Positions 1 to 64,000 of a stretch of 64,000 nucleotides of DNA are shown one piece after another. Source of the stretch: an uncultured Alphaproteobacteria bacterium (GTDB lineage: Bacteria > Pseudomonadota > Alphaproteobacteria > CAAHEQ01 > UBA3637); NCBI GenBank assembly GCA_949292205.1, contig CASEYR010000003.1:7870-71869 (forward strand), given 5' to 3'. The translations under genes and the position numbers were made by a program. The notes under the pieces were generated by a model. It was given only the letters and a program-made list of their open reading frames with translations, was not told where the DNA came from and searched no databases. Within the stretch, counting starts at the first letter, position 1, and each line of letters opens with the position of its first letter.

Positions 1-91
1 CAATCAGTATCATTTCAAAAAACAAACTTCGCATTACACCATTTTCTGCTCTTGCACAGATATAACAATATTATAATTTATGGAGCTAGTT

Positions 92-943
92 ATGGATATG
101 GAAGAAAGATTACAAGCCGTTATCACAAAAGCGGAAACAGATGCCTCTATATGGCACAATATCGTCCATGGGGACAATACCACAACGGTGGCAACGGAAA
201 ACGGTGCAGTCCCGACTGTGTCCAAGCAGTTAAAGGATGTTAGAGAGGCGATAACCGGCGGTGTTTTAGACGTGGTGGCAAAGGCTGAAGCGGCTCGGGA
301 TGAAACTTTAGCGATTAAAAACGATACAAACACGTTAAAAGAGACAACCGAGATGCTCAAGTCGGAAACATTGACTTTACGTAATCAAGCGGAAAATTTC
401 AAAAATCAGTGTGAAACAACTTTTGCCTCAATTAGTAGCACTACTCAAACATCTGTTGCACAAATTCAAACGGAGACAACAACACAAATTAATAATATAA
501 CCACCGCCGGGACGACACAGATTTCCCATATTAACTCGGCCGGTGCTACGCAAGTGGCGTTGGCAACGGAGCAAGCAGAACGAGCGAAAACATACGCTGA
601 CAGCATGGGGGTTAAAGATTTGTCCTTATATCAGGCAATATCAGGGCTATCCGGTACAGAAATTGTGTTGCAGGATGAAGTGGTCATTTATACAAAAAGT
701 GTCTCAACCTCAACGATTTTTACATTTAATGTAGCCGGTTTAACCAAAACCGACCGGGCAATTACTTTTGAACTGTATTTAACAGTAACGGCCGACAACT
801 TAACGATGACCTTTCCGTCATCGGTTTCATGGCTGAACGGAATGGCTCCGGTTATTACAACGGCGCAAAAATATCTGTTTGCTTTTCGGAGTTTTGACAA
901 CGGGACGACATGGATCGGCAATCTGCAAGGAAGTTTCGCATGA
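92..943 (+). CDS. Phage tail fibre protein with shared N-terminal anchor
   Basis: Likely a tail fibre subunit that attaches to the tail tip through its N-terminus. Residues 1-60 (MDMEERLQAVITKAE..., then HGDN, VPTVSKQLKDVR and ITGGVLDVVAKAE) closely match the start of the fibre gene at 1966, so this is a common anchor module. Residues about 65-170 are a Thr/Gln/Ala-rich heptad-like stretch (repeats such as TTTQIN and GTTQI) typical of trimeric fibre shafts. The last 100 residues form a beta-rich, non-repetitive tip of unknown ligand. An in-frame ATG lies at 80, but GGAG at 82-85 fits the ATG at 92. Its stop overlaps the next start as ATGA. The family is inferred from architecture, not from a recognised domain. 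Confidence 0.75.
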   Translation: MDMEERLQAVITKAETDASIWHNIVHGDNTTTVATENGAVPTVSKQLKDVREAITGGVLDVVAKAEAARDETLAIKNDTNTLKETTEMLKSETLTLRNQAENFKNQCETTFASISSTTQTSVAQIQTETTTQINNITTAGTTQISHINSAGATQVALATEQAERAKTYADSMGVKDLSLYQAISGLSGTEIVLQDEVVIYTKSVSTSTIFTFNVAGLTKTDRAITFELYLTVTADNLTMTFPSSVSWLNGMAPVITTAQKYLFAFRSFDNGTTWIGNLQGSFA

Positions 944-1953
944 GTTTAAGAACATCATTTTTTACAATCGGCGGTGGGGATGAATCCAATTGGAGTGTGA
1001 TGACACATCCGGATTTATCAGACGGTGATGCCTATTTATTTCCCTCCACAACCCATAATTTGTTGGTTTATAACGCTCGGGGAACAAAAATATTTAAAAC
1101 TGATTTAACCAATATCACATTTTTGGCTGATTTGCCGGTTTCCTATCCTGATGGTGTTTGTTATAATAATGCAACCAACCAATTAGTGTTACTTGATGAG
1201 GGGTGGTATAAGGATACGGTTTCTTATGTTTCAACGGACACGAATCTATCCACATATACAACGGGAGCACTTCCAACAGATGCGTATCGCACAGGTGCAC
1301 AATTGAATGGCGAGCTTATTTATGGAAACGGCTATTATGTTATCGGTGGCGAATACAATCCCTCCAGTAGTGCACGGCAACCGGCTATTTTCTATTCAAC
1401 AAACGGTATATCTTGGACCCGATTAATTTTTAATACATCAACATCGATAACAACGGGCACCGTTAAAGTCGTGGGATTTGGAAATAATAAGTTTGTTGCA
1501 TTCGGATCGTATTTTACGGGAACCACGGATTACAGTTCCAAAGCCGTAGCCGGTTCAACACCAACAAGTTGGACGAAAGCCAAATCTGATTTTAGCGGTC
1601 ATATTCGGATATCCATCGTTTATTGTAACGGTTATTTTTACCATTACAACTGGAGTGATAAGTTTATCAGAAGTTCAGACGGAACAAATTGGAGTGAGTT
1701 AACAAAACCGGAAGGTTTTAATGCCGAGCACTATTCTTTTAATGTCCTTTATTATAACGGACTGTATTATATTATAGACCAATCAAGAATCTATTCGACT
1801 TCTGATTTTGCCACTTATAAAAAATATAAAATGCCATTTACCTCAACAACATGGTATCGGCAAAGTATGGTTATTGTTGGAGATACAATTGTCGTGATGC
1901 GGGGAAATAAAGTTTATCATTCAAAAATCTGTGAACTTGTTGAGGATATTTAA
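940..1953 (+). CDS. Propeller-like phage tail-associated protein
   Basis: A protein of about 337 residues, probably part of the tail fibre or adsorption apparatus. It has repeated blades of the type (S)xNGISWTRL and SSDGTNWSEL, and recurring GYY/GNGYYVIGG and YYNGLYYI segments, which resemble the BNR or kelch-like beta-propeller repeats of phage receptor-binding and sialidase-like proteins. No catalytic residue set can be asserted. The start at 940 overlaps the previous stop (ATGA) and is preceded by AAGGAAG at 929-935; the longer in-frame start at 910 has no such site. It sits between two fibre genes with a shared anchor domain, so an accessory fibre or chaperone role is inferred. Enzymatic activity is unproven. 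Confidence 0.6.
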   Translation: MSLRTSFFTIGGGDESNWSVMTHPDLSDGDAYLFPSTTHNLLVYNARGTKIFKTDLTNITFLADLPVSYPDGVCYNNATNQLVLLDEGWYKDTVSYVSTDTNLSTYTTGALPTDAYRTGAQLNGELIYGNGYYVIGGEYNPSSSARQPAIFYSTNGISWTRLIFNTSTSITTGTVKVVGFGNNKFVAFGSYFTGTTDYSSKAVAGSTPTSWTKAKSDFSGHIRISIVYCNGYFYHYNWSDKFIRSSDGTNWSELTKPEGFNAEHYSFNVLYYNGLYYIIDQSRIYSTSDFATYKKYKMPFTSTTWYRQSMVIVGDTIVVMRGNKVYHSKICELVEDI

Positions 1954-1965
1954 GGAAAATCAAAC

Positions 1966-3459
1966 ATGAATATGGAAGAACGATTGCAGACCGTTGTGTC
2001 CCAAGCAGAGACTGACGGTCAAAAATGGCACACGATTATTCACGGTGATGATAAAACGACTGTGCCGACAGATAACGGCAACGTCCCGACTGTGGCCAAG
2101 CAATTAAGGGATGTGCGGGAGTCCATTACCGGCGGTGTTTTAGATGTGGTGGCGAAATCTGAATTAGCTCGGGATACAGCGGTGGCAGCTAAAAATGAAA
2201 CGATTAATTTAAAAAATGCCACCGACCAAATTAAAATGGAAACGCAGGCTATTAAAGAGGCCACACAAGAGATTAAGGCCTCTGCTGATGCGGTTTTTAA
2301 TAATATCTCTACCACGACAAATAGATCAATCCAAACGATTCAAACAGAAACGGCTTCACAAATCGCCCTTGTAAAAAGCACCGGCTCATCGCAAGTCAGT
2401 AGTGTTCAAGCCGCCGGAGCGACACAAATTGCCGATGTTAATACGGAGGGACAAAAACAGGTGGCTTTGGCAACCGATCAGGCTAATCAAGCCCGATATT
2501 ACGCAGAATCTTGTGCACCCACGCCTCTGGGGTCACGTCTTTGTGTGCCGGCAAATACCAAAGTGCCGGACGGATACGAACCGGTTTGGTATAAAAACAC
2601 TATTACTCGTGCCAGATATCCGGACTTTTTTACCCAGTTGGTGGATACAAACAGCCTGATATTTGTAGACGAAGCCACCTATGACAGTCAGGTTGACACG
2701 TACGGTATGTGTGCCAGCTATGTTAAAGTAGATAATGACACATTGATTTTGCCGCTTTTGCTTAACTTTGCCCGAGGCGGAACAACCTCTCAATTGGGTG
2801 GTGTTGAGTTAGACCAATTTCAAGGTCACTATCACGCCTGTCAAGTGCGGATTGACGCATATGGCTCGGGTGACGGGGCAACTATGGCTTATACTAACGG
2901 AACCGATGAAGGGATGAAAGACGGCACGCCGGATTTAATGATTTATAATCCGACAACCGGAGCCAATGGGGCTGTCCGCTATGGTAATGAGACCCGCCCC
3001 AAAGGGTATTATGAGCTCAACTACATTAAATGTGCCGATATCAGCCGTCCGCTTTCTGAGGAAAACACGACAGAAATCAGAAATATTGTTGTAAACAAAG
3101 TTGATACGAATTTAGAAAATATAACGGCTACCGCCTTATTTAATAAAACAGGTAGTTATTCTAAAAGCTCAACGTCTTTTTGGGAACAGAACAAAGCGAC
3201 CGGTTTGATTTTTCAAGGCGGAAGAGTCAACATAACCACAAGTGCCGATTTTTCCGTGACGTTTCCCAAGGCTTTTTCCTCTACGGTTATCAGTATCGTT
3301 GTGACCCCCTACGGACAAGCCACAAACTCAACATCTGACACAAACTACTGTGCCATGGTTATCGGAGTATCAACCACCGCTTTTACAATACGTTATGTGG
3401 ATTCTGATTCAACCAATCGGCGACAAGGCTATGTCGCATGGTTCGCTATCGGATATTAG
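1966..3459 (+). CDS. Phage tail fibre protein with collar-like and gp53-like C-terminal domain
   Basis: A second tail fibre of 497 residues. Residues 1-60 repeat the anchor of the gene at 92. Residues 65-175 are a coiled, Ala/Thr/Gln-rich shaft. From about residue 180 there is a globular part (GSRLCVPANTKVPDGYE; later QFQGHYHACQV and RPKGYYELNYIKC) that looks like a phage tail collar domain. The last 80 residues (GGRVNITTSADFSVTFPKAF ... GYVAWFAIGY) match the gp53-like putative receptor-binding C-terminal domain, whose hallmark is the closing W-x-AIGY. The ribosome binding site is AAGGAAAA just before the ATG. It is probably the main host-recognition fibre; the receptor is unknown. Confidence 0.8.
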   Translation: MNMEERLQTVVSQAETDGQKWHTIIHGDDKTTVPTDNGNVPTVAKQLRDVRESITGGVLDVVAKSELARDTAVAAKNETINLKNATDQIKMETQAIKEATQEIKASADAVFNNISTTTNRSIQTIQTETASQIALVKSTGSSQVSSVQAAGATQIADVNTEGQKQVALATDQANQARYYAESCAPTPLGSRLCVPANTKVPDGYEPVWYKNTITRARYPDFFTQLVDTNSLIFVDEATYDSQVDTYGMCASYVKVDNDTLILPLLLNFARGGTTSQLGGVELDQFQGHYHACQVRIDAYGSGDGATMAYTNGTDEGMKDGTPDLMIYNPTTGANGAVRYGNETRPKGYYELNYIKCADISRPLSEENTTEIRNIVVNKVDTNLENITATALFNKTGSYSKSSTSFWEQNKATGLIFQGGRVNITTSADFSVTFPKAFSSTVISIVVTPYGQATNSTSDTNYCAMVIGVSTTAFTIRYVDSDSTNRRQGYVAWFAIGY

Positions 3460-3467
3460 GAGGAAAA

Positions 3468-4010
3468 ATGACAGATAACACTTTATCGGAAGCTTTAAAA
3501 GAAGCCTATGCCTCGGCACCCAGTGATGTGATTTTATTGCACACGTTGGAGTTGAGGCATCCGGCATTTGTTGATGACAATGGAAATCCGACCGCCATTC
3601 GGGTTGTTCGGGATAATGTCAACCATATCTGTACTTTGGAAGACACGGCTCCGCTCAACCCCGGGCAAGCGGTGGAATTTACCGCTATGGCGTTTGATTT
3701 AACACTCCCGCCGGTTGAGGCCATACCGCTGCCGGAGATTACCTTGTCCATTGACAACGTGTCCACCGAAATCATCAAATACTTGGACAGAGCCGTTGAA
3801 ACGCAAGACATGATTGAAATGACCTACCGTCCGTATCTGACAAGCGACCTGAGTATACCTCAGATGGATCCACCGATTACTTTAGTTATTACCGAGGTTT
3901 CGGTGGATATTTCTAAAATATCAGCCACAGCTCGCATGATGGACATCAGCAACAAGTCGTTTCCTGCTGAAAACTATACCGTCAAAAAATATCCGGGATT
4001 ATCGAGATGA
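3468..4010 (+). CDS. DUF1833-like phage tail tip assembly protein
   Basis: A protein of 180 residues matching the DUF1833 family found in tail modules of siphophages and prophages. Seen here: an N-terminal LLHTLELRHPAF segment, then EFTAMAFDLTLP and a central PEITLSIDNVSTEI strand pattern, both characteristic of the family. The start at 3468 has a strong AGGAGGA site at 3458-3464; the earlier in-frame start at 3438 lies inside the upstream gene. The stop overlaps the NlpC/P60 start at 4007 (ATGA), so the two are translationally coupled. In related phages this gene sits beside the tail peptidase and the J-like tip protein, as it does here. Its biochemical role is not established. Confidence 0.75.
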   Translation: MTDNTLSEALKEAYASAPSDVILLHTLELRHPAFVDDNGNPTAIRVVRDNVNHICTLEDTAPLNPGQAVEFTAMAFDLTLPPVEAIPLPEITLSIDNVSTEIIKYLDRAVETQDMIEMTYRPYLTSDLSIPQMDPPITLVITEVSVDISKISATARMMDISNKSFPAENYTVKKYPGLSR

Positions 4011-4411
4011 CACATTTTGCATTAAAATATATCGGGCGACCATGGATCGCCGGAGCACAAGGCCCTGACAGTTTTGATTGTTGGGGCTTTGTTCGTTATG
4101 TGCTGCTGCACGAGTTTGTCCATGATGTGCCACCGGTCAACATTAATCCGAATAATTTAAGAGATGTCCTACACGCCTTCCGGACAGATTTGGCTTTTAC
4201 AGCTTTTAAGGAAGTGCCGTCCCCACAAAATGGTGATGTTGTTTTGATGAGGCAATCAAAAAATCCCGTTCATGCCGGTTTATGGTTAGATATAGACGGC
4301 GGGGGCGTTTTGCACTGTGTCAGAGACAGCGGTGTTGTTTTTCAAAATGTCCGTTCCTTAAACACTTGTGGTTGGTACTTAGACAGTTATTATCGAGTGA
4401 AAGAAAGTTAA
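4007..4411 (+). CDS. NlpC/P60 family phage tail peptidase
   Basis: A 134-residue cysteine peptidase of the NlpC/P60 fold, equivalent to the peptidase domain of lambda gpK. It probably cuts peptidoglycan peptides at the tail tip during DNA entry. Motifs visible: SFDCWGFVRYV near residue 25 (catalytic Cys), GDVVLM followed by PVHAGLWLD (catalytic His), then a short C-terminal strand with GGVLHCVRDSGV. The length is that of a stand-alone peptidase without the JAB/MPN half of gpK. It overlaps the DUF1833 gene by four bases and is four bases from the J-like gene, so these three form one tail-tip block. Confidence 0.88.
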   Translation: MTHFALKYIGRPWIAGAQGPDSFDCWGFVRYVLLHEFVHDVPPVNINPNNLRDVLHAFRTDLAFTAFKEVPSPQNGDVVLMRQSKNPVHAGLWLDIDGGGVLHCVRDSGVVFQNVRSLNTCGWYLDSYYRVKES

Positions 4412-4415
4412 AACA

Positions 4416-6641
4416 ATGGTTTACTTTAATATTCTAACAAATCCGTTTAATCCTAACAAAGGACGGATAAGCAAGGTTTTACCCGGAAAACAGACCGTTT
4501 GGCAAATCGTCAAAGAGCAGAAGATAGATTTAACTCGCCCAACAGTCTGCCTTGTTGACGGTGTAGCAAAACTTCGGAAAGACTGGAACTGCATATTACA
4601 TCAAAAAGCGGTGATTAGTTTTGTTGCTCTGCCGCTGGGTGGCGGAGGTGGTAAAAGCTCAAATCCATTACAAATTGTCCTAACGGTGGCCTTAATTGTT
4701 GCAACTGTTTATACTGGTGGTGCGGTGGGTGCCGCTTATGGTGCCGTTTGGGGTGGTGTTGCTGCGGCGGCCGTTTCGGTCGGAGGTGGTATTTTGATTA
4801 ACACCTTTGTGCCAACACCTAAAGCATCGCTTAATGGAATGACAACATCAAGCCTGACTCAAAGTCCGACTTATTCCTTACAGGCTCAAGGTAATCAGGC
4901 ACGTCTTGGTAATCCCATTCCGGTTATTTATGGCAGGCACCTGATTTATCCGGATTTTGCCAGTCAGCCATATTATAAATACATTGATAACGAGCAATTT
5001 GTGTATCAGCTCCATTGTTTGGGTCAAGGTGAATACAATGTCGAACAGATTCGTATTGAGGATACGCCCATCAGTTCATTTGAAGAAATAACCTATCAAA
5101 TCATTCAACCCGGAGGTAAAAATACGCTCTTTGAAGAGGATGTGGTGACATCCAATGAGGTTGCAGGTCAAGAACTGCTAAAAGATACCATTTGTGGGCC
5201 ATTTGTATTAAACCCGACTGAAAGCGTTATCAATAAAATTGAAATTGATGTAGCTTTTCAACGGGGTTGTTATTACGCAAACGACAATGGCACCATGGCT
5301 AATAAAACCATTCAATGGCGTATTGATGCTCGGTTGATAGATGATGAAGATAAAGCGCTGGGTGATTGGGTTACTCTTGGAACGGAAAGTATTACAAGCA
5401 ATAACCACAATGCCATGTATAAAACCTATACTTATTCGGTTACAACCGGCAGGTATGAGGTCAGAGCTACCCGGTTAGATGCCAAAGACACATCTTCACG
5501 TGCCGGTCATGAAATCCGGTGGGGTTCGGCCAAGGGCTATATCGTGTCAGATAAAGACTATGGAAACGTGACATTGCTTGCCATTACGATGCGAGCCACC
5601 GATAACCTATCACAGCGTTCGTCACGTATGGTCAACTGTATCGTCACAAGGAAACTGCCGACTTGGTCTCCGACTTCTGGGTGGTCATCGCCGGTAGCGA
5701 CCCGTTCTGTTGCTTGGGTATTGGCAGATATCTTAAGAGCCTCATATGGTGCCGGACTTGCCGATAAGTCCATAGATATGCAGGCCCTTTATAATTTGGA
5801 TCAAACTTGGAACAGTCGTGGCGATACCTTTAACGGTGTGTTTGATAGCAAACTGACGGTTTATGAGGCTTTATCCCGAACAGCCCGAGTTGGACGAGCT
5901 ATTCCTTTTATTCAAGGTGGTATCGTTCGTTTCGTCCGGGACGAGCCGAAAAACATACCGGTTGCACTATTCGGACCACGAAATATTGTAAAAAACAGCC
6001 TGTCCATACAATATGTGATGCCGTCCGAGGATACCGCCGACAGTGTTTGCGTTCAGTATTTTTCGGAAAAGACTTGGAAAACGTCAGAAATAGTCGGTTC
6101 GTTTGACGGCTCAACATCCGATAAAACAGCCACCGTAGAATTGTTCGGCTGTACAAACAAAGACCAAGCCTTGCGTGAAGCAACTTATATGGCTTTGGCA
6201 AACCGGTATCGCAGACGTATTGTCAATTTTACAACAGAACTTGAAGGACTGGTTCCTAGTTATGGAGACTTAATCGCCATTACACATGATATGGCTAAAT
6301 GGGGCCAAGGCGGTGAAGTGACAGAGAAAAGCGGATTAACCTTAAGCCTGTCCGAACCAGTCAAGTTTGAAGAAGGTCAAACACATTATTTGGCCTTGCG
6401 TAAGAAAAACGGGTCTTTATCAGGACCTTATGTTGTCACACCTGGAGCGTTAACGACTGAAGTTATCTTATCGGAAGAACCGGACATAGACATCTTAACC
6501 GGCACAGATGCGGAAAGAACGCATTTTGCCTTTGGAACAGCCGATAAATGGAGCGTACTTGCTCGTGTAACGGGTATTCATCCACGCTCCACCAAGGTAG
6601 AAATAACAGCGGTTATTGAAGATAGCCGAGTACATCAATAG
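4416..6641 (+). CDS. J-like phage tail tip / host specificity protein
   Basis: A protein of 741 residues of the lambda gpJ (TipJ) type that forms the central tail tip. The N-terminus has a small ubiquitin-like or tail-I-like part, then a Gly/Ala-rich hydrophobic stretch (about residues 85-125, GGAVGAAYGAVWGG). The diagnostic core follows: ARLGNPIPVIYGRH near 160, then the LHCLGQGEYNVEQIRIEDTP block, followed by fibronectin-like and beta-rich domains. It ends at residue 741 without the long variable C-terminus of lambda J, so receptor contact is probably made by the separate fibres at 92 and 1966. It lies immediately after the NlpC/P60 gene, the standard order. Subdomain limits are approximate. 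Confidence 0.88.
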   Translation: MVYFNILTNPFNPNKGRISKVLPGKQTVWQIVKEQKIDLTRPTVCLVDGVAKLRKDWNCILHQKAVISFVALPLGGGGGKSSNPLQIVLTVALIVATVYTGGAVGAAYGAVWGGVAAAAVSVGGGILINTFVPTPKASLNGMTTSSLTQSPTYSLQAQGNQARLGNPIPVIYGRHLIYPDFASQPYYKYIDNEQFVYQLHCLGQGEYNVEQIRIEDTPISSFEEITYQIIQPGGKNTLFEEDVVTSNEVAGQELLKDTICGPFVLNPTESVINKIEIDVAFQRGCYYANDNGTMANKTIQWRIDARLIDDEDKALGDWVTLGTESITSNNHNAMYKTYTYSVTTGRYEVRATRLDAKDTSSRAGHEIRWGSAKGYIVSDKDYGNVTLLAITMRATDNLSQRSSRMVNCIVTRKLPTWSPTSGWSSPVATRSVAWVLADILRASYGAGLADKSIDMQALYNLDQTWNSRGDTFNGVFDSKLTVYEALSRTARVGRAIPFIQGGIVRFVRDEPKNIPVALFGPRNIVKNSLSIQYVMPSEDTADSVCVQYFSEKTWKTSEIVGSFDGSTSDKTATVELFGCTNKDQALREATYMALANRYRRRIVNFTTELEGLVPSYGDLIAITHDMAKWGQGGEVTEKSGLTLSLSEPVKFEEGQTHYLALRKKNGSLSGPYVVTPGALTTEVILSEEPDIDILTGTDAERTHFAFGTADKWSVLARVTGIHPRSTKVEITAVIEDSRVHQ

Positions 6642-6650
6642 GAGAAAAAC

Positions 6651-6905
6651 ATGGATTGGATACAATTCCTACAAATCATTTGTGTGCCAGCCTTTGGTTG
6701 GTTTTTTTATAAACTGGGAGAACAACGGAGGGAAATCAAAAGTGTTGAAAGAGAGTTAAACGAATTCAAAGTAGCGGTGGCCAAAGAGTACGCAACTCAA
6801 ACGCACATTGCCCGATTAGAAACAAAAATTGATGACTTAAGAGAAATGATATGGAGTTTACATCATGAACCAAACACGACAGCCAAGAGGCATTCGAAAC
6901 AATAA
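6651..6905 (+). CDS. Small phage membrane protein with coiled coil, unknown
   Basis: An 84-residue protein with one N-terminal membrane segment (about residues 5-20, FLQIICVPAFGWFFYKLG) followed by a charged helix (EQRREIKSVERELNEFKVAV ... ARLETKIDDLREMIWSL) that should form a coiled coil. Its start has a good AGGAGAAAAAC leader. It overlaps the next gene by 41 bases in another frame. Similar small membrane/coiled-coil proteins occur between tail and lysis genes of many phages, sometimes as holin accessory or superinfection proteins. I do not recognise a named family, and the function is open. Confidence 0.6.
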   Translation: MDWIQFLQIICVPAFGWFFYKLGEQRREIKSVERELNEFKVAVAKEYATQTHIARLETKIDDLREMIWSLHHEPNTTAKRHSKQ

Positions 6906-7281
6906 TCCCGGAAACATCAGATGGGGAGAAAATTGGCTCGGATTAAAACAGGACGGAAAAGAACAAGATCCGTCCTTTTGTGTATTTATATCGGCCGTTT
7001 ATGGTATCAGAGCGTTGGCAAGACTGTTGCAAAACTATCAAAGGATCCATGGTTTAGATACGCCAAGAAAGATAATCAGCCGATACGCTCCGCCGAGTGA
7101 AAACCAAACACAAGCCTACATCCAAAGTGTGGCCGCTCAGCTTGGTATTACACCAGACGGTAAAGTTGATTTGACAGAAATCGGCACTTTGACTGTGTTT
7201 ATCAAGGCAATCATTCGCCATGAAAACGGAATACAACCTTATTCAAACGAAACCATTCAGAAAGGAATTGCACTTCTATGA
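6865..7281 (+). CDS. P5-like phage structural / lysozyme-fold protein
   Basis: A 138-residue protein beginning MNQTRQPRGIRNNNPGNIR, the signature of the structural protein P5 family seen in phage and prophage lysis or tail regions. Later blocks fit too: FISAVYGIRALARLLQNYQR, then SRYAPPSENQTQAYIQSVA and a C-terminal FIKAIIRHENG. The RNNNPGNIRW and YGIRA motifs are shared with proteins annotated as muraminidase-like, and the position just before the holin and spanins suggests a cell-wall degrading role. No classical E-D-T lysozyme triad can be assigned with confidence. The stop overlaps the ATG of the holin gene at 7278. Confidence 0.72.
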   Translation: MNQTRQPRGIRNNNPGNIRWGENWLGLKQDGKEQDPSFCVFISAVYGIRALARLLQNYQRIHGLDTPRKIISRYAPPSENQTQAYIQSVAAQLGITPDGKVDLTEIGTLTVFIKAIIRHENGIQPYSNETIQKGIALL

Positions 7282-7730
7282 AACGGAAATGGATTATAGC
7301 CACTGTTATTTCCCATTTAATCAATTTGGCAAGAACTTATTTTGTTCGAGTTTTGATGAGTTTTGGTGCGATTGTATTAGATATACAATTAAACAAAATT
7401 CAGCTTAAAATCGGCAAAATAAGTCTTGTTCTAAGAATGCGGAAAAATTCATTCATTATTTTCGTCAAATGGTTTTAATGTATTTCACGATACATTTGCA
7501 ACCATTTTCCTAATCCTGAATGATTTTTCTTCAGCACCAAATTTGATAAAATGGGAAAATAACAGTGGCTTCAAATCGGTTGGACTTTGTGCTACGGGAT
7601 ATTCCACAATTGCGTGGTTGTCCCGTTTTTTAGTGTTCCGGAGGTGGATTGGGAATATCTGCTGATGGGACTAGGTATTGTGCTTGGCGTAAGCGGAGTA
7701 AGAGATATTGGGTTAAAGAAAGGAAAATAA
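7278..7730 (+). pseudogene. Phage holin-like gene split by a palindromic insertion
   Basis: The gene begins at the ATGA overlap with the P5-like gene (MKRKWI) and resumes in the same frame after the insert at 7298-7570. It reads QIGWTLCYGIFHNCVVVPFF, then the block with LLMGLGIVLGVSGVRDIG, and stops with TAA at 7728-7730. The second half has the short hydrophobic segments and Gly-rich LGLG(L)-(R) ending of small holins linked to phage or gene-transfer-agent release. The insert adds an in-frame stop at 7476-7478, so the intact product is not made. Without the insert the protein would be about 60 residues. The family assignment is inferred from position and hydrophobic pattern. The alternative is a 66-residue chimeric protein ending inside the insert. 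Confidence 0.6.
7298..7570. mobile_element. MITE-like palindromic insertion (about 273 bp)
   Basis: The ends are imperfect inverted repeats. The left arm, 7298-7329, starts AGCCACTGTTATTT. The right arm, 7537-7570, is its reverse complement with two small indels. Between them are further nested hairpins: AAGAACTTATTTTG (from 7331) against CAAAATAAG near 7415-7424; AAAAATTCATTCA near 7443 against TGAATGATTTTT near 7518; and a long imperfect palindrome at about 7467-7510 around TGTATTTCACGATACA. There is no transposase, so it would be a non-autonomous element. It interrupts the holin frame cleanly and keeps phase across the junction. A target duplication is not obvious. Confidence 0.6.
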
Positions 7731-7846
7731 ACGAGGCAATTGCTTTATTTTCGAACGGGGTTAGTGAGAAAATTTAGCAATACCGGTTTATTTGCCCGAT
7801 TCAACAAAACAAATCTAAACACAAGAAAAATGAAAGGGAAACTACA

Positions 7847-8068
7847 ATGTTAACACTCATAACGACAGCTTGGAATAAAGCAAAATATTGGATTATCGGC
7901 GGTGGTTTGGCGATTTTATACCTGCTGGGCTATCAAAAAGGAAAACATAAAGAACAAGTCAAAACAATGAAAGGAACCTTAGAAAATGTTCAAAAAGCTA
8001 AAACTGTACGTGATAATGTTGTCGATATTGACCGTATCCGCCGGTTGCACGACAAATATAAACGGTGA
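7847..8068 (+). CDS. Rz-like inner-membrane spanin
   Basis: A 73-residue protein with one N-terminal membrane span (about residues 14-28, WIIGGGLAILYLLGYQKG) and a charged periplasmic helix (KHKEQVKTMKGTLENVQKAK ... DIDRIRRLHDKY). This is the architecture of a short i-spanin. In double-stranded DNA phages, i- and o-spanins join inner and outer membranes and disrupt the outer membrane at the end of lysis. The lipoprotein gene nested in the +1 frame at 7986 makes the assignment much stronger. AAAGGGAAACTACA precedes the start. The helix is shorter than in lambda Rz, as in many alphaproteobacterial prophages. Confidence 0.75.
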   Translation: MLTLITTAWNKAKYWIIGGGLAILYLLGYQKGKHKEQVKTMKGTLENVQKAKTVRDNVVDIDRIRRLHDKYKR

Positions 8069-8180
8069 TTTTTGCCTGATTTACGAGCCGATTTATGCGG
8101 ATTACGAGCATGATACCCCCGAAACGATCCGTCAAATAGACCGAAACAACCTCGTTTATGATGAAATGTGTTCGAATTAA
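7986..8180 (+). CDS. Rz1-like outer-membrane lipoprotein spanin
   Basis: A 64-residue protein with a basic N-terminus (MFKKLKL), a hydrophobic segment and the lipobox LTVSAGC, so residue 21 would be the lipidated Cys. The mature part is about 44 residues (DFCLIYEPIYADYEHDTPET, then IRQIDRNNLVYDEMC). It includes two further cysteines and the DTPETIRQID(R)NN motif, which I recognise as common in alphaproteobacterial prophage lipoproteins at this position. It begins inside the Rz-like gene in a different frame and ends beyond it, the lambda-type overlapped arrangement. It is probably the o-spanin partner of the gene at 7847. Confidence 0.75.
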   Translation: MFKKLKLYVIMLSILTVSAGCTTNINGDFCLIYEPIYADYEHDTPETIRQIDRNNLVYDEMCSN

Positions 8181-8230
8181 TAGCATCTTTTTAAAATTTT
8201 TATATATCGCTAAGATTCGACATCTGTTTC

Positions 8231-9010
8231 CTAAAAATTAAGTCCAATCTCATACGGAAAGAAAATGGATATATTTTTTGGCTGTTCCATAAATATGATC
8301 CTTTTTGAAATAGCAGTCATAAAACCAAACTCAAATATAGTTCCCTTGCCAACCACTCCACGAGGATCACAAACGATAATAGCATCCGCTTGTCTAAATT
8401 TTTCCATATGTTCATACTTATGCCGCCAAGTATCACGCTCATTTTTAATACAGTCTTGATAATCAAAAAGAATGAACTCAGTTCCTATTGTTTCTGGTTT
8501 AATTTTTGTTGAGGCTGGACTAAGTACATTAATATTATACCTATATAAATGTTTAATCAGTTTTTCAATGTCTTGTAAAAACTGTTGAAAGCTTCCGCAT
8601 ACAACAACATTTCTAAATTCCTGACATAGCAATCCTTGTATCATATTTTCAGATTCACAAATATTTCTGCTATTTTGCAAATAAAACTGTTCTAAATCGA
8701 AAGGCACTACATTAAAATAAAGAGCATAATCCACGAAAATGTTATTAACTATTTGATTTTTTTCCTCCTGTTTAAAATTTTGGAATAAACCCGTGGCATA
8801 TAACCTGACAGATGTATTATTTATTTCGTTTGTATAATTGCTTAAATGATTTAAAAATTCTTTTATCTTCTCTAAAACCTCACTTAAACAACCTGTTCCA
8901 AAGGAAACACGCTCCTCATTTAACATTTTTAATATACCATTTTTTAAATCATATATTTTAATGGTATCTGTATTAAAATGTACCAGTGTTTTATTGTCTC
9001 TATTTTCCAT
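8231..9010 (-). CDS. Ppx-like N-terminal segment fused to nucleoside 2-deoxyribosyltransferase-like domain
   Basis: A protein of about 259 residues with two parts. The C-terminal half resembles the nucleoside 2-deoxyribosyltransferase fold: VVVCGSF near residue 135, then NVLSPASTKI, a QADAIIVCDPRGVVGKGTIF segment and an FEFGFMTAISKRIIF helix, giving the G-x-G-T-x-x-E-x-G pattern with the usual Glu. Such enzymes cleave or transfer the N-glycosidic bond of deoxynucleosides, or remodel damaged bases. The N-terminal part (LVHFNTDTIKIYDLKNGIL, then VRLYATGLFQNF) looks like the first lobe of a Ppx/GppA protein and recalls the gene at 11696. GGAGG at 9016-9020 fits the ATG at 9010 better than 9022. 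It is the last gene of a five-gene leftward operon. Confidence 0.6.
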   Translation of the reverse strand: MENRDNKTLVHFNTDTIKIYDLKNGILKMLNEERVSFGTGCLSEVLEKIKEFLNHLSNYTNEINNTSVRLYATGLFQNFKQEEKNQIVNNIFVDYALYFNVVPFDLEQFYLQNSRNICESENMIQGLLCQEFRNVVVCGSFQQFLQDIEKLIKHLYRYNINVLSPASTKIKPETIGTEFILFDYQDCIKNERDTWRHKYEHMEKFRQADAIIVCDPRGVVGKGTIFEFGFMTAISKRIIFMEQPKNISIFFPYEIGLNF

Positions 9011-9043
9011 TTCTTCCTCCATTCATAGAAACTTTACATTGTA

Positions 9044-9760
9044 TTAACTTTTATACTTACAAAATGCATTCATATATTTATTCATAAATTTTTCTTTATC
9101 TTTTAAATTGTATTGCATTATAAAACGAGGATGCTCTAATGGTAATATTAAATCAAAAAACTTATGCTCCTCATTAAGTGTAGACAAAAAGCTATAATTT
9201 TCACCACTCCCAATACAATAACATACAGATGTATCAATACCTAAAGTTATTTGTCGATGAAGCATACGTACAATAAATGGTGATAATACCTCTCGTAATT
9301 TTTTATTTTCATAATAATTACAATTAACCTCATTACCTTTTGAGTTTATTTTAACTATCCCAAGAGGGCAAACAAAACTCATATAAAAGTCCGCATAAAA
9401 TTTATTACAACCACCATATTCATCCATAACTTCATATAAAAATCCTGATGAAGAGTGATTGATAAAAAATTTATCAATGGAAATTCCTGTTTCTTTTTGA
9501 AGATGTGCCGCATCTTCAAAGGGAACGCCGGTCACGGCTGTCCCCCGTCTGGCTGGAGAACTCCCAAGTATAAGGCGTCTAGGATTACTATCGTTATAAT
9601 ATTTTTGATAAAAAAGCGTTGTTACCTGTTTTACTTTCTCTTTTTGAGCGGCAACAAATGGATTGACCAGTCTAAACCCTTCTGGCAATGAAAGTGATTG
9701 ATGTGAAAGTTCATCATGAAAGCGCAATACGTTATCTGCAAAAGTTATTTGTTTCATCAT
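9044..9760 (-). CDS. SMUG2-type uracil-DNA glycosylase family protein (DUF4918)
   Basis: A 238-residue member of the uracil-DNA glycosylase superfamily, SMUG2/DUF4918 branch. Motifs: LVNPF near residue 31, FYQKYYNDSNPRRLILGSSP near 52 leading into the active-site loop (GSSPARRGTAVTGVPFEDA), KFYADFYMSFVCPLG in the middle, and the C-terminal LPLEHPRFIMQY block carrying the catalytic-loop HP. The family is expected to flip out and excise a modified base from DNA; this branch has not been tied to one substrate. The first loop reads SSPARRG rather than the usual NPG(R)xG, so substrate choice may differ. It lies 33 bases upstream of the deoxyribosyltransferase-like gene and 19 bases after the methyltransferase fusion. 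Confidence 0.8.
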   Translation of the reverse strand: MMKQITFADNVLRFHDELSHQSLSLPEGFRLVNPFVAAQKEKVKQVTTLFYQKYYNDSNPRRLILGSSPARRGTAVTGVPFEDAAHLQKETGISIDKFFINHSSSGFLYEVMDEYGGCNKFYADFYMSFVCPLGIVKINSKGNEVNCNYYENKKLREVLSPFIVRMLHRQITLGIDTSVCYCIGSGENYSFLSTLNEEHKFFDLILPLEHPRFIMQYNLKDKEKFMNKYMNAFCKYKS

Positions 9761-9779
9761 AATACTCGCCTTTGTTTGA

Positions 9780-11021
9780 TTACTTGACTGCTGTTAAATA
9801 AATTTCTGTTTTAGTTGGGAAAATTTGAATATTTTTAAATCCTATTTGAACGAAGTTTTTATGTAGCAACTTAACTGTATCTATCCCCCTATAAATATCA
9901 ACAAAATCTGTACCTGGAACTATTAAACCAGGGATAATTCGTTTTTCCCCAGAACATAAAAATCCATTGGCTATGGAAATAATTATAATAGCATCCTTTT
10001 TTAACACCCTGTATGCTTCTGATATTGCATGATTAATATCAAAAAATGAAGAATTATAGGTTCTTAAAGAAATATATAATTCATAGCTATTTTCATTCAA
10101 AGAAGATAAATTTTCCGCTTTAGAAACAACAAAATTAGATAATGGAAGTTGTATTTTAATTCGTTCAAGTCCCTCCTCAGCAATATCAACAAAGGTGATA
10201 TGAGGACAATTTGAAAATAAACTAATAGCTTCATTTCCAGAACCAACACCAACATTTAGTATATTCATACCAGGCATCGGCTTCTTAGATACCCTGTTAT
10301 AGATAGATTGAAAGGTTTGTTTCCATCCTAAATCAAATGAACGTATATCATTCAAATAATCATATTTACTATATTTGTTATTAAAGGCCTCGGATAAGAT
10401 ATTATCTACTATACAAGCGGCCTTCTCATACTCAATTTCATATTTATTAAAAATTAAAGATGCGAGAGCTGTACTTTTTTTATTTATATTAAGCTCTTCT
10501 TCAGAAATAGTTATACCTTTTCGTTCCAGTTTCTCTAACACAAAACTGCTGATTCTATTAGCAGAATAGTACGAACTATACTGAATGCTTTGTCTACTGT
10601 TTGCGTAAAAACGCTTATTCTGTTTTAATATTTCACGTTGTAAATCATCAGGGTAACGATGAACATAATCTAGTACCAGAACAGGATCCCCGTTTAGATA
10701 ATTTTCCAGCCTAAAATCCGGGATCCCTACATATATTTTACGAACGTGAATTAGCTTTAGTAATTCAATTAGATCAAATGACTCTGTTTTCGATAATGTA
10801 TTAACCGTGAGATAAAGACACCATCCATTGAAAAGACTACTCCCTTTTATTTTTTTTAACAAAACATCCAGCCAAGATGAATTCTCTTCTTCCCCAGTGT
10901 AAGCGGAACAAATCAATTCATTTTGCTTGGAAACAAGTACCACACCTGTTTTTAGTTTAGACCAAGGTGCTTTTTGTGAAATATTTATGGAATATTTCAT
11001 CCAGTATAAGTTATCTAACAT
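9780..11021 (-). CDS. RibD-like pseudo-deaminase fused to SAM methyltransferase
   Basis: A 413-residue, two-domain protein. Residues about 8-140 follow a RibD/cytidine-deaminase scaffold: KAPWSKLKTGVVLVS, ELICSAYTGEE, CLYLTVNTL, IHVRKIYVGIPDFRL, and LQREILKQNKRFYA, which is the typical RibD linker. The zinc ligands (HAE and PCxxC) are absent, so that domain should not deaminate and may bind nucleotide. Residues 255-413 are a class I SAM methyltransferase: motif I LNVGVGSGNEAISLF, an acidic FVDIAEEG loop, ISEAYRVLKKDAIIIIS and a C-terminal sheet. The target could be a nucleoside, a nucleotide or DNA. It overlaps the AlkA-like gene by 11 bases, indicating coupling. Confidence 0.65.
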   Translation of the reverse strand: MLDNLYWMKYSINISQKAPWSKLKTGVVLVSKQNELICSAYTGEEENSSWLDVLLKKIKGSSLFNGWCLYLTVNTLSKTESFDLIELLKLIHVRKIYVGIPDFRLENYLNGDPVLVLDYVHRYPDDLQREILKQNKRFYANSRQSIQYSSYYSANRISSFVLEKLERKGITISEEELNINKKSTALASLIFNKYEIEYEKAACIVDNILSEAFNNKYSKYDYLNDIRSFDLGWKQTFQSIYNRVSKKPMPGMNILNVGVGSGNEAISLFSNCPHITFVDIAEEGLERIKIQLPLSNFVVSKAENLSSLNENSYELYISLRTYNSSFFDINHAISEAYRVLKKDAIIIISIANGFLCSGEKRIIPGLIVPGTDFVDIYRGIDTVKLLHKNFVQIGFKNIQIFPTKTEIYLTAVK

Positions 11022-11688
11022 TATCTACATCGCCTTGTTTTCCCGAAATTACCTGCTCAAATGGTTTACAAATTAACCCCAATTCAATAGATTTCCATAG
11101 GTATGAAGAAACAATCGTAGCGTACTCCATCCAATTAGAGAAGTATTCCTTTATTACTCCTGTAGAAGGTATTTCATTCAGATTATACATCCATTGGATA
11201 ACACGCTTAAGAGTTCCATCACTCTCTGAAAAAATATTTTCTCGTTTTAATGAAAAAATCAAATACATCTCAGCGGTCCACCTCCCAATACCTTTTACTA
11301 AAGTTAATTGCGAAATTATCTTTTCATTTGAAAGTGTTTGTAATGTTCCAAAATCTATTCTTTTTCTTACAATTTCATATGCTAACGCCTTTATATATTT
11401 AACTTTATGTCTTGGAATTCCCGCTTTATAAAGCCCTTCATCACTCATTCCTAATATGTCATTAGGGGCAATATTTTCAATGTTAGAGCAAACTTTTTTC
11501 CAAATTGTTTCGCGTGCTTTATCACTGATTTGCTGTCCAATAATGTATTTTACAAGACATTTAAAAGAATCTTCCTCTATAGCTAGTTCACTAGAACCAA
11601 TATATTTGATTAGCTTACCCAAATTTTCATCGCTTTGAATAAGATATTTTACTTTTTCATCGTTCAAATCGTATTTTAAATAAATCAT
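11011..11688 (-). CDS. HhH-GPD DNA glycosylase, 3-methyladenine type (AlkA-like)
   Basis: A 225-residue base-excision glycosylase of the helix-hairpin-helix GPD superfamily. Visible: FKCLVKYIIGQQISDKARET near residue 43; LYKAGIPRHKVKYIKALA; then the hairpin LTLVKGIGRWTAEMYLIFSL followed by FSESDGTLKR, which supplies the catalytic Asp. This order is that of DNA-3-methyladenine glycosylase II without the AlkA N-terminal domain. It would remove alkylated purines or other damaged bases. A separate Tag enzyme occurs at 29012, so this copy is not the only alkyl-adenine glycosylase. It lies in the middle of the five-gene operon, seven bases after the Ppx-like gene. Confidence 0.85.
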   Translation of the reverse strand: MIYLKYDLNDEKVKYLIQSDENLGKLIKYIGSSELAIEEDSFKCLVKYIIGQQISDKARETIWKKVCSNIENIAPNDILGMSDEGLYKAGIPRHKVKYIKALAYEIVRKRIDFGTLQTLSNEKIISQLTLVKGIGRWTAEMYLIFSLKRENIFSESDGTLKRVIQWMYNLNEIPSTGVIKEYFSNWMEYATIVSSYLWKSIELGLICKPFEQVISGKQGDVDNVR

Positions 11689-11695
11689 AGTAATA

Positions 11696-12611
11696 TCATG
11701 AAAGTGGAGCCAAGTTTAAACAAGTTTTTACAAAACCTAACGCTATTCCATCATCTGTAGGGGATATTACTTTAATATCAAAAAATTTAACGAAATTTTC
11801 TAAAATCAATAACATTTTATCTGCTCCATACATAAAACTTGGGTTTTGTTCAAAATATTGAAATAAATCTTCATACTTTCTGTCCAAAAAAACATTATTT
11901 ATTAACGTATTGATGAAGCTAGCATCAAAAGAATCGTTACGCATAAAATTGAGCCCAGTTTTCTCAGAAAGACTATTAAAGAAACTGAGCATCTGGTTTG
12001 ATCCAACAACAACCCTCGTAAAGGTTCTGTGACAAATAGAAGAAAATATTTCTTTTTTTATATATTTATCCATAGCTGTATAGATGGCATTATCAAATAA
12101 CTCACCATTACTTTGGAATAAATTATGTAAAACATACGCGCCTAAGCTATAACAGTGGGTATTTAACATGCCTTTACATTTATAGATAGTGTTTATGCTT
12201 CCACCACCTATATCCAAAAGTAAATCAGATTCTGTCAAGTTAAAATTGGCAGCCAACAGTTCACACTCTCTCCTCGGTGTTAATATCTCCAAATCTATAC
12301 TAAACTTATTGGTAACTTTATAAAGGGCATCTTCTAGTTCATGACTTTTTCTAAAAGCCTCTGTTGCGATAGCTTTAAACTCAAGCTCGGTATCCTGAAA
12401 GTTTTCCATAAGGCCATTTATTTTTTCATTGAAGTCATTTAGAATTGCATATTTTTCATCATTGAAAATTTTATTGTTATCAGATAATAATTTTCCTATG
12501 GAAACATTTGTGAATTCTGTTTTTTTTTGTAAATTTCCCAAAATCATCAACTTTGCATAACAAGGTCTTAATTTTACTTGTTCCAAAATCAAATACAACC
12601 AAATTTCTCAT
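11696..12611 (-). CDS. Ppx/GppA-like phosphatase with one-base slip in an A9 tract
   Basis: A member of the exopolyphosphatase/guanosine pentaphosphatase (actin-like ATPase) superfamily, about 305 residues if read through. The true start at 12611 gives MRNLVVFDFGTSKIKTLL, the phosphate-1 loop, but this frame stops shortly after an A9 run (12520-12528). The rest is open in another frame: FKAIATEAFRKS, ILTPRRECELLAANF, the phosphate-2 loop LLLDIGGGSINTIY, and LGA. Removing one A (A8) joins both frames exactly. The slip could be an assembly error, phase variation or transcriptional slippage. The usual substrate is polyphosphate or a nucleotide phosphate; none can be assigned here. It is the first gene of the five-gene leftward operon. 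Confidence 0.7.
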
Positions 12612-12766
12612 AACATTATCTTTCTTGTATTTTAAAGTATAATACTCCAGTACACGACATTTTGTTGCTTTACTATATCATAACTTATCACGATAATCAA
12701 TAATAATTAAACCGTAATCCTAAATATTAGTTAAAACGCAATAGCTGTGAAGTAGTCATACTTCTA

Positions 12767-15373
12767 TTAAAAAAAGCACTTGTCTTGGGTTTCATCCATG
12801 ATGGGTGTTTTTTGAAATTGCACCTTAAATATCGGTGATATCACAACAGATATTCCATCCGTTCCACACAGTTTCTCAATTTCGTCTTCGGCGGTGGCTT
12901 CGATACGCATTTGTTCAAAGAACAAGCCTTCTTCTTTTTTGCGGAGTTGTTTTTCCATTTCGTTGATTTGTTTTTGAATTTTAAGTTCTTCTAAGCGGTC
13001 TTTGGCACTGCCGATACTCTCTTTTATCTTTGATGTTTCCTGTCGTAAGGCTTCAAGAGTTTGTTCTAATACGGCTTTTTGACGAGATGAACGCATTTTA
13101 ATGATATCAATATCAGCATTAAAACAATTTTCTTGTTGCTTGATATAGTTGTTTTTCAACTCATCTTCTAAGAATACTGGCAACCTGTCAGAAAACGAAC
13201 TGTTTGCAAGCCAATAAGACCGTTCTCTATCCTTATTTTCAACAGATTTAATTGGCTGTGATAGAATTTTTACACATTCTTCTTGTGTTAAAATCTTGCC
13301 ATCTTCTGTTTTGCCGGTTAAAACATCATAACTTTTAAGAAACTTTCCTTTTCGGCGTAATTCAACATTGTACATACTAATTTGGCAAGGTTCAGTACCT
13401 ATTTCAAGGTTTATTTCGCCCTCTGTAGCACATTCAATTTCACTAAAAATTCCCTTGGCTAAAATAGAAGTTAAGGTAATTCTTCCGCTTGCCGGTTTAA
13501 AATCTTTGGCCATACCATACTGACGTTTTCCCGTATAAGGTGTGTTTCTTGTCCCACTCCAATAATAGAACATATGCGGTTGTTCACAATCATCCGGTAA
13601 AGTTAATGTTTGATTGATGTCATCAATAATATATTGAGGATGATGCTTTTCAAAATAAAACTTCACAACCTCCCATAAGTCCCGATTGAGAAATTCGGCT
13701 TGTTCTTGAATATACTGCGGTGAAACCTGTACTTTTTCGGCTACATCTTTTGTAAATGTCGTAAACAATACACTTTCGGCATCCGAAACAACTTGAGAGT
13801 TGGCATCTTTATTTGTTTCTAAGTTCTGTGCAAAATCCCGTTGAATATCGGGCAAGGTTCGGCGTTTTTGTAAAATAGCCTCCAAAGTTTCATCAAAATG
13901 GCCGACAATATCGTCCGACATGCCGAAAATACCCTGAAATTGTAAAGTTCGTTTGTTAATCAATTCCAAAATACGCACATCAGACATATTTTCCTGACTG
14001 AGCAAATTGATAACCAACACATCGGATTGTTGTCCTTGGCGGTGGCAACGACAAATTCGTTGCTCCATTTCAACGGCATTATAAAGTAAATCATAGTTCA
14101 CGACAACCGGACAGTATTCTATGTCTAAACCTTTGGCAGTTGCATCGTTTGTGATAAGAATTTGAATATTTTTATCTTCTCTAAAAATGTTCAAAGCATT
14201 ATCATCTGTGTGTTTTATAATCGAATAATGTTCCTTTAATAACTCTGATAAAACGGATAAAGTTGTCAGGTTATCAACAAAAATAATGTTTTTTTGCACT
14301 TCTTTGCGTGATTTTAAATGAGCAAAGGTTGTTTTAAGAGCCTTTAATAACGCATCCATTTTAGCAGAAACGGGAATTTCCAAAGCCATTTTTTGCATTG
14401 TCTGCAAAATAATGCGTTCATCAGACGAAGCCCGTTCAATCGGAGCCGACAACATATTCGCAAAAGCCTGCGGTGATGATGAAAGAGTTCTATAAAACTG
14501 TAATGCTAACTGATAATTATCCATTTGCGGATAGGCAGTTTTGTTATCAAGAGCCAAGTATTTTTCGGTTAAATCATAGAGTTTTTTTTCATCATTTATC
14601 GGACTATAATTGAGAACAACCGGTAGACGCTTGGTAAAATTAACATAAGGTTCAACCTGTCTTTTTAAAGTTCTAAACGCAAATTTGGATACCCATGATG
14701 AAAGTTCAGGATAGTTTTCGGGCTTTCTAAAATATCTTTTATAAAAACTGTCAGCATCGGGCAACAAAGTTTCATCAATAAAATGGATAAGTCCATAAAT
14801 ATCCATAATGCTTAATGTAATGGGCGTTGGTGTTAACAGCAGTTTAAACGCATTTCCAACCGCTTTTTTAATCGTGGCAACTGACTTGTTGTCCGGTTTA
14901 AATAGAAAATCCGCCTCGTCAAAAACCGCTAAATCCCAAACGATTTGACTGACTTTTTCTTCATTTTTAATGACTTCATCATACGTCATCAGGCACAGGC
15001 CTTTGGTCTCTTGCGTATATTCGCTCCAATCGGTTAGCGGTAAAGTAAACTCTTTGGTTAATTTTTCTTGCCATTGACTTTTAAGGTTTGATGGCAAAAC
15101 GATTAAAATCCGCTCTTTACCTTCATACCAACGCTGAGAAACGACTAATAATGCCTCGTATGTTTTACCTAAAGAGCCTTCGTCACACAGGATACAACCT
15201 TTTAAGTTCTGAGAACGTAATGCAAAACGGGCCGCCGCTATCTGATAAGGTAAAATCTTAATGTTAGCAGAGGCAAACGCAGGCACTAAATTTTCATCAT
15301 CAACAAAACCGGCTAAACATCTTGCCATCCAAACCGCTTCAAACGAAGATTGAAAACGTGAAGCCCCACTCAT
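12767..15373 (-). CDS. SNF2-family helicase associated with type III restriction genes
   Basis: An 868-residue superfamily 2 helicase of SNF2/RapA type. Motif I is degenerate-looking but complete (ILCDEGSLGKTYEALLV), motif Ia LIVLPSNLKSQW, motif II AVFDEADFLF, motif III LLLTPTPITLSIMDIYGLIH, motif V ITNDATAKGLDI, and motif VI EQRICRCHRQGQQ with both Arg fingers. The C-terminal third has a coiled coil (about residues 765-830, rich in KQINEMEKQLRKKEE) and a unique globular part. It starts three bases after the res stop and is the last gene of the operon. SNF2 helicases occur in several anti-phage systems (for example class 1 DISARM), but I do not know it as a standard type III component. It probably translocates on DNA to support restriction. 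Confidence 0.8.
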   Translation of the reverse strand: MSGASRFQSSFEAVWMARCLAGFVDDENLVPAFASANIKILPYQIAAARFALRSQNLKGCILCDEGSLGKTYEALLVVSQRWYEGKERILIVLPSNLKSQWQEKLTKEFTLPLTDWSEYTQETKGLCLMTYDEVIKNEEKVSQIVWDLAVFDEADFLFKPDNKSVATIKKAVGNAFKLLLTPTPITLSIMDIYGLIHFIDETLLPDADSFYKRYFRKPENYPELSSWVSKFAFRTLKRQVEPYVNFTKRLPVVLNYSPINDEKKLYDLTEKYLALDNKTAYPQMDNYQLALQFYRTLSSSPQAFANMLSAPIERASSDERIILQTMQKMALEIPVSAKMDALLKALKTTFAHLKSRKEVQKNIIFVDNLTTLSVLSELLKEHYSIIKHTDDNALNIFREDKNIQILITNDATAKGLDIEYCPVVVNYDLLYNAVEMEQRICRCHRQGQQSDVLVINLLSQENMSDVRILELINKRTLQFQGIFGMSDDIVGHFDETLEAILQKRRTLPDIQRDFAQNLETNKDANSQVVSDAESVLFTTFTKDVAEKVQVSPQYIQEQAEFLNRDLWEVVKFYFEKHHPQYIIDDINQTLTLPDDCEQPHMFYYWSGTRNTPYTGKRQYGMAKDFKPASGRITLTSILAKGIFSEIECATEGEINLEIGTEPCQISMYNVELRRKGKFLKSYDVLTGKTEDGKILTQEECVKILSQPIKSVENKDRERSYWLANSSFSDRLPVFLEDELKNNYIKQQENCFNADIDIIKMRSSRQKAVLEQTLEALRQETSKIKESIGSAKDRLEELKIQKQINEMEKQLRKKEEGLFFEQMRIEATAEDEIEKLCGTDGISVVISPIFKVQFQKTPIMDETQDKCFF

Positions 15374-15376
15374 TGT

Positions 15377-18300
15377 TTACACCGTTTGTTTGAATTCTTG
15401 CCATTCTCTGACAGGATTTTTTGAAAAACCAACACCATCCAAAGCCTTAAAGTGTTCGGCTCCGCACATGATTTTCAATTTTTCTTCTTCTCTAAGCAAG
15501 AATAAATTATCCGTTCCTTTGGTTTCTAACACAAAGTAAAGTTTTTGTTCGCCGTTCTTTTCCAAATAAACGGCCCAGTCCGGATTATAAGTCCCAATAG
15601 GTGTTTCAATTTTAAATCGGCTTGGGATTTTAAAGAACATTTTAACATCCGGATCTTTATCCAAGGCAAGAGCAAATTTGCTTTCAATACCGCTATCATA
15701 AATGACATGGTCATAAACACTGTTTTCAACGGCAACTGCATTCTTATCAAGGTTAGCTATCAACTCAGTGCTGTCAAAAATTTCTTGAACATAGTATTCT
15801 TCATCGGCGAGTTTGATATACTTAATGCCATCGATTGCCAGTTTATGACGATTACGCTCAATGATTTCCAAAGCTTTTTCATAAAACTCTTGCGGATTCT
15901 TCAAAAAATCTGCCATACGCCCACTTTCTTGTAAAATACGATTAACCGTTGAACGTTTCAAAAGCGTCTTAGTTGATATCAATCGCAAGATATCAGGTAA
16001 TGTTTCATAGTTACGGGTTAAATCTTGAATATATGTGCTTCCTGCTTGGTGTGAAACACCTGATTTTTCAATATTAACACTGGCTGTTTGACTGAGTAAG
16101 CGAGCCGTCCCGATTTCGGGCATTTCCTTAATTTCTTTTATACTGTTTGCAACCAAAGTATCCAAATCAAATTGAACACGATAAGTGGTCTTTTGCTTGA
16201 TTTTATTCCATAACTCCATAAATTCAGGACTGAGTATTGCTTTTTTCTTTAATTTAACAGTTACTTCTTTACTTGCATCCCGAATAACCGGTTTATTATC
16301 GGCTTTATTTAAGGCCTGTAAAACAGCACGTTGTTTAGCCTTTGACCATCTGTCACTTAAATTTAATGTACCGGCGGCCAATTCTGCCTTCATGGTATCT
16401 TTGATTTTTCCCTTACTGTCAATGACCTGAGTACCTTTTAAATCTTCCATGATTTGAGCGGCTTCTTCATAGCTGACAGAAACTTTTTCAACCTTTGTTT
16501 CGGTATAGGTTGTCTGTGAAAGGGATGCAACTGTTACGGGTTTTTCCTGTCTTATCGTTTCAATAATTTCTTTTTTTACAGGCTCCGGCACACTTGAAAG
16601 CTCAATTGTTTCAACGGCCACTTCTTTATTAACCGCCCCAAAATCATCAATAACGCCGGTCTTTTGCAGTTCTTGGACGACTGTTTCGGCCGTTTCCTGA
16701 GAGATTTGTTTTTCAACCTTAACTTCTTCTTCGTAAGTTAATCCTGTCAACATCCCGATTTCTAAAACGCCAAACTTAACACCGGTTTCTTCTTCAATTT
16801 CTTTTTGCAGTTTATCGGCAAACTCGGCAAAGCTTTCATTAGCAATGACATGCAAAACATTGACGTCTTTATCCTCAATGCGTTCGCCATCTTGATTGAC
16901 ACACAAACGAAGTCCTCGACCGACCTTTTGACGACAGGTAAAGACCGATTTTTGCTCGATTAAAGTGCAAACTTGGAAAACGTTCGGGTTATCCCAACCC
17001 TCTTTTAGTGCGGAGTGAGAGAAGATAAATCTTAACGGACATTCAAAAGATAGCAGTTTTTCTTTATCTTTCATAATGGTGTTATAGGTATCATCATCGG
17101 CCTGAGTATCGCCTTTAGTATCCTTATATTTACCTTTTTTATCTTGAGAGAAATATCCGTCATGAGCCTTGGCAACATCCGTATTAAACTTTTCTTTTAA
17201 AGCAGCATAACGAGGATTATTTATCAATTCATTATAGCATTCTTCAAACATTTTGGCATAAATGCCCGGTTCGCCGTCTTCAGTACGATACTTTTTAACC
17301 TCATCAATAAAGAATAAGGATAAAACCTTAATTCCTTTATCAAACAGGCGAATTTCCTTTTCCAAATGTGTTTTAATTGTGTGATAAATCTGAGCTCGTT
17401 TAATGATACTTTCATCAACACTACCGATAGCTTTACCCAAATTCAAGCATTCAGTATTGGAAAATTCAATACACTCATAACCGCTTGTGCAATCAATACC
17501 GGCTACAACATAGCCATTATATAATTGACGATGTCCTGATTTTAAGTACAGATCATCTCCCGGCTTAACGGTTATTGTTTTACGGGACACTTTACCGTCT
17601 TTGCCTTCAACATCAATTTCAATTTTGGCACTAAAACCACCGCTGTTAGAAACGGATTTTAACGCAATATAAGGTTTGTTTGAATCGTTGATGACCGAGT
17701 TTGAAATAACACAAATCTGCTTAACCAATCCCATTTGATAAGCATCAACCGGTGTTAAACGATAGACAAGGTTTTGCTTTTCTCTATGGGTTGCAGAATA
17801 ACGCAAAACGCACAAAGGATTTAAGGTCGCAATGGCTTCTTTTGCTTTTGGCGTATTATCAACACTTTGCGGCTCATCAATAATCACAACCGGATTTGTG
17901 TCTTGAATATAACGCATAGCGGTTTCGCCATTGAGCTTGTCTTGCTCTTGATTGATGATATTTTCAGCTTTTTTGAAAGCATCAATGTTGATAATCATAA
18001 TTTCAATGTTACTGGAGGTTGCAAAAGCCCGAACATCAGATAATTTTGCCGAATTATAGATAAAGTACCTGTAAGGCACGCTGTCATATTGATTTTTAAA
18101 GTGTTCTTCGGTGATATGGAAAGATTTATTCACACCTTCACGAATAGCAATACTTGGCACGACAATGATAAACTTTGTAAAACCATAACGTTTGTTGAGT
18201 TCCAAAATTGTTTTTGTGTAAACATAGGTTTTACCGGTTCCGGTTTCCATTTCAATGGAAATGGGGAAGGCTTTGTCAGATTCAATATCGGTTTGAGGTA

Positions 18301-18520
18301 AAGATTGACCTTTTTGAATATTTTTCAAATTAGAAACAAGCGTTTCTTTATCAAGCAGAAGTTTGTTACCAAAACCAAAATCATTTTGCAATAAACTGAA
18401 TTGAGCCGAGTTATCAACGATAGAAAAAGTTGTTCCGGCTTTTTCCTGTCCTTTGAATAAATCAGCAACAGCATTAACTGCCTTTTCTTGAAATTCCTGT
18501 TTCTTAAATTTTAGTTTCAT
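15377..18520 (-). CDS. res: Type III restriction enzyme, Res helicase-endonuclease subunit
   Basis: A 1047-residue Res subunit. Superfamily 2 motifs: IEMETGTGKTYVYTKTI (Walker A), VVIIDEPQSVD (DEAD-type box, DEPQ), LRYSATHRE, and KVGRGLRLCVNQDGER (motif VI). The C-terminal nuclease is a PD-(D/E)xK domain, with YNPDWAVYLE and LYFVLETKGTD near residues 960-1000. The length is normal for Res. In type III systems Res binds Mod, translocates or slides on DNA with ATP and cuts near one of two inverted recognition sites. It overlaps the BRO-N gene by one base and is followed by the SNF2 helicase. It looks intact. Confidence 0.92.
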   Translation of the reverse strand: MKLKFKKQEFQEKAVNAVADLFKGQEKAGTTFSIVDNSAQFSLLQNDFGFGNKLLLDKETLVSNLKNIQKGQSLPQTDIESDKAFPISIEMETGTGKTYVYTKTILELNKRYGFTKFIIVVPSIAIREGVNKSFHITEEHFKNQYDSVPYRYFIYNSAKLSDVRAFATSSNIEIMIINIDAFKKAENIINQEQDKLNGETAMRYIQDTNPVVIIDEPQSVDNTPKAKEAIATLNPLCVLRYSATHREKQNLVYRLTPVDAYQMGLVKQICVISNSVINDSNKPYIALKSVSNSGGFSAKIEIDVEGKDGKVSRKTITVKPGDDLYLKSGHRQLYNGYVVAGIDCTSGYECIEFSNTECLNLGKAIGSVDESIIKRAQIYHTIKTHLEKEIRLFDKGIKVLSLFFIDEVKKYRTEDGEPGIYAKMFEECYNELINNPRYAALKEKFNTDVAKAHDGYFSQDKKGKYKDTKGDTQADDDTYNTIMKDKEKLLSFECPLRFIFSHSALKEGWDNPNVFQVCTLIEQKSVFTCRQKVGRGLRLCVNQDGERIEDKDVNVLHVIANESFAEFADKLQKEIEEETGVKFGVLEIGMLTGLTYEEEVKVEKQISQETAETVVQELQKTGVIDDFGAVNKEVAVETIELSSVPEPVKKEIIETIRQEKPVTVASLSQTTYTETKVEKVSVSYEEAAQIMEDLKGTQVIDSKGKIKDTMKAELAAGTLNLSDRWSKAKQRAVLQALNKADNKPVIRDASKEVTVKLKKKAILSPEFMELWNKIKQKTTYRVQFDLDTLVANSIKEIKEMPEIGTARLLSQTASVNIEKSGVSHQAGSTYIQDLTRNYETLPDILRLISTKTLLKRSTVNRILQESGRMADFLKNPQEFYEKALEIIERNRHKLAIDGIKYIKLADEEYYVQEIFDSTELIANLDKNAVAVENSVYDHVIYDSGIESKFALALDKDPDVKMFFKIPSRFKIETPIGTYNPDWAVYLEKNGEQKLYFVLETKGTDNLFLLREEEKLKIMCGAEHFKALDGVGFSKNPVREWQEFKQTV

Positions 18521-19371
18521 TATGCGTCTTTCTTTGATTTGATTTGTTTTTTATCCGATTTTAGCGGTAAATAATTTTCATTTGTTACGACTTTTTGCCC
18601 AGTTTCTTCTTCAAATTTTTCTTTTGCCACTTTTGCAACATTACCACCTCGACGAGCAGCTTTTTTATTTTCATTCATACCGGTTGCTTCCATGTTTTCA
18701 GCCACTTGACGAGTGGAAAGTTCGGCCAAAGCTGTAAAGATGAGTTCTGCTTCACTCATGTGATCACGTAAGTTTTGCGATTTTAAACCTTTTAAATTTT
18801 TGTGTTGTTTAACGGACAAACCAGACCATTCCTGATGAATGATATTTGTTAAAATAGCATATTCTTGTTCGGAAGTAATATCATGGTCTTTCCAATAATC
18901 AGTCAATTTGTTGCGAGTTTCTTGCCCCATCATACGTTGTTGAATCCATTTTTCGGAATGTCCGAGCTTTTGCCAGTTTTCTCTTGCTCGGTTTAAACTT
19001 AGAGCAGGATCAACCGTTTCTTTCATGCGTTCATAACCGACACGAGCCAACCACTGTTTAATCGGTTCAGCCTTTGGACTGGGGACAGATTGAACAATAC
19101 GGAGCATTGTTTCTGCATCGGCCACATCTGTTAAATATTTTTTACCATCGGCTGCCTCTAATTTCAGTCGGTGACATTTTGACACCGACTCATCAGCACC
19201 TTCTGTTCTAAGGCGTTCTGCCAATTTATTCCAATATTTACGAGCAGATTGATACTCTTTTTCTGTTAAAATAACCATAACATCTACGATTGAAAAGAAC
19301 CACAAATCCCTTTCTTCATCATAAACAGACCGTATTTTACTTTGTTCAAAAAGTTTAATCTCGTTTTTCAT
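18520..19371 (-). CDS. BRO-N family protein, DinD-like
   Basis: A 283-residue protein with an N-terminal BRO-N domain: KIRSVYDEERDLWFFSIVDV, ILTEKEYQSARKYWNKLAERL, and the AETMLRIVQSVPSPKAEPIK block that marks DNA-damage-inducible D type proteins. The middle (ALSLNRARENWQKLG ... WIQQRM) and the basic C-terminus (ARRGGNVAKVAKEKFEEETG) also fit DinD, which in E. coli promotes RecA filament disassembly. BRO-N domains bind DNA in viral and phage antirepressors. Genes like this are often found between mod and res of type III systems, as here, where a regulatory or damage-sensing role is likely. It overlaps res by one base. Confidence 0.85.
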   Translation of the reverse strand: MKNEIKLFEQSKIRSVYDEERDLWFFSIVDVMVILTEKEYQSARKYWNKLAERLRTEGADESVSKCHRLKLEAADGKKYLTDVADAETMLRIVQSVPSPKAEPIKQWLARVGYERMKETVDPALSLNRARENWQKLGHSEKWIQQRMMGQETRNKLTDYWKDHDITSEQEYAILTNIIHQEWSGLSVKQHKNLKGLKSQNLRDHMSEAELIFTALAELSTRQVAENMEATGMNENKKAARRGGNVAKVAKEKFEEETGQKVVTNENYLPLKSDKKQIKSKKDA

Positions 19372-19401
19372 TTACTTCTTCCTAATCAATAACTTGTTTT
19401 T

Positions 19402-19427
19402 CAAAGGTGTCGAATTCGACATATTTG
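19402..19427. promoter_or_regulatory. 26-bp palindromic DNA site between mod and the BRO-N gene
   Basis: A perfect 14-bp palindrome TGTCGAATTCGACA (19408-19421) is flanked symmetrically by CAAA (19402-19405) and TTTG (19424-19427), with two unpaired positions on each side. It has no loop, so it is better read as a DNA-binding site than as a terminator hairpin. It lies 31 bp before the BRO-N start codon (19371) on the minus strand and just after the mod stop, where an operator controlling the rest of the operon would be placed. The binding protein is unknown; the BRO-N protein itself is a candidate. Confidence 0.45.
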
Positions 19428-19434
19428 AGATTAG

Positions 19435-21294
19435 TTACAACAATTCTATTTCAACGCCTTTGTCTTTTGAGATGTAGTAAGCGTTTGAAAGAGTGACATC
19501 GTCTTTGAATGCTTCTTCGGCGGCGACGATTTTGGCAGGTGTTAAATCACACATCGCCGAAATGTCTTCCGGAGTAATGCCCCCGTTAGAGCCGTCCAAA
19601 CATACTAAAATCAAACCATCATCGCCAATGGAATAGAGTTTACGACCGTTGATATCGGTTAAATTGACTTGATAAGTGACGGGAATACCCAATTTTAACA
19701 TCACTTCGTAAACGACATCTAATTCAGAGCGGTCAAATTTAAGTGTTTTGACAACAGAGTCAAAGCGTTCTCTTAACACCTCTGTCTCGCTGACCGGTGT
19801 ATCATCCCATTTAACGAGGTTTGATGTATCCAGTTTCAAAACCTTAAAGCCAACGTCAACATTGGGATTTTGTTCTTTTATTTTAGCGCCGGCACGGCGG
19901 ATACGCTCTTTTCCGATTTCACAAATGTTTTTGTAGCCGGCTTTGAATGCTTCCGACTTTTCATCGGTTACTTCCGGTAATTGCACCATGATAAATTGAC
20001 GTTTTCCGCCATCTTCAGCATTTAATTGCATAACCGCATGTGCCGTAGTTGCACTGCCGGAGAAAAAGTCTAGGATGATGTCGGTATCAGTAGCTGATGA
20101 TTCAATAAATTCTTTAAGTAATTCTACAGGTTTTGGATTTTCAAACACATCTTTTCTGCCAAATGTATCAGTTAGAACATTAGAACCATCGCCGGTATTA
20201 GCAACATCGTATAAAATACTTCGTTTCTTGATAATTCTTACTTGGTTATCAAAATACTCTTTTTCATAAGGAACCCAATTATCTCCTTTTCTCTCCCAAT
20301 AAATTAAATCTGAAGATTTTAATTCTGCCATTCTTTCTTTACCAACTCTCCAACGTCCATCATTCCCATCAGGAGCAATAGGAAAAGCTTCTGTTCCGTC
20401 TGGTGCAGTTAATGAAAAATACATAGATGGTCTATCTTCTCTACGAGCAGTATTTCCCCATTTTGCAAGTTTTGTTACTTTGAAATTTCCACGTTCATCT
20501 TTTTTATTATATTGAGAAATACTACGTTCTTCCGTCTTATCTATCCATTGTAATTGTTCACTTTTACGATATACGACAATATATTCATGTTCTATTGCAA
20601 AATATTCTTTTGCTTGTCCTCCACCATCTTTTTTGCGCCATATAAATGAACCTATAAAGTTTTCCTCCCCGAGAACCTCATTACATACTTTTTTAAGGTT
20701 ATCAACCTCGCGTTCATCAATGCTGATAAAAATGACACCGTCATCACGGAGGAGGTTGACCGCCAGTCTTAATCGCGGATACATCATATTCAACCAGTTG
20801 GTATGATACCGTCCCATTGTTTCGGGATTTGATTTTGTTGTTTGGCTTGTAATTTCTTTATATTTAGCCATTGGGTCTTTAAAGTCATCTTCATAAACAA
20901 AATCATTGCCGGTGTTATACGGAGGATCAATGTATATCATCTTCACTTTGCGATAATAGGCCGTTTGCAACAGTTTCAAAACTTCCAAATTGTCGCCTTC
21001 AATATACAGATTATTGGTGTTTTCAAAATCAACACTTTCTTCCGGACACGGGCGGAGTGTTCCCGTTGAACGCTTGCCGGCTATCCGATAGCATTCGGAT
21101 TTACCTTTCCATTCAAATTTATACTTTTCAAAATCGTTGTCTATGTATTCGCCACATAAAGACAATAGTTTATCAATATCCAAATTCCCCTCGGTAAAAC
21201 ACTCAGGAAAAACTGTTTTCAACTTTTCCTTGTTTACGCCCGTCACATCAAGGCTTTTGCCGTCCATTTTTTGAATTTGAATATCGTCTGCCAT
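19435..21294 (-). CDS. mod: Type III restriction system DNA methyltransferase (Mod)
   Basis: A 619-residue adenine-type DNA methyltransferase of the beta class. The catalytic motif comes first (KMIYIDPPYNTGNDFVYEDD, with DPPY), the SAM-binding motif I later (IILDFFSGSATTAHAVMQLN), and a large variable central region for target recognition lies between them. A short GDGSNVLTDTFGRKDVF precedes motif I. It protects host DNA by methylating one strand of the target and also gives Res its specificity. The C-terminal 120 residues are typical of Mod proteins (VTYQVNLTDINGRKLYSIGD). It is first in the leftward operon mod, BRO-N, res, SNF2. The target sequence cannot be read from the protein. Confidence 0.92.
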   Translation of the reverse strand: MADDIQIQKMDGKSLDVTGVNKEKLKTVFPECFTEGNLDIDKLLSLCGEYIDNDFEKYKFEWKGKSECYRIAGKRSTGTLRPCPEESVDFENTNNLYIEGDNLEVLKLLQTAYYRKVKMIYIDPPYNTGNDFVYEDDFKDPMAKYKEITSQTTKSNPETMGRYHTNWLNMMYPRLRLAVNLLRDDGVIFISIDEREVDNLKKVCNEVLGEENFIGSFIWRKKDGGGQAKEYFAIEHEYIVVYRKSEQLQWIDKTEERSISQYNKKDERGNFKVTKLAKWGNTARREDRPSMYFSLTAPDGTEAFPIAPDGNDGRWRVGKERMAELKSSDLIYWERKGDNWVPYEKEYFDNQVRIIKKRSILYDVANTGDGSNVLTDTFGRKDVFENPKPVELLKEFIESSATDTDIILDFFSGSATTAHAVMQLNAEDGGKRQFIMVQLPEVTDEKSEAFKAGYKNICEIGKERIRRAGAKIKEQNPNVDVGFKVLKLDTSNLVKWDDTPVSETEVLRERFDSVVKTLKFDRSELDVVYEVMLKLGIPVTYQVNLTDINGRKLYSIGDDGLILVCLDGSNGGITPEDISAMCDLTPAKIVAAEEAFKDDVTLSNAYYISKDKGVEIELL

Positions 21295-21395
21295 GAAAAC
21301 ACCTCATTTATCAGCATAAAATTATAATCCGTCACATTTTAACGACTTCCACCTAAAATTGCAAGAAAATAGTCATTTTTTCAAAAAAAGTAAGG

Positions 21396-21424
21396 TTGAT
21401 ATCAATATTTTTTTGTATTATAAA
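21396..21424 (+). promoter_or_regulatory. Sigma-70-like promoter
   Basis: TTGATA (21396-21401), 17 bases, TATAAA (21419-21424). It points rightwards, away from mod, into the hairpin-rich non-coding region; the transcript could end at the terminator near 21653. No good reading frame begins downstream, so a non-coding transcript is possible. Confidence 0.4.
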
Positions 21425-21527
21425 GGGAAGGGACCGAATAAAAAAGGTATTTCGCACCTTTAGGTTAACCCCACCAGTTCGGATTGTAAGGTTGGCTCAC
21501 TTGCTTTTGTTTTTTTATAAAAAAGGC

Positions 21528-21556
21528 TTGTTTTTCCTAAGCTTTTTGGCTATAAT
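21528..21556 (+). promoter_or_regulatory. Second sigma-70-like promoter
   Basis: TTGTTT (21528-21533), 17 bases, perfect TATAAT (21551-21556). The expected start of transcription is close to the ATG at 21564, which has no room for a ribosome binding site. Transcripts would run into the hairpin element at 21611-21828. Confidence 0.4.
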
Positions 21557-21610
21557 ATCTCTTATGAAAAAAATCGGCGATATCTTTTTATATATTTTAA
21601 GGGGCTTAAG

Positions 21611-21828
21611 CCGACCATTAAGAAAAAGACGGCGAGGAAAGCCGTCTTTTTTATAAATGGGGCGGTATGAGAAGAACATGCGAAGGAAGCATGTTCGGAG
21701 CGAAGGAAAAAGGCACGCGGGGGCGTGCCGATTTTCGTCAGAAAATTTTCTGAGGTAATGTCCGAAGGACAGCCCGAAGGGCGAGGCGAGAGTCGAGTAA
21801 TCATGTCGCCCCGACCATTAAGAAAAAG
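21611..21828. repeat. Hairpin-rich element bounded by exact 18-bp direct repeat
   Basis: The 18-mer CCGACCATTAAGAAAAAG occurs at 21611-21628 and again at 21811-21828, exactly 200 bp apart. Between the copies lie a terminator-like stem (GACGGC/GCCGTC near 21628-21647) and an outer stem GGGGCGGTATGA (21659-21670) against TCATGTCGCCCC (21801-21812). Inside that are GAACATGC/GCATGTTC (21674-21696), GGCACGC/GCGTGCC (21712-21729), CAGAAAATTTTCTG (21739-21752), GTCC-GAA-GGAC (21760-21770) and GCCC-GAA-GGGC (21772-21782). This could be a small mobile repeat with target duplication, or a multi-branched structured RNA. Neither is established. Confidence 0.6.
21625..21653 (+). terminator. Rho-independent terminator
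   Basis: Stem AAGACGGC/GCCGTCTT with loop GAGGAAA, followed by a run of six T. It overlaps the first copy of the 18-bp direct repeat. Confidence 0.65.
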
Positions 21829-21853
21829 CGAAGGGATATCCTTTTGCTTTTTT
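21823..21853 (+). terminator. Terminator-like hairpin
   Basis: AAAAAGC and AAGG pair with CCTT and GCTTTTT around a GATAT loop, with small bulges, and a T run follows. It overlaps the second copy of the 18-bp direct repeat, so both repeat copies enter a terminator stem. Confidence 0.55.
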
Positions 21854-22370
21854 TAAATAATTTACAGTAACCAGCTTGAAAAGCCTATTATACGGCAAAA
21901 AAAACATCAAGTATAATTCAAAAAAAATTCCACAGATATACTGCATATTACTGTCGGTTATTTTTAACATATATCATTTTGAATAACAGATAAAAAACTT
22001 GAATTTCAAAAACTGCTTAATGTCTCAGGAAAATCAGAGAGGTTTGACGGGACAATTTTCCTGAAAGAGCAATATTTATCATGATAATCAAAAACATGGA
22101 TATGCGTCTAGATTTAATATCCATGATCAAACAGTGTGTGAGAAACAATCAATTAAGTTCATATACAGCTTAAAATGAAGCACTATCCGGATGGCAACAA
22201 AGAAGAGGATATAGAAATAAAAGTGATACAGCTCTAGAGAAATTATATCAATTAAGTTCATGCACAACAGACATCTATCTATTTTTTCTTGACGTATATC
22301 AATATCTATAATATGTTTAGTCTGTATCTAGCACGTACGATATTTTTATAAGAAGAAAAAGGAGCGATTT

Positions 22371-22649
22371 ATAAACAAAATTTTCATAGGATTTATAGCA
22401 TTATCCATAGCCATATTTTCAATCCCCAATATGAGTATAGCTAAAGGGAATGGATCACAAAGAGGGAATACCGCACATGCCATTAATGAGGTGACAACAA
22501 CAAAAAAACATCCAAATGCGAGACAGAATAAAGGCGAGGCTACCACAAAAAAACAGGAAAGCAAGAAAAAGGCTATAGAAAAACGCTTGGAGGGTAAGGA
22601 AAAAGCCATAGAAAGGCATGAAAGTAAAGGCAAAAAATACTCATCTTGA
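22371..22649 (+). CDS. Small exported Lys/Glu-rich protein, apparent ATA start
   Basis: An open frame of 92 codons if read from ATA at 22371. AAAGGAG (22358-22364) stands six bases before this ATA, exactly where a start codon is expected. The first 24 codons encode a basic start and hydrophobic run (INKIFIGFIALSIAIFSIP) ending in SIA, a signal-peptide pattern. The mature part is strongly charged (TTKKHPNARQNKGEA, ATTKKQESKKKAIEKRLEG) and probably unfolded or helical. The first in-frame ATG is at 22431, inside the signal sequence and without a ribosome binding site. Either ATA is used as a rare start or the gene has lost its ATG. I do not recognise a family. Confidence 0.45.
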   Translation: MNKIFIGFIALSIAIFSIPNMSIAKGNGSQRGNTAHAINEVTTTKKHPNARQNKGEATTKKQESKKKAIEKRLEGKEKAIERHESKGKKYSS

Positions 22650-22781
22650 AGAAAAGGAAGTAAAAAAAAAGAGGGGGGGGGCAAAAGGGTAGTTCACAAA
22701 ACAAGCATTTGTATTTATTTAAAAAACTCAAATTTTATCTTGATTTTTATTATTATGCTATCCTTAGGTAGTGGAGGAAAC

Positions 22782-23174
22782 ATGAAAAGGTTTGCAACAA
22801 ATATATTGATAAGAAATAACAGATTGTCTATTATGCAGAATAATGGTCTGACTGTAGATTATGAAATTTTGAATAATGAAGATTATTTGTTGGAGTTGAA
22901 AAAAAAGCTTGTTGAGGAAGCCCAAGAGGTGTTTGACTCAAAAAATTTAGTAGAACTAAAATCTGAATTGATTGATGTTATGGAGGTTTTGGATCATTTG
23001 ATTGAATTACATGCCTTTAATAAAGCTGAACTAAATGCGTTAAAAAAAGAAAAGCAATTGAAAGTTGGTAAATTTGATAAAAGAATAAAAACACATTATA
23101 TTGAAATGCCAGATAATCACGAAGAACTTGATTATTATTTATCAAAGCCACATAAATATCCTCAAATAAAATGA
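22782..23174 (+). CDS. MazG-like / phosphoribosyl-ATP pyrophosphohydrolase-like protein
   Basis: A 130-residue all-alpha NTP pyrophosphohydrolase of the MazG/HisE-like superfamily. The core helices are LELKKKLVEEAQEVFDS and LKSELIDVMEVLDHLIEL, giving the metal-binding E-x2-E and E-x2-D pattern. A basic C-terminal tail (GKFDKRI) follows. Such stand-alone proteins usually clean up non-canonical nucleotides. The GGAGGAAAC site before 22782 decides the start over the earlier in-frame ATT region at 22740. It is the first of three nucleotide-related genes (with 23354 and 24225). The substrate is unknown. Confidence 0.7.
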   Translation: MKRFATNILIRNNRLSIMQNNGLTVDYEILNNEDYLLELKKKLVEEAQEVFDSKNLVELKSELIDVMEVLDHLIELHAFNKAELNALKKEKQLKVGKFDKRIKTHYIEMPDNHEELDYYLSKPHKYPQIK

Positions 23175-23353
23175 AAAATCTTATTCATTCTCATCTTAAT
23201 CATTCTTCTTAGAATGTTAAACCGGTTAAAAAGAATATAAACAGCATTGATAATAGCTAAAAATGGAGGAGATTATATAAAATATAGGATATTTTAATTG
23301 TAATACTCCCTATAATATTGTACTATTAATATGGTAAATTATTGTGAGGGATC

Positions 23354-24232
23354 ATGCTAATAATCAACATCAACGGACCGATGAATTCCGGAAAGTCAAC
23401 TGTTTCTAAAATTTTAGTGACTATGTTGGCAAATGCTACATTCATTGAAGTGGATGAGTTGATGAGTGATCAAGAACAAAAACAATTAGGACTTTCCATC
23501 CAGCAAGGATGGCGTGAACGCCATAAACGATTAAATCAAAGATTGAAAGACCTTAAAAAAACACGGGAATATGAGATTATCTTGTTTGCCTATCCGATTG
23601 CCGATAACACTTATCAAGATTGGAAAAAAATGGAGGATAGTCAAACGCATTTTTTGAATATTACTCTTGCACCGAGTCTGGAAGAATGTTTAAAAAACAG
23701 AGGTACACGAGAACTCAATGATTGGGAGCGTAATCGTATCCACCAAATGTATCAAGAGGGCTATCAAAATCGTCCATACTCTGACTTTATTATCAATAAT
23801 GACAACCTAACACCCGAAGAAACTGCCAAAATCATCAAAGGCTTTGTAGAACATACCCTGTATCCAAAACAGCAATGGCTACATTTAGTTGAACGACGCT
23901 GGTCAGCTCTTGTCAACGGTTGCAAGACATCTACTCTCAGATTAAACGAAGGTTTTATTCATAAAGGTTTTTTGGTTTACAAAGACTGCCCAAAAGAGCA
24001 ATGGGCTGAAGTCGTCTATGTGACTCAAGTCTATTATCTACCACTTAAACAAGCTTTGCAAACAGAGGGGTTTAACGATCATACACCTAACTTAGAAACA
24101 GGGCTTCAACAAATGCAAACTCATTATCCCGATATTACTTTGAATACTCCTATTTTGCTGGTAAAACATTTAAGTGTTCCCGAAACAAAGAGATTATATC
24201 CAAATGAAGTCAAGGCAATTTTAAATGCGTAA
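23354..24232 (+). CDS. P-loop kinase fused to ASCH domain
   Basis: A 292-residue fusion. Residues 1-165 are a small P-loop kinase: Walker A INGPMNSGKSTVSKIL, then FIEVDELMSDQEQ, and an EYEIILFAYPIA strand. Residues about 175-292 form an ASCH domain: WLHLVERRWSALVNGCKTST followed by LRLNEG, an AEVVYVTQVYYLPLKQAL core and VKHLSVPETKRLYP. ASCH domains bind RNA or modified nucleosides; one bacterial member hydrolyses N4-acetylcytidine. The fusion therefore suggests nucleoside recognition coupled to phosphorylation. It overlaps the Nudix gene by eight bases, so the two are probably made together. Confidence 0.78.
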   Translation: MLIININGPMNSGKSTVSKILVTMLANATFIEVDELMSDQEQKQLGLSIQQGWRERHKRLNQRLKDLKKTREYEIILFAYPIADNTYQDWKKMEDSQTHFLNITLAPSLEECLKNRGTRELNDWERNRIHQMYQEGYQNRPYSDFIINNDNLTPEETAKIIKGFVEHTLYPKQQWLHLVERRWSALVNGCKTSTLRLNEGFIHKGFLVYKDCPKEQWAEVVYVTQVYYLPLKQALQTEGFNDHTPNLETGLQQMQTHYPDITLNTPILLVKHLSVPETKRLYPNEVKAILNA

Positions 24233-24638
24233 ATCGGCTCGTACCATACTGATTACACAAGAAAATAAACTCCTGTTAATGAAACGCACTAAACCAGGGA
24301 GCGTTTATTACGTCACAATCGGTGGCGGTATTGATGAAGGAGAAACGGCCGAACAAGCTCTTATCAGAGAATTAAAAGAAGAGAGTGGCAGTATTGTGAC
24401 AAACATTCAGTTTGTTTTTCATTATGATGATTGGGAAAAGCAAAACAGCGTCGATTTTTTTGTGTGTCAAGAAATAAAGAGAACAACACCTACCGGAACC
24501 GAATGGACGAAATGGAATTCTGACGATAACCGGTATGAACTTGTAGAATTTTCCGGTGATGAATTGTCGGATTTGCCATTAAAGCCCGACAACATAAAAG
24601 ATAAAATCATAGATATTTTTAAGAACTCTATTTTGTAA
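24225..24638 (+). CDS. Nudix hydrolase
   Basis: A 137-residue Nudix enzyme. The box is complete: GGGIDEGETAEQALIRELKE followed by ESGS, with the REL-x-EE-x-G core that binds Mg2+. Near the N-terminus, TILITQENKLLLMKRTK is the usual first strand. A C-terminal helix pair (DLPLKPDNIKDKIIDIF) resembles enzymes acting on nucleoside diphosphate derivatives. The start at 24225 overlaps the kinase-ASCH gene, and a good site lies inside that gene. The substrate cannot be predicted. Confidence 0.88.
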   Translation: MRKSARTILITQENKLLLMKRTKPGSVYYVTIGGGIDEGETAEQALIRELKEESGSIVTNIQFVFHYDDWEKQNSVDFFVCQEIKRTTPTGTEWTKWNSDDNRYELVEFSGDELSDLPLKPDNIKDKIIDIFKNSIL

Positions 24639-24792
24639 TTAAGGATATTGCCTCCTTTATCTCAACTAAATCAGGTAGCACTTTTTGTGATGTTCTTAAA
24701 AAATCTCTAACCAATTGATAGAAGAAAACGGGCTGACTTGATACCGAATACACAATGTAATAAAAATCCCTTTTCATCATTGACTTTTTCAT
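24628..24792 (-). pseudogene. Possible remnant of a LysR-type regulator C-terminus
   Basis: A 54-codon minus-strand frame overlapping the end of the Nudix gene. KRDFYYIVYSVSSQPVFFYQ followed by LVRDFLRTSQKVL resembles the last strand and helix of a LysR substrate-binding domain. There is no DNA-binding half upstream. Very short, so tentative. Confidence 0.3.
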
Positions 24793-24992
24793 AAAATTGT
24801 ATGATACTTAACCCAAAAGACCATCTGGGATTATTGAAACGTGTTTATCAAAATTGTTTTGTTAGGATAACATATGCTTTTTTATGTATTAAAAAACAAA
24901 GATAGTTATCACGGACTTAGTGTACAAACTATTGTCCCCAGCCATTTTGTCTGTCAATCTAAATCTTTTCAAAAAAATTTAGGACGTTAAAA
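24639..24992. other. Non-coding stretch
   Basis: About 350 bases before the glycosyltransferase gene. Apart from the possible LysR remnant on the minus strand I see no gene, no convincing terminator hairpin and no structured RNA. Confidence 0.5.
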
Positions 24993-25838
24993 ATGCCAAA
25001 AATATCTGTGTTGATGCCTGTTTATAAAACAAATAAACAATATTTAAGAGAAGCGATTGAGTCTATTTTGGCTCAAACCTTTTCTGATTACGAATTTTTG
25101 ATTCTAGATGACTGTCCGGAAGACAGCCGAGAAGATGTTGTGAAATCTTATACAGATAATCGAATAAAATATATTAAAAATGAGAGGAATCTAGGGATAA
25201 CACCTAGTCGTAACAAGCTGATTGATATGGCTCAAGGGGAATATTGGGCCGTTATGGATCATGATGACATTTCTATGCCGACACGATTTGAAAAACAAGT
25301 GGCTTATTTGGATTGCCATCCGGAATGTGGGGTTGTCAGCAGCTTTGCCGAAAGATTTCCTAAAATCAAAAAAATGCGCTTTCCGATCTCAACTGATAAA
25401 ATCAAAGAACATTTGATGTTTGGATGTGCTCTTCTGCATCCTGCAAGTATGATACGTAAAAGTATTTTAGGTGATACTCGTTATCAAAAAATATATTCTC
25501 CCGCTGAAGATTATTTTTTTTGGTGTCAGCTGATTGGCAAGACAGATTTTTATAATATACCCGAAGTATTGTTTAGGTATAGAGAACATGAAACAAATAC
25601 AAGTAAAATTCAAAAACAGAGAATGACAGATTCTACTATACAGATACGTTCTTTCGTGCGACAAAAACATCCTACCATCTGGGAGCGCACCCAAAAAGAA
25701 ACTCGTTTCTGGATATTTATTCGATTATTCGGACTTATTCAAGTCTATAAGTTTAAGCAAGTGGGTATGATATTGCCTTGGTATTTAAGTAAAAATCCAC
25801 TTCTAAAAATTAAAATCAAACCAGCACAGGAGGATTAA
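24993..25838 (+). CDS. Family 2 glycosyltransferase
   Basis: A 281-residue GT-A fold glycosyltransferase of family 2. Motifs: ISVLMPVYKTNKQYLREAIE at the N-terminus, SILAQTFSDYEFLILDD, and the DXD-type metal site WAVMDHDDISMPTRFEKQV near residue 90. Later come a GCALLHPASMIRK segment and YSPAEDYFFWCQLI, which carries the likely catalytic acidic residue (ED). The C-terminal 60 residues are basic and hydrophobic (FWIFIRLFGLIQVYKFKQ), probably membrane-associating. It transfers a sugar to a surface polysaccharide or O-antigen intermediate. Its stop touches the rfbA start, so it belongs to the dTDP-rhamnose operon; a rhamnosyl donor is plausible. Confidence 0.88.
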   Translation: MPKISVLMPVYKTNKQYLREAIESILAQTFSDYEFLILDDCPEDSREDVVKSYTDNRIKYIKNERNLGITPSRNKLIDMAQGEYWAVMDHDDISMPTRFEKQVAYLDCHPECGVVSSFAERFPKIKKMRFPISTDKIKEHLMFGCALLHPASMIRKSILGDTRYQKIYSPAEDYFFWCQLIGKTDFYNIPEVLFRYREHETNTSKIQKQRMTDSTIQIRSFVRQKHPTIWERTQKETRFWIFIRLFGLIQVYKFKQVGMILPWYLSKNPLLKIKIKPAQED

Positions 25839-26725
25839 TGAAAGGTATTATTTTAGCAGGTGGTTCGGGAACCAGACTCTATCCTTTAACAAAAATAACA
25901 TCAAAACAATTATTGCCGGTTTATGACAAACCAATGATTTATTATCCGCTATCCACTTTGATGCTATTTGGAATCAAGGAAATTCTAATCATTTCAACCC
26001 CCAAAGATACGCCCAATATCCAAGAGTTATTCGGAAATGGTGAAAGATTGGGCCTTACTATTCAATATGCCGTTCAGAATGAGCCGAAGGGAATTGCTCA
26101 GGCTTTTACTATCGGAGCAGATTTTATCAAAAATGATGATGTCTGCCTTATTCTGGGTGACAATATTTTCTACATGGGTGATCAATTTCATTTCTTTCGG
26201 CAAGAGGTTGAACAAAATCAGGGTAAATGTGCTACTATTTTTGCTTATCACGTTTCTGATCCCGAACGCTTTGGTGTCGTTGAGTTTGATGAGAATTTAA
26301 AAGCTGTTTCCATTGAAGAAAAACCCAAGCAACCAAAATCTAATTATGCCTCTGTCGGTTTGTATTTCTATCCTGCAGATGTTGTTGAAAAAGCAAAGAA
26401 CTTAAAGCCCTCAGCTCGTGGAGAATTGGAAATAACGGATTTAAACAATCTGTATTTACAGGAAGGAAGATTGAATGTTGTTCCGATGAAGCGCGGTAAT
26501 GCTTGGTTGGATGCGGGGACTCCGGAAAGTTTGATGGAATCAGGAGCATTCATACATATCATAGAAAAGCGACAAGGTCTAAAAATTGCCTGTATCGAGG
26601 AAATTGCTTACCGCAGAGGATTTATCAGTGATACTCAAATGAAATCTTTAATTGATGAATTAAAAGACGGAGACTACAAAAGATATTTACTGAAAGTATA
26701 TGAGGAGTATCATGAACTTTATTAA
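25838..26725 (+). CDS. rfbA: Glucose-1-phosphate thymidylyltransferase
   Basis: A 295-residue RfbA. It makes dTDP-glucose from dTTP and glucose-1-phosphate, the first step of dTDP-L-rhamnose synthesis. The N-terminal signature GIILAGGSGTRLYPLTKITS is complete. The rest is canonical: SKQLLPVYDKPMIYYPLSTL, CLILGDNIFY with the metal-binding Asp, VEFDENLKAVSIEEKPKQPK and RGNAWLDAGTPESLMES. The length is normal. It overlaps rfbC by 14 bases. A GGAGGATTA leader precedes the ATG. Confidence 0.96.
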   Translation: MKGIILAGGSGTRLYPLTKITSKQLLPVYDKPMIYYPLSTLMLFGIKEILIISTPKDTPNIQELFGNGERLGLTIQYAVQNEPKGIAQAFTIGADFIKNDDVCLILGDNIFYMGDQFHFFRQEVEQNQGKCATIFAYHVSDPERFGVVEFDENLKAVSIEEKPKQPKSNYASVGLYFYPADVVEKAKNLKPSARGELEITDLNNLYLQEGRLNVVPMKRGNAWLDAGTPESLMESGAFIHIIEKRQGLKIACIEEIAYRRGFISDTQMKSLIDELKDGDYKRYLLKVYEEYHELY

Positions 26726-27263
26726 AACAAAACTAGATGGTGTCATCATTGTAGAACCAAAACTCTTTGAGGATGAACGTGGTTATTTTTTTGAAAGCTA
26801 CAACGAAGCAGAGTTTGTTGCCAACGGTATTTCAAATCGCCTTGTCCAAGATAACCAATCCAAATCTTCTTATGGTGTTATTCGTGGATTGCATTGTCAG
26901 TTGGGTGAACATGCTCAAGCAAAACTAGTTCGCGTGTTACAGGGAAAAGTTTTGGATGTGGCTGTGGACGTACGTCAAGGTTCCCCTACTTTCGGACAAC
27001 ATGTCTCTGTAGAATTATCAGAAGACAACAAACGCCAATTATTTATTCCCAGAGGTTTTTTACATGGCTTTTCTGTTCTTAGTGAAACAGCCGTTTTTGC
27101 GTATAAATGTGATAATTTCTATTGTAAAGAATCGGAGTTCGGCATTCGTTATGATGATCCGGAAATAGGAGTAGATTGGCAAATTCCACCATCAAAAGTT
27201 ATTACGTCGCAAAAAGATCGTTTGGGCAATAAATTAAGGGATATTTTGACTCATGAACGATAA
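26712..27263 (+). CDS. rfbC: dTDP-4-dehydrorhamnose 3,5-epimerase
   Basis: A 183-residue RmlC-type cupin epimerase. Seen: GVIIVEPKLFEDERGYFFES, VQDNQSKSSYGVIRGLHCQL (with the conserved His), KLVRVLQGKVLDVAVDVR, FIPRGFLHGFSVLSETA and FAYKCDNFY. These match the catalytic His-Asp and Tyr set of the family. It inverts C3 and C5 of dTDP-4-keto-6-deoxyglucose. The start at 26712 has GAGGAG (26702-26707) five bases upstream, inside rfbA. It overlaps rfbD by 11 bases. Confidence 0.96.
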   Translation: MNFIKTKLDGVIIVEPKLFEDERGYFFESYNEAEFVANGISNRLVQDNQSKSSYGVIRGLHCQLGEHAQAKLVRVLQGKVLDVAVDVRQGSPTFGQHVSVELSEDNKRQLFIPRGFLHGFSVLSETAVFAYKCDNFYCKESEFGIRYDDPEIGVDWQIPPSKVITSQKDRLGNKLRDILTHER

Positions 27264-28086
27264 GGTGATGATAACAGGAGCCAATGGGCAATTGGGACAA
27301 GAGTTGCAAAAATTGATCCCGAATGCCGTATTGACAGATGTGGATACGCTTGATATTACAGACATGGATGCCGTAAAAACATTTGTTGACAACAATCAAA
27401 TAAACACCATTATCAACTGTGCTGCTTATACTGCGGTGGATAAAGCTGAAGATGAACCTGAATTGGCATCAAAAATCAATACTCTGGGGCCTGCAAATCT
27501 GGCAAAAACCGGAGCAAAAATAGTTCATATTTCAACTGATTATGTTTTTGACGGAAAAGGCTATAAACCTTATACGGAAGATGATATGGCAGTTCCAATC
27601 TCGGTATACGGTAAAACGAAACGAAACGGTGAGATCGCTGTATTGGACAATGCCGAAATAGCAATCGTTATCCGTACGGCTTGGCTCTATTCACCTTACG
27701 GAAATAACTTTGTCAAGACAATGCGCCGATTAGGTTCCGAGAAAAACTCTTTAAATGTCGTCACAGACCAAATCGGAAGCCCTACTTACGCAGGGGATTT
27801 AGCTAAAGCAATTGTCTCTATCTTACCACAAATGAGTAAAGAAAATAAAGGAATCTACCATTACACAAATGAAGGTGTTTGCTCGTGGTATGATTTTGCA
27901 ATCAAGATTATGGAGTTATCCGGATTAAATTGTATGGTTAATCCGATATCCTCATCAGAGTATCCAACAAAAGCAACTCGCCCATTTTATAGTGTTCTAA
28001 ATAAAGCAAAGATAAAATCAACTTTTGGAATCGATATTCCTCACTGGGAGGAGGGATTAAAAAAATATCTTACACAATTCCGGTAA
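27253..28086 (+). CDS. rfbD: dTDP-4-dehydrorhamnose reductase
   Basis: A 277-residue RmlD, an extended short-chain dehydrogenase. NADPH-binding motif MITGANGQLGQEL at residues 6-18; INCAAYTAVDKAEDEPELA, HISTDYVFDGKGYKPYTEDD and SVYGKTKRNGE give the YxxxK catalytic pair. It reduces dTDP-4-keto-L-rhamnose to dTDP-L-rhamnose. The usual rfbB (dTDP-glucose 4,6-dehydratase) is not in this window, so the pathway needs a copy elsewhere. No terminator is obvious after the stop. Confidence 0.95.
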   Translation: MNDKVMITGANGQLGQELQKLIPNAVLTDVDTLDITDMDAVKTFVDNNQINTIINCAAYTAVDKAEDEPELASKINTLGPANLAKTGAKIVHISTDYVFDGKGYKPYTEDDMAVPISVYGKTKRNGEIAVLDNAEIAIVIRTAWLYSPYGNNFVKTMRRLGSEKNSLNVVTDQIGSPTYAGDLAKAIVSILPQMSKENKGIYHYTNEGVCSWYDFAIKIMELSGLNCMVNPISSSEYPTKATRPFYSVLNKAKIKSTFGIDIPHWEEGLKKYLTQFR

Positions 28087-28156
28087 CTGGCACTGCCGAT
28101 TTTATCGTCGATCACTTTATTCCATATTTCAGAAGTAAGGATCTGACTATTTGCTA

Positions 28157-28870
28157 TTAGCTTTTAGAGTGTAATTTTGTTTTATCAGATTGAGGTAGTA
28201 GCCCCTGTTTTCCTCTTGCCAGCTGATATCTAATACACTTCATCGGACAAACACTGATACATGTCGTACAGTTAATACAGTTGGGATGACGAACAAAAGA
28301 AGTATTTTCAACTTTGATATTCATCGGACACTTTTTATCACATAAATGACAATGTATGCATTTGGTATCATCTCGTTGAATACCAAAGGGACGGAGCACT
28401 CCGAATAATCCATAGTAAGCCCCTTTTGTGCAGAAATAATTACAAAAAGGTCGATCTATGAACAAAGCCGCAACGACAAAAATTCCTAAAACGATTCCGG
28501 CTATTAAAGTTAATTTTCCGGCGAATAAATTATGATTAAAAGCTCCTCGAGCGTTTAGTAATGCGAAACTAATTCCTGCCGTCCCCAAAACATAAAAAGC
28601 ATAACGCGATAGTTGCATATATTTCTGAAAACGATCGGGTATCCGAATATGTGGTAACTTCAATAACCGTCCTAATCTTGCCATCCAATCCTGTAGGGAA
28701 CCAAACGGACAAACCCACCCACAAAAGAAGACGCCAAACAACAAAATCGTGAAAAACAGATATTTCCCGACAATGCCATATTTGGGCATAAAAGAAAACA
28801 CTAACCCCAACATAAAAAGTGCTTGAATAATGAAACGAATTATTTGGATAGAGCTATGATTCACTTTCAT
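28157..28870 (-). CDS. Membrane polyferredoxin, NapH/YccM-like 4Fe-4S protein
   Basis: A 237-residue protein with about four membrane spans, for example FIIQALFMLGLVFSF, YLFFTILLFGVFFC, YAFYVLGTAGISFALL and LIAGIVLGIFVVAALF. It has the NapH-family CGWVCPFGSLQDW motif and a second RPFCNYFCTKGAYY motif at the membrane edge. The C-terminus carries two 4Fe-4S clusters, CIHCHLCDKKCP and CINCTTCISVCP. Such proteins pass electrons from the quinone pool or a soluble donor to periplasmic or membrane reductases. No partner reductase lies beside it. It stands alone, divergent from tag. Confidence 0.85.
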   Translation of the reverse strand: MKVNHSSIQIIRFIIQALFMLGLVFSFMPKYGIVGKYLFFTILLFGVFFCGWVCPFGSLQDWMARLGRLLKLPHIRIPDRFQKYMQLSRYAFYVLGTAGISFALLNARGAFNHNLFAGKLTLIAGIVLGIFVVAALFIDRPFCNYFCTKGAYYGLFGVLRPFGIQRDDTKCIHCHLCDKKCPMNIKVENTSFVRHPNCINCTTCISVCPMKCIRYQLARGKQGLLPQSDKTKLHSKS

Positions 28871-29011
28871 AAAACCCTCCCTTTAAAACCACTTTTAAAA
28901 CATGACATCATTATAAAATTGTTTTTTCGTAATCACAATAAAAAAATTATTTTCTGGCCTTTTTACCTCTATTCTGATAGGATACAGAAAAACAATGTGG
29001 AATAAAGAAAA

Positions 29012-29593
29012 ATGATATCTACCTTCAACTCTCACCCCCCAAAAGTTCACCGATGTTCATGGGTGGATGTGAATGACATCGCGTATATAAATTATCACGA
29101 CCATGAGTGGGGTATCCCCGTTCATGATGATAAGTTGTTATTTGAGACGCTGGTTCTTGAAACTTTTGTCGCCGGTCTTTCTTGGCAATGCGTATTACAC
29201 AAAAGACAAAATTTTCGTCAGGCTTTTGATGATTTCAATGTTGCAATCATTTCACAATACAAGGATACAAAAATTTCTTCTCTGCTAAACAATAAAAACA
29301 TCATACGACACAAAGGAAAAATTGAAGCCACGATTAAAAACGCTCAAGTTTTTCAAAAAATTCAATCAGAATGGTCTAGTTTTAATAACTATCTGTGGCA
29401 CTGGACAAACGGTATGACTGTTTTAAGTGGTGGCAATGAAACGACCTCCCCTCTATCTGACAGGATTGCAAAAGATCTTAAAAAACGTGGCATGAAATTT
29501 ACCGGATCGGTCACTATTTTTTCTTATCTCTGCGCTATTGGGGTCATTAATGCTCATCAAAAAACATGCTACTGTAAGAAGGAAAAACAATGA
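29012..29593 (+). CDS. tag: DNA-3-methyladenine glycosylase I
   Basis: A 193-residue Tag enzyme that removes 3-methyladenine from alkylated DNA. The zinc ligands are present: Cys in HRCSW near the N-terminus, His in YHDHEWGIPVHDD, and the final HQKTC pair. The catalytic pocket segment LLFETLVLETFVAGLSWQ and the helix with NIIRHKGKIEATIKNA match the family. It overlaps the following phosphatase gene by four bases. With the AlkA-like gene at 11011 this gives two alkyl-adenine glycosylases in one window. Confidence 0.93.
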   Translation: MISTFNSHPPKVHRCSWVDVNDIAYINYHDHEWGIPVHDDKLLFETLVLETFVAGLSWQCVLHKRQNFRQAFDDFNVAIISQYKDTKISSLLNNKNIIRHKGKIEATIKNAQVFQKIQSEWSSFNNYLWHWTNGMTVLSGGNETTSPLSDRIAKDLKKRGMKFTGSVTIFSYLCAIGVINAHQKTCYCKKEKQ

Positions 29594-30051
29594 TAAAAGT
29601 GTTATTTGTCTGTTTGGGAAATATATGCCGCTCTCCCATGTCCGAGTTCGTTTTTAAGCAAATGGTTAAAGAACGGGAATTATCTTCTCAATTTGAAATA
29701 GCTTCAGCAGCTACTGATGGATACAATGAAATGTGCCATGCCGGAATTCACCATGGAACACGTCATATGTTAACTACTATGCACGTCCCTTTTGAAGAAC
29801 ACTACTCTCGGCGTATTTGTTCGAATGATTATGCTTATTTTGACTATATCTTGGGCATGGATGATAGCAATATTGAGGATATTCAATCTATCATCGGCTT
29901 GGATACTGAACATAAAATTCACCGCTTGTTGGATTTTACCGATAATCCTCGTAACATTAAAGACCCTTGGTATACCGGCAACTTTGAAGAAACGTATTGG
30001 GATATTATTGAGGGCTGTGATGCCTTTCTAAAAAAGGTAATAGATCAATAA
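29590..30051 (+). CDS. Low-molecular-weight protein-tyrosine phosphatase
   Basis: A 153-residue LMW-PTPase. The P-loop VLFVCLGNICRSPMSEFVF (C-x5-R-S) starts at residue 4. The general acid Asp is in DPWYTGNFEETYWDI near residue 126. The length is typical. It removes phosphate from tyrosine residues, often of a bacterial tyrosine kinase in polysaccharide export, but no such kinase is adjacent. ATGA overlap with tag suggests co-transcription. Confidence 0.92.
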   Translation: MIKVLFVCLGNICRSPMSEFVFKQMVKERELSSQFEIASAATDGYNEMCHAGIHHGTRHMLTTMHVPFEEHYSRRICSNDYAYFDYILGMDDSNIEDIQSIIGLDTEHKIHRLLDFTDNPRNIKDPWYTGNFEETYWDIIEGCDAFLKKVIDQ

Positions 30052-30097
30052 ATAAAATTATCTTAATTGATAAAAACTACTTTTTCTCAAAAAAAGC

Positions 30098-30125
30098 TTG
30101 CATTTTTGTATTGATGACCTATAAT
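30098..30125 (+). promoter_or_regulatory. metK promoter
   Basis: TTGCAT (30098-30103), 16 bases, perfect TATAAT (30120-30125). The predicted start of transcription is near 30132, just before the riboswitch candidate. Confidence 0.6.
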
Positions 30126-30135
30126 CTCCCTCGAA

Positions 30136-30197
30136 ACAGTCAGGTGATTGCTTTCGGTGGATTTAACCAAACTTGTCCTACCTGAATGGACTAAACA
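30136..30197 (+). promoter_or_regulatory. SAM-II-like riboswitch candidate upstream of metK
   Basis: The leader between the promoter and metK contains elements of the compact alphaproteobacterial SAM-II (metA motif) aptamer. A GGATTTAACC loop segment (30159-30168) is followed by CTTG and GTCC (30174-30177), and then by GGACTAAA (30188-30195) just before the ribosome binding site. GTCC can pair with GGAC as the second pseudoknot stem. P1 could be TTCGGT with ACC(T)GAA, or CAGGT (30141-30145) with ACCTG (30179-30183). The loop between P1 and the last stem is shorter than in known examples, so the match is partial. Its place before a SAM synthetase fits SAM feedback on translation. Confidence 0.45.
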
Positions 30198-30208
30198 TGG
30201 AGAAAAAG

Positions 30209-31237
30209 ATGCAGAAAACTGCTGAATTTGTGTCCTTGGGACACCCTGATAAAGTTGCCGATTATATTTCAAGTTACATTCTGGATCATATGATTGAACA
30301 AGATCCAACGGTCAAGTACGCTGTTGAAGTTATGATTAAAGATAATCATATCATCTTAGGCGGAGAAATTACCGGCAATGTAAGCCTCGAAAAAATTAAA
30401 ACATTTGTTTTAAAGGCCTTATCTGAAATCGGATACACCGAAGAATATGCCAAAATATGGGGTTCCTATGCTATCGAGCCTTCAAAAATTGAAGTTACGA
30501 ATCTTATCGGACAACAGTCTCCGGAAATTCGACAAGGCGTCAATCAAAACGGATGGGGAGATCAAGGTGTTTTTGTCGGATATGCTTGCCAAGGTGATAA
30601 CTTAATCAACAGAGAATTATTTTTAGCTAAAAAACTAAATAATGCCCTGTATGAAAAAGCCAAAAAATCTGATCACTTGGGATTAGACATAAAAACACAA
30701 ATAACTTTAAATAATCAAGGAAATATAGAAACCGCTATCGTTGCCATCCCTATGTTAACAGATGAAGATTTAACGGATTTTATTGTAGAAACTTTAGGTG
30801 AACATCCGAATAAAATCATTGTCAACGGAACAGGCTCATACAAACAACACGCCTCTATCGCAGATTGCGGAATTACGGGACGAAAATTGGCTTGTGATTT
30901 TTATTCAACAGCAGCCCCTATCGGAGGCGGAAGCCCTTGGACAAAAGACGCCAGCAAAGCTGATTTAACCTTAAACCTATATGCCCGACAATTAGCTGTT
31001 GAGTACTTAAAGGAAAACGACGAGTGTTTTGTGTACTTATCCTCTTGCATCGGGCGTTCCGAGTTACCCAGCGCTGTCGTTAAAACAATTCGAGGGAAAA
31101 ACATTACATATCATCAACTGACGTTAAAGCAAACGCCAACTGAAATTATTCACTGGCTGGGTCTGGATAAACCGGTTTATGCGCGTCTATGCAGAGAAGG
31201 TCTTTTATCACTTCAGCCTCAACCACTGAAAAAATAA
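30209..31237 (+). CDS. metK: S-adenosylmethionine synthetase
   Basis: A 342-residue MetK. It makes SAM from methionine and ATP. The conserved GHPDKVADYIS lies near residue 9, QNGWGDQGVFVGYA in the middle; the glycine-rich loop reads SIADCGITGRKLACDFY, and a PIGGGSPWTKDASKAD block follows. The protein is shorter and clearly diverged from the E. coli type (384 residues), notably around the catalytic loop. The start at 30209 is chosen because GGAG (30199-30202) lies six bases before it; an in-frame ATG at 30197 overlaps the leader and has no site. A SAM-II-like riboswitch candidate precedes it. Confidence 0.92.
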   Translation: MQKTAEFVSLGHPDKVADYISSYILDHMIEQDPTVKYAVEVMIKDNHIILGGEITGNVSLEKIKTFVLKALSEIGYTEEYAKIWGSYAIEPSKIEVTNLIGQQSPEIRQGVNQNGWGDQGVFVGYACQGDNLINRELFLAKKLNNALYEKAKKSDHLGLDIKTQITLNNQGNIETAIVAIPMLTDEDLTDFIVETLGEHPNKIIVNGTGSYKQHASIADCGITGRKLACDFYSTAAPIGGGSPWTKDASKADLTLNLYARQLAVEYLKENDECFVYLSSCIGRSELPSAVVKTIRGKNITYHQLTLKQTPTEIIHWLGLDKPVYARLCREGLLSLQPQPLKK

Positions 31238-31262
31238 AATACTTCTCTTTTTATTCTTTTTT

Positions 31263-31290
31263 AGGGCAAAGTGGAGAACTTCTTTGCCCT
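31263..31290 (+). terminator. metK terminator
   Basis: Perfect stem AGGGCAAAG/CTTTGCCCT with a short loop, about 25 bases after the metK stop. The A-rich 3' side and T-rich 5' side would also allow termination from the opposite direction. Confidence 0.7.
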
Positions 31291-31433
31291 AAAAACAACT
31301 GTTAATGGCAATTCTCCCTTTAAAAACACTCGGACAGATACGAAAGAATATAAAATAGATACAATCTATGGTTGTTTTTTAGATAAAAAGCTGATGTAAT
31401 ACCTATCGGGGACAAAACAAAAGGGGGATTAGA

Positions 31434-33530
31434 ATGAACTTTTCTCAAAAAGTTTTACTAACACTTGTATTTATCATATTGGGTGCTTTGGCCTATTATC
31501 CATTTTACCTGAATACAATTGGTTTGGTTGGCTTGTCGTCCTAATTGTCGTTATATCAGGACTATTTGTTCCCAAAAGCGGGGCATTCTTTAGATTTGCG
31601 TTCATTTTAATTTCCGGATTTATTGCTGTCCGATATATCTTATTCCGGTCTTTTTATACATTAGACTTCACAACAACTGCCGCTTGGTTTTTCGGAGGTA
31701 TTTTATATCTGGCAGAAGTCTACTGTATGTTCCTGCACTTGCTGGGATTAAGGATTAACATTGCTCCGGTAAAACAAAAAGACCCCGTTTATCCCCAAAA
31801 GGAACACACCGTAGATGTTTTTATACCAACATATGACGAGGATATTTCGGTTGCTTATACAACGGCTCTTGCCTGCAAAAACTTTGATTATCCCTCTGAT
31901 AAAGTCAATATCTATATCTTGAATGATGAGAGTCGTTTAAATCGTTTAAATAATCCGGAAACAACTCTGGCTGCCTATAAAAGGCATTGCGACTTAAAGC
32001 AGTTAGCGGAAAACCGGCATCCATTATCTGACCAGAGCTGACGGAAATCACGCAAAAGCCGGAATGTTGAATGCTGCTTTATTAGGTCAAGCTTTCAGTG
32101 ATGTCGAAAAAGATGAAAATGGACACTATATCGGTAAAAACTTTGTAAAAACGACCGGATAGTTTATTCTGATTTTAGATTCGGATCATATACCGACAAC
32201 AGATTTCCTACATGAAACTTTAGGATACTTTGAAAACGATCCAAAGTTATTTTTAGCTCAAACACCTCATTTCATGATTAACCGAGAACCGCTACGTCAT
32301 AATCTGGATATGGATGAAAAGTTGCCGACAGAAGGGTGGATTTTTTACAGCTATATTCAACGTAGCCTAGATCGATGGAATGCAACTTTCTTTTGCGGCT
32401 CTGCTGCTGTTTTGCGACGGAGTATTCTGGAACAAAACGGTGGCTTAGAAGGTGATACAATTACCGAAGATTGTGAAACGGCTTTGCATCTGCATAGCAA
32501 GGGATTTAACAGTGTTTATGTAGATAAACCCATGATTGCCGGATTGGAACCGGAAAGTGTCAGCGCCATGATTGGTCAACGAACCAGATGGTGTCAAGGA
32601 ATGTTACAAATCTTTTTTACAAAAAATCCATTAATACAAAAAGGATTAACCCTCATGCAACGACTCGCTTACTTAAACGAGTGTCTGTTCTGGTTTTTCC
32701 CTATCTTTCGTATTGTCTTTTTATTAGCACCTCTTTTCTTTCTATATTTTCAAATCAGCGTGTATAATGCTTCTTTATTGCAAGTTTTATTCTTTGCCGG
32801 TCCGTACTTTTTTATAGCTCTGGCTTCCTCTTACTACTTATACGGCAGATATCGCCCCTTTTTACAATCTGAAGTTTTTGAAACCATTCAAAGCATCGCT
32901 TTGTTACCCGCTATTATTTCGGTTATGCTGAACCCCAAAAAACCAGCTTTTAAAACAACTCCCAAGGGTATTGTAACAAGCAGAAATACTGTTAGCATAT
33001 ATAGTATCCCCTTTTGGATTTTGTTCGTTCTGTTCGTCGGGGCATTAGGGCGAGCCGTTTGGATTTATAATGATTATCCTTTATTTCGAGAGGCAGTTTA
33101 CCTAACATCATTTTGGAACATCTTTAACCTGATGATTGTGATTTGTTGTCTTGGATCGTTATTTGAACGAAAACAACCAGAGCATTATTACTCTTTTCCG
33201 ACATTTAACGAAACAATCACTTATCGCAATCAAAAGCTAAAAGTAAAACGTCTATCTTTATCAACCATCTATGTTGAAAAACCAACAGCGCTGAAATTAA
33301 AAAAAGGTCAAAAAATAACTGTATCCGGCGTTGACGGTAAGATATTCGGAACCGTTCAATTCGTAGCAAAACACACTCTTCAAATTAAAATTTCTCAAGC
33401 TGTGTCTCAACAAAATATCCGATTTGTATACGGACATTCCAGCCGATGGAATAACATTATCAACCACTATTTACAACAAAAGCGGATGATATTATTACCT
33501 CTTTATCTGTTCAAACAAGGAATTAAATCA
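31434..33530 (+). pseudogene. bcsA: Broken cellulose synthase catalytic subunit (bcsA)
   Basis: Remnant of BcsA, the membrane glycosyltransferase that makes beta-1,4-glucan from UDP-glucose. Recognisable parts: N-terminal membrane spans; VDVFIPTYDEDISVAYTTAL; FILILDSDHIPTTDF (metal-binding D); TFFCGSAAVLRRSIL; TEDCETALHLHSKGF; and the QxxRW-containing IGQRTRWCQGML, then a PilZ-like SGVDGKIFGTVQF part. Lesions: a frame change near 31515-31520, another near 32020-32040, and an in-frame TAG at 32159-32161 just before FILILDSDH. The gene cannot give a full BcsA. It has a GGGGG leader at 31422-31426 and runs on without a stop into the barrel remnant at 33531. Confidence 0.88.
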
Positions 33531-34456
33531 ATGTATGGTGCTTTTAAAACAATGATGACTCATGGTTTTTCCGTCATTTTAGTTGGCTTATTTTTAGCTT
33601 GTCCGGCACAAGCAAATGTGATGCAAATCCCTCTGACTCATCTAATTGAAATGGCTTCTCCGGAAATTAACAGCGTTTATACAGGATACCGTTTTATGCT
33701 CCATTCTCCGCAACGCTGGCAAATCAATAATGCTCAATTAACCATATATCTCCCCTCCCCGTTTTAAGAGCAACCTATAAACCCGAAAAAGGATTTTTTA
33801 CTTCAGTATTCTATGAAAATGTTGAAGATTCTATCTTATCCGCTATCGGACTACGAGATGGATACTCTGACGCTTCTTTCGGGCGTGTGATGCGTGCCGG
33901 TGGAAATTTGGGATATACTTTCTCATTTTCAGATGGCTATTTTGCAAATGCCTCTATCTCTGCCGCTTTTTATCACGGACATAATGTAGAAACGAACCAT
34001 CAATTTAAAGTTGAAGCCGTATTGGGACGATACTACAAGGGATTTAGCTTTGGTTTGTTCGGATTGGCCGAAACATACAAGCAAAACCAAAATAATTTTA
34101 CGTTCGGACATGGCGGATACTATAGCCCTCAAATGGCTTTTTTAATTACTCCGTTCGTATCCTATGAACATAAAAGTGAGAAACACTACTTTAAAGGAGG
34201 CTTAGCCGTCGGTTACTATCAAGATCGCTTGGACAGTGTCAAAATGTATTTAAAAAACACAGGTGGAGATACCTCTACAATTAATGACCTCTATTATGCT
34301 GCGGAAAGACATAAAAACTTATCCGGCAATATCGGTTTTATTTACGAATATACAATGCCTAATCATTTTATAATCGGAACGGAAAACCGAGCACTACAGT
34401 CTTCATCTGACTATCGGGAAATCATTTCAAGAGTATATCTTAAAAAAGAATTTTAG
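33531..34456 (+). pseudogene. BcsC-like outer membrane barrel remnant joined to bcsA
   Basis: Starts with a signal-peptide-like MTHGFSVILVGLFLACPAQA, then HLIEMASPEINSVYTGYRFM. After a one-base slip near 33762-33766 it continues LRATYKPEKGFFTSVFYENV and a beta-barrel with GFSFGLFGLAETYKQN, HGGYYSPQMAFLI, FKGGLAVGYYQDR and IGTENRALQSSSDYREI. This is the C-terminal barrel of BcsC, the cellulose export porin. The large TPR part and bcsB are missing, so the locus is a deletion remnant. It is in frame with bcsA up to the slip, giving a fused open frame. Part of the barrel might still be translated from an internal start, but that is unlikely to be useful. Confidence 0.8.
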
Positions 34457-34590
34457 AAATTTTACCGATTTAACACACTCAAAAAAATTCAGTTAGTTAC
34501 AAGCAAAAAAATTATTTTTTGTTAAAAAATAATTGAATTTTATATAGATATCTGCATAATTTAGATAATTCTATTTAGCAGGATAACACG

Positions 34591-35106
34591 ATGAAACTAT
34601 CTAATCCCATTCAAATGATAAGCGATGACGTTTGTTTTCAAACAGAGGATCAACGTCGCTTTCGATTAAGAGCATCCGGTATTATTATTGAAGACGGATA
34701 TGTTTTATTTGCTCATAATAAAATAGAGCCATATTATTATTCGGTCGGCGGAGCAATCAAATTGGGCGAAACAGCCGAAGAAGCTTGTATGCGAGAAGTT
34801 TTTGGAGAAACCGGTATTCATTATGAAATTGATAGGCTGGCGTTTATTCATGAAAACTTTTTTAAGCGAGATGACGGTATGTTAAAGGGACTATTCTGCC
34901 ATGAAATTAATTTTTATTTTTTAATGAAACCACGAGGAATAAAAACATTAAAGGGAAATAGTATGACTCAAGGTATTTCCGAACATATGGCTTGGTTGCC
35001 GATTGATGATTTGGATAAATATGAAGCTTACCCCCTGTTCTTTAGAACAAAACTAAAAGATGTACACACAAGAGGGGTGGAACATATCATCACAAAAAGG
35101 TTATAA
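34591..35106 (+). CDS. Nudix hydrolase with altered box
   Basis: A 171-residue Nudix-family protein. The box reads GGAIKLGETAEEACMREVFG followed by ETGI. Compared with the consensus REU-x-EE-x-GU, one of the two metal-binding Glu positions is Gly (REVFGETG). The first strand RASGIIIEDGYVLFAHNK and a C-terminal WLPIDDLDKYEAYPLFFRTK are as in the ADP-ribose/NTP type. Loss of one Glu often lowers but does not always abolish activity, so this may be a weak or re-purposed enzyme. The next short gene follows directly. Confidence 0.8.
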   Translation: MKLSNPIQMISDDVCFQTEDQRRFRLRASGIIIEDGYVLFAHNKIEPYYYSVGGAIKLGETAEEACMREVFGETGIHYEIDRLAFIHENFFKRDDGMLKGLFCHEINFYFLMKPRGIKTLKGNSMTQGISEHMAWLPIDDLDKYEAYPLFFRTKLKDVHTRGVEHIITKRL

Positions 35107-35107
35107 A

Positions 35108-35377
35108 ATGATTGAGTTCTATATTTCACAAGATACTGAAAAACAAAAATTGATGGATGTTTTTTGTGTTGAGCCAATTGGCGCTTCGTTGGATTATCGA
35201 GCAAAACAATACCACTTTCCTTTAGAAATGGCACAAAAAATGCAGTCGTTGCCTCGTATTCAATGGGATACAGAGCTTGAAGATTTACTGGAAAAAACAT
35301 ATACTCAAAATCAAGAAGAACTCATACAATCTCTCGCTTACTTTCAATGCTTTTGGAATAAGAACGGTACTCTTTAA
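35108..35377 (+). CDS. Small hypothetical protein, unknown
   Basis: An 89-residue acidic protein starting one base after the Nudix stop region (ATG at 35108, with AAAAGG as a possible site). It has a hydrophobic-poor, aromatic-rich sequence with FHFPLEMAQKMQSL-like and LEDLLEKTYTQNQEELIQ helices. I do not recognise a family. Its tight coupling to the Nudix gene suggests a partner or regulator. Confidence 0.55.
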   Translation: MIEFYISQDTEKQKLMDVFCVEPIGASLDYRAKQYHFPLEMAQKMQSLPRIQWDTELEDLLEKTYTQNQEELIQSLAYFQCFWNKNGTL

Positions 35378-35388
35378 CAAGTACCGTT
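35363..35388. terminator. Bidirectional terminator between the small gene and clpB
   Basis: AACGGTACT and AGTACCGTT form an 8-9 bp stem around a CTTTAACA-type loop at the end of the 35108 gene. T-rich tails occur on both sides, so it can end both the rightward pair and leftward clpB. Confidence 0.65.
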
Positions 35389-35402
35389 TCATTTATAAAG
35401 TA

Positions 35403-37913
35403 TTACTTGGCGGAAATTTGAAGCTTATTATCCTTAACCGTAACTTTCACTTGTGCGTCATCAGGAATTTCTCCGGACAACAGCTTAATCGCCAGCGGAT
35501 TTTCCACTTCTTGTTGAATCAAGCGCTTTAAGGGACGAGCCCCGAATTCAGCATCATATCCGTTATCCGCCAACCAATCCTTGGCCTTGTCATCCAAATG
35601 TAATTGTATATGATGATCATCTAACCGATGTTGCAATCTTGCCATTTGAATATCAACAATCTGTCGGATATGTTCTTTCTGAAGCGGATGGAACCGAATA
35701 ATTTCATCCAATCGATTTAAAAACTCGGGCTTAAAAAATGTCTTTAACTTGGCCATCATATCCTTATCTTTTTCATCAACAATCAAGTTTGATGTCAAGA
35801 TAATAAAGGTATTCTTAAAATCAACGACACGTCCCTTACTATCCGTCAACCGTCCTTCATCCAAAATTTGAAGGAGTAAATTAAAGACATCCGGATGAGC
35901 TTTTTCAACCTCATCAAACAATATGACTTGGTAAGGACGCCGACGCACGGCTTCCGTTAAAACGCCGCCCTCATCATAGCCGACATACCCCGGAGGAGCT
36001 CCGATCAATCGAGCGACCGCATGTTTTTCCATATATTCGGACATATCGATTCGAATATAAGCCGATTCTTCATCAAATAGGAAAGAGGCCAGAGCCTTAG
36101 CTAACTCGGTCTTTCCGACACCTGTCGGCCCCAAGAACAGGAAAGAACCAATCGGACGATTAGGATCCTTTAATCCGGCACGAGACCGACGAACAGCATT
36201 GGCAACCGCCGTAATTGCATTATCCTGACCAATGACACGACGCGCTAGTTCTTTTTCAATATTTAATAATTTTTCACGTTCCGAGCTCATCAGCTTGTCC
36301 ACGGGGATTCCCGTCCACTTTGATACCACACCGGCAATCAAATCGGGAGTGACTGTTTCAGGAGCACTATGTTCTTGATTTAATTTATCAAGCTCGGCCA
36401 ATTTAGCCTGCATTTCGGGAATATCTTTATACTGCAACCGACCCGCCAAATCATAGTTACCCTCACGGAAAGCACGATCAATATCGATTTTGGCTTTATC
36501 AATCTTTTCACGCAGAGCATTGGCGTCTCGCACCGAGTTTTTAGCAGCTAACCATTTGGCCGATTGATCGGCTGATTCTTTTTCCATCTCGGTAATACTC
36601 TTTTCAATAACAGCCAATCGATCTTGAGAAGCTTTATCCTTTTCCTTACGCAAAGCCTCACGCTCTATTTTCAACTGCAACAATTTACGATCCAGCTCGT
36701 CCAATGCTTCCGGTTTGGAATCTAAGGCCATTTTTAATTTGCTGGCCGCTTCATCCACCAAATCAATGGCTTTATCCGGCAAAAAACGATCCGCAATATA
36801 ACGGTTTGACATAACTGCAGCCGAAACTAACGCCGCATCGGAAATCCGAACGCCATGATGAATTTCATACTTTTCTTTAATACCGCGTAAAATGGAAATC
36901 GTCTCATCAACCCCCGGTTCACCGACAAAAACAGGCTGAAACCGACGTGCAAAAGCCGCATCTTTTTCAATATATTTTTGATACTCTTTCAATGTTGTTG
37001 CACCGATACAATGTAGCTCTCCCCGTGCCAAAGCCGGCTTTAATAGGTTAGAAGCATCCATTGAACCTTCGCTGGCCCCGGCACCAACAACCGTATGCAT
37101 TTCATCAATAAATAAAATGACTTGCCCGTTTGATGTGGCAACCTCCTGCAAAACAGCCTTTAACCGTTCTTCAAACTCACCACGATATTTAGCTCCGGCA
37201 ATCAATGCCCCCATATCCAACGCCATCAGCCGTTTATGTGCTAAACTTTCAGGAACATCTCCATTGATAATCCGCAGTGCCAGCCCTTCGACAATAGCTG
37301 TTTTACCAACGCCTGGCTCTCCGATCAGAATCGGATTATTTTTTGTCCGACGAGACAATACCTGAATCGTATGACGAATCTCTTCATCACGACCGATAAC
37401 GGGATCCAGTTTTCCTTGACGTGCCCGATCCGTAAAATCAATGGCATAGCGTTTGAGAGCATCAAAGCTATCCTCCGCCGTCGGAGACTCTGCCGTCCGC
37501 CCTTGACGCATTGTGTTAATCACTTCATTTAGCTTTTTCAAGTCAACATCATAACTCTTTTCGGCCAACAAAGCCTGCAACAACCTCTCAACCGTTACAT
37601 AGCTATCCTTTGCTTTATGAGCAATTTGTTCGGCTTTATCTAAAGCGCGCAACAAATCCTGAGATGCGGATACTTGAACGGAATCTCCTGAAACTTTTGG
37701 TAGTTTTTCCAAGTCTTCATCAACTTGACGACTAACACCATCAACATGAGCCCCGCTTTGAGTTAATAACTGTGTTGCCAATCCCTGCTTATCATCCAAC
37801 ATAACGCGCAACAGGTGTGCGGGCATTATATATGGGTTAGATAGCCGAGCTGCTAACGTTTGAGCGGATTGTAAAAATCCTTTTGATCTGTCTGTAAATT
37901 GTTCTATGTTCAT
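35403..37913 (-). CDS. clpB: ATP-dependent disaggregase ClpB
   Basis: An 836-residue ClpB, a double AAA+ protein that works with DnaK to dissolve aggregates. Order: N-terminal Clp repeat ([19 protein letters not shown]), first Walker [14 protein letters not shown] with [15 protein letters not shown], the coiled middle domain (about residues 390-510, [20 protein letters not shown]), second Walker [15 protein letters not shown] with [20 protein letters not shown], and a C-terminal AAA lid. The middle domain distinguishes it from ClpA. All motifs are intact. It stands alone on the minus strand. Confidence 0.97.
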
Positions 37914-37978
37914 TTGTTTTACCTCTTTTATTTAAAACATAAGTATATATTCTCTATTTCGCAAGAGGATAACTAAAA

Positions 37979-38009
37979 TAAAAGTCTCAACCAAATGTTA
38001 AGACTTTTA
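37979..38009 (-). terminator. Terminator after the flavodoxin gene
   Basis: On the minus strand AAAAGTCTTAAC pairs with GTTGAGACTTTT around ATTTG, followed by ATTTT, about 18 bases after the stop at 38027. Confidence 0.6.
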
Positions 38010-38026
38010 TCATCAAAGGAATATTG

Positions 38027-38650
38027 TTACTTTTTTATTTGATTCAACCAGTGAATCACCTTTTTACGAACAGCCGAATCATATTGAGAATCCAAGTTAT
38101 TAAATGATTCCCCCGATTGAACGTCAGCATTTTGAGCCATATCCTTAAATTCATCAAAGAACGTGCCATAATTACTTCCCTGTGTTGAAAAAGGAATAAT
38201 AGAACGACCCTTGAAATCAAATTGTTTTAAGAAAGAACGCATCGGAGTAGAAACTGTATACCACCAAACAGGAGAGCCGACAAAAATCGTATCATAGGCC
38301 GTTAAATCCGGAAATACTTGCTTTATCTCAGGATAATTTTGCGTCATTAACTGTCGTTTTAAAATCAGGTAAAACCACGGATAACGCTTTATCGGCTTTT
38401 GTGTTTCTATGCGGAAAAGATCTCCTTTCGTTTGAGTGGCAATTTCCTTAGCAATCGCTTCGGTATGTCCCGTCAACGAGTAATAAATGACCAGTGTCTT
38501 ACCCAAATGATTGCGATACGTCACGGACATTTCTTCATAAGGCTTCATTTCCACCTTATTCCGTTCCGACACTCGATAAAGATGAAAAAGGCCTATTCCG
38601 CCACCAATCAACACAGCTAAACATAAGATAGATATGATTATTTTTAACAT
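38027..38650 (-). CDS. Membrane-anchored flavodoxin
   Basis: A 207-residue protein with an N-terminal membrane anchor (residues 2-22, LKIIISILCLAVLIGGGIGL) and a flavodoxin domain. The FMN phosphate loop is LVIYYSLTGHTEAIAKEIA near residue 52; the second FMN loop is IFVGSPVWWYTVSTPMRSFL; the third part is IIPFSTQGSNYGTFFDEF. It could carry electrons at the cytoplasmic membrane. The ATG at 38650 is chosen because GGAGG stands directly before it (38656-38661 region), not the earlier start at 38668. It is followed leftward by a terminator; an FMN reductase gene lies upstream. Confidence 0.85.
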   Translation of the reverse strand: MLKIIISILCLAVLIGGGIGLFHLYRVSERNKVEMKPYEEMSVTYRNHLGKTLVIYYSLTGHTEAIAKEIATQTKGDLFRIETQKPIKRYPWFYLILKRQLMTQNYPEIKQVFPDLTAYDTIFVGSPVWWYTVSTPMRSFLKQFDFKGRSIIPFSTQGSNYGTFFDEFKDMAQNADVQSGESFNNLDSQYDSAVRKKVIHWLNQIKK

Positions 38651-38699
38651 TGTTATTTCCTCCGACAAACTATGTAGGAAAATAATTTTCTCTCGTCAA

Positions 38700-39236
38700 C
38701 TAGATATTCTTTCCCATCTCATAAGCTTCTTCAAAAGCCGGTGTACTTTGAACCTCACCTTTTTGCCAAACACCTAGTCCATAAATAATTCCTTTTTCTT
38801 GAGCGTTATCAAGGCAGTCTTCGGTAAATCCCCGAAATCCTTCTATAACTCTATGCATCATATCCCGATTTCCGTCAGCAGCCGAAAAAATAAAATAAAA
38901 CTCTTTATTCCGAATCTCCGTATATCTGGGAACACATCTATCAATAAATGTCTTCATCTGCCCATTCATGCCATAAAAATAAACAGGCGTTGCCAAAACA
39001 ATTACATCCGCTGTTACCATTTTATCCAACAAATCGGACATATCATCTTTTTGAATACATTTATGAGTATCATTACAAACACCACACCCTAAACAAAAGT
39101 TTATTTTTTTCTCTTGTAAGCGAATTTTTTCAACCGAATTTCCCGATGACTTCGCCCCTGCCATAAATTGGTCACACAATGTGTCCGAGTTCCCCCCTTT
39201 ACGAGGACTTGCCGAAATGATAAGCACTTTTTTCAT
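38700..39236 (-). CDS. NAD(P)H-dependent FMN reductase-type flavoprotein
   Basis: A 178-residue flavodoxin-like reductase. KKVLIISASPRKGGNSDTLC is the FMN phosphate loop; CLGCGVCNDTHKCIQKDDM is a Cys-rich motif found in iron-sulfur or redox-active members of this family; IVLATPVYFYGMNGQMKTFI is the second loop. It may reduce flavin, quinone or metal. It lies one base from dxs and 49 bases before the membrane flavodoxin. All three minus-strand genes could be one operon. Confidence 0.87.
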   Translation of the reverse strand: MKKVLIISASPRKGGNSDTLCDQFMAGAKSSGNSVEKIRLQEKKINFCLGCGVCNDTHKCIQKDDMSDLLDKMVTADVIVLATPVYFYGMNGQMKTFIDRCVPRYTEIRNKEFYFIFSAADGNRDMMHRVIEGFRGFTEDCLDNAQEKGIIYGLGVWQKGEVQSTPAFEEAYEMGKNI

Positions 39237-39237
39237 G

Positions 39238-41007
39238 TTAATATCCTTTCTTCAATACAGAGTTAATATCTAATACTATCTGCTCGGGGATCAAGTGATT
39301 TCTTTCAAATAATACAGATTCAGGCATACGGTCCGTGAACTCTTTCCGTCCCCCAAAAGTCAAAACTTTCACATCCGAGCAACCGTAAAAACGAGCCACT
39401 TTCTCACCAAACCCACCATCTAACTGTCCGTCTTCCAGTGTAACAACCAATTTATGATTTGATTTTAATTCGTTTAACAGTGTTTCGTCCAACCCCGTCA
39501 TATAAATCGGATTGATTAATGTTGAATGAATATTAAAGTCATCAGCTAATTTCCGATGAACTGTCCGAGCTAATTCAAAAAAGTTGCCCAGACCTAAAAT
39601 AGCTACGTCTTGACCTTTTTCAACAACCTTAAACCGATTAAGAACGCCGTAATCCGTTTCATCGGGTGTTCCACTTGATACAACCTCTCCCGACGGAACA
39701 CGAATAACAACGGGATGTTCGGTCTGATTCATTGACCAATTCAGCATCGCGATGTATTCTTCTTTTGTCGTAGGAGCCAGATATACGATGTTTGGTATGT
39801 TACTAATCATCGGAATATCGAATGAGCCTAAATGAGTCGCATCCGCGCCGGACAATCCACCCCAAAACACAAGGATTGTTGCCGGATTTTTATTCAATGC
39901 TAAATCTTGGGACAATTGGTCGTATGTCCGCTGAATAAACGAACTGAGAACCATCATAACCGGCTTTCCACCGGCAGAGGCTATACCGGATGAAAAAGCA
40001 ACCGCATGTTCTTCGGCAATTCCGACATCTGTATAATGAACTCCCGCTTTTTTCCGAAAATCTTTTGTGAGTCCCGTTGCCCCCGGTGTTGCCGGTGAAA
40101 TAACCACAACACGTTTATCCTCCTGACATTTTTTCTCTAAAAATGTACGTGTAATAGTACTGTAATCCTCCGATTTTTCAGCTTGTTGATTAGATTGCGC
40201 CGATTCGACCTCTCCCGAAACAATCCAATGGAACCGTTCTTTATCCGCTTCGGCAACACTTAACCCTTTTCCCTTGATTGTATGGATATGAACAACGGTT
40301 GGATGTTGCGTATCTTTAACCGATTGAAAAACTGAAATTAAATCCTCTAAATTATGACCATCGGCAATATAATGATAGTTAAAACCTATCGCCTTAAAGA
40401 AATTACACTCGGCCTCTCCGCTTGTTTCTCGTAACAATCTTAAGTTACTATACAATCCACCATGATTTTCAGCAATAGACATCTCATTATCATTCACAAC
40501 AATAATCATATTACTGCCTAAAACAGCTGCGTTATTCAATCCTTCATAGGCTTCGCCTCCGCTTAAGGAACCGTCTCCGATAATTGCAACCACGTTTTCA
40601 TGTCCGCCTTGCAAATCACGTGCTTTGGCTACACCGCAAGCCAAACTGATTGAGGTCGCTGTGTGACCCACCTTGAACAAATCATAGGGACTTTCCTCGG
40701 GATTTGTATATCCGGAAACAGTGCCATATTTATCGGGATCTGTAAACGCTTCACGCCGCCCCGTCAACATTTTATGTGGATAACACTGGTGCGAAACATC
40801 AAAAATAATTTTGTCCGACGGAGTATTAAACACATAGTGCAATGCAATTGTTACCTCAACCATCCCTAAATTCGGCCCCATGTGCCCTCCTGTTGTATCC
40901 ACTTTACGAATGAGTGCTTTTCTCATTTCTTCAGCCAATACATTCAAGGATTCAATCGTTTGTTTCTTTAGGTCTTTGGGTGAATTTATTTTTTCTAATA
41001 CAGTCAT
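39238..41007 (-). CDS. dxs: 1-deoxy-D-xylulose-5-phosphate synthase, divergent
   Basis: A 589-residue thiamine diphosphate enzyme joining pyruvate and glyceraldehyde-3-phosphate in the MEP isoprenoid pathway. Motifs: FDVSHQCYPHKMLTGRREAF, VGHTATSISLACGVAKA, the ThDP/Mg loop GDGSLSGGEAYEGLNNA with NDNEMSIAENHGG, and the transketolase Glu in DVGIAEEHAVAFSSGIAS. It is about 30 residues shorter than the E. coli enzyme and differs around the VSGYTNPEESPYD region, where the common type has a GGL-GF-R motif. This looks like a separate branch of DXS, perhaps acquired by transfer. Activity as DXS is likely but not proven; the strict alternative is a related transketolase-like enzyme. Confidence 0.85.
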   Translation of the reverse strand: MTVLEKINSPKDLKKQTIESLNVLAEEMRKALIRKVDTTGGHMGPNLGMVEVTIALHYVFNTPSDKIIFDVSHQCYPHKMLTGRREAFTDPDKYGTVSGYTNPEESPYDLFKVGHTATSISLACGVAKARDLQGGHENVVAIIGDGSLSGGEAYEGLNNAAVLGSNMIIVVNDNEMSIAENHGGLYSNLRLLRETSGEAECNFFKAIGFNYHYIADGHNLEDLISVFQSVKDTQHPTVVHIHTIKGKGLSVAEADKERFHWIVSGEVESAQSNQQAEKSEDYSTITRTFLEKKCQEDKRVVVISPATPGATGLTKDFRKKAGVHYTDVGIAEEHAVAFSSGIASAGGKPVMMVLSSFIQRTYDQLSQDLALNKNPATILVFWGGLSGADATHLGSFDIPMISNIPNIVYLAPTTKEEYIAMLNWSMNQTEHPVVIRVPSGEVVSSGTPDETDYGVLNRFKVVEKGQDVAILGLGNFFELARTVHRKLADDFNIHSTLINPIYMTGLDETLLNELKSNHKLVVTLEDGQLDGGFGEKVARFYGCSDVKVLTFGGRKEFTDRMPESVLFERNHLIPEQIVLDINSVLKKGY

Positions 41008-41229
41008 TTTTTTCTCCTCAATTATATCATTTTTCCGATTCTGTTTTTACATTAGCATTTAGAGTTAACTTTAAGTCAAGAGCTTTTTTAAAAAAAAATG
41101 ATTTACCCATCAAACCGGTTAAAAATCAGCTGTCTTTTTTAATTGACTTTAGCCTCTTTTTATGGAATCCTCTTTTTAGATACAGTAATCAGAATCTTTC
41201 AATGACTCAAAAAAAGAAAACAACGTGAA

Positions 41230-41757
41230 ATGAAAATCTTGATTATCGGTTTGCTAGGGAGTGGAAAATCCTCTCTCGCTTATTACATCAACAAGAAGTA
41301 CAAGCTACCTCGCTTAAATTTAGATGAAATTTTTAGAACGGCTGGTGGTGGATACGCCGAATCACAACAATACCAAAAAGACCTTGATACTTTTTTAAAG
41401 GAACACTGTGATTGGGTCATAGAGGGTTGTCAACAAGAATTGTATCAACACATTCAGCCGGATCTTATCGTTTTTACAGACATATCCGGCATTCGTGCCG
41501 CATGGCGATTTACTTGTCGTTTTTTTCAGGCACGTCGTTTAATCGGTCTGGAAATAGAAAAAGATGCTCCGGTTCAAGCCTATCATTACCGACACCCGAC
41601 TCCGGCAAAAATATGGGACTGGTACCGTTGTAATCAATCAATTAAACGTCAAATAGATGATTGGTTAAAAACGGTTTCTGTTCCCGTCATGACCATTTCC
41701 TCTTTTCGGGAATATCCTAAAATTGATCAAGTATTGAATTCAGAATGTTTTAGATGA
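41230..41757 (+). CDS. P-loop nucleotide kinase-like protein (FlaR/topology-modulation type)
   Basis: A 175-residue small P-loop protein. Walker A LIIGLLGSGKSSLAYYINKK at residue 4, then LPRLNLDEIFRTAGGGY (substrate or lid Asp), WVIEGCQQELYQHI and LIVFTDISGIRAAWRFTCRF. These belong to the adenylate-kinase-related group annotated as DNA topology modulation protein FlaR. Phosphorylation of a small molecule is more likely than any role in topology. It stands alone upstream of leuS. Confidence 0.8.
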   Translation: MKILIIGLLGSGKSSLAYYINKKYKLPRLNLDEIFRTAGGGYAESQQYQKDLDTFLKEHCDWVIEGCQQELYQHIQPDLIVFTDISGIRAAWRFTCRFFQARRLIGLEIEKDAPVQAYHYRHPTPAKIWDWYRCNQSIKRQIDDWLKTVSVPVMTISSFREYPKIDQVLNSECFR

Positions 41758-41812
41758 TTCTTAAAACAAGCGAGTCAATCCCAAAATAGCCCATTATTAT
41801 CTAAAATAATGT

Positions 41813-41841
41813 TTGACTTTCAAACCGATTTTTTATATGCT
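41813..41841 (+). promoter_or_regulatory. leuS promoter
   Basis: TTGACT (41813-41818), 17 bases, TATGCT (41836-41841), 30 bases before the leuS start. Confidence 0.55.
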
Positions 41842-41870
41842 TTTTACATTGTATTGCATAGGAGTCATAA

Positions 41871-44375
41871 ATGGCAGAATATAATCATATTGAGGTTGAA
41901 AATAAGTGGAAAAATTATTGGGATAAAAACAAAACATTTAAGGCTGAAATTAACAGAAACAAGCCAAAATACTATGTGTTGGATATGTTCCCCTACCCAT
42001 CAGGGGCAGGCCTTCACGTTGGACATGCCGAAAACTATACCATTTCAGATATTGTGGCTCGGTATAAACGGATGAATGGTTTTAATGTGTTGCACCCTAT
42101 GGGCTGGGACGCTTTTGGATTACCTGCAGAACGATATGCCGAAAAAACAGGTATGCATCCTGCCGATGTTGCTAAACAAAATGCCGATGTATTTCGGGCT
42201 CAATTAAAGTCTATCGGATTATCCTATGACTGGGATCGTGAAATTAACACGACAGATCCATCTTATTATAAATGGACTCAATATATTTTTAAAGTCTTGT
42301 TTGATCGGGGTTTAGCCTATGAAGTCATAACTCCCGTCAACTGGTGTCCTAAATTAGGAACCGTTCTGGCAAATGAAGAGGTCAAGGATGGTAAATACGT
42401 TGAAACAGGTGACGAAGTTGTTCGTAAGCCATTGCGTCAATGGATGTTAAAAATTACAGCCTATGCAGAACGCTTATTACAGGATTTAGACAAAGTTAAT
42501 TGGCCGGAAAGCATTAAAACCATGCAACGGGAATGGATCGGAAAATCAACCGGTGCAGATATCACTTTCAAAGTAGCCGGCCAAAAAGCTGAATTTACGG
42601 TCTATACAACTCGTCCGGATACTTTGTTCGGAGCAACTTATTGTGTTTTAGCCCCTGAACATGCTCTGGTTAAAGAAATAACGACACCGGAACAACGCGC
42701 GGTTGTAGATGCTTATGTGGAAGCTGCCTCTAAAAAATCGGCTCAAGATCGTTTGGCTGACGCAAAAGAAAAAACCGGTGCTTTTACGGGAGCTTATGCC
42801 ATCAACCCGTTAAATGGAAAAGAAATTCCGATTTATATTGCAGACTATGTATTAGGTGATTACGGATATGGTGCCATTATGGCTGTTCCGGCACATGACC
42901 AACGCGACTATGACTTTGCCAAGAAATTCGGTATTCCGATGATTCAAGTCATTGAAGGTGGCGATATTTCAAAAGAAGCTTGGGAAGGTGATGGCGCTTT
43001 AATTAACTCGGACTTCTTAAACGGCTTACACGTTGCCGAATCAAAGAAAAAAATGATTGAATATGCCGAAGCTAACGGCTTTGGAAAAGGAACTGTCAAC
43101 TATAGGCTACGGGACTGGTTGTTTGCAAGACAGCGGTACTGGGGAGAACCGTTCCCGATTATTCATTGCGAAGACGGAACAATTAAATCCTTACCGTTTA
43201 AAGATTTACCCGTTTTATTACCACCTATGGCAGAATTCAAGCCAACGGCTGACGGAGAGCCACCTTTGGCTCGGTGTACGGACTGGGTCAATACAACGGA
43301 TCCGGAAACCGGAAAGCCGGCTAAACGGGAAACGAATACCATGCCTCAATGGGCTGGAAGTTCTTGGTATTTCCTGCGGTTTTGCGACCCACACAACGAC
43401 AAAGAATTTGTCAGCAAAGAGGCTGATGAATACTGGATGCCCGTAGACTTGTATGTCGGTGGGGTTGAGCATGCTGTGTTACACTTGCTGTATGCTCGTT
43501 TCTGGCAAAAGGTCTTGTTTGATGCCGGACTGGTATCAACGGATGAACCGTTCCAACGTCTGGTTAATCAGGGAATGATTTTGGCTTATTCCTATCGGGA
43601 CGATAACGGAAAGTACTATTATCCGAAACAAGTAGAACGCCGTGGTAATGATTGGTTTGTTAAAGAAACCGGTGTTAAAGTGAATACTCAGGTTGAAAAA
43701 ATGAGTAAGTCTCGCTACAACGTTGTTAATCCGGATGATGTTGCCAAAGAATTCGGGGCTGACTCCATGCGCTTGTATTTAATGTTTATGGGACCGATTG
43801 ATGCCGAAAAGCCCTGGACATCTGACGGTATCAACGGTGTCAACCGCTTTATTAAACGTGTTTGGAATATCTTTGAGACTCCGAACAAAATTCAAGAAGA
43901 AGGGGATCCAGAATTAACTAAATTGATGCATAAAACCATCAAAGGCGTAACGGAAGATATGGAACGCATGACGTTCAATACCGGTATTGCCAAAATGATG
44001 GAGATGGTTAATGCGATTTACAAATCCGACAAACCTATCGCCAAAGCTGATATGGAGAGTTTTGTTAAATTGCTGTCTCCTTTAACTCCGTTTATAGCGG
44101 AAGAATTATGGGAAAAAATGGGACATACGGAAAGCATCGCCTATGCCAAATGGCCAACCCATGATGAAACTTTATTGGTCAAGAATGATATGGATGTCGT
44201 CATTCAAATTCTGGGCAAAAAACGGGCAACATTAACCGTTCCCGTAGATATAACTCAAGATGATTTATTAGCTCTGGCAAAGCAAGAACCTCGTGTTCAG
44301 GAATTCACTGCCGGAAAAGAAATTGTCAAAGTCATTTATGTCCCGGGACGATTGATGAATATCGTTGTCAAATAA
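41871..44375 (+). CDS. leuS: Leucyl-tRNA synthetase
   Basis: An 834-residue class I synthetase charging tRNA-Leu. HIGH motif: [18 protein letters not shown] near residue 43; KMSKS motif: [16 protein letters not shown] near 610. The large CP1 editing domain holds [21 protein letters not shown] and [19 protein letters not shown], with the hydrolytic threonine-rich site and Asp. [11 protein letters not shown] and [18 protein letters not shown] are in place. It ends with the anticodon and C-terminal domain ([17 protein letters not shown]). The length is slightly below the E. coli enzyme (860). It is intact. Confidence 0.98.
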
Positions 44376-44381
44376 AAAATT

Positions 44382-44407
44382 CAAGCGGAGGCCAATACCT
44401 CCGCTTG
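44382..44407 (+). terminator. leuS terminator
   Basis: Strong stem CAAGCGGAGG/CCTCCGCTTG with a CCAATA-type loop and T-rich flank, directly after leuS. Confidence 0.85.
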
Positions 44408-44523
44408 TTTAATTGTATGTTTTTGGATTAGCTTTTATCATAAAAAAACATTCCGCTTGCACTTTTAGAAAAAACAAGATAGTCTTGGCGTTAGGTATTA
44501 TCTTTAAAGCGAAAGGAATGATT

Positions 44524-46134
44524 ATGAAAGTTATCATTATTGGTGGTGGGGCGGCAGGTGCCAGCTGTGCGGCTAGACTCAGAAGACTGAATGAAAAAGC
44601 AAGCATCACGATTTTAGAACAAACGGATGAAGTATCGATTGCTAATTGCGGTCTTCCTTATTATATTTCGGATATCATTCCAAACAGAGATAATATACAA
44701 GTCAGTGATGTAGCGACCTTTAAAACTTGGTTTAATGTTGATATTCAACTGAATACTCAGGTTAAAGAGATTCGGCGCGAGACAAAAGAAGTTATAACCG
44801 TTGACGACAAAGCCTATCCCTACGATAAATTGGTGTTGGCTGTTGGGGCTTCCCCTTTCCTACCCGACACAAAAGGGTTTGACAATGACTTTGTGTTTAC
44901 AGTACGTCATCTGTCCGATGCCGATAAAATCAAATCATACATTCAAACGCATACTGTTCAAAACGCCATTGTTATCGGCGGAGGTTTTATCGGTCTGGAA
45001 ATGGCCGAAAATTTAAAACACATGGGCATATCCGTTTCCGTAATCGAAGCAGGAAATCAAATTTTAAATCCGTTTGATACGGATATAGCTGATGTTGCCC
45101 ATCATCGTCTTATACAAAACGGGATTTCCGTTTACCTGAACACAACTGTTCAAGAAGCAACCGATAAACACGTCCTGTTATCTTCAGGAGAAAAAATACC
45201 GGCAGATATGATTATTGTTGCCATCGGTGTTCGACCTGAAACAGAAATTGCAATCCAAGCCGGATTAAAGACCGGCTTACGCGGAGCTATACAGGTCAAT
45301 GAGTCCATGCAAACTTCTGATCCGGATATCTACGCCGCCGGAGACAGTGTGGAAGTCAAAAGCCTTATCGGCGGATATCCGACCTTAATTCCTCTGGCCG
45401 GCCCCGCAAACAGGCAAGGAAGAATTATAGCAGACAATATCTGCGGTATCTCTTCAACCTATCAATCCACTCAAGGAAGTTCTATCATTCAACTGTTTGA
45501 TACTTCCTTTGCTATGACCGGAGCAACCGAAAAAAGTTTGCAATCGCAAAAAATATCCTATCAAAAAATTCATGTATGGGCTAACTCTCACGCCGGATAT
45601 TATCCCAATGCTTATCCGATGTTAATCAAGCTACTATTTGATGATTCCGGTAATGTGCTGGGGGCTCAAGCCTACGGACACGACGGTATTGATAAAACCA
45701 TAGATGTTTTGGCAACTCTGATTCGCCAAAAAGCAACTATAACAGACTTGGTAGAGTCCGAGTTATGTTATGCACCACCATTCAGCTCGGCCAAAAGTCC
45801 CGTCAACATTGTCGGAATGGCTGCCGAAAATGTTCTACGCGGATTATTCAAGCCTTGTTTTGAGTTGGATAAGGATGCTTTGCTGGTCGATGTTCGTCCT
45901 GCAGTAATGTTTGCTCAAGGTTCATTACCGAATGCCATTAACATTCCGATAACTGAAATTCGAAACCGCTTGAACGATATTCCAAAAGACAGAAAAGTTA
46001 TCGTTTATTGCGCCAAAGGATATACGGGATATGTTGCCGCCAGTTTATTAAGACAAGAAGGCTTTTCCAATATCGTTAATTTATCCGGCGGATTACTGTT
46101 CTTTAAGGATAAAAACGGATTCAAACCTTCTTGA
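44524..46134 (+). CDS. CoA-disulfide reductase with C-terminal rhodanese domain
   Basis: A 536-residue FAD/NAD(P) oxidoreductase of the CoADR-RHD type. FAD site VIIIGGGAAGASCAARLRRL; active Cys in SIANCGLPYYISDII near residue 44; second nucleotide site NAIVIGGGFIGLEMAENL; FAD end VNESMQTSDPDIYAAGDSVE. Residues about 445-536 are a rhodanese: LLVDVRPAVMFAQGSLPNAI and IVYCAKGYTGYVAASLL with the catalytic Cys. Such enzymes reduce CoA disulfide or persulfide and polysulfide and are common in anaerobes. The ATG at 44524 fits AAAGG at 44514-44517; the long N-terminal extension from 44413 covers the leuS terminator tail and is not real. msrAB follows. Confidence 0.93.
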   Translation: MKVIIIGGGAAGASCAARLRRLNEKASITILEQTDEVSIANCGLPYYISDIIPNRDNIQVSDVATFKTWFNVDIQLNTQVKEIRRETKEVITVDDKAYPYDKLVLAVGASPFLPDTKGFDNDFVFTVRHLSDADKIKSYIQTHTVQNAIVIGGGFIGLEMAENLKHMGISVSVIEAGNQILNPFDTDIADVAHHRLIQNGISVYLNTTVQEATDKHVLLSSGEKIPADMIIVAIGVRPETEIAIQAGLKTGLRGAIQVNESMQTSDPDIYAAGDSVEVKSLIGGYPTLIPLAGPANRQGRIIADNICGISSTYQSTQGSSIIQLFDTSFAMTGATEKSLQSQKISYQKIHVWANSHAGYYPNAYPMLIKLLFDDSGNVLGAQAYGHDGIDKTIDVLATLIRQKATITDLVESELCYAPPFSSAKSPVNIVGMAAENVLRGLFKPCFELDKDALLVDVRPAVMFAQGSLPNAINIPITEIRNRLNDIPKDRKVIVYCAKGYTGYVAASLLRQEGFSNIVNLSGGLLFFKDKNGFKPS

Positions 46135-46180
46135 ATCAAGAAATAAGAATCCTATATAACTCCAAAATCAGGAGGATATT

Positions 46181-47029
46181 ATGGAATGCGAAATTATTTT
46201 AGCGGGTGGTTGTTTTTGGGGCATTCAGGCTGTTTTCAACCGTATTGCGGGCATTATCAAAACAGAAGTTGGCTATATTGGCGGAACAACTGAAAATCCA
46301 ACATATGAGGAGGTCTGTCGAGATTCGACCAATCATGCCGAAGCTGTTCGAATTATTTATGATACCGATAAAATATCACTGGACGAGATATTGGATATTT
46401 TCTTTATGATTCATGATCCAACAACTCCGAATCGTCAAGGACCGGATACTGGCAGTCAATATCGCTCTGCTATTTTTTATATTCGGCAAGCTGATAAAAA
46501 AATCATTGAACAAAAAATAAAAGCGTATACGCCCTACTTTGACAATCCTATCATAACCGAAGTCATTCATAATAAACCCTTCTACCCCGCTGAAGCATAT
46601 CATCAAAACTACTTTGAAAAAGCGGGTAAAGAAGTTTGCTCTAATACTGAAAAGGCAATAAATGCTTTTCTGCAAAAAAAACTAACACCCGAACAATTCC
46701 AAATTATGCGACAAAAGGGAACTGAGCCACCTTTTTCGGGCGAGTATGTTCATTTCGATAAAAACGGCATCTACAAATGTGCCGCTTGCGGACAAGTGTT
46801 ATTTGACTCATCGGCAAAATTTCAAACAACTTGTGGTTGGCCAGGCTTTGACAAAGCAAATCCGGAAGCCGTCATTCTAAAGCGGGACTTAAGTCATTTT
46901 ATGGTCAGAACAGAGGTTTTATGCAGCCGTTGCAAATCACACTTGGGACACCTTTTCAAGGATGGCCCTACTCAAACAGGACTACGCTATTGCATTAACT
47001 CGGCCGTTCTGAACTTTGAAAAAAAGTAA
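46181..47029 (+). CDS. msrAB: Fused peptide methionine sulfoxide reductase MsrA/MsrB
   Basis: A 282-residue fusion. MsrA, residues 1-160: ILAGGCFWGIQAVFNRIAG (catalytic Cys), VGYIGGTTENPTYEEVCRD, and HDPTTPNRQGPDTGSQYRSA. MsrB, residues about 165-282: FSGEYVHFDKNGIYKCAACG and CGWPGFD, then VLCSRCKSHLGHLFKDGPTQ with the zinc cysteines, ending in GLRYCINSAVLNF with the catalytic Cys. It repairs both S and R forms of oxidised methionine. AGGAGG precedes the ATG. It follows the CoA-disulfide reductase and may form an oxidative or sulfur stress pair with it. Confidence 0.96.
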   Translation: MECEIILAGGCFWGIQAVFNRIAGIIKTEVGYIGGTTENPTYEEVCRDSTNHAEAVRIIYDTDKISLDEILDIFFMIHDPTTPNRQGPDTGSQYRSAIFYIRQADKKIIEQKIKAYTPYFDNPIITEVIHNKPFYPAEAYHQNYFEKAGKEVCSNTEKAINAFLQKKLTPEQFQIMRQKGTEPPFSGEYVHFDKNGIYKCAACGQVLFDSSAKFQTTCGWPGFDKANPEAVILKRDLSHFMVRTEVLCSRCKSHLGHLFKDGPTQTGLRYCINSAVLNFEKK

Positions 47030-47319
47030 CAGAGTCTATTTTAAATCCACTAAAATCAATGGAACAAGCATCTCGGCTTTCGTTAAACCGGCATGGGCAC
47101 TTTTTAAATCCGGTATAACCTCTCTTGGTTGATAATACTATTTTTATTCCTTTAGCAACTTGCTTATATAGTATTCATCATACCAACAACCATCAATAAA
47201 AGCCGTTTTTTTGATTATTCCTTCAATGACAAAATCACACTTCAAATACAGAAGTCAATATTAAAAGCTTGACTTCTTGTTTTTTATAACTAAATCTCTT
47301 GTACACCAAAGGAAACAAC
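47030..47319 (-). pseudogene. Gene remnants between msrAB and the cytidylyltransferase-like gene
   Basis: No intact gene in these 290 bases. On the minus strand two short remnants can be read. Near 47150-47255 a GNAT acetyltransferase tail (KCDFVIEGIIKKTAFIDGCW followed by YDEYYISKLLKE) ends with a stop. Near 47040-47115 HAGLTKAEMLVPLILVDLK resembles the C-terminus of a phosphodiesterase/alkaline-phosphatase-type protein. Both are too short to be functional. Confidence 0.4.
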
Positions 47320-47754
47320 ATGAAAACATACTATATCGTCAGTGGTGGCTTTGATCCCATTCATGAAGGGCACATTGCCATGATTAAAGCCAGTGCCGCA
47401 GCCAGCGATGGCGTTATTTTACTATTAAACTCGGATGATTGGCTTATTCGTAAAAAAGGGAAAAATTTTATGAACTTCAATACACGCAAAACGATTTGCG
47501 ACAACATTAAGGGGGTTATTGAAGTCATTGGCTTTGATGATTCAGATAATTCGGCATCAGACGGTATCCGTAAAGTTCGATCAAAATATCCAAATGATCA
47601 CTTAGTTTTCGCTAATGGTGGAGACAGAGGCTCCGGCAACATTCGGGAAGATGCTGTCTGCAAAGAATGCACTGTCGATTTAGTCTTTGGCATCGGTGGC
47701 GATAATAAAGCAAACTCATCATCGTGGATTTTAAATCATTGGACACAACAATAA
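47320..47754 (+). CDS. Cytidylyltransferase-like nucleotidyltransferase
   Basis: A 144-residue nucleotidyltransferase of the cytidylyltransferase-like fold. GGFDPIHEGHIAMIKASAAA contains the HxGH-type active site (H-E-G-H); the second site is not the usual ISSTxxR but NFNTRKTICDNIKGVIEV. LLLNSDDWLIRKKGK and FANGGDRG are typical of the group that joins a sugar or alcohol phosphate to CMP. No partner kinase or transferase lies near. The ATG at 47320 has AAAGGAAACAAC before it. Confidence 0.8.
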   Translation: MKTYYIVSGGFDPIHEGHIAMIKASAAASDGVILLLNSDDWLIRKKGKNFMNFNTRKTICDNIKGVIEVIGFDDSDNSASDGIRKVRSKYPNDHLVFANGGDRGSGNIREDAVCKECTVDLVFGIGGDNKANSSSWILNHWTQQ

Positions 47755-47773
47755 CTCTCCTCGACGAAGGGCG

Positions 47774-48142
47774 TTAAAAAATTAACGGGGATAAGATAAT
47801 CATCCAGACTATCCCCGTTGTCACAAAAGACAAAAAGACAAGTAAGCTACCTATATCCTTGGCTTTTTTTGATAACTTGTGATAATCCGGTGAAACACGA
47901 TCCACCACCGTTTCTATCGCTGTATTAACAAGCTCCATCAACAGAATCAAAGCCAGTGTTAAGCTCATCACTGCTTTTTCTATCCCTGAAATCGGCAAAA
48001 AAATCAAAAAGCTTCCGGCAACCAGACAAAACAGTAAATCCTGACGAAAGGCCACCTCGCTTTTGAAAGCTGCACAAAACCCCTGATACGAATAGATACA
48101 CGCTTTAATAATACGTCTAATTCCCGAAACAGATGACTTCAT
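47774..48142 (-). CDS. dgkA: Diacylglycerol kinase / undecaprenol kinase
   Basis: A 122-residue integral membrane kinase. Three spans: about residues 34-51 (LLFCLVAGSFLIFLPI), 58-75 (AVMSLTLALILLMELVNTAI) and 96-118 (LLVFLSFVTTGIVWMIIL). The conserved ELVNTAIETVVDRVSPDYH motif and N-terminal AFKSEVAFRQDL are intact. It recycles diacylglycerol or undecaprenol. The start at 48142 has GGAG just before it; the longer frame to 48205 enters the neighbouring gene. Its upstream side overlaps the end region of the 48186 gene. Confidence 0.92.
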   Translation of the reverse strand: MKSSVSGIRRIIKACIYSYQGFCAAFKSEVAFRQDLLFCLVAGSFLIFLPISGIEKAVMSLTLALILLMELVNTAIETVVDRVSPDYHKLSKKAKDIGSLLVFLSFVTTGIVWMIILSPLIF

Positions 48143-48185
48143 ATCATTTCTCCACTCAACCACAAAAGAGACTTGCAAAAAAATA

Positions 48186-49478
48186 TTACCGCTCCACACG
48201 GGCAATCTGCGTCAAAAAGATATTTTTACTATTCGCTGTTTCTTTTATCTTCTCACCCTTTAAAACTCTATTATCCGCTAACAAAGAGTCTGATCGTGTG
48301 TCCTGACGATCATCTATTTTCTGTCGCGCCACAGCCCGATTAAAAGAGGCAACCAAAGTCGGTTTAACTTTCTCCTCAATCTGATCACGAATAGTATCAT
48401 CTGAAACAAAAGATGCTGCTGCACTTACCGATGCTCGCGCAATTGATTTACCCGTATTTTTAATACGACGCCCCCATCGACCAAAAAATCCTTCATCTTT
48501 TGAGGCTTCTTCATTAGATCCCACCATTCCTTGTGCCGCTATCTGAGTTAAATCAATGGCTCCATATCTATGCATTGCCATGATATTTTCTTGAACCATA
48601 TCAAAAAACATATCAGCATCTTTTTCGGTAGCCGGACGAACCGCTCCCGATGATTCCCTCACGGAAATAGTGTACTCTTTCGGAATTAAAGAACTTATCT
48701 GATTACTCACCTTTAACTTTAACTCTGGCGTCAAATTCATATCAGATTCCAATTTACCGCTGCTAAAATCCGTTGCTAATTGAGACATGTAGTTCTTTTG
48801 ATCTTCCGCCGACATGGTGGCAATCTGATCCATGGATGAACCGGCTTGGCGTATAAAGCCTCCTTTATCCAAATCTGTATATATAGCAGAGAGCCCTTGA
48901 ACCAAACGAGTAATTTCTTTCTGAGGAACATCAATAATAAAAGCTGGTTTTGAGGAGTCATTGGCAGAATCCGGATACGTTAAAACAACATTCAACCCAT
49001 CTGATAAATCCAAGGACGCCCCACTATTAGACCAAAAATCACGTAATCCATTAGGTTTTAATGAATATCCGGCAAACGAAATATCTTGATTACCTGCCAA
49101 TGGACGAAAGATATAATCAACCGCCCCCTTAACTACAAACTGCCGATGAGCCAATGACTCCCCCGCAACTTTTAACTGATTATTGAGCTGAGTTGCATAT
49201 TTACCGATTGCCATTGCCGAATCTGGGGCAATACCCTTATTATCATCTATGGATAAATCAGACAAACCAATCAAATAACGATTAAAGTCAAGTTCCTGTT
49301 TTAAAGACTCCGTATCTTGACCCACTGCATAATCATTTGATGATTGTATTGTTTTGGGGGTATCGGGAGACTCCGTCCTTTCCGCAGAAGAATTTGCCCG
49401 ACTAACGGAAGCGGCAACCACTCCCATACTCAACGCCCCCGCTTGAGCGACCTTTTGAATTGCTTGTTTTATGGACAT
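48186..49478 (-). CDS. Hypothetical protein of about 430 residues
   Basis: A soluble, mainly helical and Ser/Asp-rich protein that I do not recognise. Residues 1-30 (AIQKVAQAGALSMGVVAASV) could be a weak signal sequence ending near ANS, so export is possible. Segments such as LKQELDFNRYLIGLSDLSID, IIDVPQKEITRLVQGLSAIY and MFFDMVQENIMAMHRYGA are helix-like. A basic patch (FFGRWGRRIKNTGKSIARAS) lies near residue 340. GGAGG at 49483-49487 supports the second Met (49478). It probably forms a pair with dgkA leftwards. Function is not known. Confidence 0.55.
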   Translation of the reverse strand: MSIKQAIQKVAQAGALSMGVVAASVSRANSSAERTESPDTPKTIQSSNDYAVGQDTESLKQELDFNRYLIGLSDLSIDDNKGIAPDSAMAIGKYATQLNNQLKVAGESLAHRQFVVKGAVDYIFRPLAGNQDISFAGYSLKPNGLRDFWSNSGASLDLSDGLNVVLTYPDSANDSSKPAFIIDVPQKEITRLVQGLSAIYTDLDKGGFIRQAGSSMDQIATMSAEDQKNYMSQLATDFSSGKLESDMNLTPELKLKVSNQISSLIPKEYTISVRESSGAVRPATEKDADMFFDMVQENIMAMHRYGAIDLTQIAAQGMVGSNEEASKDEGFFGRWGRRIKNTGKSIARASVSAAASFVSDDTIRDQIEEKVKPTLVASFNRAVARQKIDDRQDTRSDSLLADNRVLKGEKIKETANSKNIFLTQIARVER

Positions 49479-49568
49479 CATTCCTCCTGATTTAATTGAT
49501 TTAGTTTATTTTAACATGGACTGTATTTTCTGTCAACTACTAACGAAAAAAAGCTCTGTCAAAAAAAC

Positions 49569-49597
49569 TTGATTTTTACTAGATTTTCGGATTATAT
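49569..49597 (+). promoter_or_regulatory. Promoter of the mitofilin-like/hemY operon
   Basis: TTGATT (49569-49574), 17 bases, TTATAT (49592-49597), 27 bases before the start codon. Confidence 0.5.
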
Positions 49598-49623
49598 TAA
49601 GAAAGAATATTTGGGAGGTTATA

Positions 49624-50547
49624 ATGACAAAAGCAACAAAGCCAATATCTGATGAAGCTGTTCCTGTGAATGAAATCAAAGCACCGACAGTGCGATCTTT
49701 TCGTCATTTTTTTAAATCTATTCTGGTCGTTTTTCTATCCATTGTTTGTATCGGAGCCGGTATTTTAATCTACCAAATGCATCATAGGCTGGACCAATTT
49801 CACCCTATTTTACCGACAAAACAGAACACTTTAACTCTTCGTCAACCGATGAAATCTTCTTTACAAAGTCAAAACAAACCACAAACAGAAAAAGAGCCGG
49901 AGAAGTCAGTTAACGAAAAGCAAGATATTATTCCGAAAACTCTCCATAAATCACCATCACCCGTTCTGATTCACCCCCAAAAACCTGTAACTTCTGCTGA
50001 TAGACAAACCGTTAACAATGATCCGAAAGTATCCCCTCCTGTTTTCACATTACGTGATACCTTAATACTGCGAGATCACTTAACAACCGGCGCCTCTTGC
50101 CGTAACGATTTACAAACACTTCTAAAAAGTCGAGTTCCCGGAGATAAATGGAATATTTTGGTTGAAAAACTAACTCCGATATGTACTACGAATGATGATA
50201 TTACAAAAGAGCTCACCTTACTTTTTCACCGTAGCAAAAAGAGGGCCATGATTGCCTATTATAATCAAAACAACCCTTGGTGGTTAGCCTATCTGAAAGC
50301 TGTATCATTGGCCGTTGTAGAAATCAGACGAATTAATCCGGAAACGGAAAACCCCGTAGATATCCTGTCTCTTGCGCAAAATAAGTTAAATCAGAGAAAT
50401 ATTTTGGAGTGTGCTTCTCTTATCCAAAAATTGCCACGAGAAATGGAACGATCTTTTCAAGCATTTTTGGATAAAATCAATGATTACCAAGATGCTTTGA
50501 AAGAAGTTGATCAGCTGATTTTATTATTTGAGAAAAAGGAGGGCTAA
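49624..50547 (+). CDS. Mitofilin-like (Mic60 family) membrane protein
   Basis: A 307-residue inner membrane protein. One membrane span at residues 33-52 (ILVVFLSIVCIGAGILIYQM), then a long, Pro/Lys/Gln-rich periplasmic linker (about 60-150), then the mitofilin signature region: VVEIRRINPETENPVDILSL, AQNKLNQRNILECASLIQKL and MERSFQAFLDKINDYQDALKE. This C-terminal block is what defines bacterial Mic60 proteins, which shape the inner membrane. The central coiled coil normal in the family is almost absent, so this one is reduced. hemY follows two bases after the stop, the standard alphaproteobacterial pairing. The usual hemC and hemD are missing from the neighbourhood. Confidence 0.75.
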   Translation: MTKATKPISDEAVPVNEIKAPTVRSFRHFFKSILVVFLSIVCIGAGILIYQMHHRLDQFHPILPTKQNTLTLRQPMKSSLQSQNKPQTEKEPEKSVNEKQDIIPKTLHKSPSPVLIHPQKPVTSADRQTVNNDPKVSPPVFTLRDTLILRDHLTTGASCRNDLQTLLKSRVPGDKWNILVEKLTPICTTNDDITKELTLLFHRSKKRAMIAYYNQNNPWWLAYLKAVSLAVVEIRRINPETENPVDILSLAQNKLNQRNILECASLIQKLPREMERSFQAFLDKINDYQDALKEVDQLILLFEKKEG

Positions 50548-50549
50548 CA

Positions 50550-51734
50550 ATGATGAAACTTATCATCACACTCATTAGTGTTTTCTTATTGGGTTTTTTA
50601 ATTGTAAATGATACATGGACAATTACAATTATCGGCTTTGGATATGAACTGACCACATCCGTATTCCTGTTTATAATTGCAATTATCGCTTTGATTTACG
50701 TAATGTCGCTTTTACGCAAGCCTTTCGGTTGGATTAGCGGATATCAAAATTGGTGTCGGACTCGCAAACAAAATCAAAAAGAGGCTTATCTAACATTGGC
50801 TCTGCAAACAATTTTAGATCGCAGTTCAAAAAATATCAACGTATTGATGAAACAGAGAAAGACGATTTTCCCTCAGAAATCAAATGAAGCTTTAATAATA
50901 GAAGCCCTATTCAAGCCGACTCCTTATGTATTTGAGCAATTGATTCATCGCGAGGGCATGGAAATCATCGGAATTCGCGGATTATTAAGTGAAGCGCAAA
51001 AAAATGGTGATTTAAATGAAGCGGCCCGTCTATTACAAAAAGCCGAGCAAAAAGCTCCGGAAGAAACATGGATACAAGAAAGTCTCTGGACATTACAAAC
51101 TCTTCAAAGTGATTGGGGGGAGGCTTTAAATACACTAGATAAACTCAAAAAAAGAGGCATTGTTGATAAAAAGACATATATGACTCGAAAGGCTTGTCTT
51201 TTATTAAAACTGGGACAAGCAAAAGAGGCCTTTCGGTTAGATCCAGAAAATCCGGCCGCCGCTATTGCTTATGCTCGACAAACGCCGGAAAAAGCCATAA
51301 ATATCTTAAGCGACTCATGGGAAAAGACCCCATGTTGGGAAACATACTTACTTTTTAGAGACACTATCCAAAGTGAAAAACCAGCAAAACGAATGAAGCT
51401 TACAGAAAAATTAGTGCGAAAAAACAAGGAAAATCGTTTATCTTTTATGGCATTGGCTCAAACCGCTATGGATGCACATATGTGGGGAGCAGCAAAAGAG
51501 TATATGACGTCTTATTTAAATGCTTATCCGATTACACCCCAAACAGCCACCATGATGGCCATGATTGAGCGTGAGGGCTGGCACCACGAAGAAGGCGCTA
51601 AAGCATGGGAAGAAAAAGCAACAACTGCCGATGAAATCAGTGGTTGGGGGTGTGATATTTGTAATCATTCAACAAACGAATGGGACGCCCGCTGTCCAAA
51701 TTGCAATGCTTTTGGGAGTATTCGCTTCAAATAA
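50550..51734 (+). CDS. hemY: HemY-like TPR membrane protein with zinc ribbon
   Basis: A 394-residue protein of the proteobacterial HemY (heme biosynthesis-associated) family. Two N-terminal spans (IITLISVFLLGFLIVN and FLFIIAIIALIYVM), then TPR-like helical repeats (GLLSEAQKNGDLNEAARLLQ, DWGEALNTLDKLKKRG, NRLSFMALAQTAMDAHMWG). The end is a rubredoxin-like zinc ribbon CDICNHST...CPNC (C-x2-C and C-x2-C). It assists coproporphyrinogen or heme pathway assembly in ways not fully known. ATG at 50550 follows an AGGAGGGCTAACA leader. Translational coupling with the mitofilin-like gene is very likely. Confidence 0.85.
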   Translation: MMKLIITLISVFLLGFLIVNDTWTITIIGFGYELTTSVFLFIIAIIALIYVMSLLRKPFGWISGYQNWCRTRKQNQKEAYLTLALQTILDRSSKNINVLMKQRKTIFPQKSNEALIIEALFKPTPYVFEQLIHREGMEIIGIRGLLSEAQKNGDLNEAARLLQKAEQKAPEETWIQESLWTLQTLQSDWGEALNTLDKLKKRGIVDKKTYMTRKACLLLKLGQAKEAFRLDPENPAAAIAYARQTPEKAINILSDSWEKTPCWETYLLFRDTIQSEKPAKRMKLTEKLVRKNKENRLSFMALAQTAMDAHMWGAAKEYMTSYLNAYPITPQTATMMAMIEREGWHHEEGAKAWEEKATTADEISGWGCDICNHSTNEWDARCPNCNAFGSIRFK

Positions 51735-51740
51735 AATCTA

Positions 51741-51768
51741 TTGACAAAAATAAAAATCTTGATATACT
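51741..51768 (+). promoter_or_regulatory. Promoter with a long leader
   Basis: TTGACA (51741-51746), 16 bases, TATACT (51763-51768). The predicted start is about 155 bases before the ATG at 51931, leaving an unusually long leader with no clear hairpin. Confidence 0.5.
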
Positions 51769-51930
51769 TTAACCGTCAACAGCTAATCAGTGGATGCACT
51801 AGAAAAAAGATTCTTGCCCTAAAAATAAAAAATTCAGATAATACCGATTTCTGAAAAATCACTTAAAGATTTTATTAAAGGGTATCCCAAAGTAATACGT
51901 TGCTGTTAAAAAGACAAGAAAGGGATAGAC

Positions 51931-52629
51931 ATGAAAGACGAACAATATCACTATTTACAAGTAATATATTGGCAAATAAAGGATAAACTTCGGGATATTT
52001 TATTGAATCAAGTTGAACTGTTTTTGCCTGAAGAAGATACGGATCGTATTACTGTGTATGAAACTGACGAACCAATCTCGATAAGAGATGCATGTTATGA
52101 GATGCTTGAATTAGCATGGGAAACAAATACAGAGGTTAGATCTGTTCTAAATGAAAAAGGCAACCCCATTTTCTTATCGACAGCCAACTGTAATACGGCA
52201 AAAGAAATGATTCATTTTGCCAATAAAAAAAGAAAAGAGTTTAAAAAACATCCTTTGCACAAACATTTGTTTACAATTCAGAAAAGATTAGATAAGGAAA
52301 TGACATCAAGGTATCAAAAATTACTGGATAATACTTGGATAGATCTATCTAGCTCTCTAGAAAAACTAACAAACAACAAGGGAAATAGGGCTGATACTCT
52401 TCGTTTTGCAAATCAACTGAGACGAATCAATATTTTAACCCAAACACAACGACTGGATCAAAAGAAAATACATCTGCATATTTCTTCAGATCAACAAAAA
52501 TACATGGAAGATCATTTAAACAAAGACGCAACATCTATCCGAACATTTATTCAAAAGATCAGTGATCGAATTAATCGGAGAGCTCCCATCAATATACCTG
52601 TTGGAGTCAATGGTAATACGCGAGAATAG
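51931..52629 (+). CDS. Hypothetical helical protein, unknown
   Basis: A 232-residue soluble, Lys/Asp-rich protein. Predicted helices alternate along most of its length, for example KDKLRDILLNQVELFL, IRDACYEMLELAWETN and QKKIHLHISSDQQKYMEDHL. A C-terminal basic segment reads RTFIQKISDRINRRAP. No membrane span or signal peptide, no motif I recognise. GAAAGGG precedes the start, and a strong terminator follows the stop, so it is a single-gene unit. Confidence 0.55.
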   Translation: MKDEQYHYLQVIYWQIKDKLRDILLNQVELFLPEEDTDRITVYETDEPISIRDACYEMLELAWETNTEVRSVLNEKGNPIFLSTANCNTAKEMIHFANKKRKEFKKHPLHKHLFTIQKRLDKEMTSRYQKLLDNTWIDLSSSLEKLTNNKGNRADTLRFANQLRRINILTQTQRLDQKKIHLHISSDQQKYMEDHLNKDATSIRTFIQKISDRINRRAPINIPVGVNGNTRE

Positions 52630-52631
52630 AG

Positions 52632-52652
52632 AAAGCCGTTCTAAACGGCTTT
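52632..52652. terminator. Terminator between the 51931 gene and prfC
   Basis: AAAGCCGTT/AACGGCTTT stem with a three-base loop followed by TTTT. It can serve the convergent prfC as well. Confidence 0.8.
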
Positions 52653-52714
52653 TTTCACCCCTCAAACGGATCACGGATTTTCACTTCCATAAATGTTATA
52701 TAAGCGTTAGCGAA

Positions 52715-54301
52715 TCAGTCTTTAATCTTCATTAGCCGAATATCCGGAAAATCTTCCTCTGCTTTACCCAAGTGCCATGCATTCCGAGCTAAAAATACCG
52801 GCGCTCCATCATGATCTTCGGCCATTGCTCCACGGTTACCCGTAATAAACTTTTCAACAGCTTTATCATCTCCGCCAACCCAACGAGCCGTATAATAAGA
52901 AGTTGGCTCAAAAATAACGGGAACATCAAACTCTGTCCTAATTCTATCAGCCAAAACCTCAAACTGTAGTGCACCGACAACACCCACAATCCAATCGGAC
53001 CCAACGGAGGGTTTAAACACACTGGCACCACCTTCTTCGGCAATTTGCTCTAATGCTTTTCCTAAATGTTTCGCTTTTAAAGGGTCAACCGCCCTCACCT
53101 TTTGCAATAACTCCGGAGCAAAAGAAGGTATTCCTTTAAAAGACAACGGCTCACCTTCAGAAAAAGAATCTCCGATACGCATACCGCCATGATTCGGCAA
53201 CCCGACAATATCCCCTGCATAGGCGTCTTCGGCAAGCTCTCGATCCTGAGCCAAAAACATAACGGGATTATGCAAAATCATTTGCTTTTGAGAACGTAAA
53301 TGCGTTAATTTCATACCACGCTTAAAATGCCCCGAACAAATCCGCATAAATGCAATACGATCTCGATGTTTCGGATCCATATTGGCTTGGATTTTAAAAA
53401 TGAATCCACTCACCTTTTCTTCGGTCGGTTCAACTTGTCGAGAAACGGTTTCTTGAGCTCGAGGACTGGGTGCCAACGCAACCAAAGCATCAAGCAACTC
53501 TTTCACACCAAAGTTATTGACAGCTGATCCAAAAAAGACGGGTGTTAAATATCCATCGCGATAGGCTTCTTGATTGACCGGCTTACATAAAGCTCGAACC
53601 ATTTCAACATCTTCACGTAATTGACGCACTTGATTTTCAGGAAGTAACGCATCTAATTTAGAATCATTAACACCATTAATAACCTCAACAGGATCGGATA
53701 AAACAGACTTATCTGCACTTTTGTCAATCAAGTTCAATCGATCATTTATTAAATCAAAACACCCCTTAAAATCTCGCCCCATACCAATCGGCCAAACAGC
53801 CGGAGCAACCTCAAGTGCTAATGTCTGCTCAATTTCCTCCAGCAACGCAAAAGGATCCTGACCTTCTCGATCCAATTTATTGATAAAAGTGATAATGGGT
53901 ATATCCCGCAGACGGCAAACCTCAAATAATTTTTTTGTTTGCGTTTCAATACCTTTCGCACAATCTATCACCATAACCGCCGAATCAACGGCCGTCAAAA
54001 CTCGATATGTATCCTCCGAAAAATCTTCATGACCCGGTGTATCCAACAGATTAAAAGTGCAACCGCCGTAATCAAATGTCATAACGGACGAAGCAACAGA
54101 AATCCCACGTTCACGTTCAACCTTCATCCAGTCGGAGTGTGCTCTGCGATTATCCCCCCTTGCCTTAACTGCTCCGGCTTGATTAATGGCACCTCCAAAC
54201 AAAAGAAGCTTTTCAGTTAACGTGGTTTTACCAGCATCCGGATGGGAAATAATTGCAAACGTCCGACGTTTTGAAACAATATCTTTAAGTTGATCTGACA
54301 T
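52715..54301 (-). CDS. prfC: Peptide chain release factor 3
   Basis: A 528-residue RF3, the GTPase that removes RF1 and RF2 from the ribosome after termination. G1 HPDAGKTTLTEKLLLFGG, G3 LDTPGHEDFSEDTYRVL, G4 ITFINKLDREGQDP. The tail block VNFGVKELLDALVALAPSPR and KIQANMDPKHRDRIAFMRIC are typical and separate it from EF-G and LepA. The length is normal (E. coli 529). It is leftward and isolated. Confidence 0.96.
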   Translation of the reverse strand: MSDQLKDIVSKRRTFAIISHPDAGKTTLTEKLLLFGGAINQAGAVKARGDNRRAHSDWMKVERERGISVASSVMTFDYGGCTFNLLDTPGHEDFSEDTYRVLTAVDSAVMVIDCAKGIETQTKKLFEVCRLRDIPIITFINKLDREGQDPFALLEEIEQTLALEVAPAVWPIGMGRDFKGCFDLINDRLNLIDKSADKSVLSDPVEVINGVNDSKLDALLPENQVRQLREDVEMVRALCKPVNQEAYRDGYLTPVFFGSAVNNFGVKELLDALVALAPSPRAQETVSRQVEPTEEKVSGFIFKIQANMDPKHRDRIAFMRICSGHFKRGMKLTHLRSQKQMILHNPVMFLAQDRELAEDAYAGDIVGLPNHGGMRIGDSFSEGEPLSFKGIPSFAPELLQKVRAVDPLKAKHLGKALEQIAEEGGASVFKPSVGSDWIVGVVGALQFEVLADRIRTEFDVPVIFEPTSYYTARWVGGDDKAVEKFITGNRGAMAEDHDGAPVFLARNAWHLGKAEEDFPDIRLMKIKD

Positions 54302-54380
54302 ACTTATTCCTTTAAATTAGCCGCCATCGTAGCAAAAAAACAAATGATTGTCAAGTAAAACAAAGCGACACAAAATAAAC

Positions 54381-54410
54381 TTGACTTTTTCAAAAAAAGT
54401 GAGATACTAT
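54381..54410 (+). promoter_or_regulatory. Promoter of the 54432 gene
   Basis: TTGACT (54381-54386), 18 bases, TACTAT (54405-54410). An AGGAGG site follows at 54421-54426. Confidence 0.5.
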
Positions 54411-54431
54411 GAAGATAGACAGGAGGTTCTT

Positions 54432-54680
54432 ATGGTTAAAACACTTTTAGCATCATGTTCTGCCCCTAAAAAGGTTTGTGTTGAAAAAAGCAATACGGTA
54501 TCTGCCGGCTTCACGAATGAAGATAAGAAGGTTATTGAAGGTGATAAAATGCAGACCAATATTGCTAATGCCGTTAAGGCGTTTGGCTTGACCGCTGTGA
54601 AAGAATTGATTGCTCCGACTCCGATAGTTGCTTTAGGTAAGGCGACTTTGGCCGCCATAGATGCTTATCAGGGACGCTAG
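54432..54680 (+). CDS. Small hypothetical protein, unknown
   Basis: An 82-residue protein. The start at 54432 is decided by AGGAGG directly before it. The N-terminus (MVKTLLASCSAPKKVC) is not a lipobox. The second half NIANAVKAFGLTAVKELIAP looks amphipathic and ends TLAAIDAYQGR. No family recognised. It is two bases from the next small gene. Confidence 0.5.
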   Translation: MVKTLLASCSAPKKVCVEKSNTVSAGFTNEDKKVIEGDKMQTNIANAVKAFGLTAVKELIAPTPIVALGKATLAAIDAYQGR

Positions 54681-54682
54681 CT

Positions 54683-54988
54683 ATGCCGATTTTGCAAAAC
54701 AGAAACTACTTTATTCAACCGACTCAAGAGGGTATTTACATTCTTTTGATTAAGGCTCGCGAGGAAGATGCTCGGGCATCAGCTATCTTGTATGACGGTC
54801 GTGACAATGCTCTTTTCATAAGACGCCCCAAAGAAACTATTTTGTTGGATTATATCAACCCTGTTATTCATAAAAAACTGTTGGAATCGCCGTATGTTCT
54901 GGTATTAGAGCTTAATATTGCAAACGAAAATGTTATGCGTAGTTATCAGGTTCCCATGCGACGGGTTGATGAGGTTTTTGTCGCCTAA
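54683..54988 (+). CDS. Small hypothetical protein, unknown
   Basis: A 101-residue mixed alpha/beta protein (ILQNRNYFIQPTQEGIYILL, SAILYDGRDNALFIRRPKET, SPYVLVLELNIANENVMRSY). No signal peptide or motif I can name. Two bases after the 54432 gene, so co-translated. It comes just before tRNA-Leu. Confidence 0.55.
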   Translation: MPILQNRNYFIQPTQEGIYILLIKAREEDARASAILYDGRDNALFIRRPKETILLDYINPVIHKKLLESPYVLVLELNIANENVMRSYQVPMRRVDEVFVA

Positions 54989-55126
54989 TCATATTAAAAT
55001 ATATAGACTGATTTATTGATTTTATTTCTAACCCTTTTAAAATCAATTAAAAATATTTTTTTAATGATTTTGTGTAAAAATGCTTTTCTTTTTTTGTAAA
55101 ATGTGCTATCTGTAGAACGTTTTTAT

Positions 55127-55209
55127 GCGGACGTGGTGGAATGGTAGACACGACGGTCTTAGAAGCCGTTGCCAAAAGCGTGTGGGTTCAAGTCCCTCCG
55201 TCCGCACCA
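55127..55209 (+). tRNA. tRNA-Leu (anticodon UAG)
   Basis: Acceptor GCGGACG pairs with CGTCCGC before A-CCA, which is encoded. The anticodon arm ACGGT-CTTAGAA-GCCGT gives TAG, so it reads CUN codons. The T-loop is GTTCAAGTC. The length of 83 with a short variable arm is small for tRNA-Leu. It is immediately upstream of tig. Confidence 0.93.
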
Positions 55210-55234
55210 ATGATTGATGAAAAAAGGATATGAA

Positions 55235-56578
55235 ATGACAAAAAATAAATTAGCTCACTCCTTGACGATAACGATTCCCGCTCAAGCATTTGCAGATAAA
55301 ATTGAGGCAAAGCTGAAAGAAATTCAAAAAGAAGCTAAATTATCAGGGTTTCGTCCGGGACAAGCTCCGATGAATCTTATTAAAACAAAATATGAAAACG
55401 CCGTAAAAGGCGAAGCATTAGATGCTTTGGTTCAAGAGGAAGTTGAAAAAACATTCACAAAAGAAAACATCAAACCGGCTTTACGCCCGAAGGTCGAATT
55501 GACCAAGTTTGAAGAAGGAAAAGATATCGAAGTAAAAATCGATGTTGAAGCATTGCCGGAAGTCAAGGTTTGCGATTTAAAAGATATTGCTATTGATAAA
55601 ATGAAAGCCGAAGCCGGTGATGTTGAAATTGCCGAAGCTTTAGAAAAATTGGCTCAGGCAAAAAAATCAACTGAAGTCGTTGACGAAAAACGCCCGACAA
55701 AAACAGGGGACGTCATCGTTATTGACTTTGTCGGTTCCATCAATGGCGAAGAATTCCGCGGCGGAACGGGCAAAGATTATTACTTAGCTTTGGGATCCAA
55801 CACATTCATTCCGGGCTTTGAAGAGCAATTAACCGGACATTCCGTCGGAGAAAAAGTGGATGTCAATGTGTCATTCCCCGAAAACTATCACGCAAAAGAG
55901 TTGGCTGGTAAAAAAGCTTTATTCAAAGTTGATATTAAGGAATTACGCAAATTTAAAACACCTGAAATCAATGATGAATTTGCAAAATTGTTCGGCATGG
56001 AATCTCTGGACAAGTTAAAAGAGATGATTAAGGCAGAGCTGGATAAGGAATACAATCACGTTGCTCGCACACATGCAAAACGTGCCTTATTAGATGCTTT
56101 GGCTGCCGCCCATAACTTTGATGTTCCGCAGGGTATGGTTGATTTAGAATTCAACTCTATCTGGGCTCAATTTGAACAAGCTAAAAAAGCCGGACAACTG
56201 GATGAAGAGGAAAAATCAAAATCTGAAGACGATCTGAAAAAGGAATATCGTTCCATTGCCGAACGCCGCGTTCGCTTGGGATTATTGTTAGCTGAAGTCG
56301 CCAACCAGAACAAGGTCACCTTGACTCAGGATGATTTGACGAATGCCATTATGGCTGAAGCTCGTCGCTATCCCGGACAAGAAAAAATGGTTTTTGAATA
56401 CTATCAAAAAAATCCGCAAGCTTTAGATTCCTTAAAAGCACCGCTTTTTGAAGAAAAGGTTGTTGACTTTATTCTCGGCATCGTTAAATTAAACGAAAAG
56501 GCTGTATCCGCCAAGGATTTGTATGAGTACAATCCGGATGCTCCGAAAGCCAAGAAAACAGCAAAAAAAGAAAAATAG
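55235..56578 (+). CDS. tig: Trigger factor
   Basis: A 447-residue ribosome-bound chaperone. The ribosome-binding signature reads GFRPGQAPMNLIKTKY, with Gln where most have Lys (GFRPGKxP). The FKBP-like PPIase follows: GDVIVIDFVGSINGEEFRGG, YYLALGSNTFIPGFEEQLTG, and the C-terminal arms are Lys/Glu-rich to EYNPDAPKAKKTAKKEK. The start at 55235 is chosen for AAGGA at 55224-55228; the longer in-frame TTG at 55214 lies at the tRNA end. It heads the tig-clpP-clpX-lon cluster. Confidence 0.95.
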   Translation: MTKNKLAHSLTITIPAQAFADKIEAKLKEIQKEAKLSGFRPGQAPMNLIKTKYENAVKGEALDALVQEEVEKTFTKENIKPALRPKVELTKFEEGKDIEVKIDVEALPEVKVCDLKDIAIDKMKAEAGDVEIAEALEKLAQAKKSTEVVDEKRPTKTGDVIVIDFVGSINGEEFRGGTGKDYYLALGSNTFIPGFEEQLTGHSVGEKVDVNVSFPENYHAKELAGKKALFKVDIKELRKFKTPEINDEFAKLFGMESLDKLKEMIKAELDKEYNHVARTHAKRALLDALAAAHNFDVPQGMVDLEFNSIWAQFEQAKKAGQLDEEEKSKSEDDLKKEYRSIAERRVRLGLLLAEVANQNKVTLTQDDLTNAIMAEARRYPGQEKMVFEYYQKNPQALDSLKAPLFEEKVVDFILGIVKLNEKAVSAKDLYEYNPDAPKAKKTAKKEK

Positions 56579-56587
56579 GAAATACGC

Positions 56588-57199
56588 ATGAATTGGACTG
56601 ACACTTCTATGAATACTCTGGTTCCGACAGTTATTGAGCAGACCGGTCGTGGAGAGCGAGCTTTTGATATTTACTCTCGTCTTTTAAAAGAGCGGATTGT
56701 CTTTTTAACGGGACAAGTGAATGATGAAGTTGCCAGTCTGATTTGTGCTCAACTTCTTTTTCTGGAAGCCGAAAATCCGAAAAAAGAAATTTCATTTTAT
56801 ATCAATTCTCCGGGCGGTGTCGTTACATCCGGTTTGGCTATCTTGGACACAATGAATTATATTAAATGTCCGGTATCTACAGTCGTGATGGGACAAGCCG
56901 CCTCGATGGGGAGTTTATTATTGTGTTGCGGGGAAAAGGGACGTCGTTTTGCGTTACCCAATGCTCGCGTCATGATTCATCAGCCCTCTGGTGGTTTTCA
57001 GGGACAAGCCACGGATATCGAAATCCATGCAAAAGAAATTTTATCCATTAAAGCTCGATTGAATCAGATTTACGTTAATCAGACGGGACAACCACTGGAA
57101 ACAATTGAGCGTGCTATGGAGCGAGATAATTTCATGACTGCTGAAGAGGCTAAAAAATTCGGCTTGATTGATGAGGTTATCGTATCTAAACCGGAGTAA
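56588..57199 (+). CDS. clpP: ATP-dependent Clp protease proteolytic subunit
   Basis: A 203-residue serine protease. Active Ser in [20 protein letters not shown] near residue 99; His in [19 protein letters not shown]; Asp in the later [20 protein letters not shown] region. N-terminal [20 protein letters not shown] forms the axial loop. It works with ClpX, whose gene follows six bases on. The coupling and order are standard. Confidence 0.97.
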
Positions 57200-57205
57200 A
57201 AGATA

Positions 57206-58498
57206 ATGACAGAACATACCGACAATGAAATCAGACGTTGTTCATTTTGCGGAAAAACACAAAATGAGGTTCGTCGCCTCATTTCAGGACGTGCACTGAA
57301 ATCAACAGACGGAGAAATAAAGACAGTCTTCATTTGTGATGAATGTGTCGATTTATGTCGCGATGTCATTACTGCCGGCACAGAAGAAAATCAGGAAACA
57401 AAAACAACTGAAACACCTCTACCACTAAAGACTCCTCAAGAAATCTACAAAACTCTGGACGACTACGTTATCGGACAGGAGCGTGCCAAGAAAGTTTTAT
57501 CCGTTGCTGTCTACAATCATTATAAAAGACTCAACAATAAAGAGAAAAAAGGTGATGTTGAGTTGGAAAAATCAAACATTCTATTGTTAGGACCAACCGG
57601 ATCCGGCAAGACTTTACTTGCCAAGACTCTGGCCAGAACTCTGGACGTTCCGTTTGCCATCGCCGATGCGACAACGCTGACTGAAGCCGGTTATGTCGGG
57701 GAAGATGTTGAAAACGTTGTCTTAAAATTATTACAAAACGCGAATTATGATGTCGCAAAAGCAGAACGCGGTATCATATACATTGACGAGATTGATAAAA
57801 TTTCACGTAAATCAGATGGTCCGTCAATCACGCGAGATGTATCCGGTGAAGGTGTTCAACAAGCTTTGCTAAAAATGATGGAAGGAACTATCGCTTCATT
57901 ACCTCCGCAAGGTGGCAGAAAACACCCCAATCAGGAATATATTCAGGTGAATACTCAACATATTCTGTTCATCTGCGGTGGTGCTTTTGCCGGATTGGAT
58001 AAGGTTATTGAACGCCGAGAATCCTCTTACTCTGTTGGATTTGGCGCCGACATCAAAGAAAAAGGTGATAAAAAAACAGGCGAACTGTTATCTAAATTAG
58101 AACCGGATGATTTATTAAAATACGGCTTGATTCCCGAATTCATCGGTCGATTGCCGGTTGTTGTCAGTTTGGAAGATTTAGATGAAAAAGCTTTAATTCG
58201 TATTTTAACAGAGCCCAAAAATGCTTTGGTTAAGCAGTATCAAGCCCTGTTTTCAATGGAAGGTGTGACATTGACATTTACACCGGAGGCTCTTGTCAAA
58301 ATTGCAAAACAAGCCATGGCTCGCAACACCGGCGCACGGGGATTGCGCTCAATTATGGAGGGATTACTGCTTGATTTGATGTATGATTTACCAACCATGA
58401 CGGGATTGCAAGAGGTAATCATCAATCAAGAAACTGTTGAGGAAAAAGCAAAGCCTGTTTTTGTATATAAAAACGATACTGACAAAAAGGTTAGTTAA
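57206..58498 (+). CDS. clpX: ATP-dependent Clp protease ATPase subunit
   Basis: A 430-residue AAA+ unfoldase. N-terminal zinc finger [11 protein letters not shown]...[10 protein letters not shown], Walker [19 protein letters not shown], Walker [17 protein letters not shown], sensor 1 region and pore loop (GYVGEDV). The IGF-like loop that docks to ClpP is in the [20 protein letters not shown] region. It feeds tagged proteins to ClpP. It looks intact. Confidence 0.97.
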
Positions 58499-58524
58499 CA
58501 CATAAATTATTATGTTGTTTCCCC

Positions 58525-58553
58525 TTGACATCCAATATCAACATACATATATA
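58525..58553 (+). promoter_or_regulatory. lon promoter
   Basis: TTGACA (58525-58530), 17 bases, TATATA (58548-58553). The CCTTG start of the -35 and the CATATAT block also resemble a heat-shock sigma-32 type promoter of alphaproteobacteria; both readings are possible. Confidence 0.6.
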
Positions 58554-58573
58554 GTCCTAAAAAAGGAGTTTTG

Positions 58574-60910
58574 ATGACGACACTGACACTAACAGACGGC
58601 GTTTATCCTGTATTGCCGCTACGAGATATGGTTGTTTTCCCGCATGTTGTTGTTCCGCTTTTTGTGGGACGAGATAAATCAATTGCGGCTTTGGATAATG
58701 CCATTGCAAACAACAAACCGATTTTATTGGCGGCTCAAATCGACGCTATGATGGATACACCTCATACAGGGGATTTATACCCTGTCGGGACACTGGCTAC
58801 CATTTTACAAATGATTAAGCTACCTGACGGAACAGTTAAAATTCTGGTCGAAGGTAAAAATCGAGCACGCGTTAAGGATTGGGTTCAAAATGATTTATTT
58901 TTTGAAGCTCATACAGAAATCATGACGGACAAAGCAGAGCGAGAAAATGAGATAGAGGCTTTATCCCGTTCTGTTCGCGAATCTTTTGTGGATTATGCTC
59001 GCCTGAACAAGCAAACAAATCCGGAAATTTTAGTTGCCATTGAAAAGATACTCAAGCCAGATGAGTTGGCCGATATTATCGCGACGCACTTAAATACAAA
59101 AATTGAAGACAAGCAAAAGTTATTGGAACAGACCTCATTGGCTGGTCGCCTTGAAATGCTGTTCCGATTAATGGAAAAGGAAATTGAAGTCCTTCAAGTG
59201 GAACGTAAAATCCGTAAACGCGTCAAGAAACAGATGGAAAAAAGCCAACGCGAGTATTATTTGAATGAACAGATGAAAGCTATTCAACAAGAGCTTGGCG
59301 ATGAGGATATTACCGACACAAAGGATCTTGAAAAGAAAATTAAAGATGCCGGTATGTCAAAAGAGGCAACGGAAAAAGCTTTATCAGAATTAAAAAAACT
59401 AAAAATGATGGGACCGATGTCGGCAGAAGCCGGTGTTATCCGGAACTATTTAGACTGGTTGATTACGCTACCGTGGCAACAAAAAAAGACATTACAAACA
59501 GATTTGGCCGAGGCAAAGCGGATTCTAGATGAAGATCATTACGGCTTAGAAAAAGTTAAAGAACGCATTTTAGAGTTTCTGGCTGTTCAAAAGCGTACAA
59601 ACAGTGTCAAGGGTTCTATTTTGTGTTTGGTCGGCCCTCCGGGAGTGGGAAAAACATCTTTGGGACAATCCATAGCTCGTGCAACGGGACGGACTTTTGT
59701 GCGTACCTCCTTAGGCGGTATGCGGGACGAAGCCGAAATCCGCGGTCATCGTCGAACATATATCGGCTCGATGCCCGGAAAAATCATTCAAAATATGAAA
59801 AAAGCCAAGAATATTAATCCGCTCTTTTTACTTGATGAAATTGATAAACTGGGTAATGACTATCGCGGAGATCCCTCCTCGGCTCTTCTGGAGGTTTTGG
59901 ATCCAGAGCAAAATACAACCTTTAACGATCACTACTTAGAGGTTGATTATGATCTGTCTCATGTCATGTTTATCACGACGGCGAATACACTCAAGATGCC
60001 TCGCCCACTATTGGATCGAATGGAAATCATTCAGCTGTCCGGCTATACTGAAAAAGAAAAGGTTGAGATTGCAAAACGCCACCTCATCAAAAAGCAACTG
60101 GAAATGGCTGGTTTGAAAGCAGAAGAGTTGACTATTACAGACGAGAGTTTACTCGATCTGATTCGCCATTATACTCGCGAATCCGGCGTCCGTAATCTAG
60201 AGCGAGAAATTGCAAATATCGCCAGAAAAGTCGTTAAAGAAATTCAAATTGACAATTTGGATTCCATAACTGTAACACCCGAGAATCTGAAGAAATACGC
60301 TGGTATTCCCAAATATAGCTTTGGTGTGGCAGAACAAGAGGATCAAATCGGAACAACAACCGGTTTAGCGTGGACAGAAGTCGGTGGTGAGATTTTATCA
60401 ATTGAAGCCGTAACCATGCCTGGGAAAGGAAACACATTATTAACGGGACAACTGGGTGATGTGATGAAAGAATCCATTGAAGCTGCAAAATCATTTGTTC
60501 GTTCCAGAAATGCTCAATTTGGCATTCCGTCAGAGGTGTTTGAAAAGAATGACATTCACGTTCATGTTCCGGAAGGAGCAACACCAAAAGACGGTCCATC
60601 GGCAGGTATCGCTATGATGACCTCTTTAGTGTCCGCTTTAACAGGTATTCCTGTTCGGAAAGATGTAGCTATGACAGGTGAAATCACGCTTCGCGGACAC
60701 GTACTGCCTATCGGTGGATTAAAAGAAAAATTACTGGCCGCTTTGCGTGCCGGAATTAAAACAGTTCTAATTCCCGAGGAAAATAAAAAAGATTTGGAAG
60801 ATATTCCGGATGATGTAAAACAAAACATAGAATTGATTCCGGTATCCAAGGCAGAGCAAGTACTAGAGGTTGCATTAACCAAGAAATTAACGCCTTTGCA
60901 CCAAATCTAG
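58574..60910 (+). CDS. lon: ATP-dependent protease Lon
   Basis: A 778-residue Lon. N-terminal substrate domain (PVLPLRDMVVFPHVVVPLFV), coiled middle, AAA+ module with Walker A LVGPPGVGKTSLGQS and LFLLDEIDKLGND, and the protease domain with catalytic Ser in PKDGPSAGIAMMTSLV and Lys in PIGGLKEKLLAALRAG. It degrades damaged and regulatory proteins. The start at 58574 follows GGAG, not the TTG at 58571. It has its own promoter after clpX. Confidence 0.97.
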   Translation: MTTLTLTDGVYPVLPLRDMVVFPHVVVPLFVGRDKSIAALDNAIANNKPILLAAQIDAMMDTPHTGDLYPVGTLATILQMIKLPDGTVKILVEGKNRARVKDWVQNDLFFEAHTEIMTDKAERENEIEALSRSVRESFVDYARLNKQTNPEILVAIEKILKPDELADIIATHLNTKIEDKQKLLEQTSLAGRLEMLFRLMEKEIEVLQVERKIRKRVKKQMEKSQREYYLNEQMKAIQQELGDEDITDTKDLEKKIKDAGMSKEATEKALSELKKLKMMGPMSAEAGVIRNYLDWLITLPWQQKKTLQTDLAEAKRILDEDHYGLEKVKERILEFLAVQKRTNSVKGSILCLVGPPGVGKTSLGQSIARATGRTFVRTSLGGMRDEAEIRGHRRTYIGSMPGKIIQNMKKAKNINPLFLLDEIDKLGNDYRGDPSSALLEVLDPEQNTTFNDHYLEVDYDLSHVMFITTANTLKMPRPLLDRMEIIQLSGYTEKEKVEIAKRHLIKKQLEMAGLKAEELTITDESLLDLIRHYTRESGVRNLEREIANIARKVVKEIQIDNLDSITVTPENLKKYAGIPKYSFGVAEQEDQIGTTTGLAWTEVGGEILSIEAVTMPGKGNTLLTGQLGDVMKESIEAAKSFVRSRNAQFGIPSEVFEKNDIHVHVPEGATPKDGPSAGIAMMTSLVSALTGIPVRKDVAMTGEITLRGHVLPIGGLKEKLLAALRAGIKTVLIPEENKKDLEDIPDDVKQNIELIPVSKAEQVLEVALTKKLTPLHQI

Positions 60911-60913
60911 TAA

Positions 60914-60940
60914 TAAACGAATCGTAAAGTCGTTCGTTTA
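60914..60940 (+). terminator. lon terminator
   Basis: TAAACGAA pairs with TTCGTTTA around an 11-base loop, followed by GCCTTATTTTTT. A second hairpin, ACAAAAAACTTA against TAAGTTTTTTTGT (about 60965-60999), follows it. Confidence 0.65.
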
Positions 60941-61081
60941 GCCTTATTTTTTAAAGAAAAAAATACAAAAAACTTATTAGAAATAGTAAGTTTTTTTGTG
61001 TTTTAATAATTTAAAATTTTAATTTAAATAAAAAAAAATCCTTTTTTTGGCTTTTTTTGTGTGTTTTTTTTAAAAAAGATG

Positions 61082-61110
61082 TTGACAGCCGCGAAAAACA
61101 AGGCTTTACT
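61082..61110 (+). promoter_or_regulatory. hup promoter candidate
   Basis: TTGACA (61082-61087), 17 bases, TTTACT (61105-61110), after an AT-rich, UP-element-like tract. The -10 is weak. Confidence 0.4.
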
Positions 61111-61168
61111 AGGGATTAGCGGGGATTAAGCCTGCTAAAAAATATAATCTTAATCAAAGGAGTTTATT

Positions 61169-61444
61169 ATGAACAAACAAGAATTGATCGACGCAATGGC
61201 AAAAACAGCCGGTTTAACAAAAGGCGCTTCAGCTGACGCTTTGGAAGCTTTCATTGAAGTTGTTACAAAAGCTTTGAAAAAAGGTGATGAAGTACGGGTT
61301 ACAAACTTCGGAACATTTGCTGTTGCAAAACGCGCTGCAACAACAGGCCGCAACCCGCGTACGGGCGCTACGATTAAGATTCCGGCTTCTAAACAGCCGA
61401 AGTTCCGTGCCGGAAAAGGCTTAAAAGATATCGTCAATAAATAA
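61169..61444 (+). CDS. hup: DNA-binding protein HU
   Basis: A 91-residue histone-like HU-type protein that bends DNA. MNKQELIDAMAKTAGLTKGA at the start, the beta-arm with VTNFGTFAVAKRAATTGRNP, then RTGATIKIPASKQPKFRAGK. All conserved DNA-contact residues (RNPRTG, P in the arm tip) are present. AAAGGAG precedes the ATG. It sits in the usual place after lon. Confidence 0.96.
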   Translation: MNKQELIDAMAKTAGLTKGASADALEAFIEVVTKALKKGDEVRVTNFGTFAVAKRAATTGRNPRTGATIKIPASKQPKFRAGKGLKDIVNK

Positions 61445-61449
61445 TTTTG

Positions 61450-61478
61450 TTGACAACGCTTGAAAAGGATGATATAAA
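61450..61478 (+). promoter_or_regulatory. tRNA-Val promoter
   Basis: TTGACA (61450-61455), 17 bases, TATAAA (61473-61478). The predicted start is a few bases before the tRNA at 61496. Confidence 0.75.
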
Positions 61479-61492
61479 GGTGTCATCCTTTT
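61463..61492 (+). terminator. hup terminator overlapping the tRNA-Val promoter
   Basis: AAAAGGATGA/TCATCCTTTT stem. Its loop contains the -10 of the tRNA-Val promoter, so one short stretch ends hup and starts the tRNA. Confidence 0.65.
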
Positions 61493-61495
61493 TAT

Positions 61496-61572
61496 GGGCG
61501 GTTAGCTCAGCTGGCTAGAGCATCTCGTTTACACCGAGAGGGTCGGGAGTTCAAATCTCTCACCGCCTACCA
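61496..61572 (+). tRNA. tRNA-Val (anticodon UAC)
   Basis: Acceptor GGGCGGT pairs with ACCGCCT before A-CCA, which is encoded. The anticodon arm TCTCG-TTTACAC-CGAGA gives TAC. The T-arm reads GGGAG-TTCAAAT-CTCTC. 77 bases long. Confidence 0.96.
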
Positions 61573-61577
61573 CTTAA

Positions 61578-61600
61578 AAAACACTGGTTAACAGTGTTTT
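61578..61600 (+). terminator. tRNA-Val terminator
   Basis: AAAACACTG/CAGTGTTTT stem with loop GTTAA followed by TTTT, just after the tRNA. Confidence 0.8.
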
Positions 61601-61960
61601 TTTATTTTTATAAAATCTGCTTTATTTTGATTAAAAAATGAAAAAGGTTCTTTCATTTATTAAAATCCGAATATTCCAAAAGAGCGGATATGGAGTAAAA
61701 ATTTCTTAAAGAAGCGCGTTTTTATTACACATAAAACACTGCTTTTATCATACCCAAAAGTCAAGACTACGTGTTTTTCATAAAAATTTAACGACCCTAT
61801 AAGTTTTACACTTTTGTATAACATATAATCGTATTCAAAATCAATCTAAAAAATAAATAATACAAAATATTATATCAAAAAATATATTCGCCTTCTTTTT
61901 CCTTAAAAGTATAAAAATTTAATGGTCATTAAATTTTTATATTAAATCAGGAGACGATAA
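61601..61960. other. Non-coding AT-rich stretch
   Basis: About 360 bases with no gene supported. The only clear structure is the inverted repeat at 61910-61941. No further tRNA, no promoter match good enough to state. Confidence 0.5.
61910..61941. promoter_or_regulatory. Perfect 15-bp inverted repeat upstream of the ParB-like gene
   Basis: TATAAAAATTTAATG, then GT, then its exact reverse complement CATTAAATTTTTATA. It ends 20 bases before the ATG at 61961 and next to the GGAG site. It could be an operator or an RNA hairpin masking the ribosome binding site. Confidence 0.5.
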
Positions 61961-62491
61961 ATGCAAATAAAAAAAATATTCGAACAATTAAATCCCAAAA
62001 AAATCGTTTTATCAAACATATATCAAAACATATCACTTCTTTTATTCCCCCGTCCGACAGACATACTCATGCATAACCCCAATCTTTATATTGATAAAAC
62101 TTTTTTCGATCGTTGTCTGAAAGGAAAATGGCTTGCCGGAATACGTTATGGACGCGTTAAAACCGGCCAATTTAAAAGGCAAATTGACAAGAAAATATAT
62201 TTGTTAAAGGATTTACCCTTATATCAAAAGTTGATACAACAAGATAAAGAGAATTCAAATCACGAATTTAAAAAATTAATCAACAGCATTCAGACAAACG
62301 GATTTAATCCTGAAAGCGTTATTATCTGTAAATACAGGTCTAACCTTATTAAAGACGGACAACACCGAGCTATGTACCTATTATGGCGATACGGTGACGA
62401 TTATGAAGTTAACACAATTCATATCAGGGTAAAAAACACATTGCTGCGACATAAAATTTTTCCATGGCTGAATCGGAAAAGTCAAAAATGA
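61961..62491 (+). CDS. ParB/sulfiredoxin-like small protein
   Basis: A 176-residue basic protein. KYRSNLIKDGQHRAMYLLWR near residue 125 matches the DGQHR motif of the ParB/sulfiredoxin fold in small proteins often found in polysaccharide or LPS loci. The N-terminal FFDRCLKGKWLAGIRYGRVK and the HEFKKLINSIQTNGFNPESV segment fit this too. DNA binding, nuclease or nucleotide hydrolysis are possible; nothing in the context decides. AGGAG precedes the ATG. It is the only gene between tRNA-Val and yajC. Confidence 0.55.
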   Translation: MQIKKIFEQLNPKKIVLSNIYQNISLLLFPRPTDILMHNPNLYIDKTFFDRCLKGKWLAGIRYGRVKTGQFKRQIDKKIYLLKDLPLYQKLIQQDKENSNHEFKKLINSIQTNGFNPESVIICKYRSNLIKDGQHRAMYLLWRYGDDYEVNTIHIRVKNTLLRHKIFPWLNRKSQK

Positions 62492-62625
62492 AGTAAATCG
62501 GGGCTCCCCCCGAACCCTTATTTTTATTCCGTTACCATCTATCGCTAGCCCGGTCAACCCAATAAAACACAACCTGCCCTGAAGCTGTATTATAGTCTTT
62601 TTTTACCAAAGCACATTAAAAAAGG

Positions 62626-62653
62626 TTGATTTTTGGATAAGAATCGTTATAGT
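62626..62653 (+). promoter_or_regulatory. yajC-secD promoter
   Basis: TTGATT (62626-62631), 16 bases, TATAGT (62648-62653), about 31 bases before the yajC start. Confidence 0.55.
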
Positions 62654-62684
62654 ATGTATCATTCATATATGAAAGGAAAATACG

Positions 62685-63041
62685 ATGTTAGTTTCTCAAG
62701 CTTTTGCACAGACAGCCCAAGCCGTTTCTAATCAGAATATGTCAACCGGCTCGGACATGATGAGTATGGCAGTCCAATTTATTTTAATTATTTTAATCGT
62801 TTATTTTTTATTGATTCGTCCCCAACAAAAGCGAATCAAGCAACATGAAATAGAATTAAACGCTATTATCAAAGGAACAAAAATCATTGTCGCCGGCTTA
62901 GTCGGCACTGTTGTTGAAGTTTTAGAAGATAATAAACTTCGCGTAGAATTGGCTGACGGCGTCCAAGTTACCGTTATGCGTCCGTATGTATCTCAAGTTA
63001 TTTTTGATACACCGGCTTCCACCAAAAAGAAAAAAGCATAA
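62685..63041 (+). CDS. yajC: Preprotein translocase subunit YajC
   Basis: A 118-residue YajC, part of the SecDF-YajC complex. One span (MAVQFILIILIVYFLLIRPQ), followed by the family motif RPQQKRIKQHEIELNAI and a KGTKIIVAGLVGTVVEVLED fold. An N-terminal extension (LVSQAFAQTAQAV) is somewhat longer than usual. secD follows 23 bases on. AAAGGAAAATACG precedes the start. Confidence 0.95.
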   Translation: MLVSQAFAQTAQAVSNQNMSTGSDMMSMAVQFILIILIVYFLLIRPQQKRIKQHEIELNAIIKGTKIIVAGLVGTVVEVLEDNKLRVELADGVQVTVMRPYVSQVIFDTPASTKKKKA

Positions 63042-63064
63042 GATTGTCAAGGAAAGGTATCGTT

Positions 63065-64000
63065 ATGTTTGGATATTCAAAATTTAAAATTGGTTTTATC
63101 TGTGCCATCATGGCATTAGGCATCTTTTTCGCTCTGCCGAACTTCATGCCGAAAGAAATGTATAATCGTCTACCGAAAGAAGTTCAAGATTGGTTTCATC
63201 CCGTCACACTCGGATTGGACTTACAAGGTGGTTCCTACTTGTTAATGGAAGTTGATACAAAAGACTTAATCAAAGAAAAATTAGAATCTTTAGCTGATTT
63301 AACTCGCTCAGCTCTGCGTGAAGAAAAAATTCGCTTTTCCGGATTATCTGTTATCGACGGACATATGCAAGTTAAAATCTTGAACCCTGCTCAAGTCCTT
63401 GCAGCGCGAGATGTTATCCGCAAACAAGATAATGCTCCTTTAGACATCTCAACAGAAGGTTCTTTGTTGAAAGTTTCTTATACAACAGAAGCCTTGGACC
63501 AAATGAAAAAGCAAGCCGTAGAACAATCAATTGACATTGTTCGTCGTCGGATTGATGAAATGGGAACAAAGGAACCACAAATCCAACAACAGGGCATAGA
63601 TCGTATCGTCATTCAATTGCCGGGTGTTCAGGATCCTTCCGAAATTAAAGCAATCATGGGAAAGACGGCAAAAATGACTTTCCATTTGGTTGACGAAGAA
63701 ACAACGCCCCAAGCGGCACAAATGGGCAAACTATCTCCCGATTCCATGCTGGTCAGCGGTGAAGAAACCGGTTATATCGTCTTAAAGAGAGCGGTTGTCG
63801 TGGGTGGAGAAAGTTTGGAAGATGCTCGACAAACATACGATGAAAGCGGTGCTCCGGCTGTTTCATTCAGCTTTAAATCCATGGGCGCAAAGAAGTTTGC
63901 AAATGCCACCAGAGAAAATGTCGGTCGTCGTCTGGCTATTGTATTGGATGGAAAAGTGATCAGCGCTCCGAACATTAATACACCCATTACCGGCGGTCAA
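63065..64000 (+). CDS. secD: Protein translocase subunit SecD, cut by the window end
   Basis: The first 312 codons of SecD, an integral membrane protein that uses proton flow to help export. N-terminal span IGFICAIMALGIFFALPNFM, then LGLDLQGGSYLLMEVDTKDL, the periplasmic P1 domain with SIDIVRRRIDEMGTKEPQIQ and RIVIQLPGVQDPSEIKAIM, and RRLAIVLDGKVISAPNINTP. The C-terminal membrane part lies outside the window. The start has an AAGGTATCGTT leader. Confidence 0.95.
   Translation, partial: MFGYSKFKIGFICAIMALGIFFALPNFMPKEMYNRLPKEVQDWFHPVTLGLDLQGGSYLLMEVDTKDLIKEKLESLADLTRSALREEKIRFSGLSVIDGHMQVKILNPAQVLAARDVIRKQDNAPLDISTEGSLLKVSYTTEALDQMKKQAVEQSIDIVRRRIDEMGTKEPQIQQQGIDRIVIQLPGVQDPSEIKAIMGKTAKMTFHLVDEETTPQAAQMGKLSPDSMLVSGEETGYIVLKRAVVVGGESLEDARQTYDESGAPAVSFSFKSMGAKKFANATRENVGRRLAIVLDGKVISAPNINTPITGGQ

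Follow-up and report, generated by a model that had tools for sequence, protein, structure and literature searches.

A five-gene alphaproteobacterial locus with a trio conserved in actinobacteria, tentatively a cassette for an abnormal nucleobase

Three of five closely packed genes in an alphaproteobacterial genome, encoding a methyltransferase (MT), a uracil-DNA-glycosylase-family protein (UDG) and a nucleoside 2-deoxyribosyltransferase-like protein (NDT), form a trio conserved in actinobacteria. This trio of nucleobase-acting enzymes is undescribed in the open-access literature; in Streptomyces, it is strictly linked to aryl-polyketide clusters of an uncharacterised family. We tentatively read the five-gene unit as a horizontally acquired cassette that would handle an abnormal nucleobase or nucleotide, its three-gene core being, in actinobacteria, part of secondary-metabolite clusters. 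From the observed protein families, gene order, co-conservation, invariant residues and cluster linkage in Streptomycetaceae, we infer the activities, a shared substrate and a resistance role. An earlier note on this DNA had claimed that the locus has no described equivalent, which agrees with the library searches given below and with the open-access literature, where no described cluster with a UDG and an NDT was found.

Organisation of the locus

The window, that is the whole stretch of 64,000 nt that was analysed, contains five coding regions packed at 8231-12611 and read leftward:

8231..9022 (likely start ATG 9010), minus strand: gene 5 (NDT), Ppx/GppA N-lobe and nucleoside 2-deoxyribosyltransferase-like domain (PF05014, 1.5e-4)
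9044..9760, minus strand: gene 4 (UDG), SMUG2-type uracil-DNA-glycosylase-family protein (5h0j, 2e-63; PF03167, 2.6e-13)
9780..11021, minus strand: gene 3 (MT), CDA/RibD-like N-domain fused to a UbiE-type SAM methyltransferase (PF08241, 2e-10)
11011..11688, minus strand: gene 2, AlkA-type HhH-GPD DNA glycosylase (PF00730, 5e-15)
11696..12611, minus strand: gene 1, Ppx/GppA-like protein of about 300 aa, frame broken (PF02541, 3e-9; TIGR03706, 4e-12)
12520-12528, no strand assigned: A9/T9 homopolymer (T9 on the plus strand), site of the gene 1 frame change

The tight packing described in the earlier note was confirmed for the coding regions, which lie 7-33 bases apart except for one overlapping pair. 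Gene 1 and the AlkA gene are 7 bases apart, the AlkA and MT genes overlap by 11 bases, and 19 bases separate the MT and UDG genes. The UDG-NDT gap is 33 bases when the NDT starts at ATG 9010, behind a GGAGG, and 21 bases with ATG 9022. The genes had also been called richer in AT than their neighbourhood and placed between a prophage end and a restriction island. Both points hold. Their GC content is 29.5-31.5% versus 38% for the whole window; on one side are prophage lysis genes, whose spanin pair ends at 8180, and on the other, directly upstream of the operon, there is a same-strand type III restriction island. All five genes have a GC3 of 0.21-0.27. Promoter and terminator scans gave chance level only. 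No aryl-acid ligase, ketosynthase (KS), thioesterase (TE) or transporter gene lies beside this copy of the trio.

Gene 1 scores 37.1 bits against PF02541 (curated cut-off 27) and weakly matches the Aquifex Ppx structure 1t6d, but its reading frame is broken at the A9 run. The frame opening at ATG-12611 stops after 43 codons, past the run, and the remainder lies in another frame, so that four of the genes, as read, are intact; the earlier count of five is right for coding regions and wrong for gene 1 as an intact gene. A start at TTG-12598 was rejected as spurious. Four runs of 9, this one included, occur in the window, which has no longer ones; as such, the run is unremarkable. The frame change may reflect slippage, a phase-variable state or an error in the assembly. 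No relative of gene 1 was found in the actinobacterial trio loci or in plasmids. In a profile comparison, gene 1 and the gene 5 N-lobe showed no homology; their shared Ppx relation rests on Pfam for the former and on fold for the latter.

Features of the encoded proteins

The family identities given in the earlier note were upheld by domain, profile and fold matches. Residues 5-234 of the UDG (230 residues) match 5h0j at 2e-63, a full-length homology to SMUG2; we take 5h0j and 5h0k to be the SMUG2 DNA glycosylase of Pedobacter heparinus, although the PDB record reads "uncharacterized protein". The trio UDG resembles it in fold family and in the CPLG and LEHPRF motifs, and H210-P211-R212 of motif 2 is invariant. 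Motif 1 differs, however, reading GINPGRFG in 5h0j and GSSPARRG in the trio UDG. The GSSPA segment, in which the SMUG2 Asn is replaced by Ser, occurs in all 13 aligned trio sequences, making the UDG reaction uncertain. DNA as a substrate nevertheless fits with the retained LEHPRF motif and with the stand-alone occurrence of a Listeria protein that is 66% identical and has the same GSSPARRG motif.

In the MT, the deaminase-like N-domain is a remnant (PF00383 at just 0.011) that lacks the zinc motif (HAE and PCxxC), the aligned sites in the 13 sequences being xSW and NTLS. Together with the Asn-to-Ser change of the UDG, the loss of these zinc ligands points to altered substrates. The class I SAM methyltransferase motif, G258-V-G260-x-G262 with D279, is conserved, and the fold matches yeast Coq5 and 3dh0 with a Z of 17. 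The structure search returned generic methyltransferases alone, a result that concerns the methyltransferase part.

The NDT scores 22.3 bits against PF05014, below the curated cut-off of 28.8. Its N-lobe matches the Ppx/GppA fold (Z about 10.9, 3.0 A over 119 residues). E231, in a G-T-x-F-E-x-G segment, is found in 13 of 13 sequences and D213 in 12 of 13, with Glu in the remaining one; by analogy with NDT and DNPH1, they can be assigned as putative catalytic-type residues. The best solved relative of gene 2 is 2h56, a DNA-3-methyladenine glycosidase (1.3e-30), and the catalytic Asp is aligned. Gene 2 gives the window a second DNA glycosylase, an observation in keeping with a resistance cassette.

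Distribution of the trio

Co-occurrence elsewhere, the check proposed in the earlier note, gave a divided answer. The searches recovered the set of five genes in no other place. Genes 3-5, on the other hand, recur with order and strand kept in 19 actinobacterial records (Streptomyces/Kitasatospora 18, Saccharothrix one), at 47-59% identity. Relatives of gene 2 were absent from the trio loci and from 12 trio-bearing genomes. The earlier idea of a unit acting on N-glycosidic bonds is supported by genes 3-5, with their fixed order across phyla and invariant key residues. Identities between the window and the orthologues are 47-52% for the MT (Streptomyces and Saccharothrix), 55-59% for the UDG and 47-51% for the NDT, and are concordant between Streptomyces and Saccharothrix (MT 51/50%, UDG 58/56%, NDT 50/48%). 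As the host is an alphaproteobacterium and the relatives are actinobacterial, the trio has crossed phyla.

Directly downstream of the trio, 18 of 18 Streptomycetaceae records have an aryl-acid-ligase/ketosynthase/chain-length-factor/thioesterase cluster, whose core consists of a benzoate/anthranilate-ligase-like PCP-A, a KS, a chain-length factor (CLF) and a PCP-TE. Further genes of this cluster code for another NDT-like protein of the CGS type, for an APH-type kinase and, in many cases, for a NUDIX protein. Among 249 Streptomycetaceae genomes, the UDG had a strong match in five, all with the full trio and the cluster. The cluster core also occurs without the trio, which makes the latter a separable add-on. 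In Saccharothrix, the trio adjoins amidase, tryptophan-dioxygenase and aminotransferase genes; in the taxonomic order of this genus, it was found in Saccharothrix only, other matches being weak and partial.

In overlapping draws of genomes from the class (385), the phylum (398) and the family (43), no proteobacterial genome other than that of the window had relatives of the trio. A genome-wide pattern scan, which demands near-exact 8-residue matches and could let divergent copies escape, returned actinobacteria exclusively. A Streptococcus salivarius match proved to be a degenerate remnant next to a ThiF/ABC cluster and was discarded. IMG/VR contained no relative of the NDT, UDG, MT, AlkA or Ppx-like protein, and neither phage records nor IMG/VR contained one of the trio MT. 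In INPHARED, no NDT relative was found and the UDG matched Listeria phage records only. A phage origin of the trio was rejected, these Listeria matches being the only relatives in either collection. No PADLOC model fitted save for a generic methyltransferase match: of the MADS defence system, only the generic methyltransferase part of mad2 matched (9e-9), with no other MADS genes alongside, and the other four proteins of the locus matched no PADLOC model.

Candidate functions and known systems

The genomic context favours a cassette of secondary metabolism. Its most likely function would be to clear an abnormal base or nucleotide or to make the producer resistant to it, with the NDT acting on the pool and the glycosylase on DNA. 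Judged by family and residues, the NDT-domain protein would act in the pool, where it would cleave the N-glycosidic bond of the abnormal nucleoside or nucleotide; the SMUG2-type glycosylase would take the same or a related base out of DNA, and the MT would methylate the freed base or a toxic compound, its dead deaminase domain perhaps holding the base or nucleotide. To these, the window organism adds the AlkA-type glycosylase and the Ppx-like, phosphatase-fold protein. Because adjacent biosynthetic genes are absent there, that copy would serve detoxification or resistance rather than production. A stricter form, a new two-level base-sanitation system in which the Ppx-lobe/NDT clears a toxic nucleotide from the pool, the divergent SMUG2 clears DNA and the pseudo-deaminase MT inactivates the released base, as actinobacterial self-protection spread across phyla, appears doubtful.

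A close rival, possible on the present evidence, is biosynthetic tailoring: the NDT and the glycosylase relative would release or exchange a nucleobase, the MT would methylate it, the Streptomyces aryl-acyl polyketide line would add an acyl group, and the window copy would make a simpler product. The aryl PKS core that accompanies the trio in each of the 18 Streptomycetaceae records, the NDT-like, kinase and NUDIX genes of that cluster, the Saccharothrix gene set and the departure from the SMUG2 catalytic Asn all speak for it, as does the occurrence of related hydrolases in antibiotic pathways: MilB and BlsM are NDT-superfamily nucleotide hydrolases of nucleoside antibiotic pathways. MilB is also mentioned in PMC10603095. 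The UDG nevertheless retains the SMUG2 HPR motif and stands alone in Listeria, AlkA-type glycosylases work on DNA, and genes for a ligase, KS, TE or transporter are missing next to the trio in the window. It seems unlikely that the five genes fail to form a single unit, the trio having been transferred and adjoining only by chance an AlkA gene and a Ppx-like gene, decayed to a pseudogene, that came in with the same AT-rich stretch. The set is found nowhere else, all actinobacterial loci lack both extra genes and gene 1 is out of frame, but the five share a single strand, tight spacing and a low GC and GC3.

The earlier note had considered a possible anti-phage role. In such a system, the glycosylases would strip phage DNA of its hypermodified bases, while phage-specific nucleotides would be the target of the NDT/Ppx proteins. 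There is precedent in Brig1/2/3, UDG-superfamily glycosylases that defend against phages with modified bases (PMC11078745, PMC13160076), and the Brig3 operon includes a helper hydrolase (PMC13160076). The trio UDG belongs to the same superfamily, and the window operon lies beside a restriction island and prophage lysis genes. Unlike Brig1 and Brig3, the trio outside the window has no phage-related context. A dedicated anti-phage system is therefore disfavoured and, in our view, improbable: actinobacterial copies sit in secondary-metabolite clusters rather than defence islands, PADLOC gave a generic match only, and searches of phages, IMG/VR and the remaining sampled proteobacteria did not recover the trio, save for the Listeria UDG matches. 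For the window copy, with its neighbouring restriction island, the role keeps a low probability. Since the trio is sited inside antibiotic-type clusters of Streptomyces, removal or synthesis of an abnormal nucleobase is a likelier task for it than defence against phages.

Precedent for the preferred clean-up reading comes from DNPH1, an NDT-superfamily enzyme that clears hmdUMP, and SMUG1, which excises that base when it is in DNA (PMC10603095), a pairing that acts on both pool and DNA. The trio NDT-type domain resembles DNPH1/RCL and MilB in its conserved catalytic-type Glu and, in nearly all sequences, Asp; unlike them, it has a CGS-type N-terminus and stands behind a Ppx/GppA N-lobe. A clean-up pair of this kind needs no methyltransferase by itself, and the AlkA and Ppx-like genes are outside the actinobacterial unit; both observations count against a resistance cassette. 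AlkZ-type glycosylases inside genotoxin clusters confer self-resistance (PMC9040887), and AlkZ, TxnU2/4 and HedH4 likewise represent glycosylase-family genes within actinobacterial secondary-metabolite clusters (PMC9040887). These belong to the HTH_42/AlkZ family, whereas the trio UDG is of the UDG superfamily, is always accompanied by MT and NDT and is not known to go with a genotoxin; a Pfam scan of the five proteins found no HTH_42/AlkZ homology, so the likeness is one of role only. If the trio is a resistance unit, the UDG superfamily would join the known self-resistance glycosylases, and the trio would serve as a tag for mining a family of natural products, likely directed at DNA or nucleotides; if biosynthetic, it would point to new base-modifying chemistry.

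The Streptomycetaceae clusters have an aryl-acid ligase, KS, CLF and ACP core in common with the avenalumic and p-coumaric acid clusters (ava, cma). Unlike these, they have no close diazotase in the flanks examined and carry MT-UDG-NDT and a PCP-TE. An AvaA6-type diazotase match (PMC10777205) does occur in a related cluster that lacks the trio.

Layout and flanks of the operon

The five coding regions all lie on the minus strand, with 7 bases between gene 1 (Ppx/GppA-like) and the AlkA-type glycosylase gene, an 11-base overlap between the latter and the methyltransferase gene (MT), 19 bases between MT and the SMUG2-type gene (UDG), and 21-33 bases, set by the choice of start, between UDG and the Ppx-N/deoxyribosyltransferase fusion (NDT). 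GC content is 29.5-31.5% per gene (GC3 of 0.21-0.27), below both the neighbouring island (36.7-38.2%) and the window as a whole (38.3%). The tight leftward packing, AT-richness and placement between a prophage end and a restriction island described in the earlier note are all borne out.

Features of the operon and its surroundings in the window
7847-8180, convergent with the operon: overlapping Rz/Rz1-type spanin pair (phrog_1026, phrog_1275) at the end of the prophage, separated from the operon by about 50 bases
8231-12611, minus strand: the five-gene operon
12767-21294, operon's strand: island on the other flank, with SNF2 helicase, type III Res, BRO-N protein (phrog_15286) and DNA methylase
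23354-24638: AAA/ASCH-domain protein, then NUDIX hydrolase, overlapping by 8 bases
29012-29593: Tag-type 3-methyladenine glycosylase (PF03352), which adds to the base-excision genes of the window

Given the spanin pair, the operon could be prophage cargo. The presence of SNF2 and BRO-N genes inside the type III restriction-modification unit is striking.

Gene 1 is not intact. Read from ATG 12611 (MRNLVVFDFGTSKIKTLLCKVDDFGKFTKKN...), its frame runs into nine A and meets a stop after 43 codons. The conserved rest lies in a different frame; the change occurs at the nine-T run at 12520-12528 (A9 on the coding strand), possibly an assembly error, a phase-variable switch or a slippage site. A start at TTG 12598 was rejected, as it does not share the reading frame of the N-terminus.

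Protein families and relatives

Pfam and PDB searches assign gene 1 to Ppx/GppA, gene 2 to HhH-GPD (closest structure 2h56) and MT to UbiE-type methyltransferases, and place UDG beside SMUG2 (5h0j, 2e-63) within the UDG superfamily; the NDT match of the gene 5 C-terminal half is sub-threshold. Gene 5 was modelled with AlphaFold (mean pLDDT 74), and residues 8-133 of the model match the Ppx/GppA N-lobe fold (Z 10.9, 3.0 A, 119 residues). Over 13 aligned proteins from sets of MT, UDG and NDT (the trio), MT keeps an intact SAM motif and lacks the deaminase HAE/PCxxC motifs. UDG retains the CPLG and LEHPRF motifs of SMUG2, but its motif 1 is GSSPARRG in 13/13 instead of GINPGRFG. NDT has Glu231 in all 13 and Asp213 in 12.

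In the collection searched, the 16S gene of the host comes closest to Azospirillum and acetic-acid bacteria, at about 84%, which makes an alphaproteobacterial host most likely. The host assembly is about 1.3 Mb, and no further trio copy was found in the family, class and phylum genome samples of the host. Since the host genome encodes other UDG-family and HhH-GPD proteins, the operon glycosylases are additions to its general set. The closest relative of the window UDG is a stand-alone Listeria protein, the two grouping with a support of 0.88; this grouping and the low GC would be compatible with an AT-rich donor.

Related proteins and remnants at other loci
L029, 8001-8708: stand-alone SMUG2-type protein of Listeria monocytogenes, with the GSSPARRG motif and 66% identity to the window UDG
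L030, 6001-6455: remnant of a GSSPA-type SMUG2 gene, decayed and lying next to a cluster of ThiF/ABC-transporter genes on a plasmid of Streptococcus salivarius
L031, 4321-5217: decayed UDG and NDT pieces near TniQ-family genes on a sixth Streptomyces plasmid (Streptomyces sp. NBC_00984)
L010, 13937-14326, and L027, 14121-14402: stand-alone copies of a second NDT-like protein, its CGSTRFMxEM motif recognised by eye, with no Pfam match

The trio in actinobacteria

A tblastn search with gene 5 retrieved five Streptomyces plasmids (47-51% identity, 96-97% of the protein covered), each carrying MT, UDG and NDT in the window's order. Scanning 84,980 species genomes with near-exact peptide patterns brought in 11 genomes of Streptomyces/Kitasatospora and one of Saccharothrix, the trio being complete in each, and one contig-edge fragment; genome sampling gave two more. 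Thus, of the five genes whose co-occurrence elsewhere was in question, MT, UDG and NDT recur together in 19 records from actinobacteria (a plasmid and a genome among them may in some cases represent one species), while the Ppx-like and AlkA genes are not part of that set. Divergence is concordant over the three genes.

Immediately after the trio, 18/18 Streptomycetaceae records carry genes for a carrier-adenylation protein closest to benzoate/anthranilate ligases, a ketosynthase keeping its active-site Cys, a chain-length factor (CLF)-like protein without it, and a carrier-thioesterase. All 18 also encode, in opposite orientation, the second NDT-like protein (CGSTRF motif); an APH-family protein is usually present too. 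UDG occurs in 5 of 249 sampled Streptomycetaceae genomes, in each with trio and cluster. The PKS core alone is more widespread (CLF identity 44-65%), and the trio is absent from the five such Streptomycetaceae loci inspected (L088, L089, L090, L091 and L093). At L088 an AvaA6-type diazotase adjoins the core, relating the core family to avenalumic and p-coumaric acid clusters (PMC10777205), and a Rieske oxygenase is also present. One more close core (G1203) abuts the end of its contig, and the place of the trio would lie beyond it.

Possible roles of the trio

The fixed order, the cross-phylum conservation and the catalytic residues kept or changed alike everywhere indicate that the trio is more than a chance association. 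Its actinobacterial home is secondary metabolism, not defence, and it is a separable function, since the core occurs without the trio and the trio without the core (Saccharothrix, window). NDT would remove a base from the pool and UDG, with AlkA in the window, from DNA; such a pairing fits the clean-up of an abnormal base, for which DNPH1/SMUG1 (PMC10603095) and AlkZ-type self-resistance (PMC9040887) are precedents. A biosynthetic tailoring unit stays a close rival on account of the methyltransferase and the altered UDG motif. The anti-phage role suggested earlier is not borne out: the Brig precedents (PMC11078745, PMC13160076) and the location beside the island make it possible for the window copy, but it has no specific support. 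The Saccharothrix trio adjoins amidase, tryptophan dioxygenase and aminotransferase genes and is accompanied by a protein related to the second NDT-like one, whose proximity to the trio is conserved in both Streptomyces and Saccharothrix.
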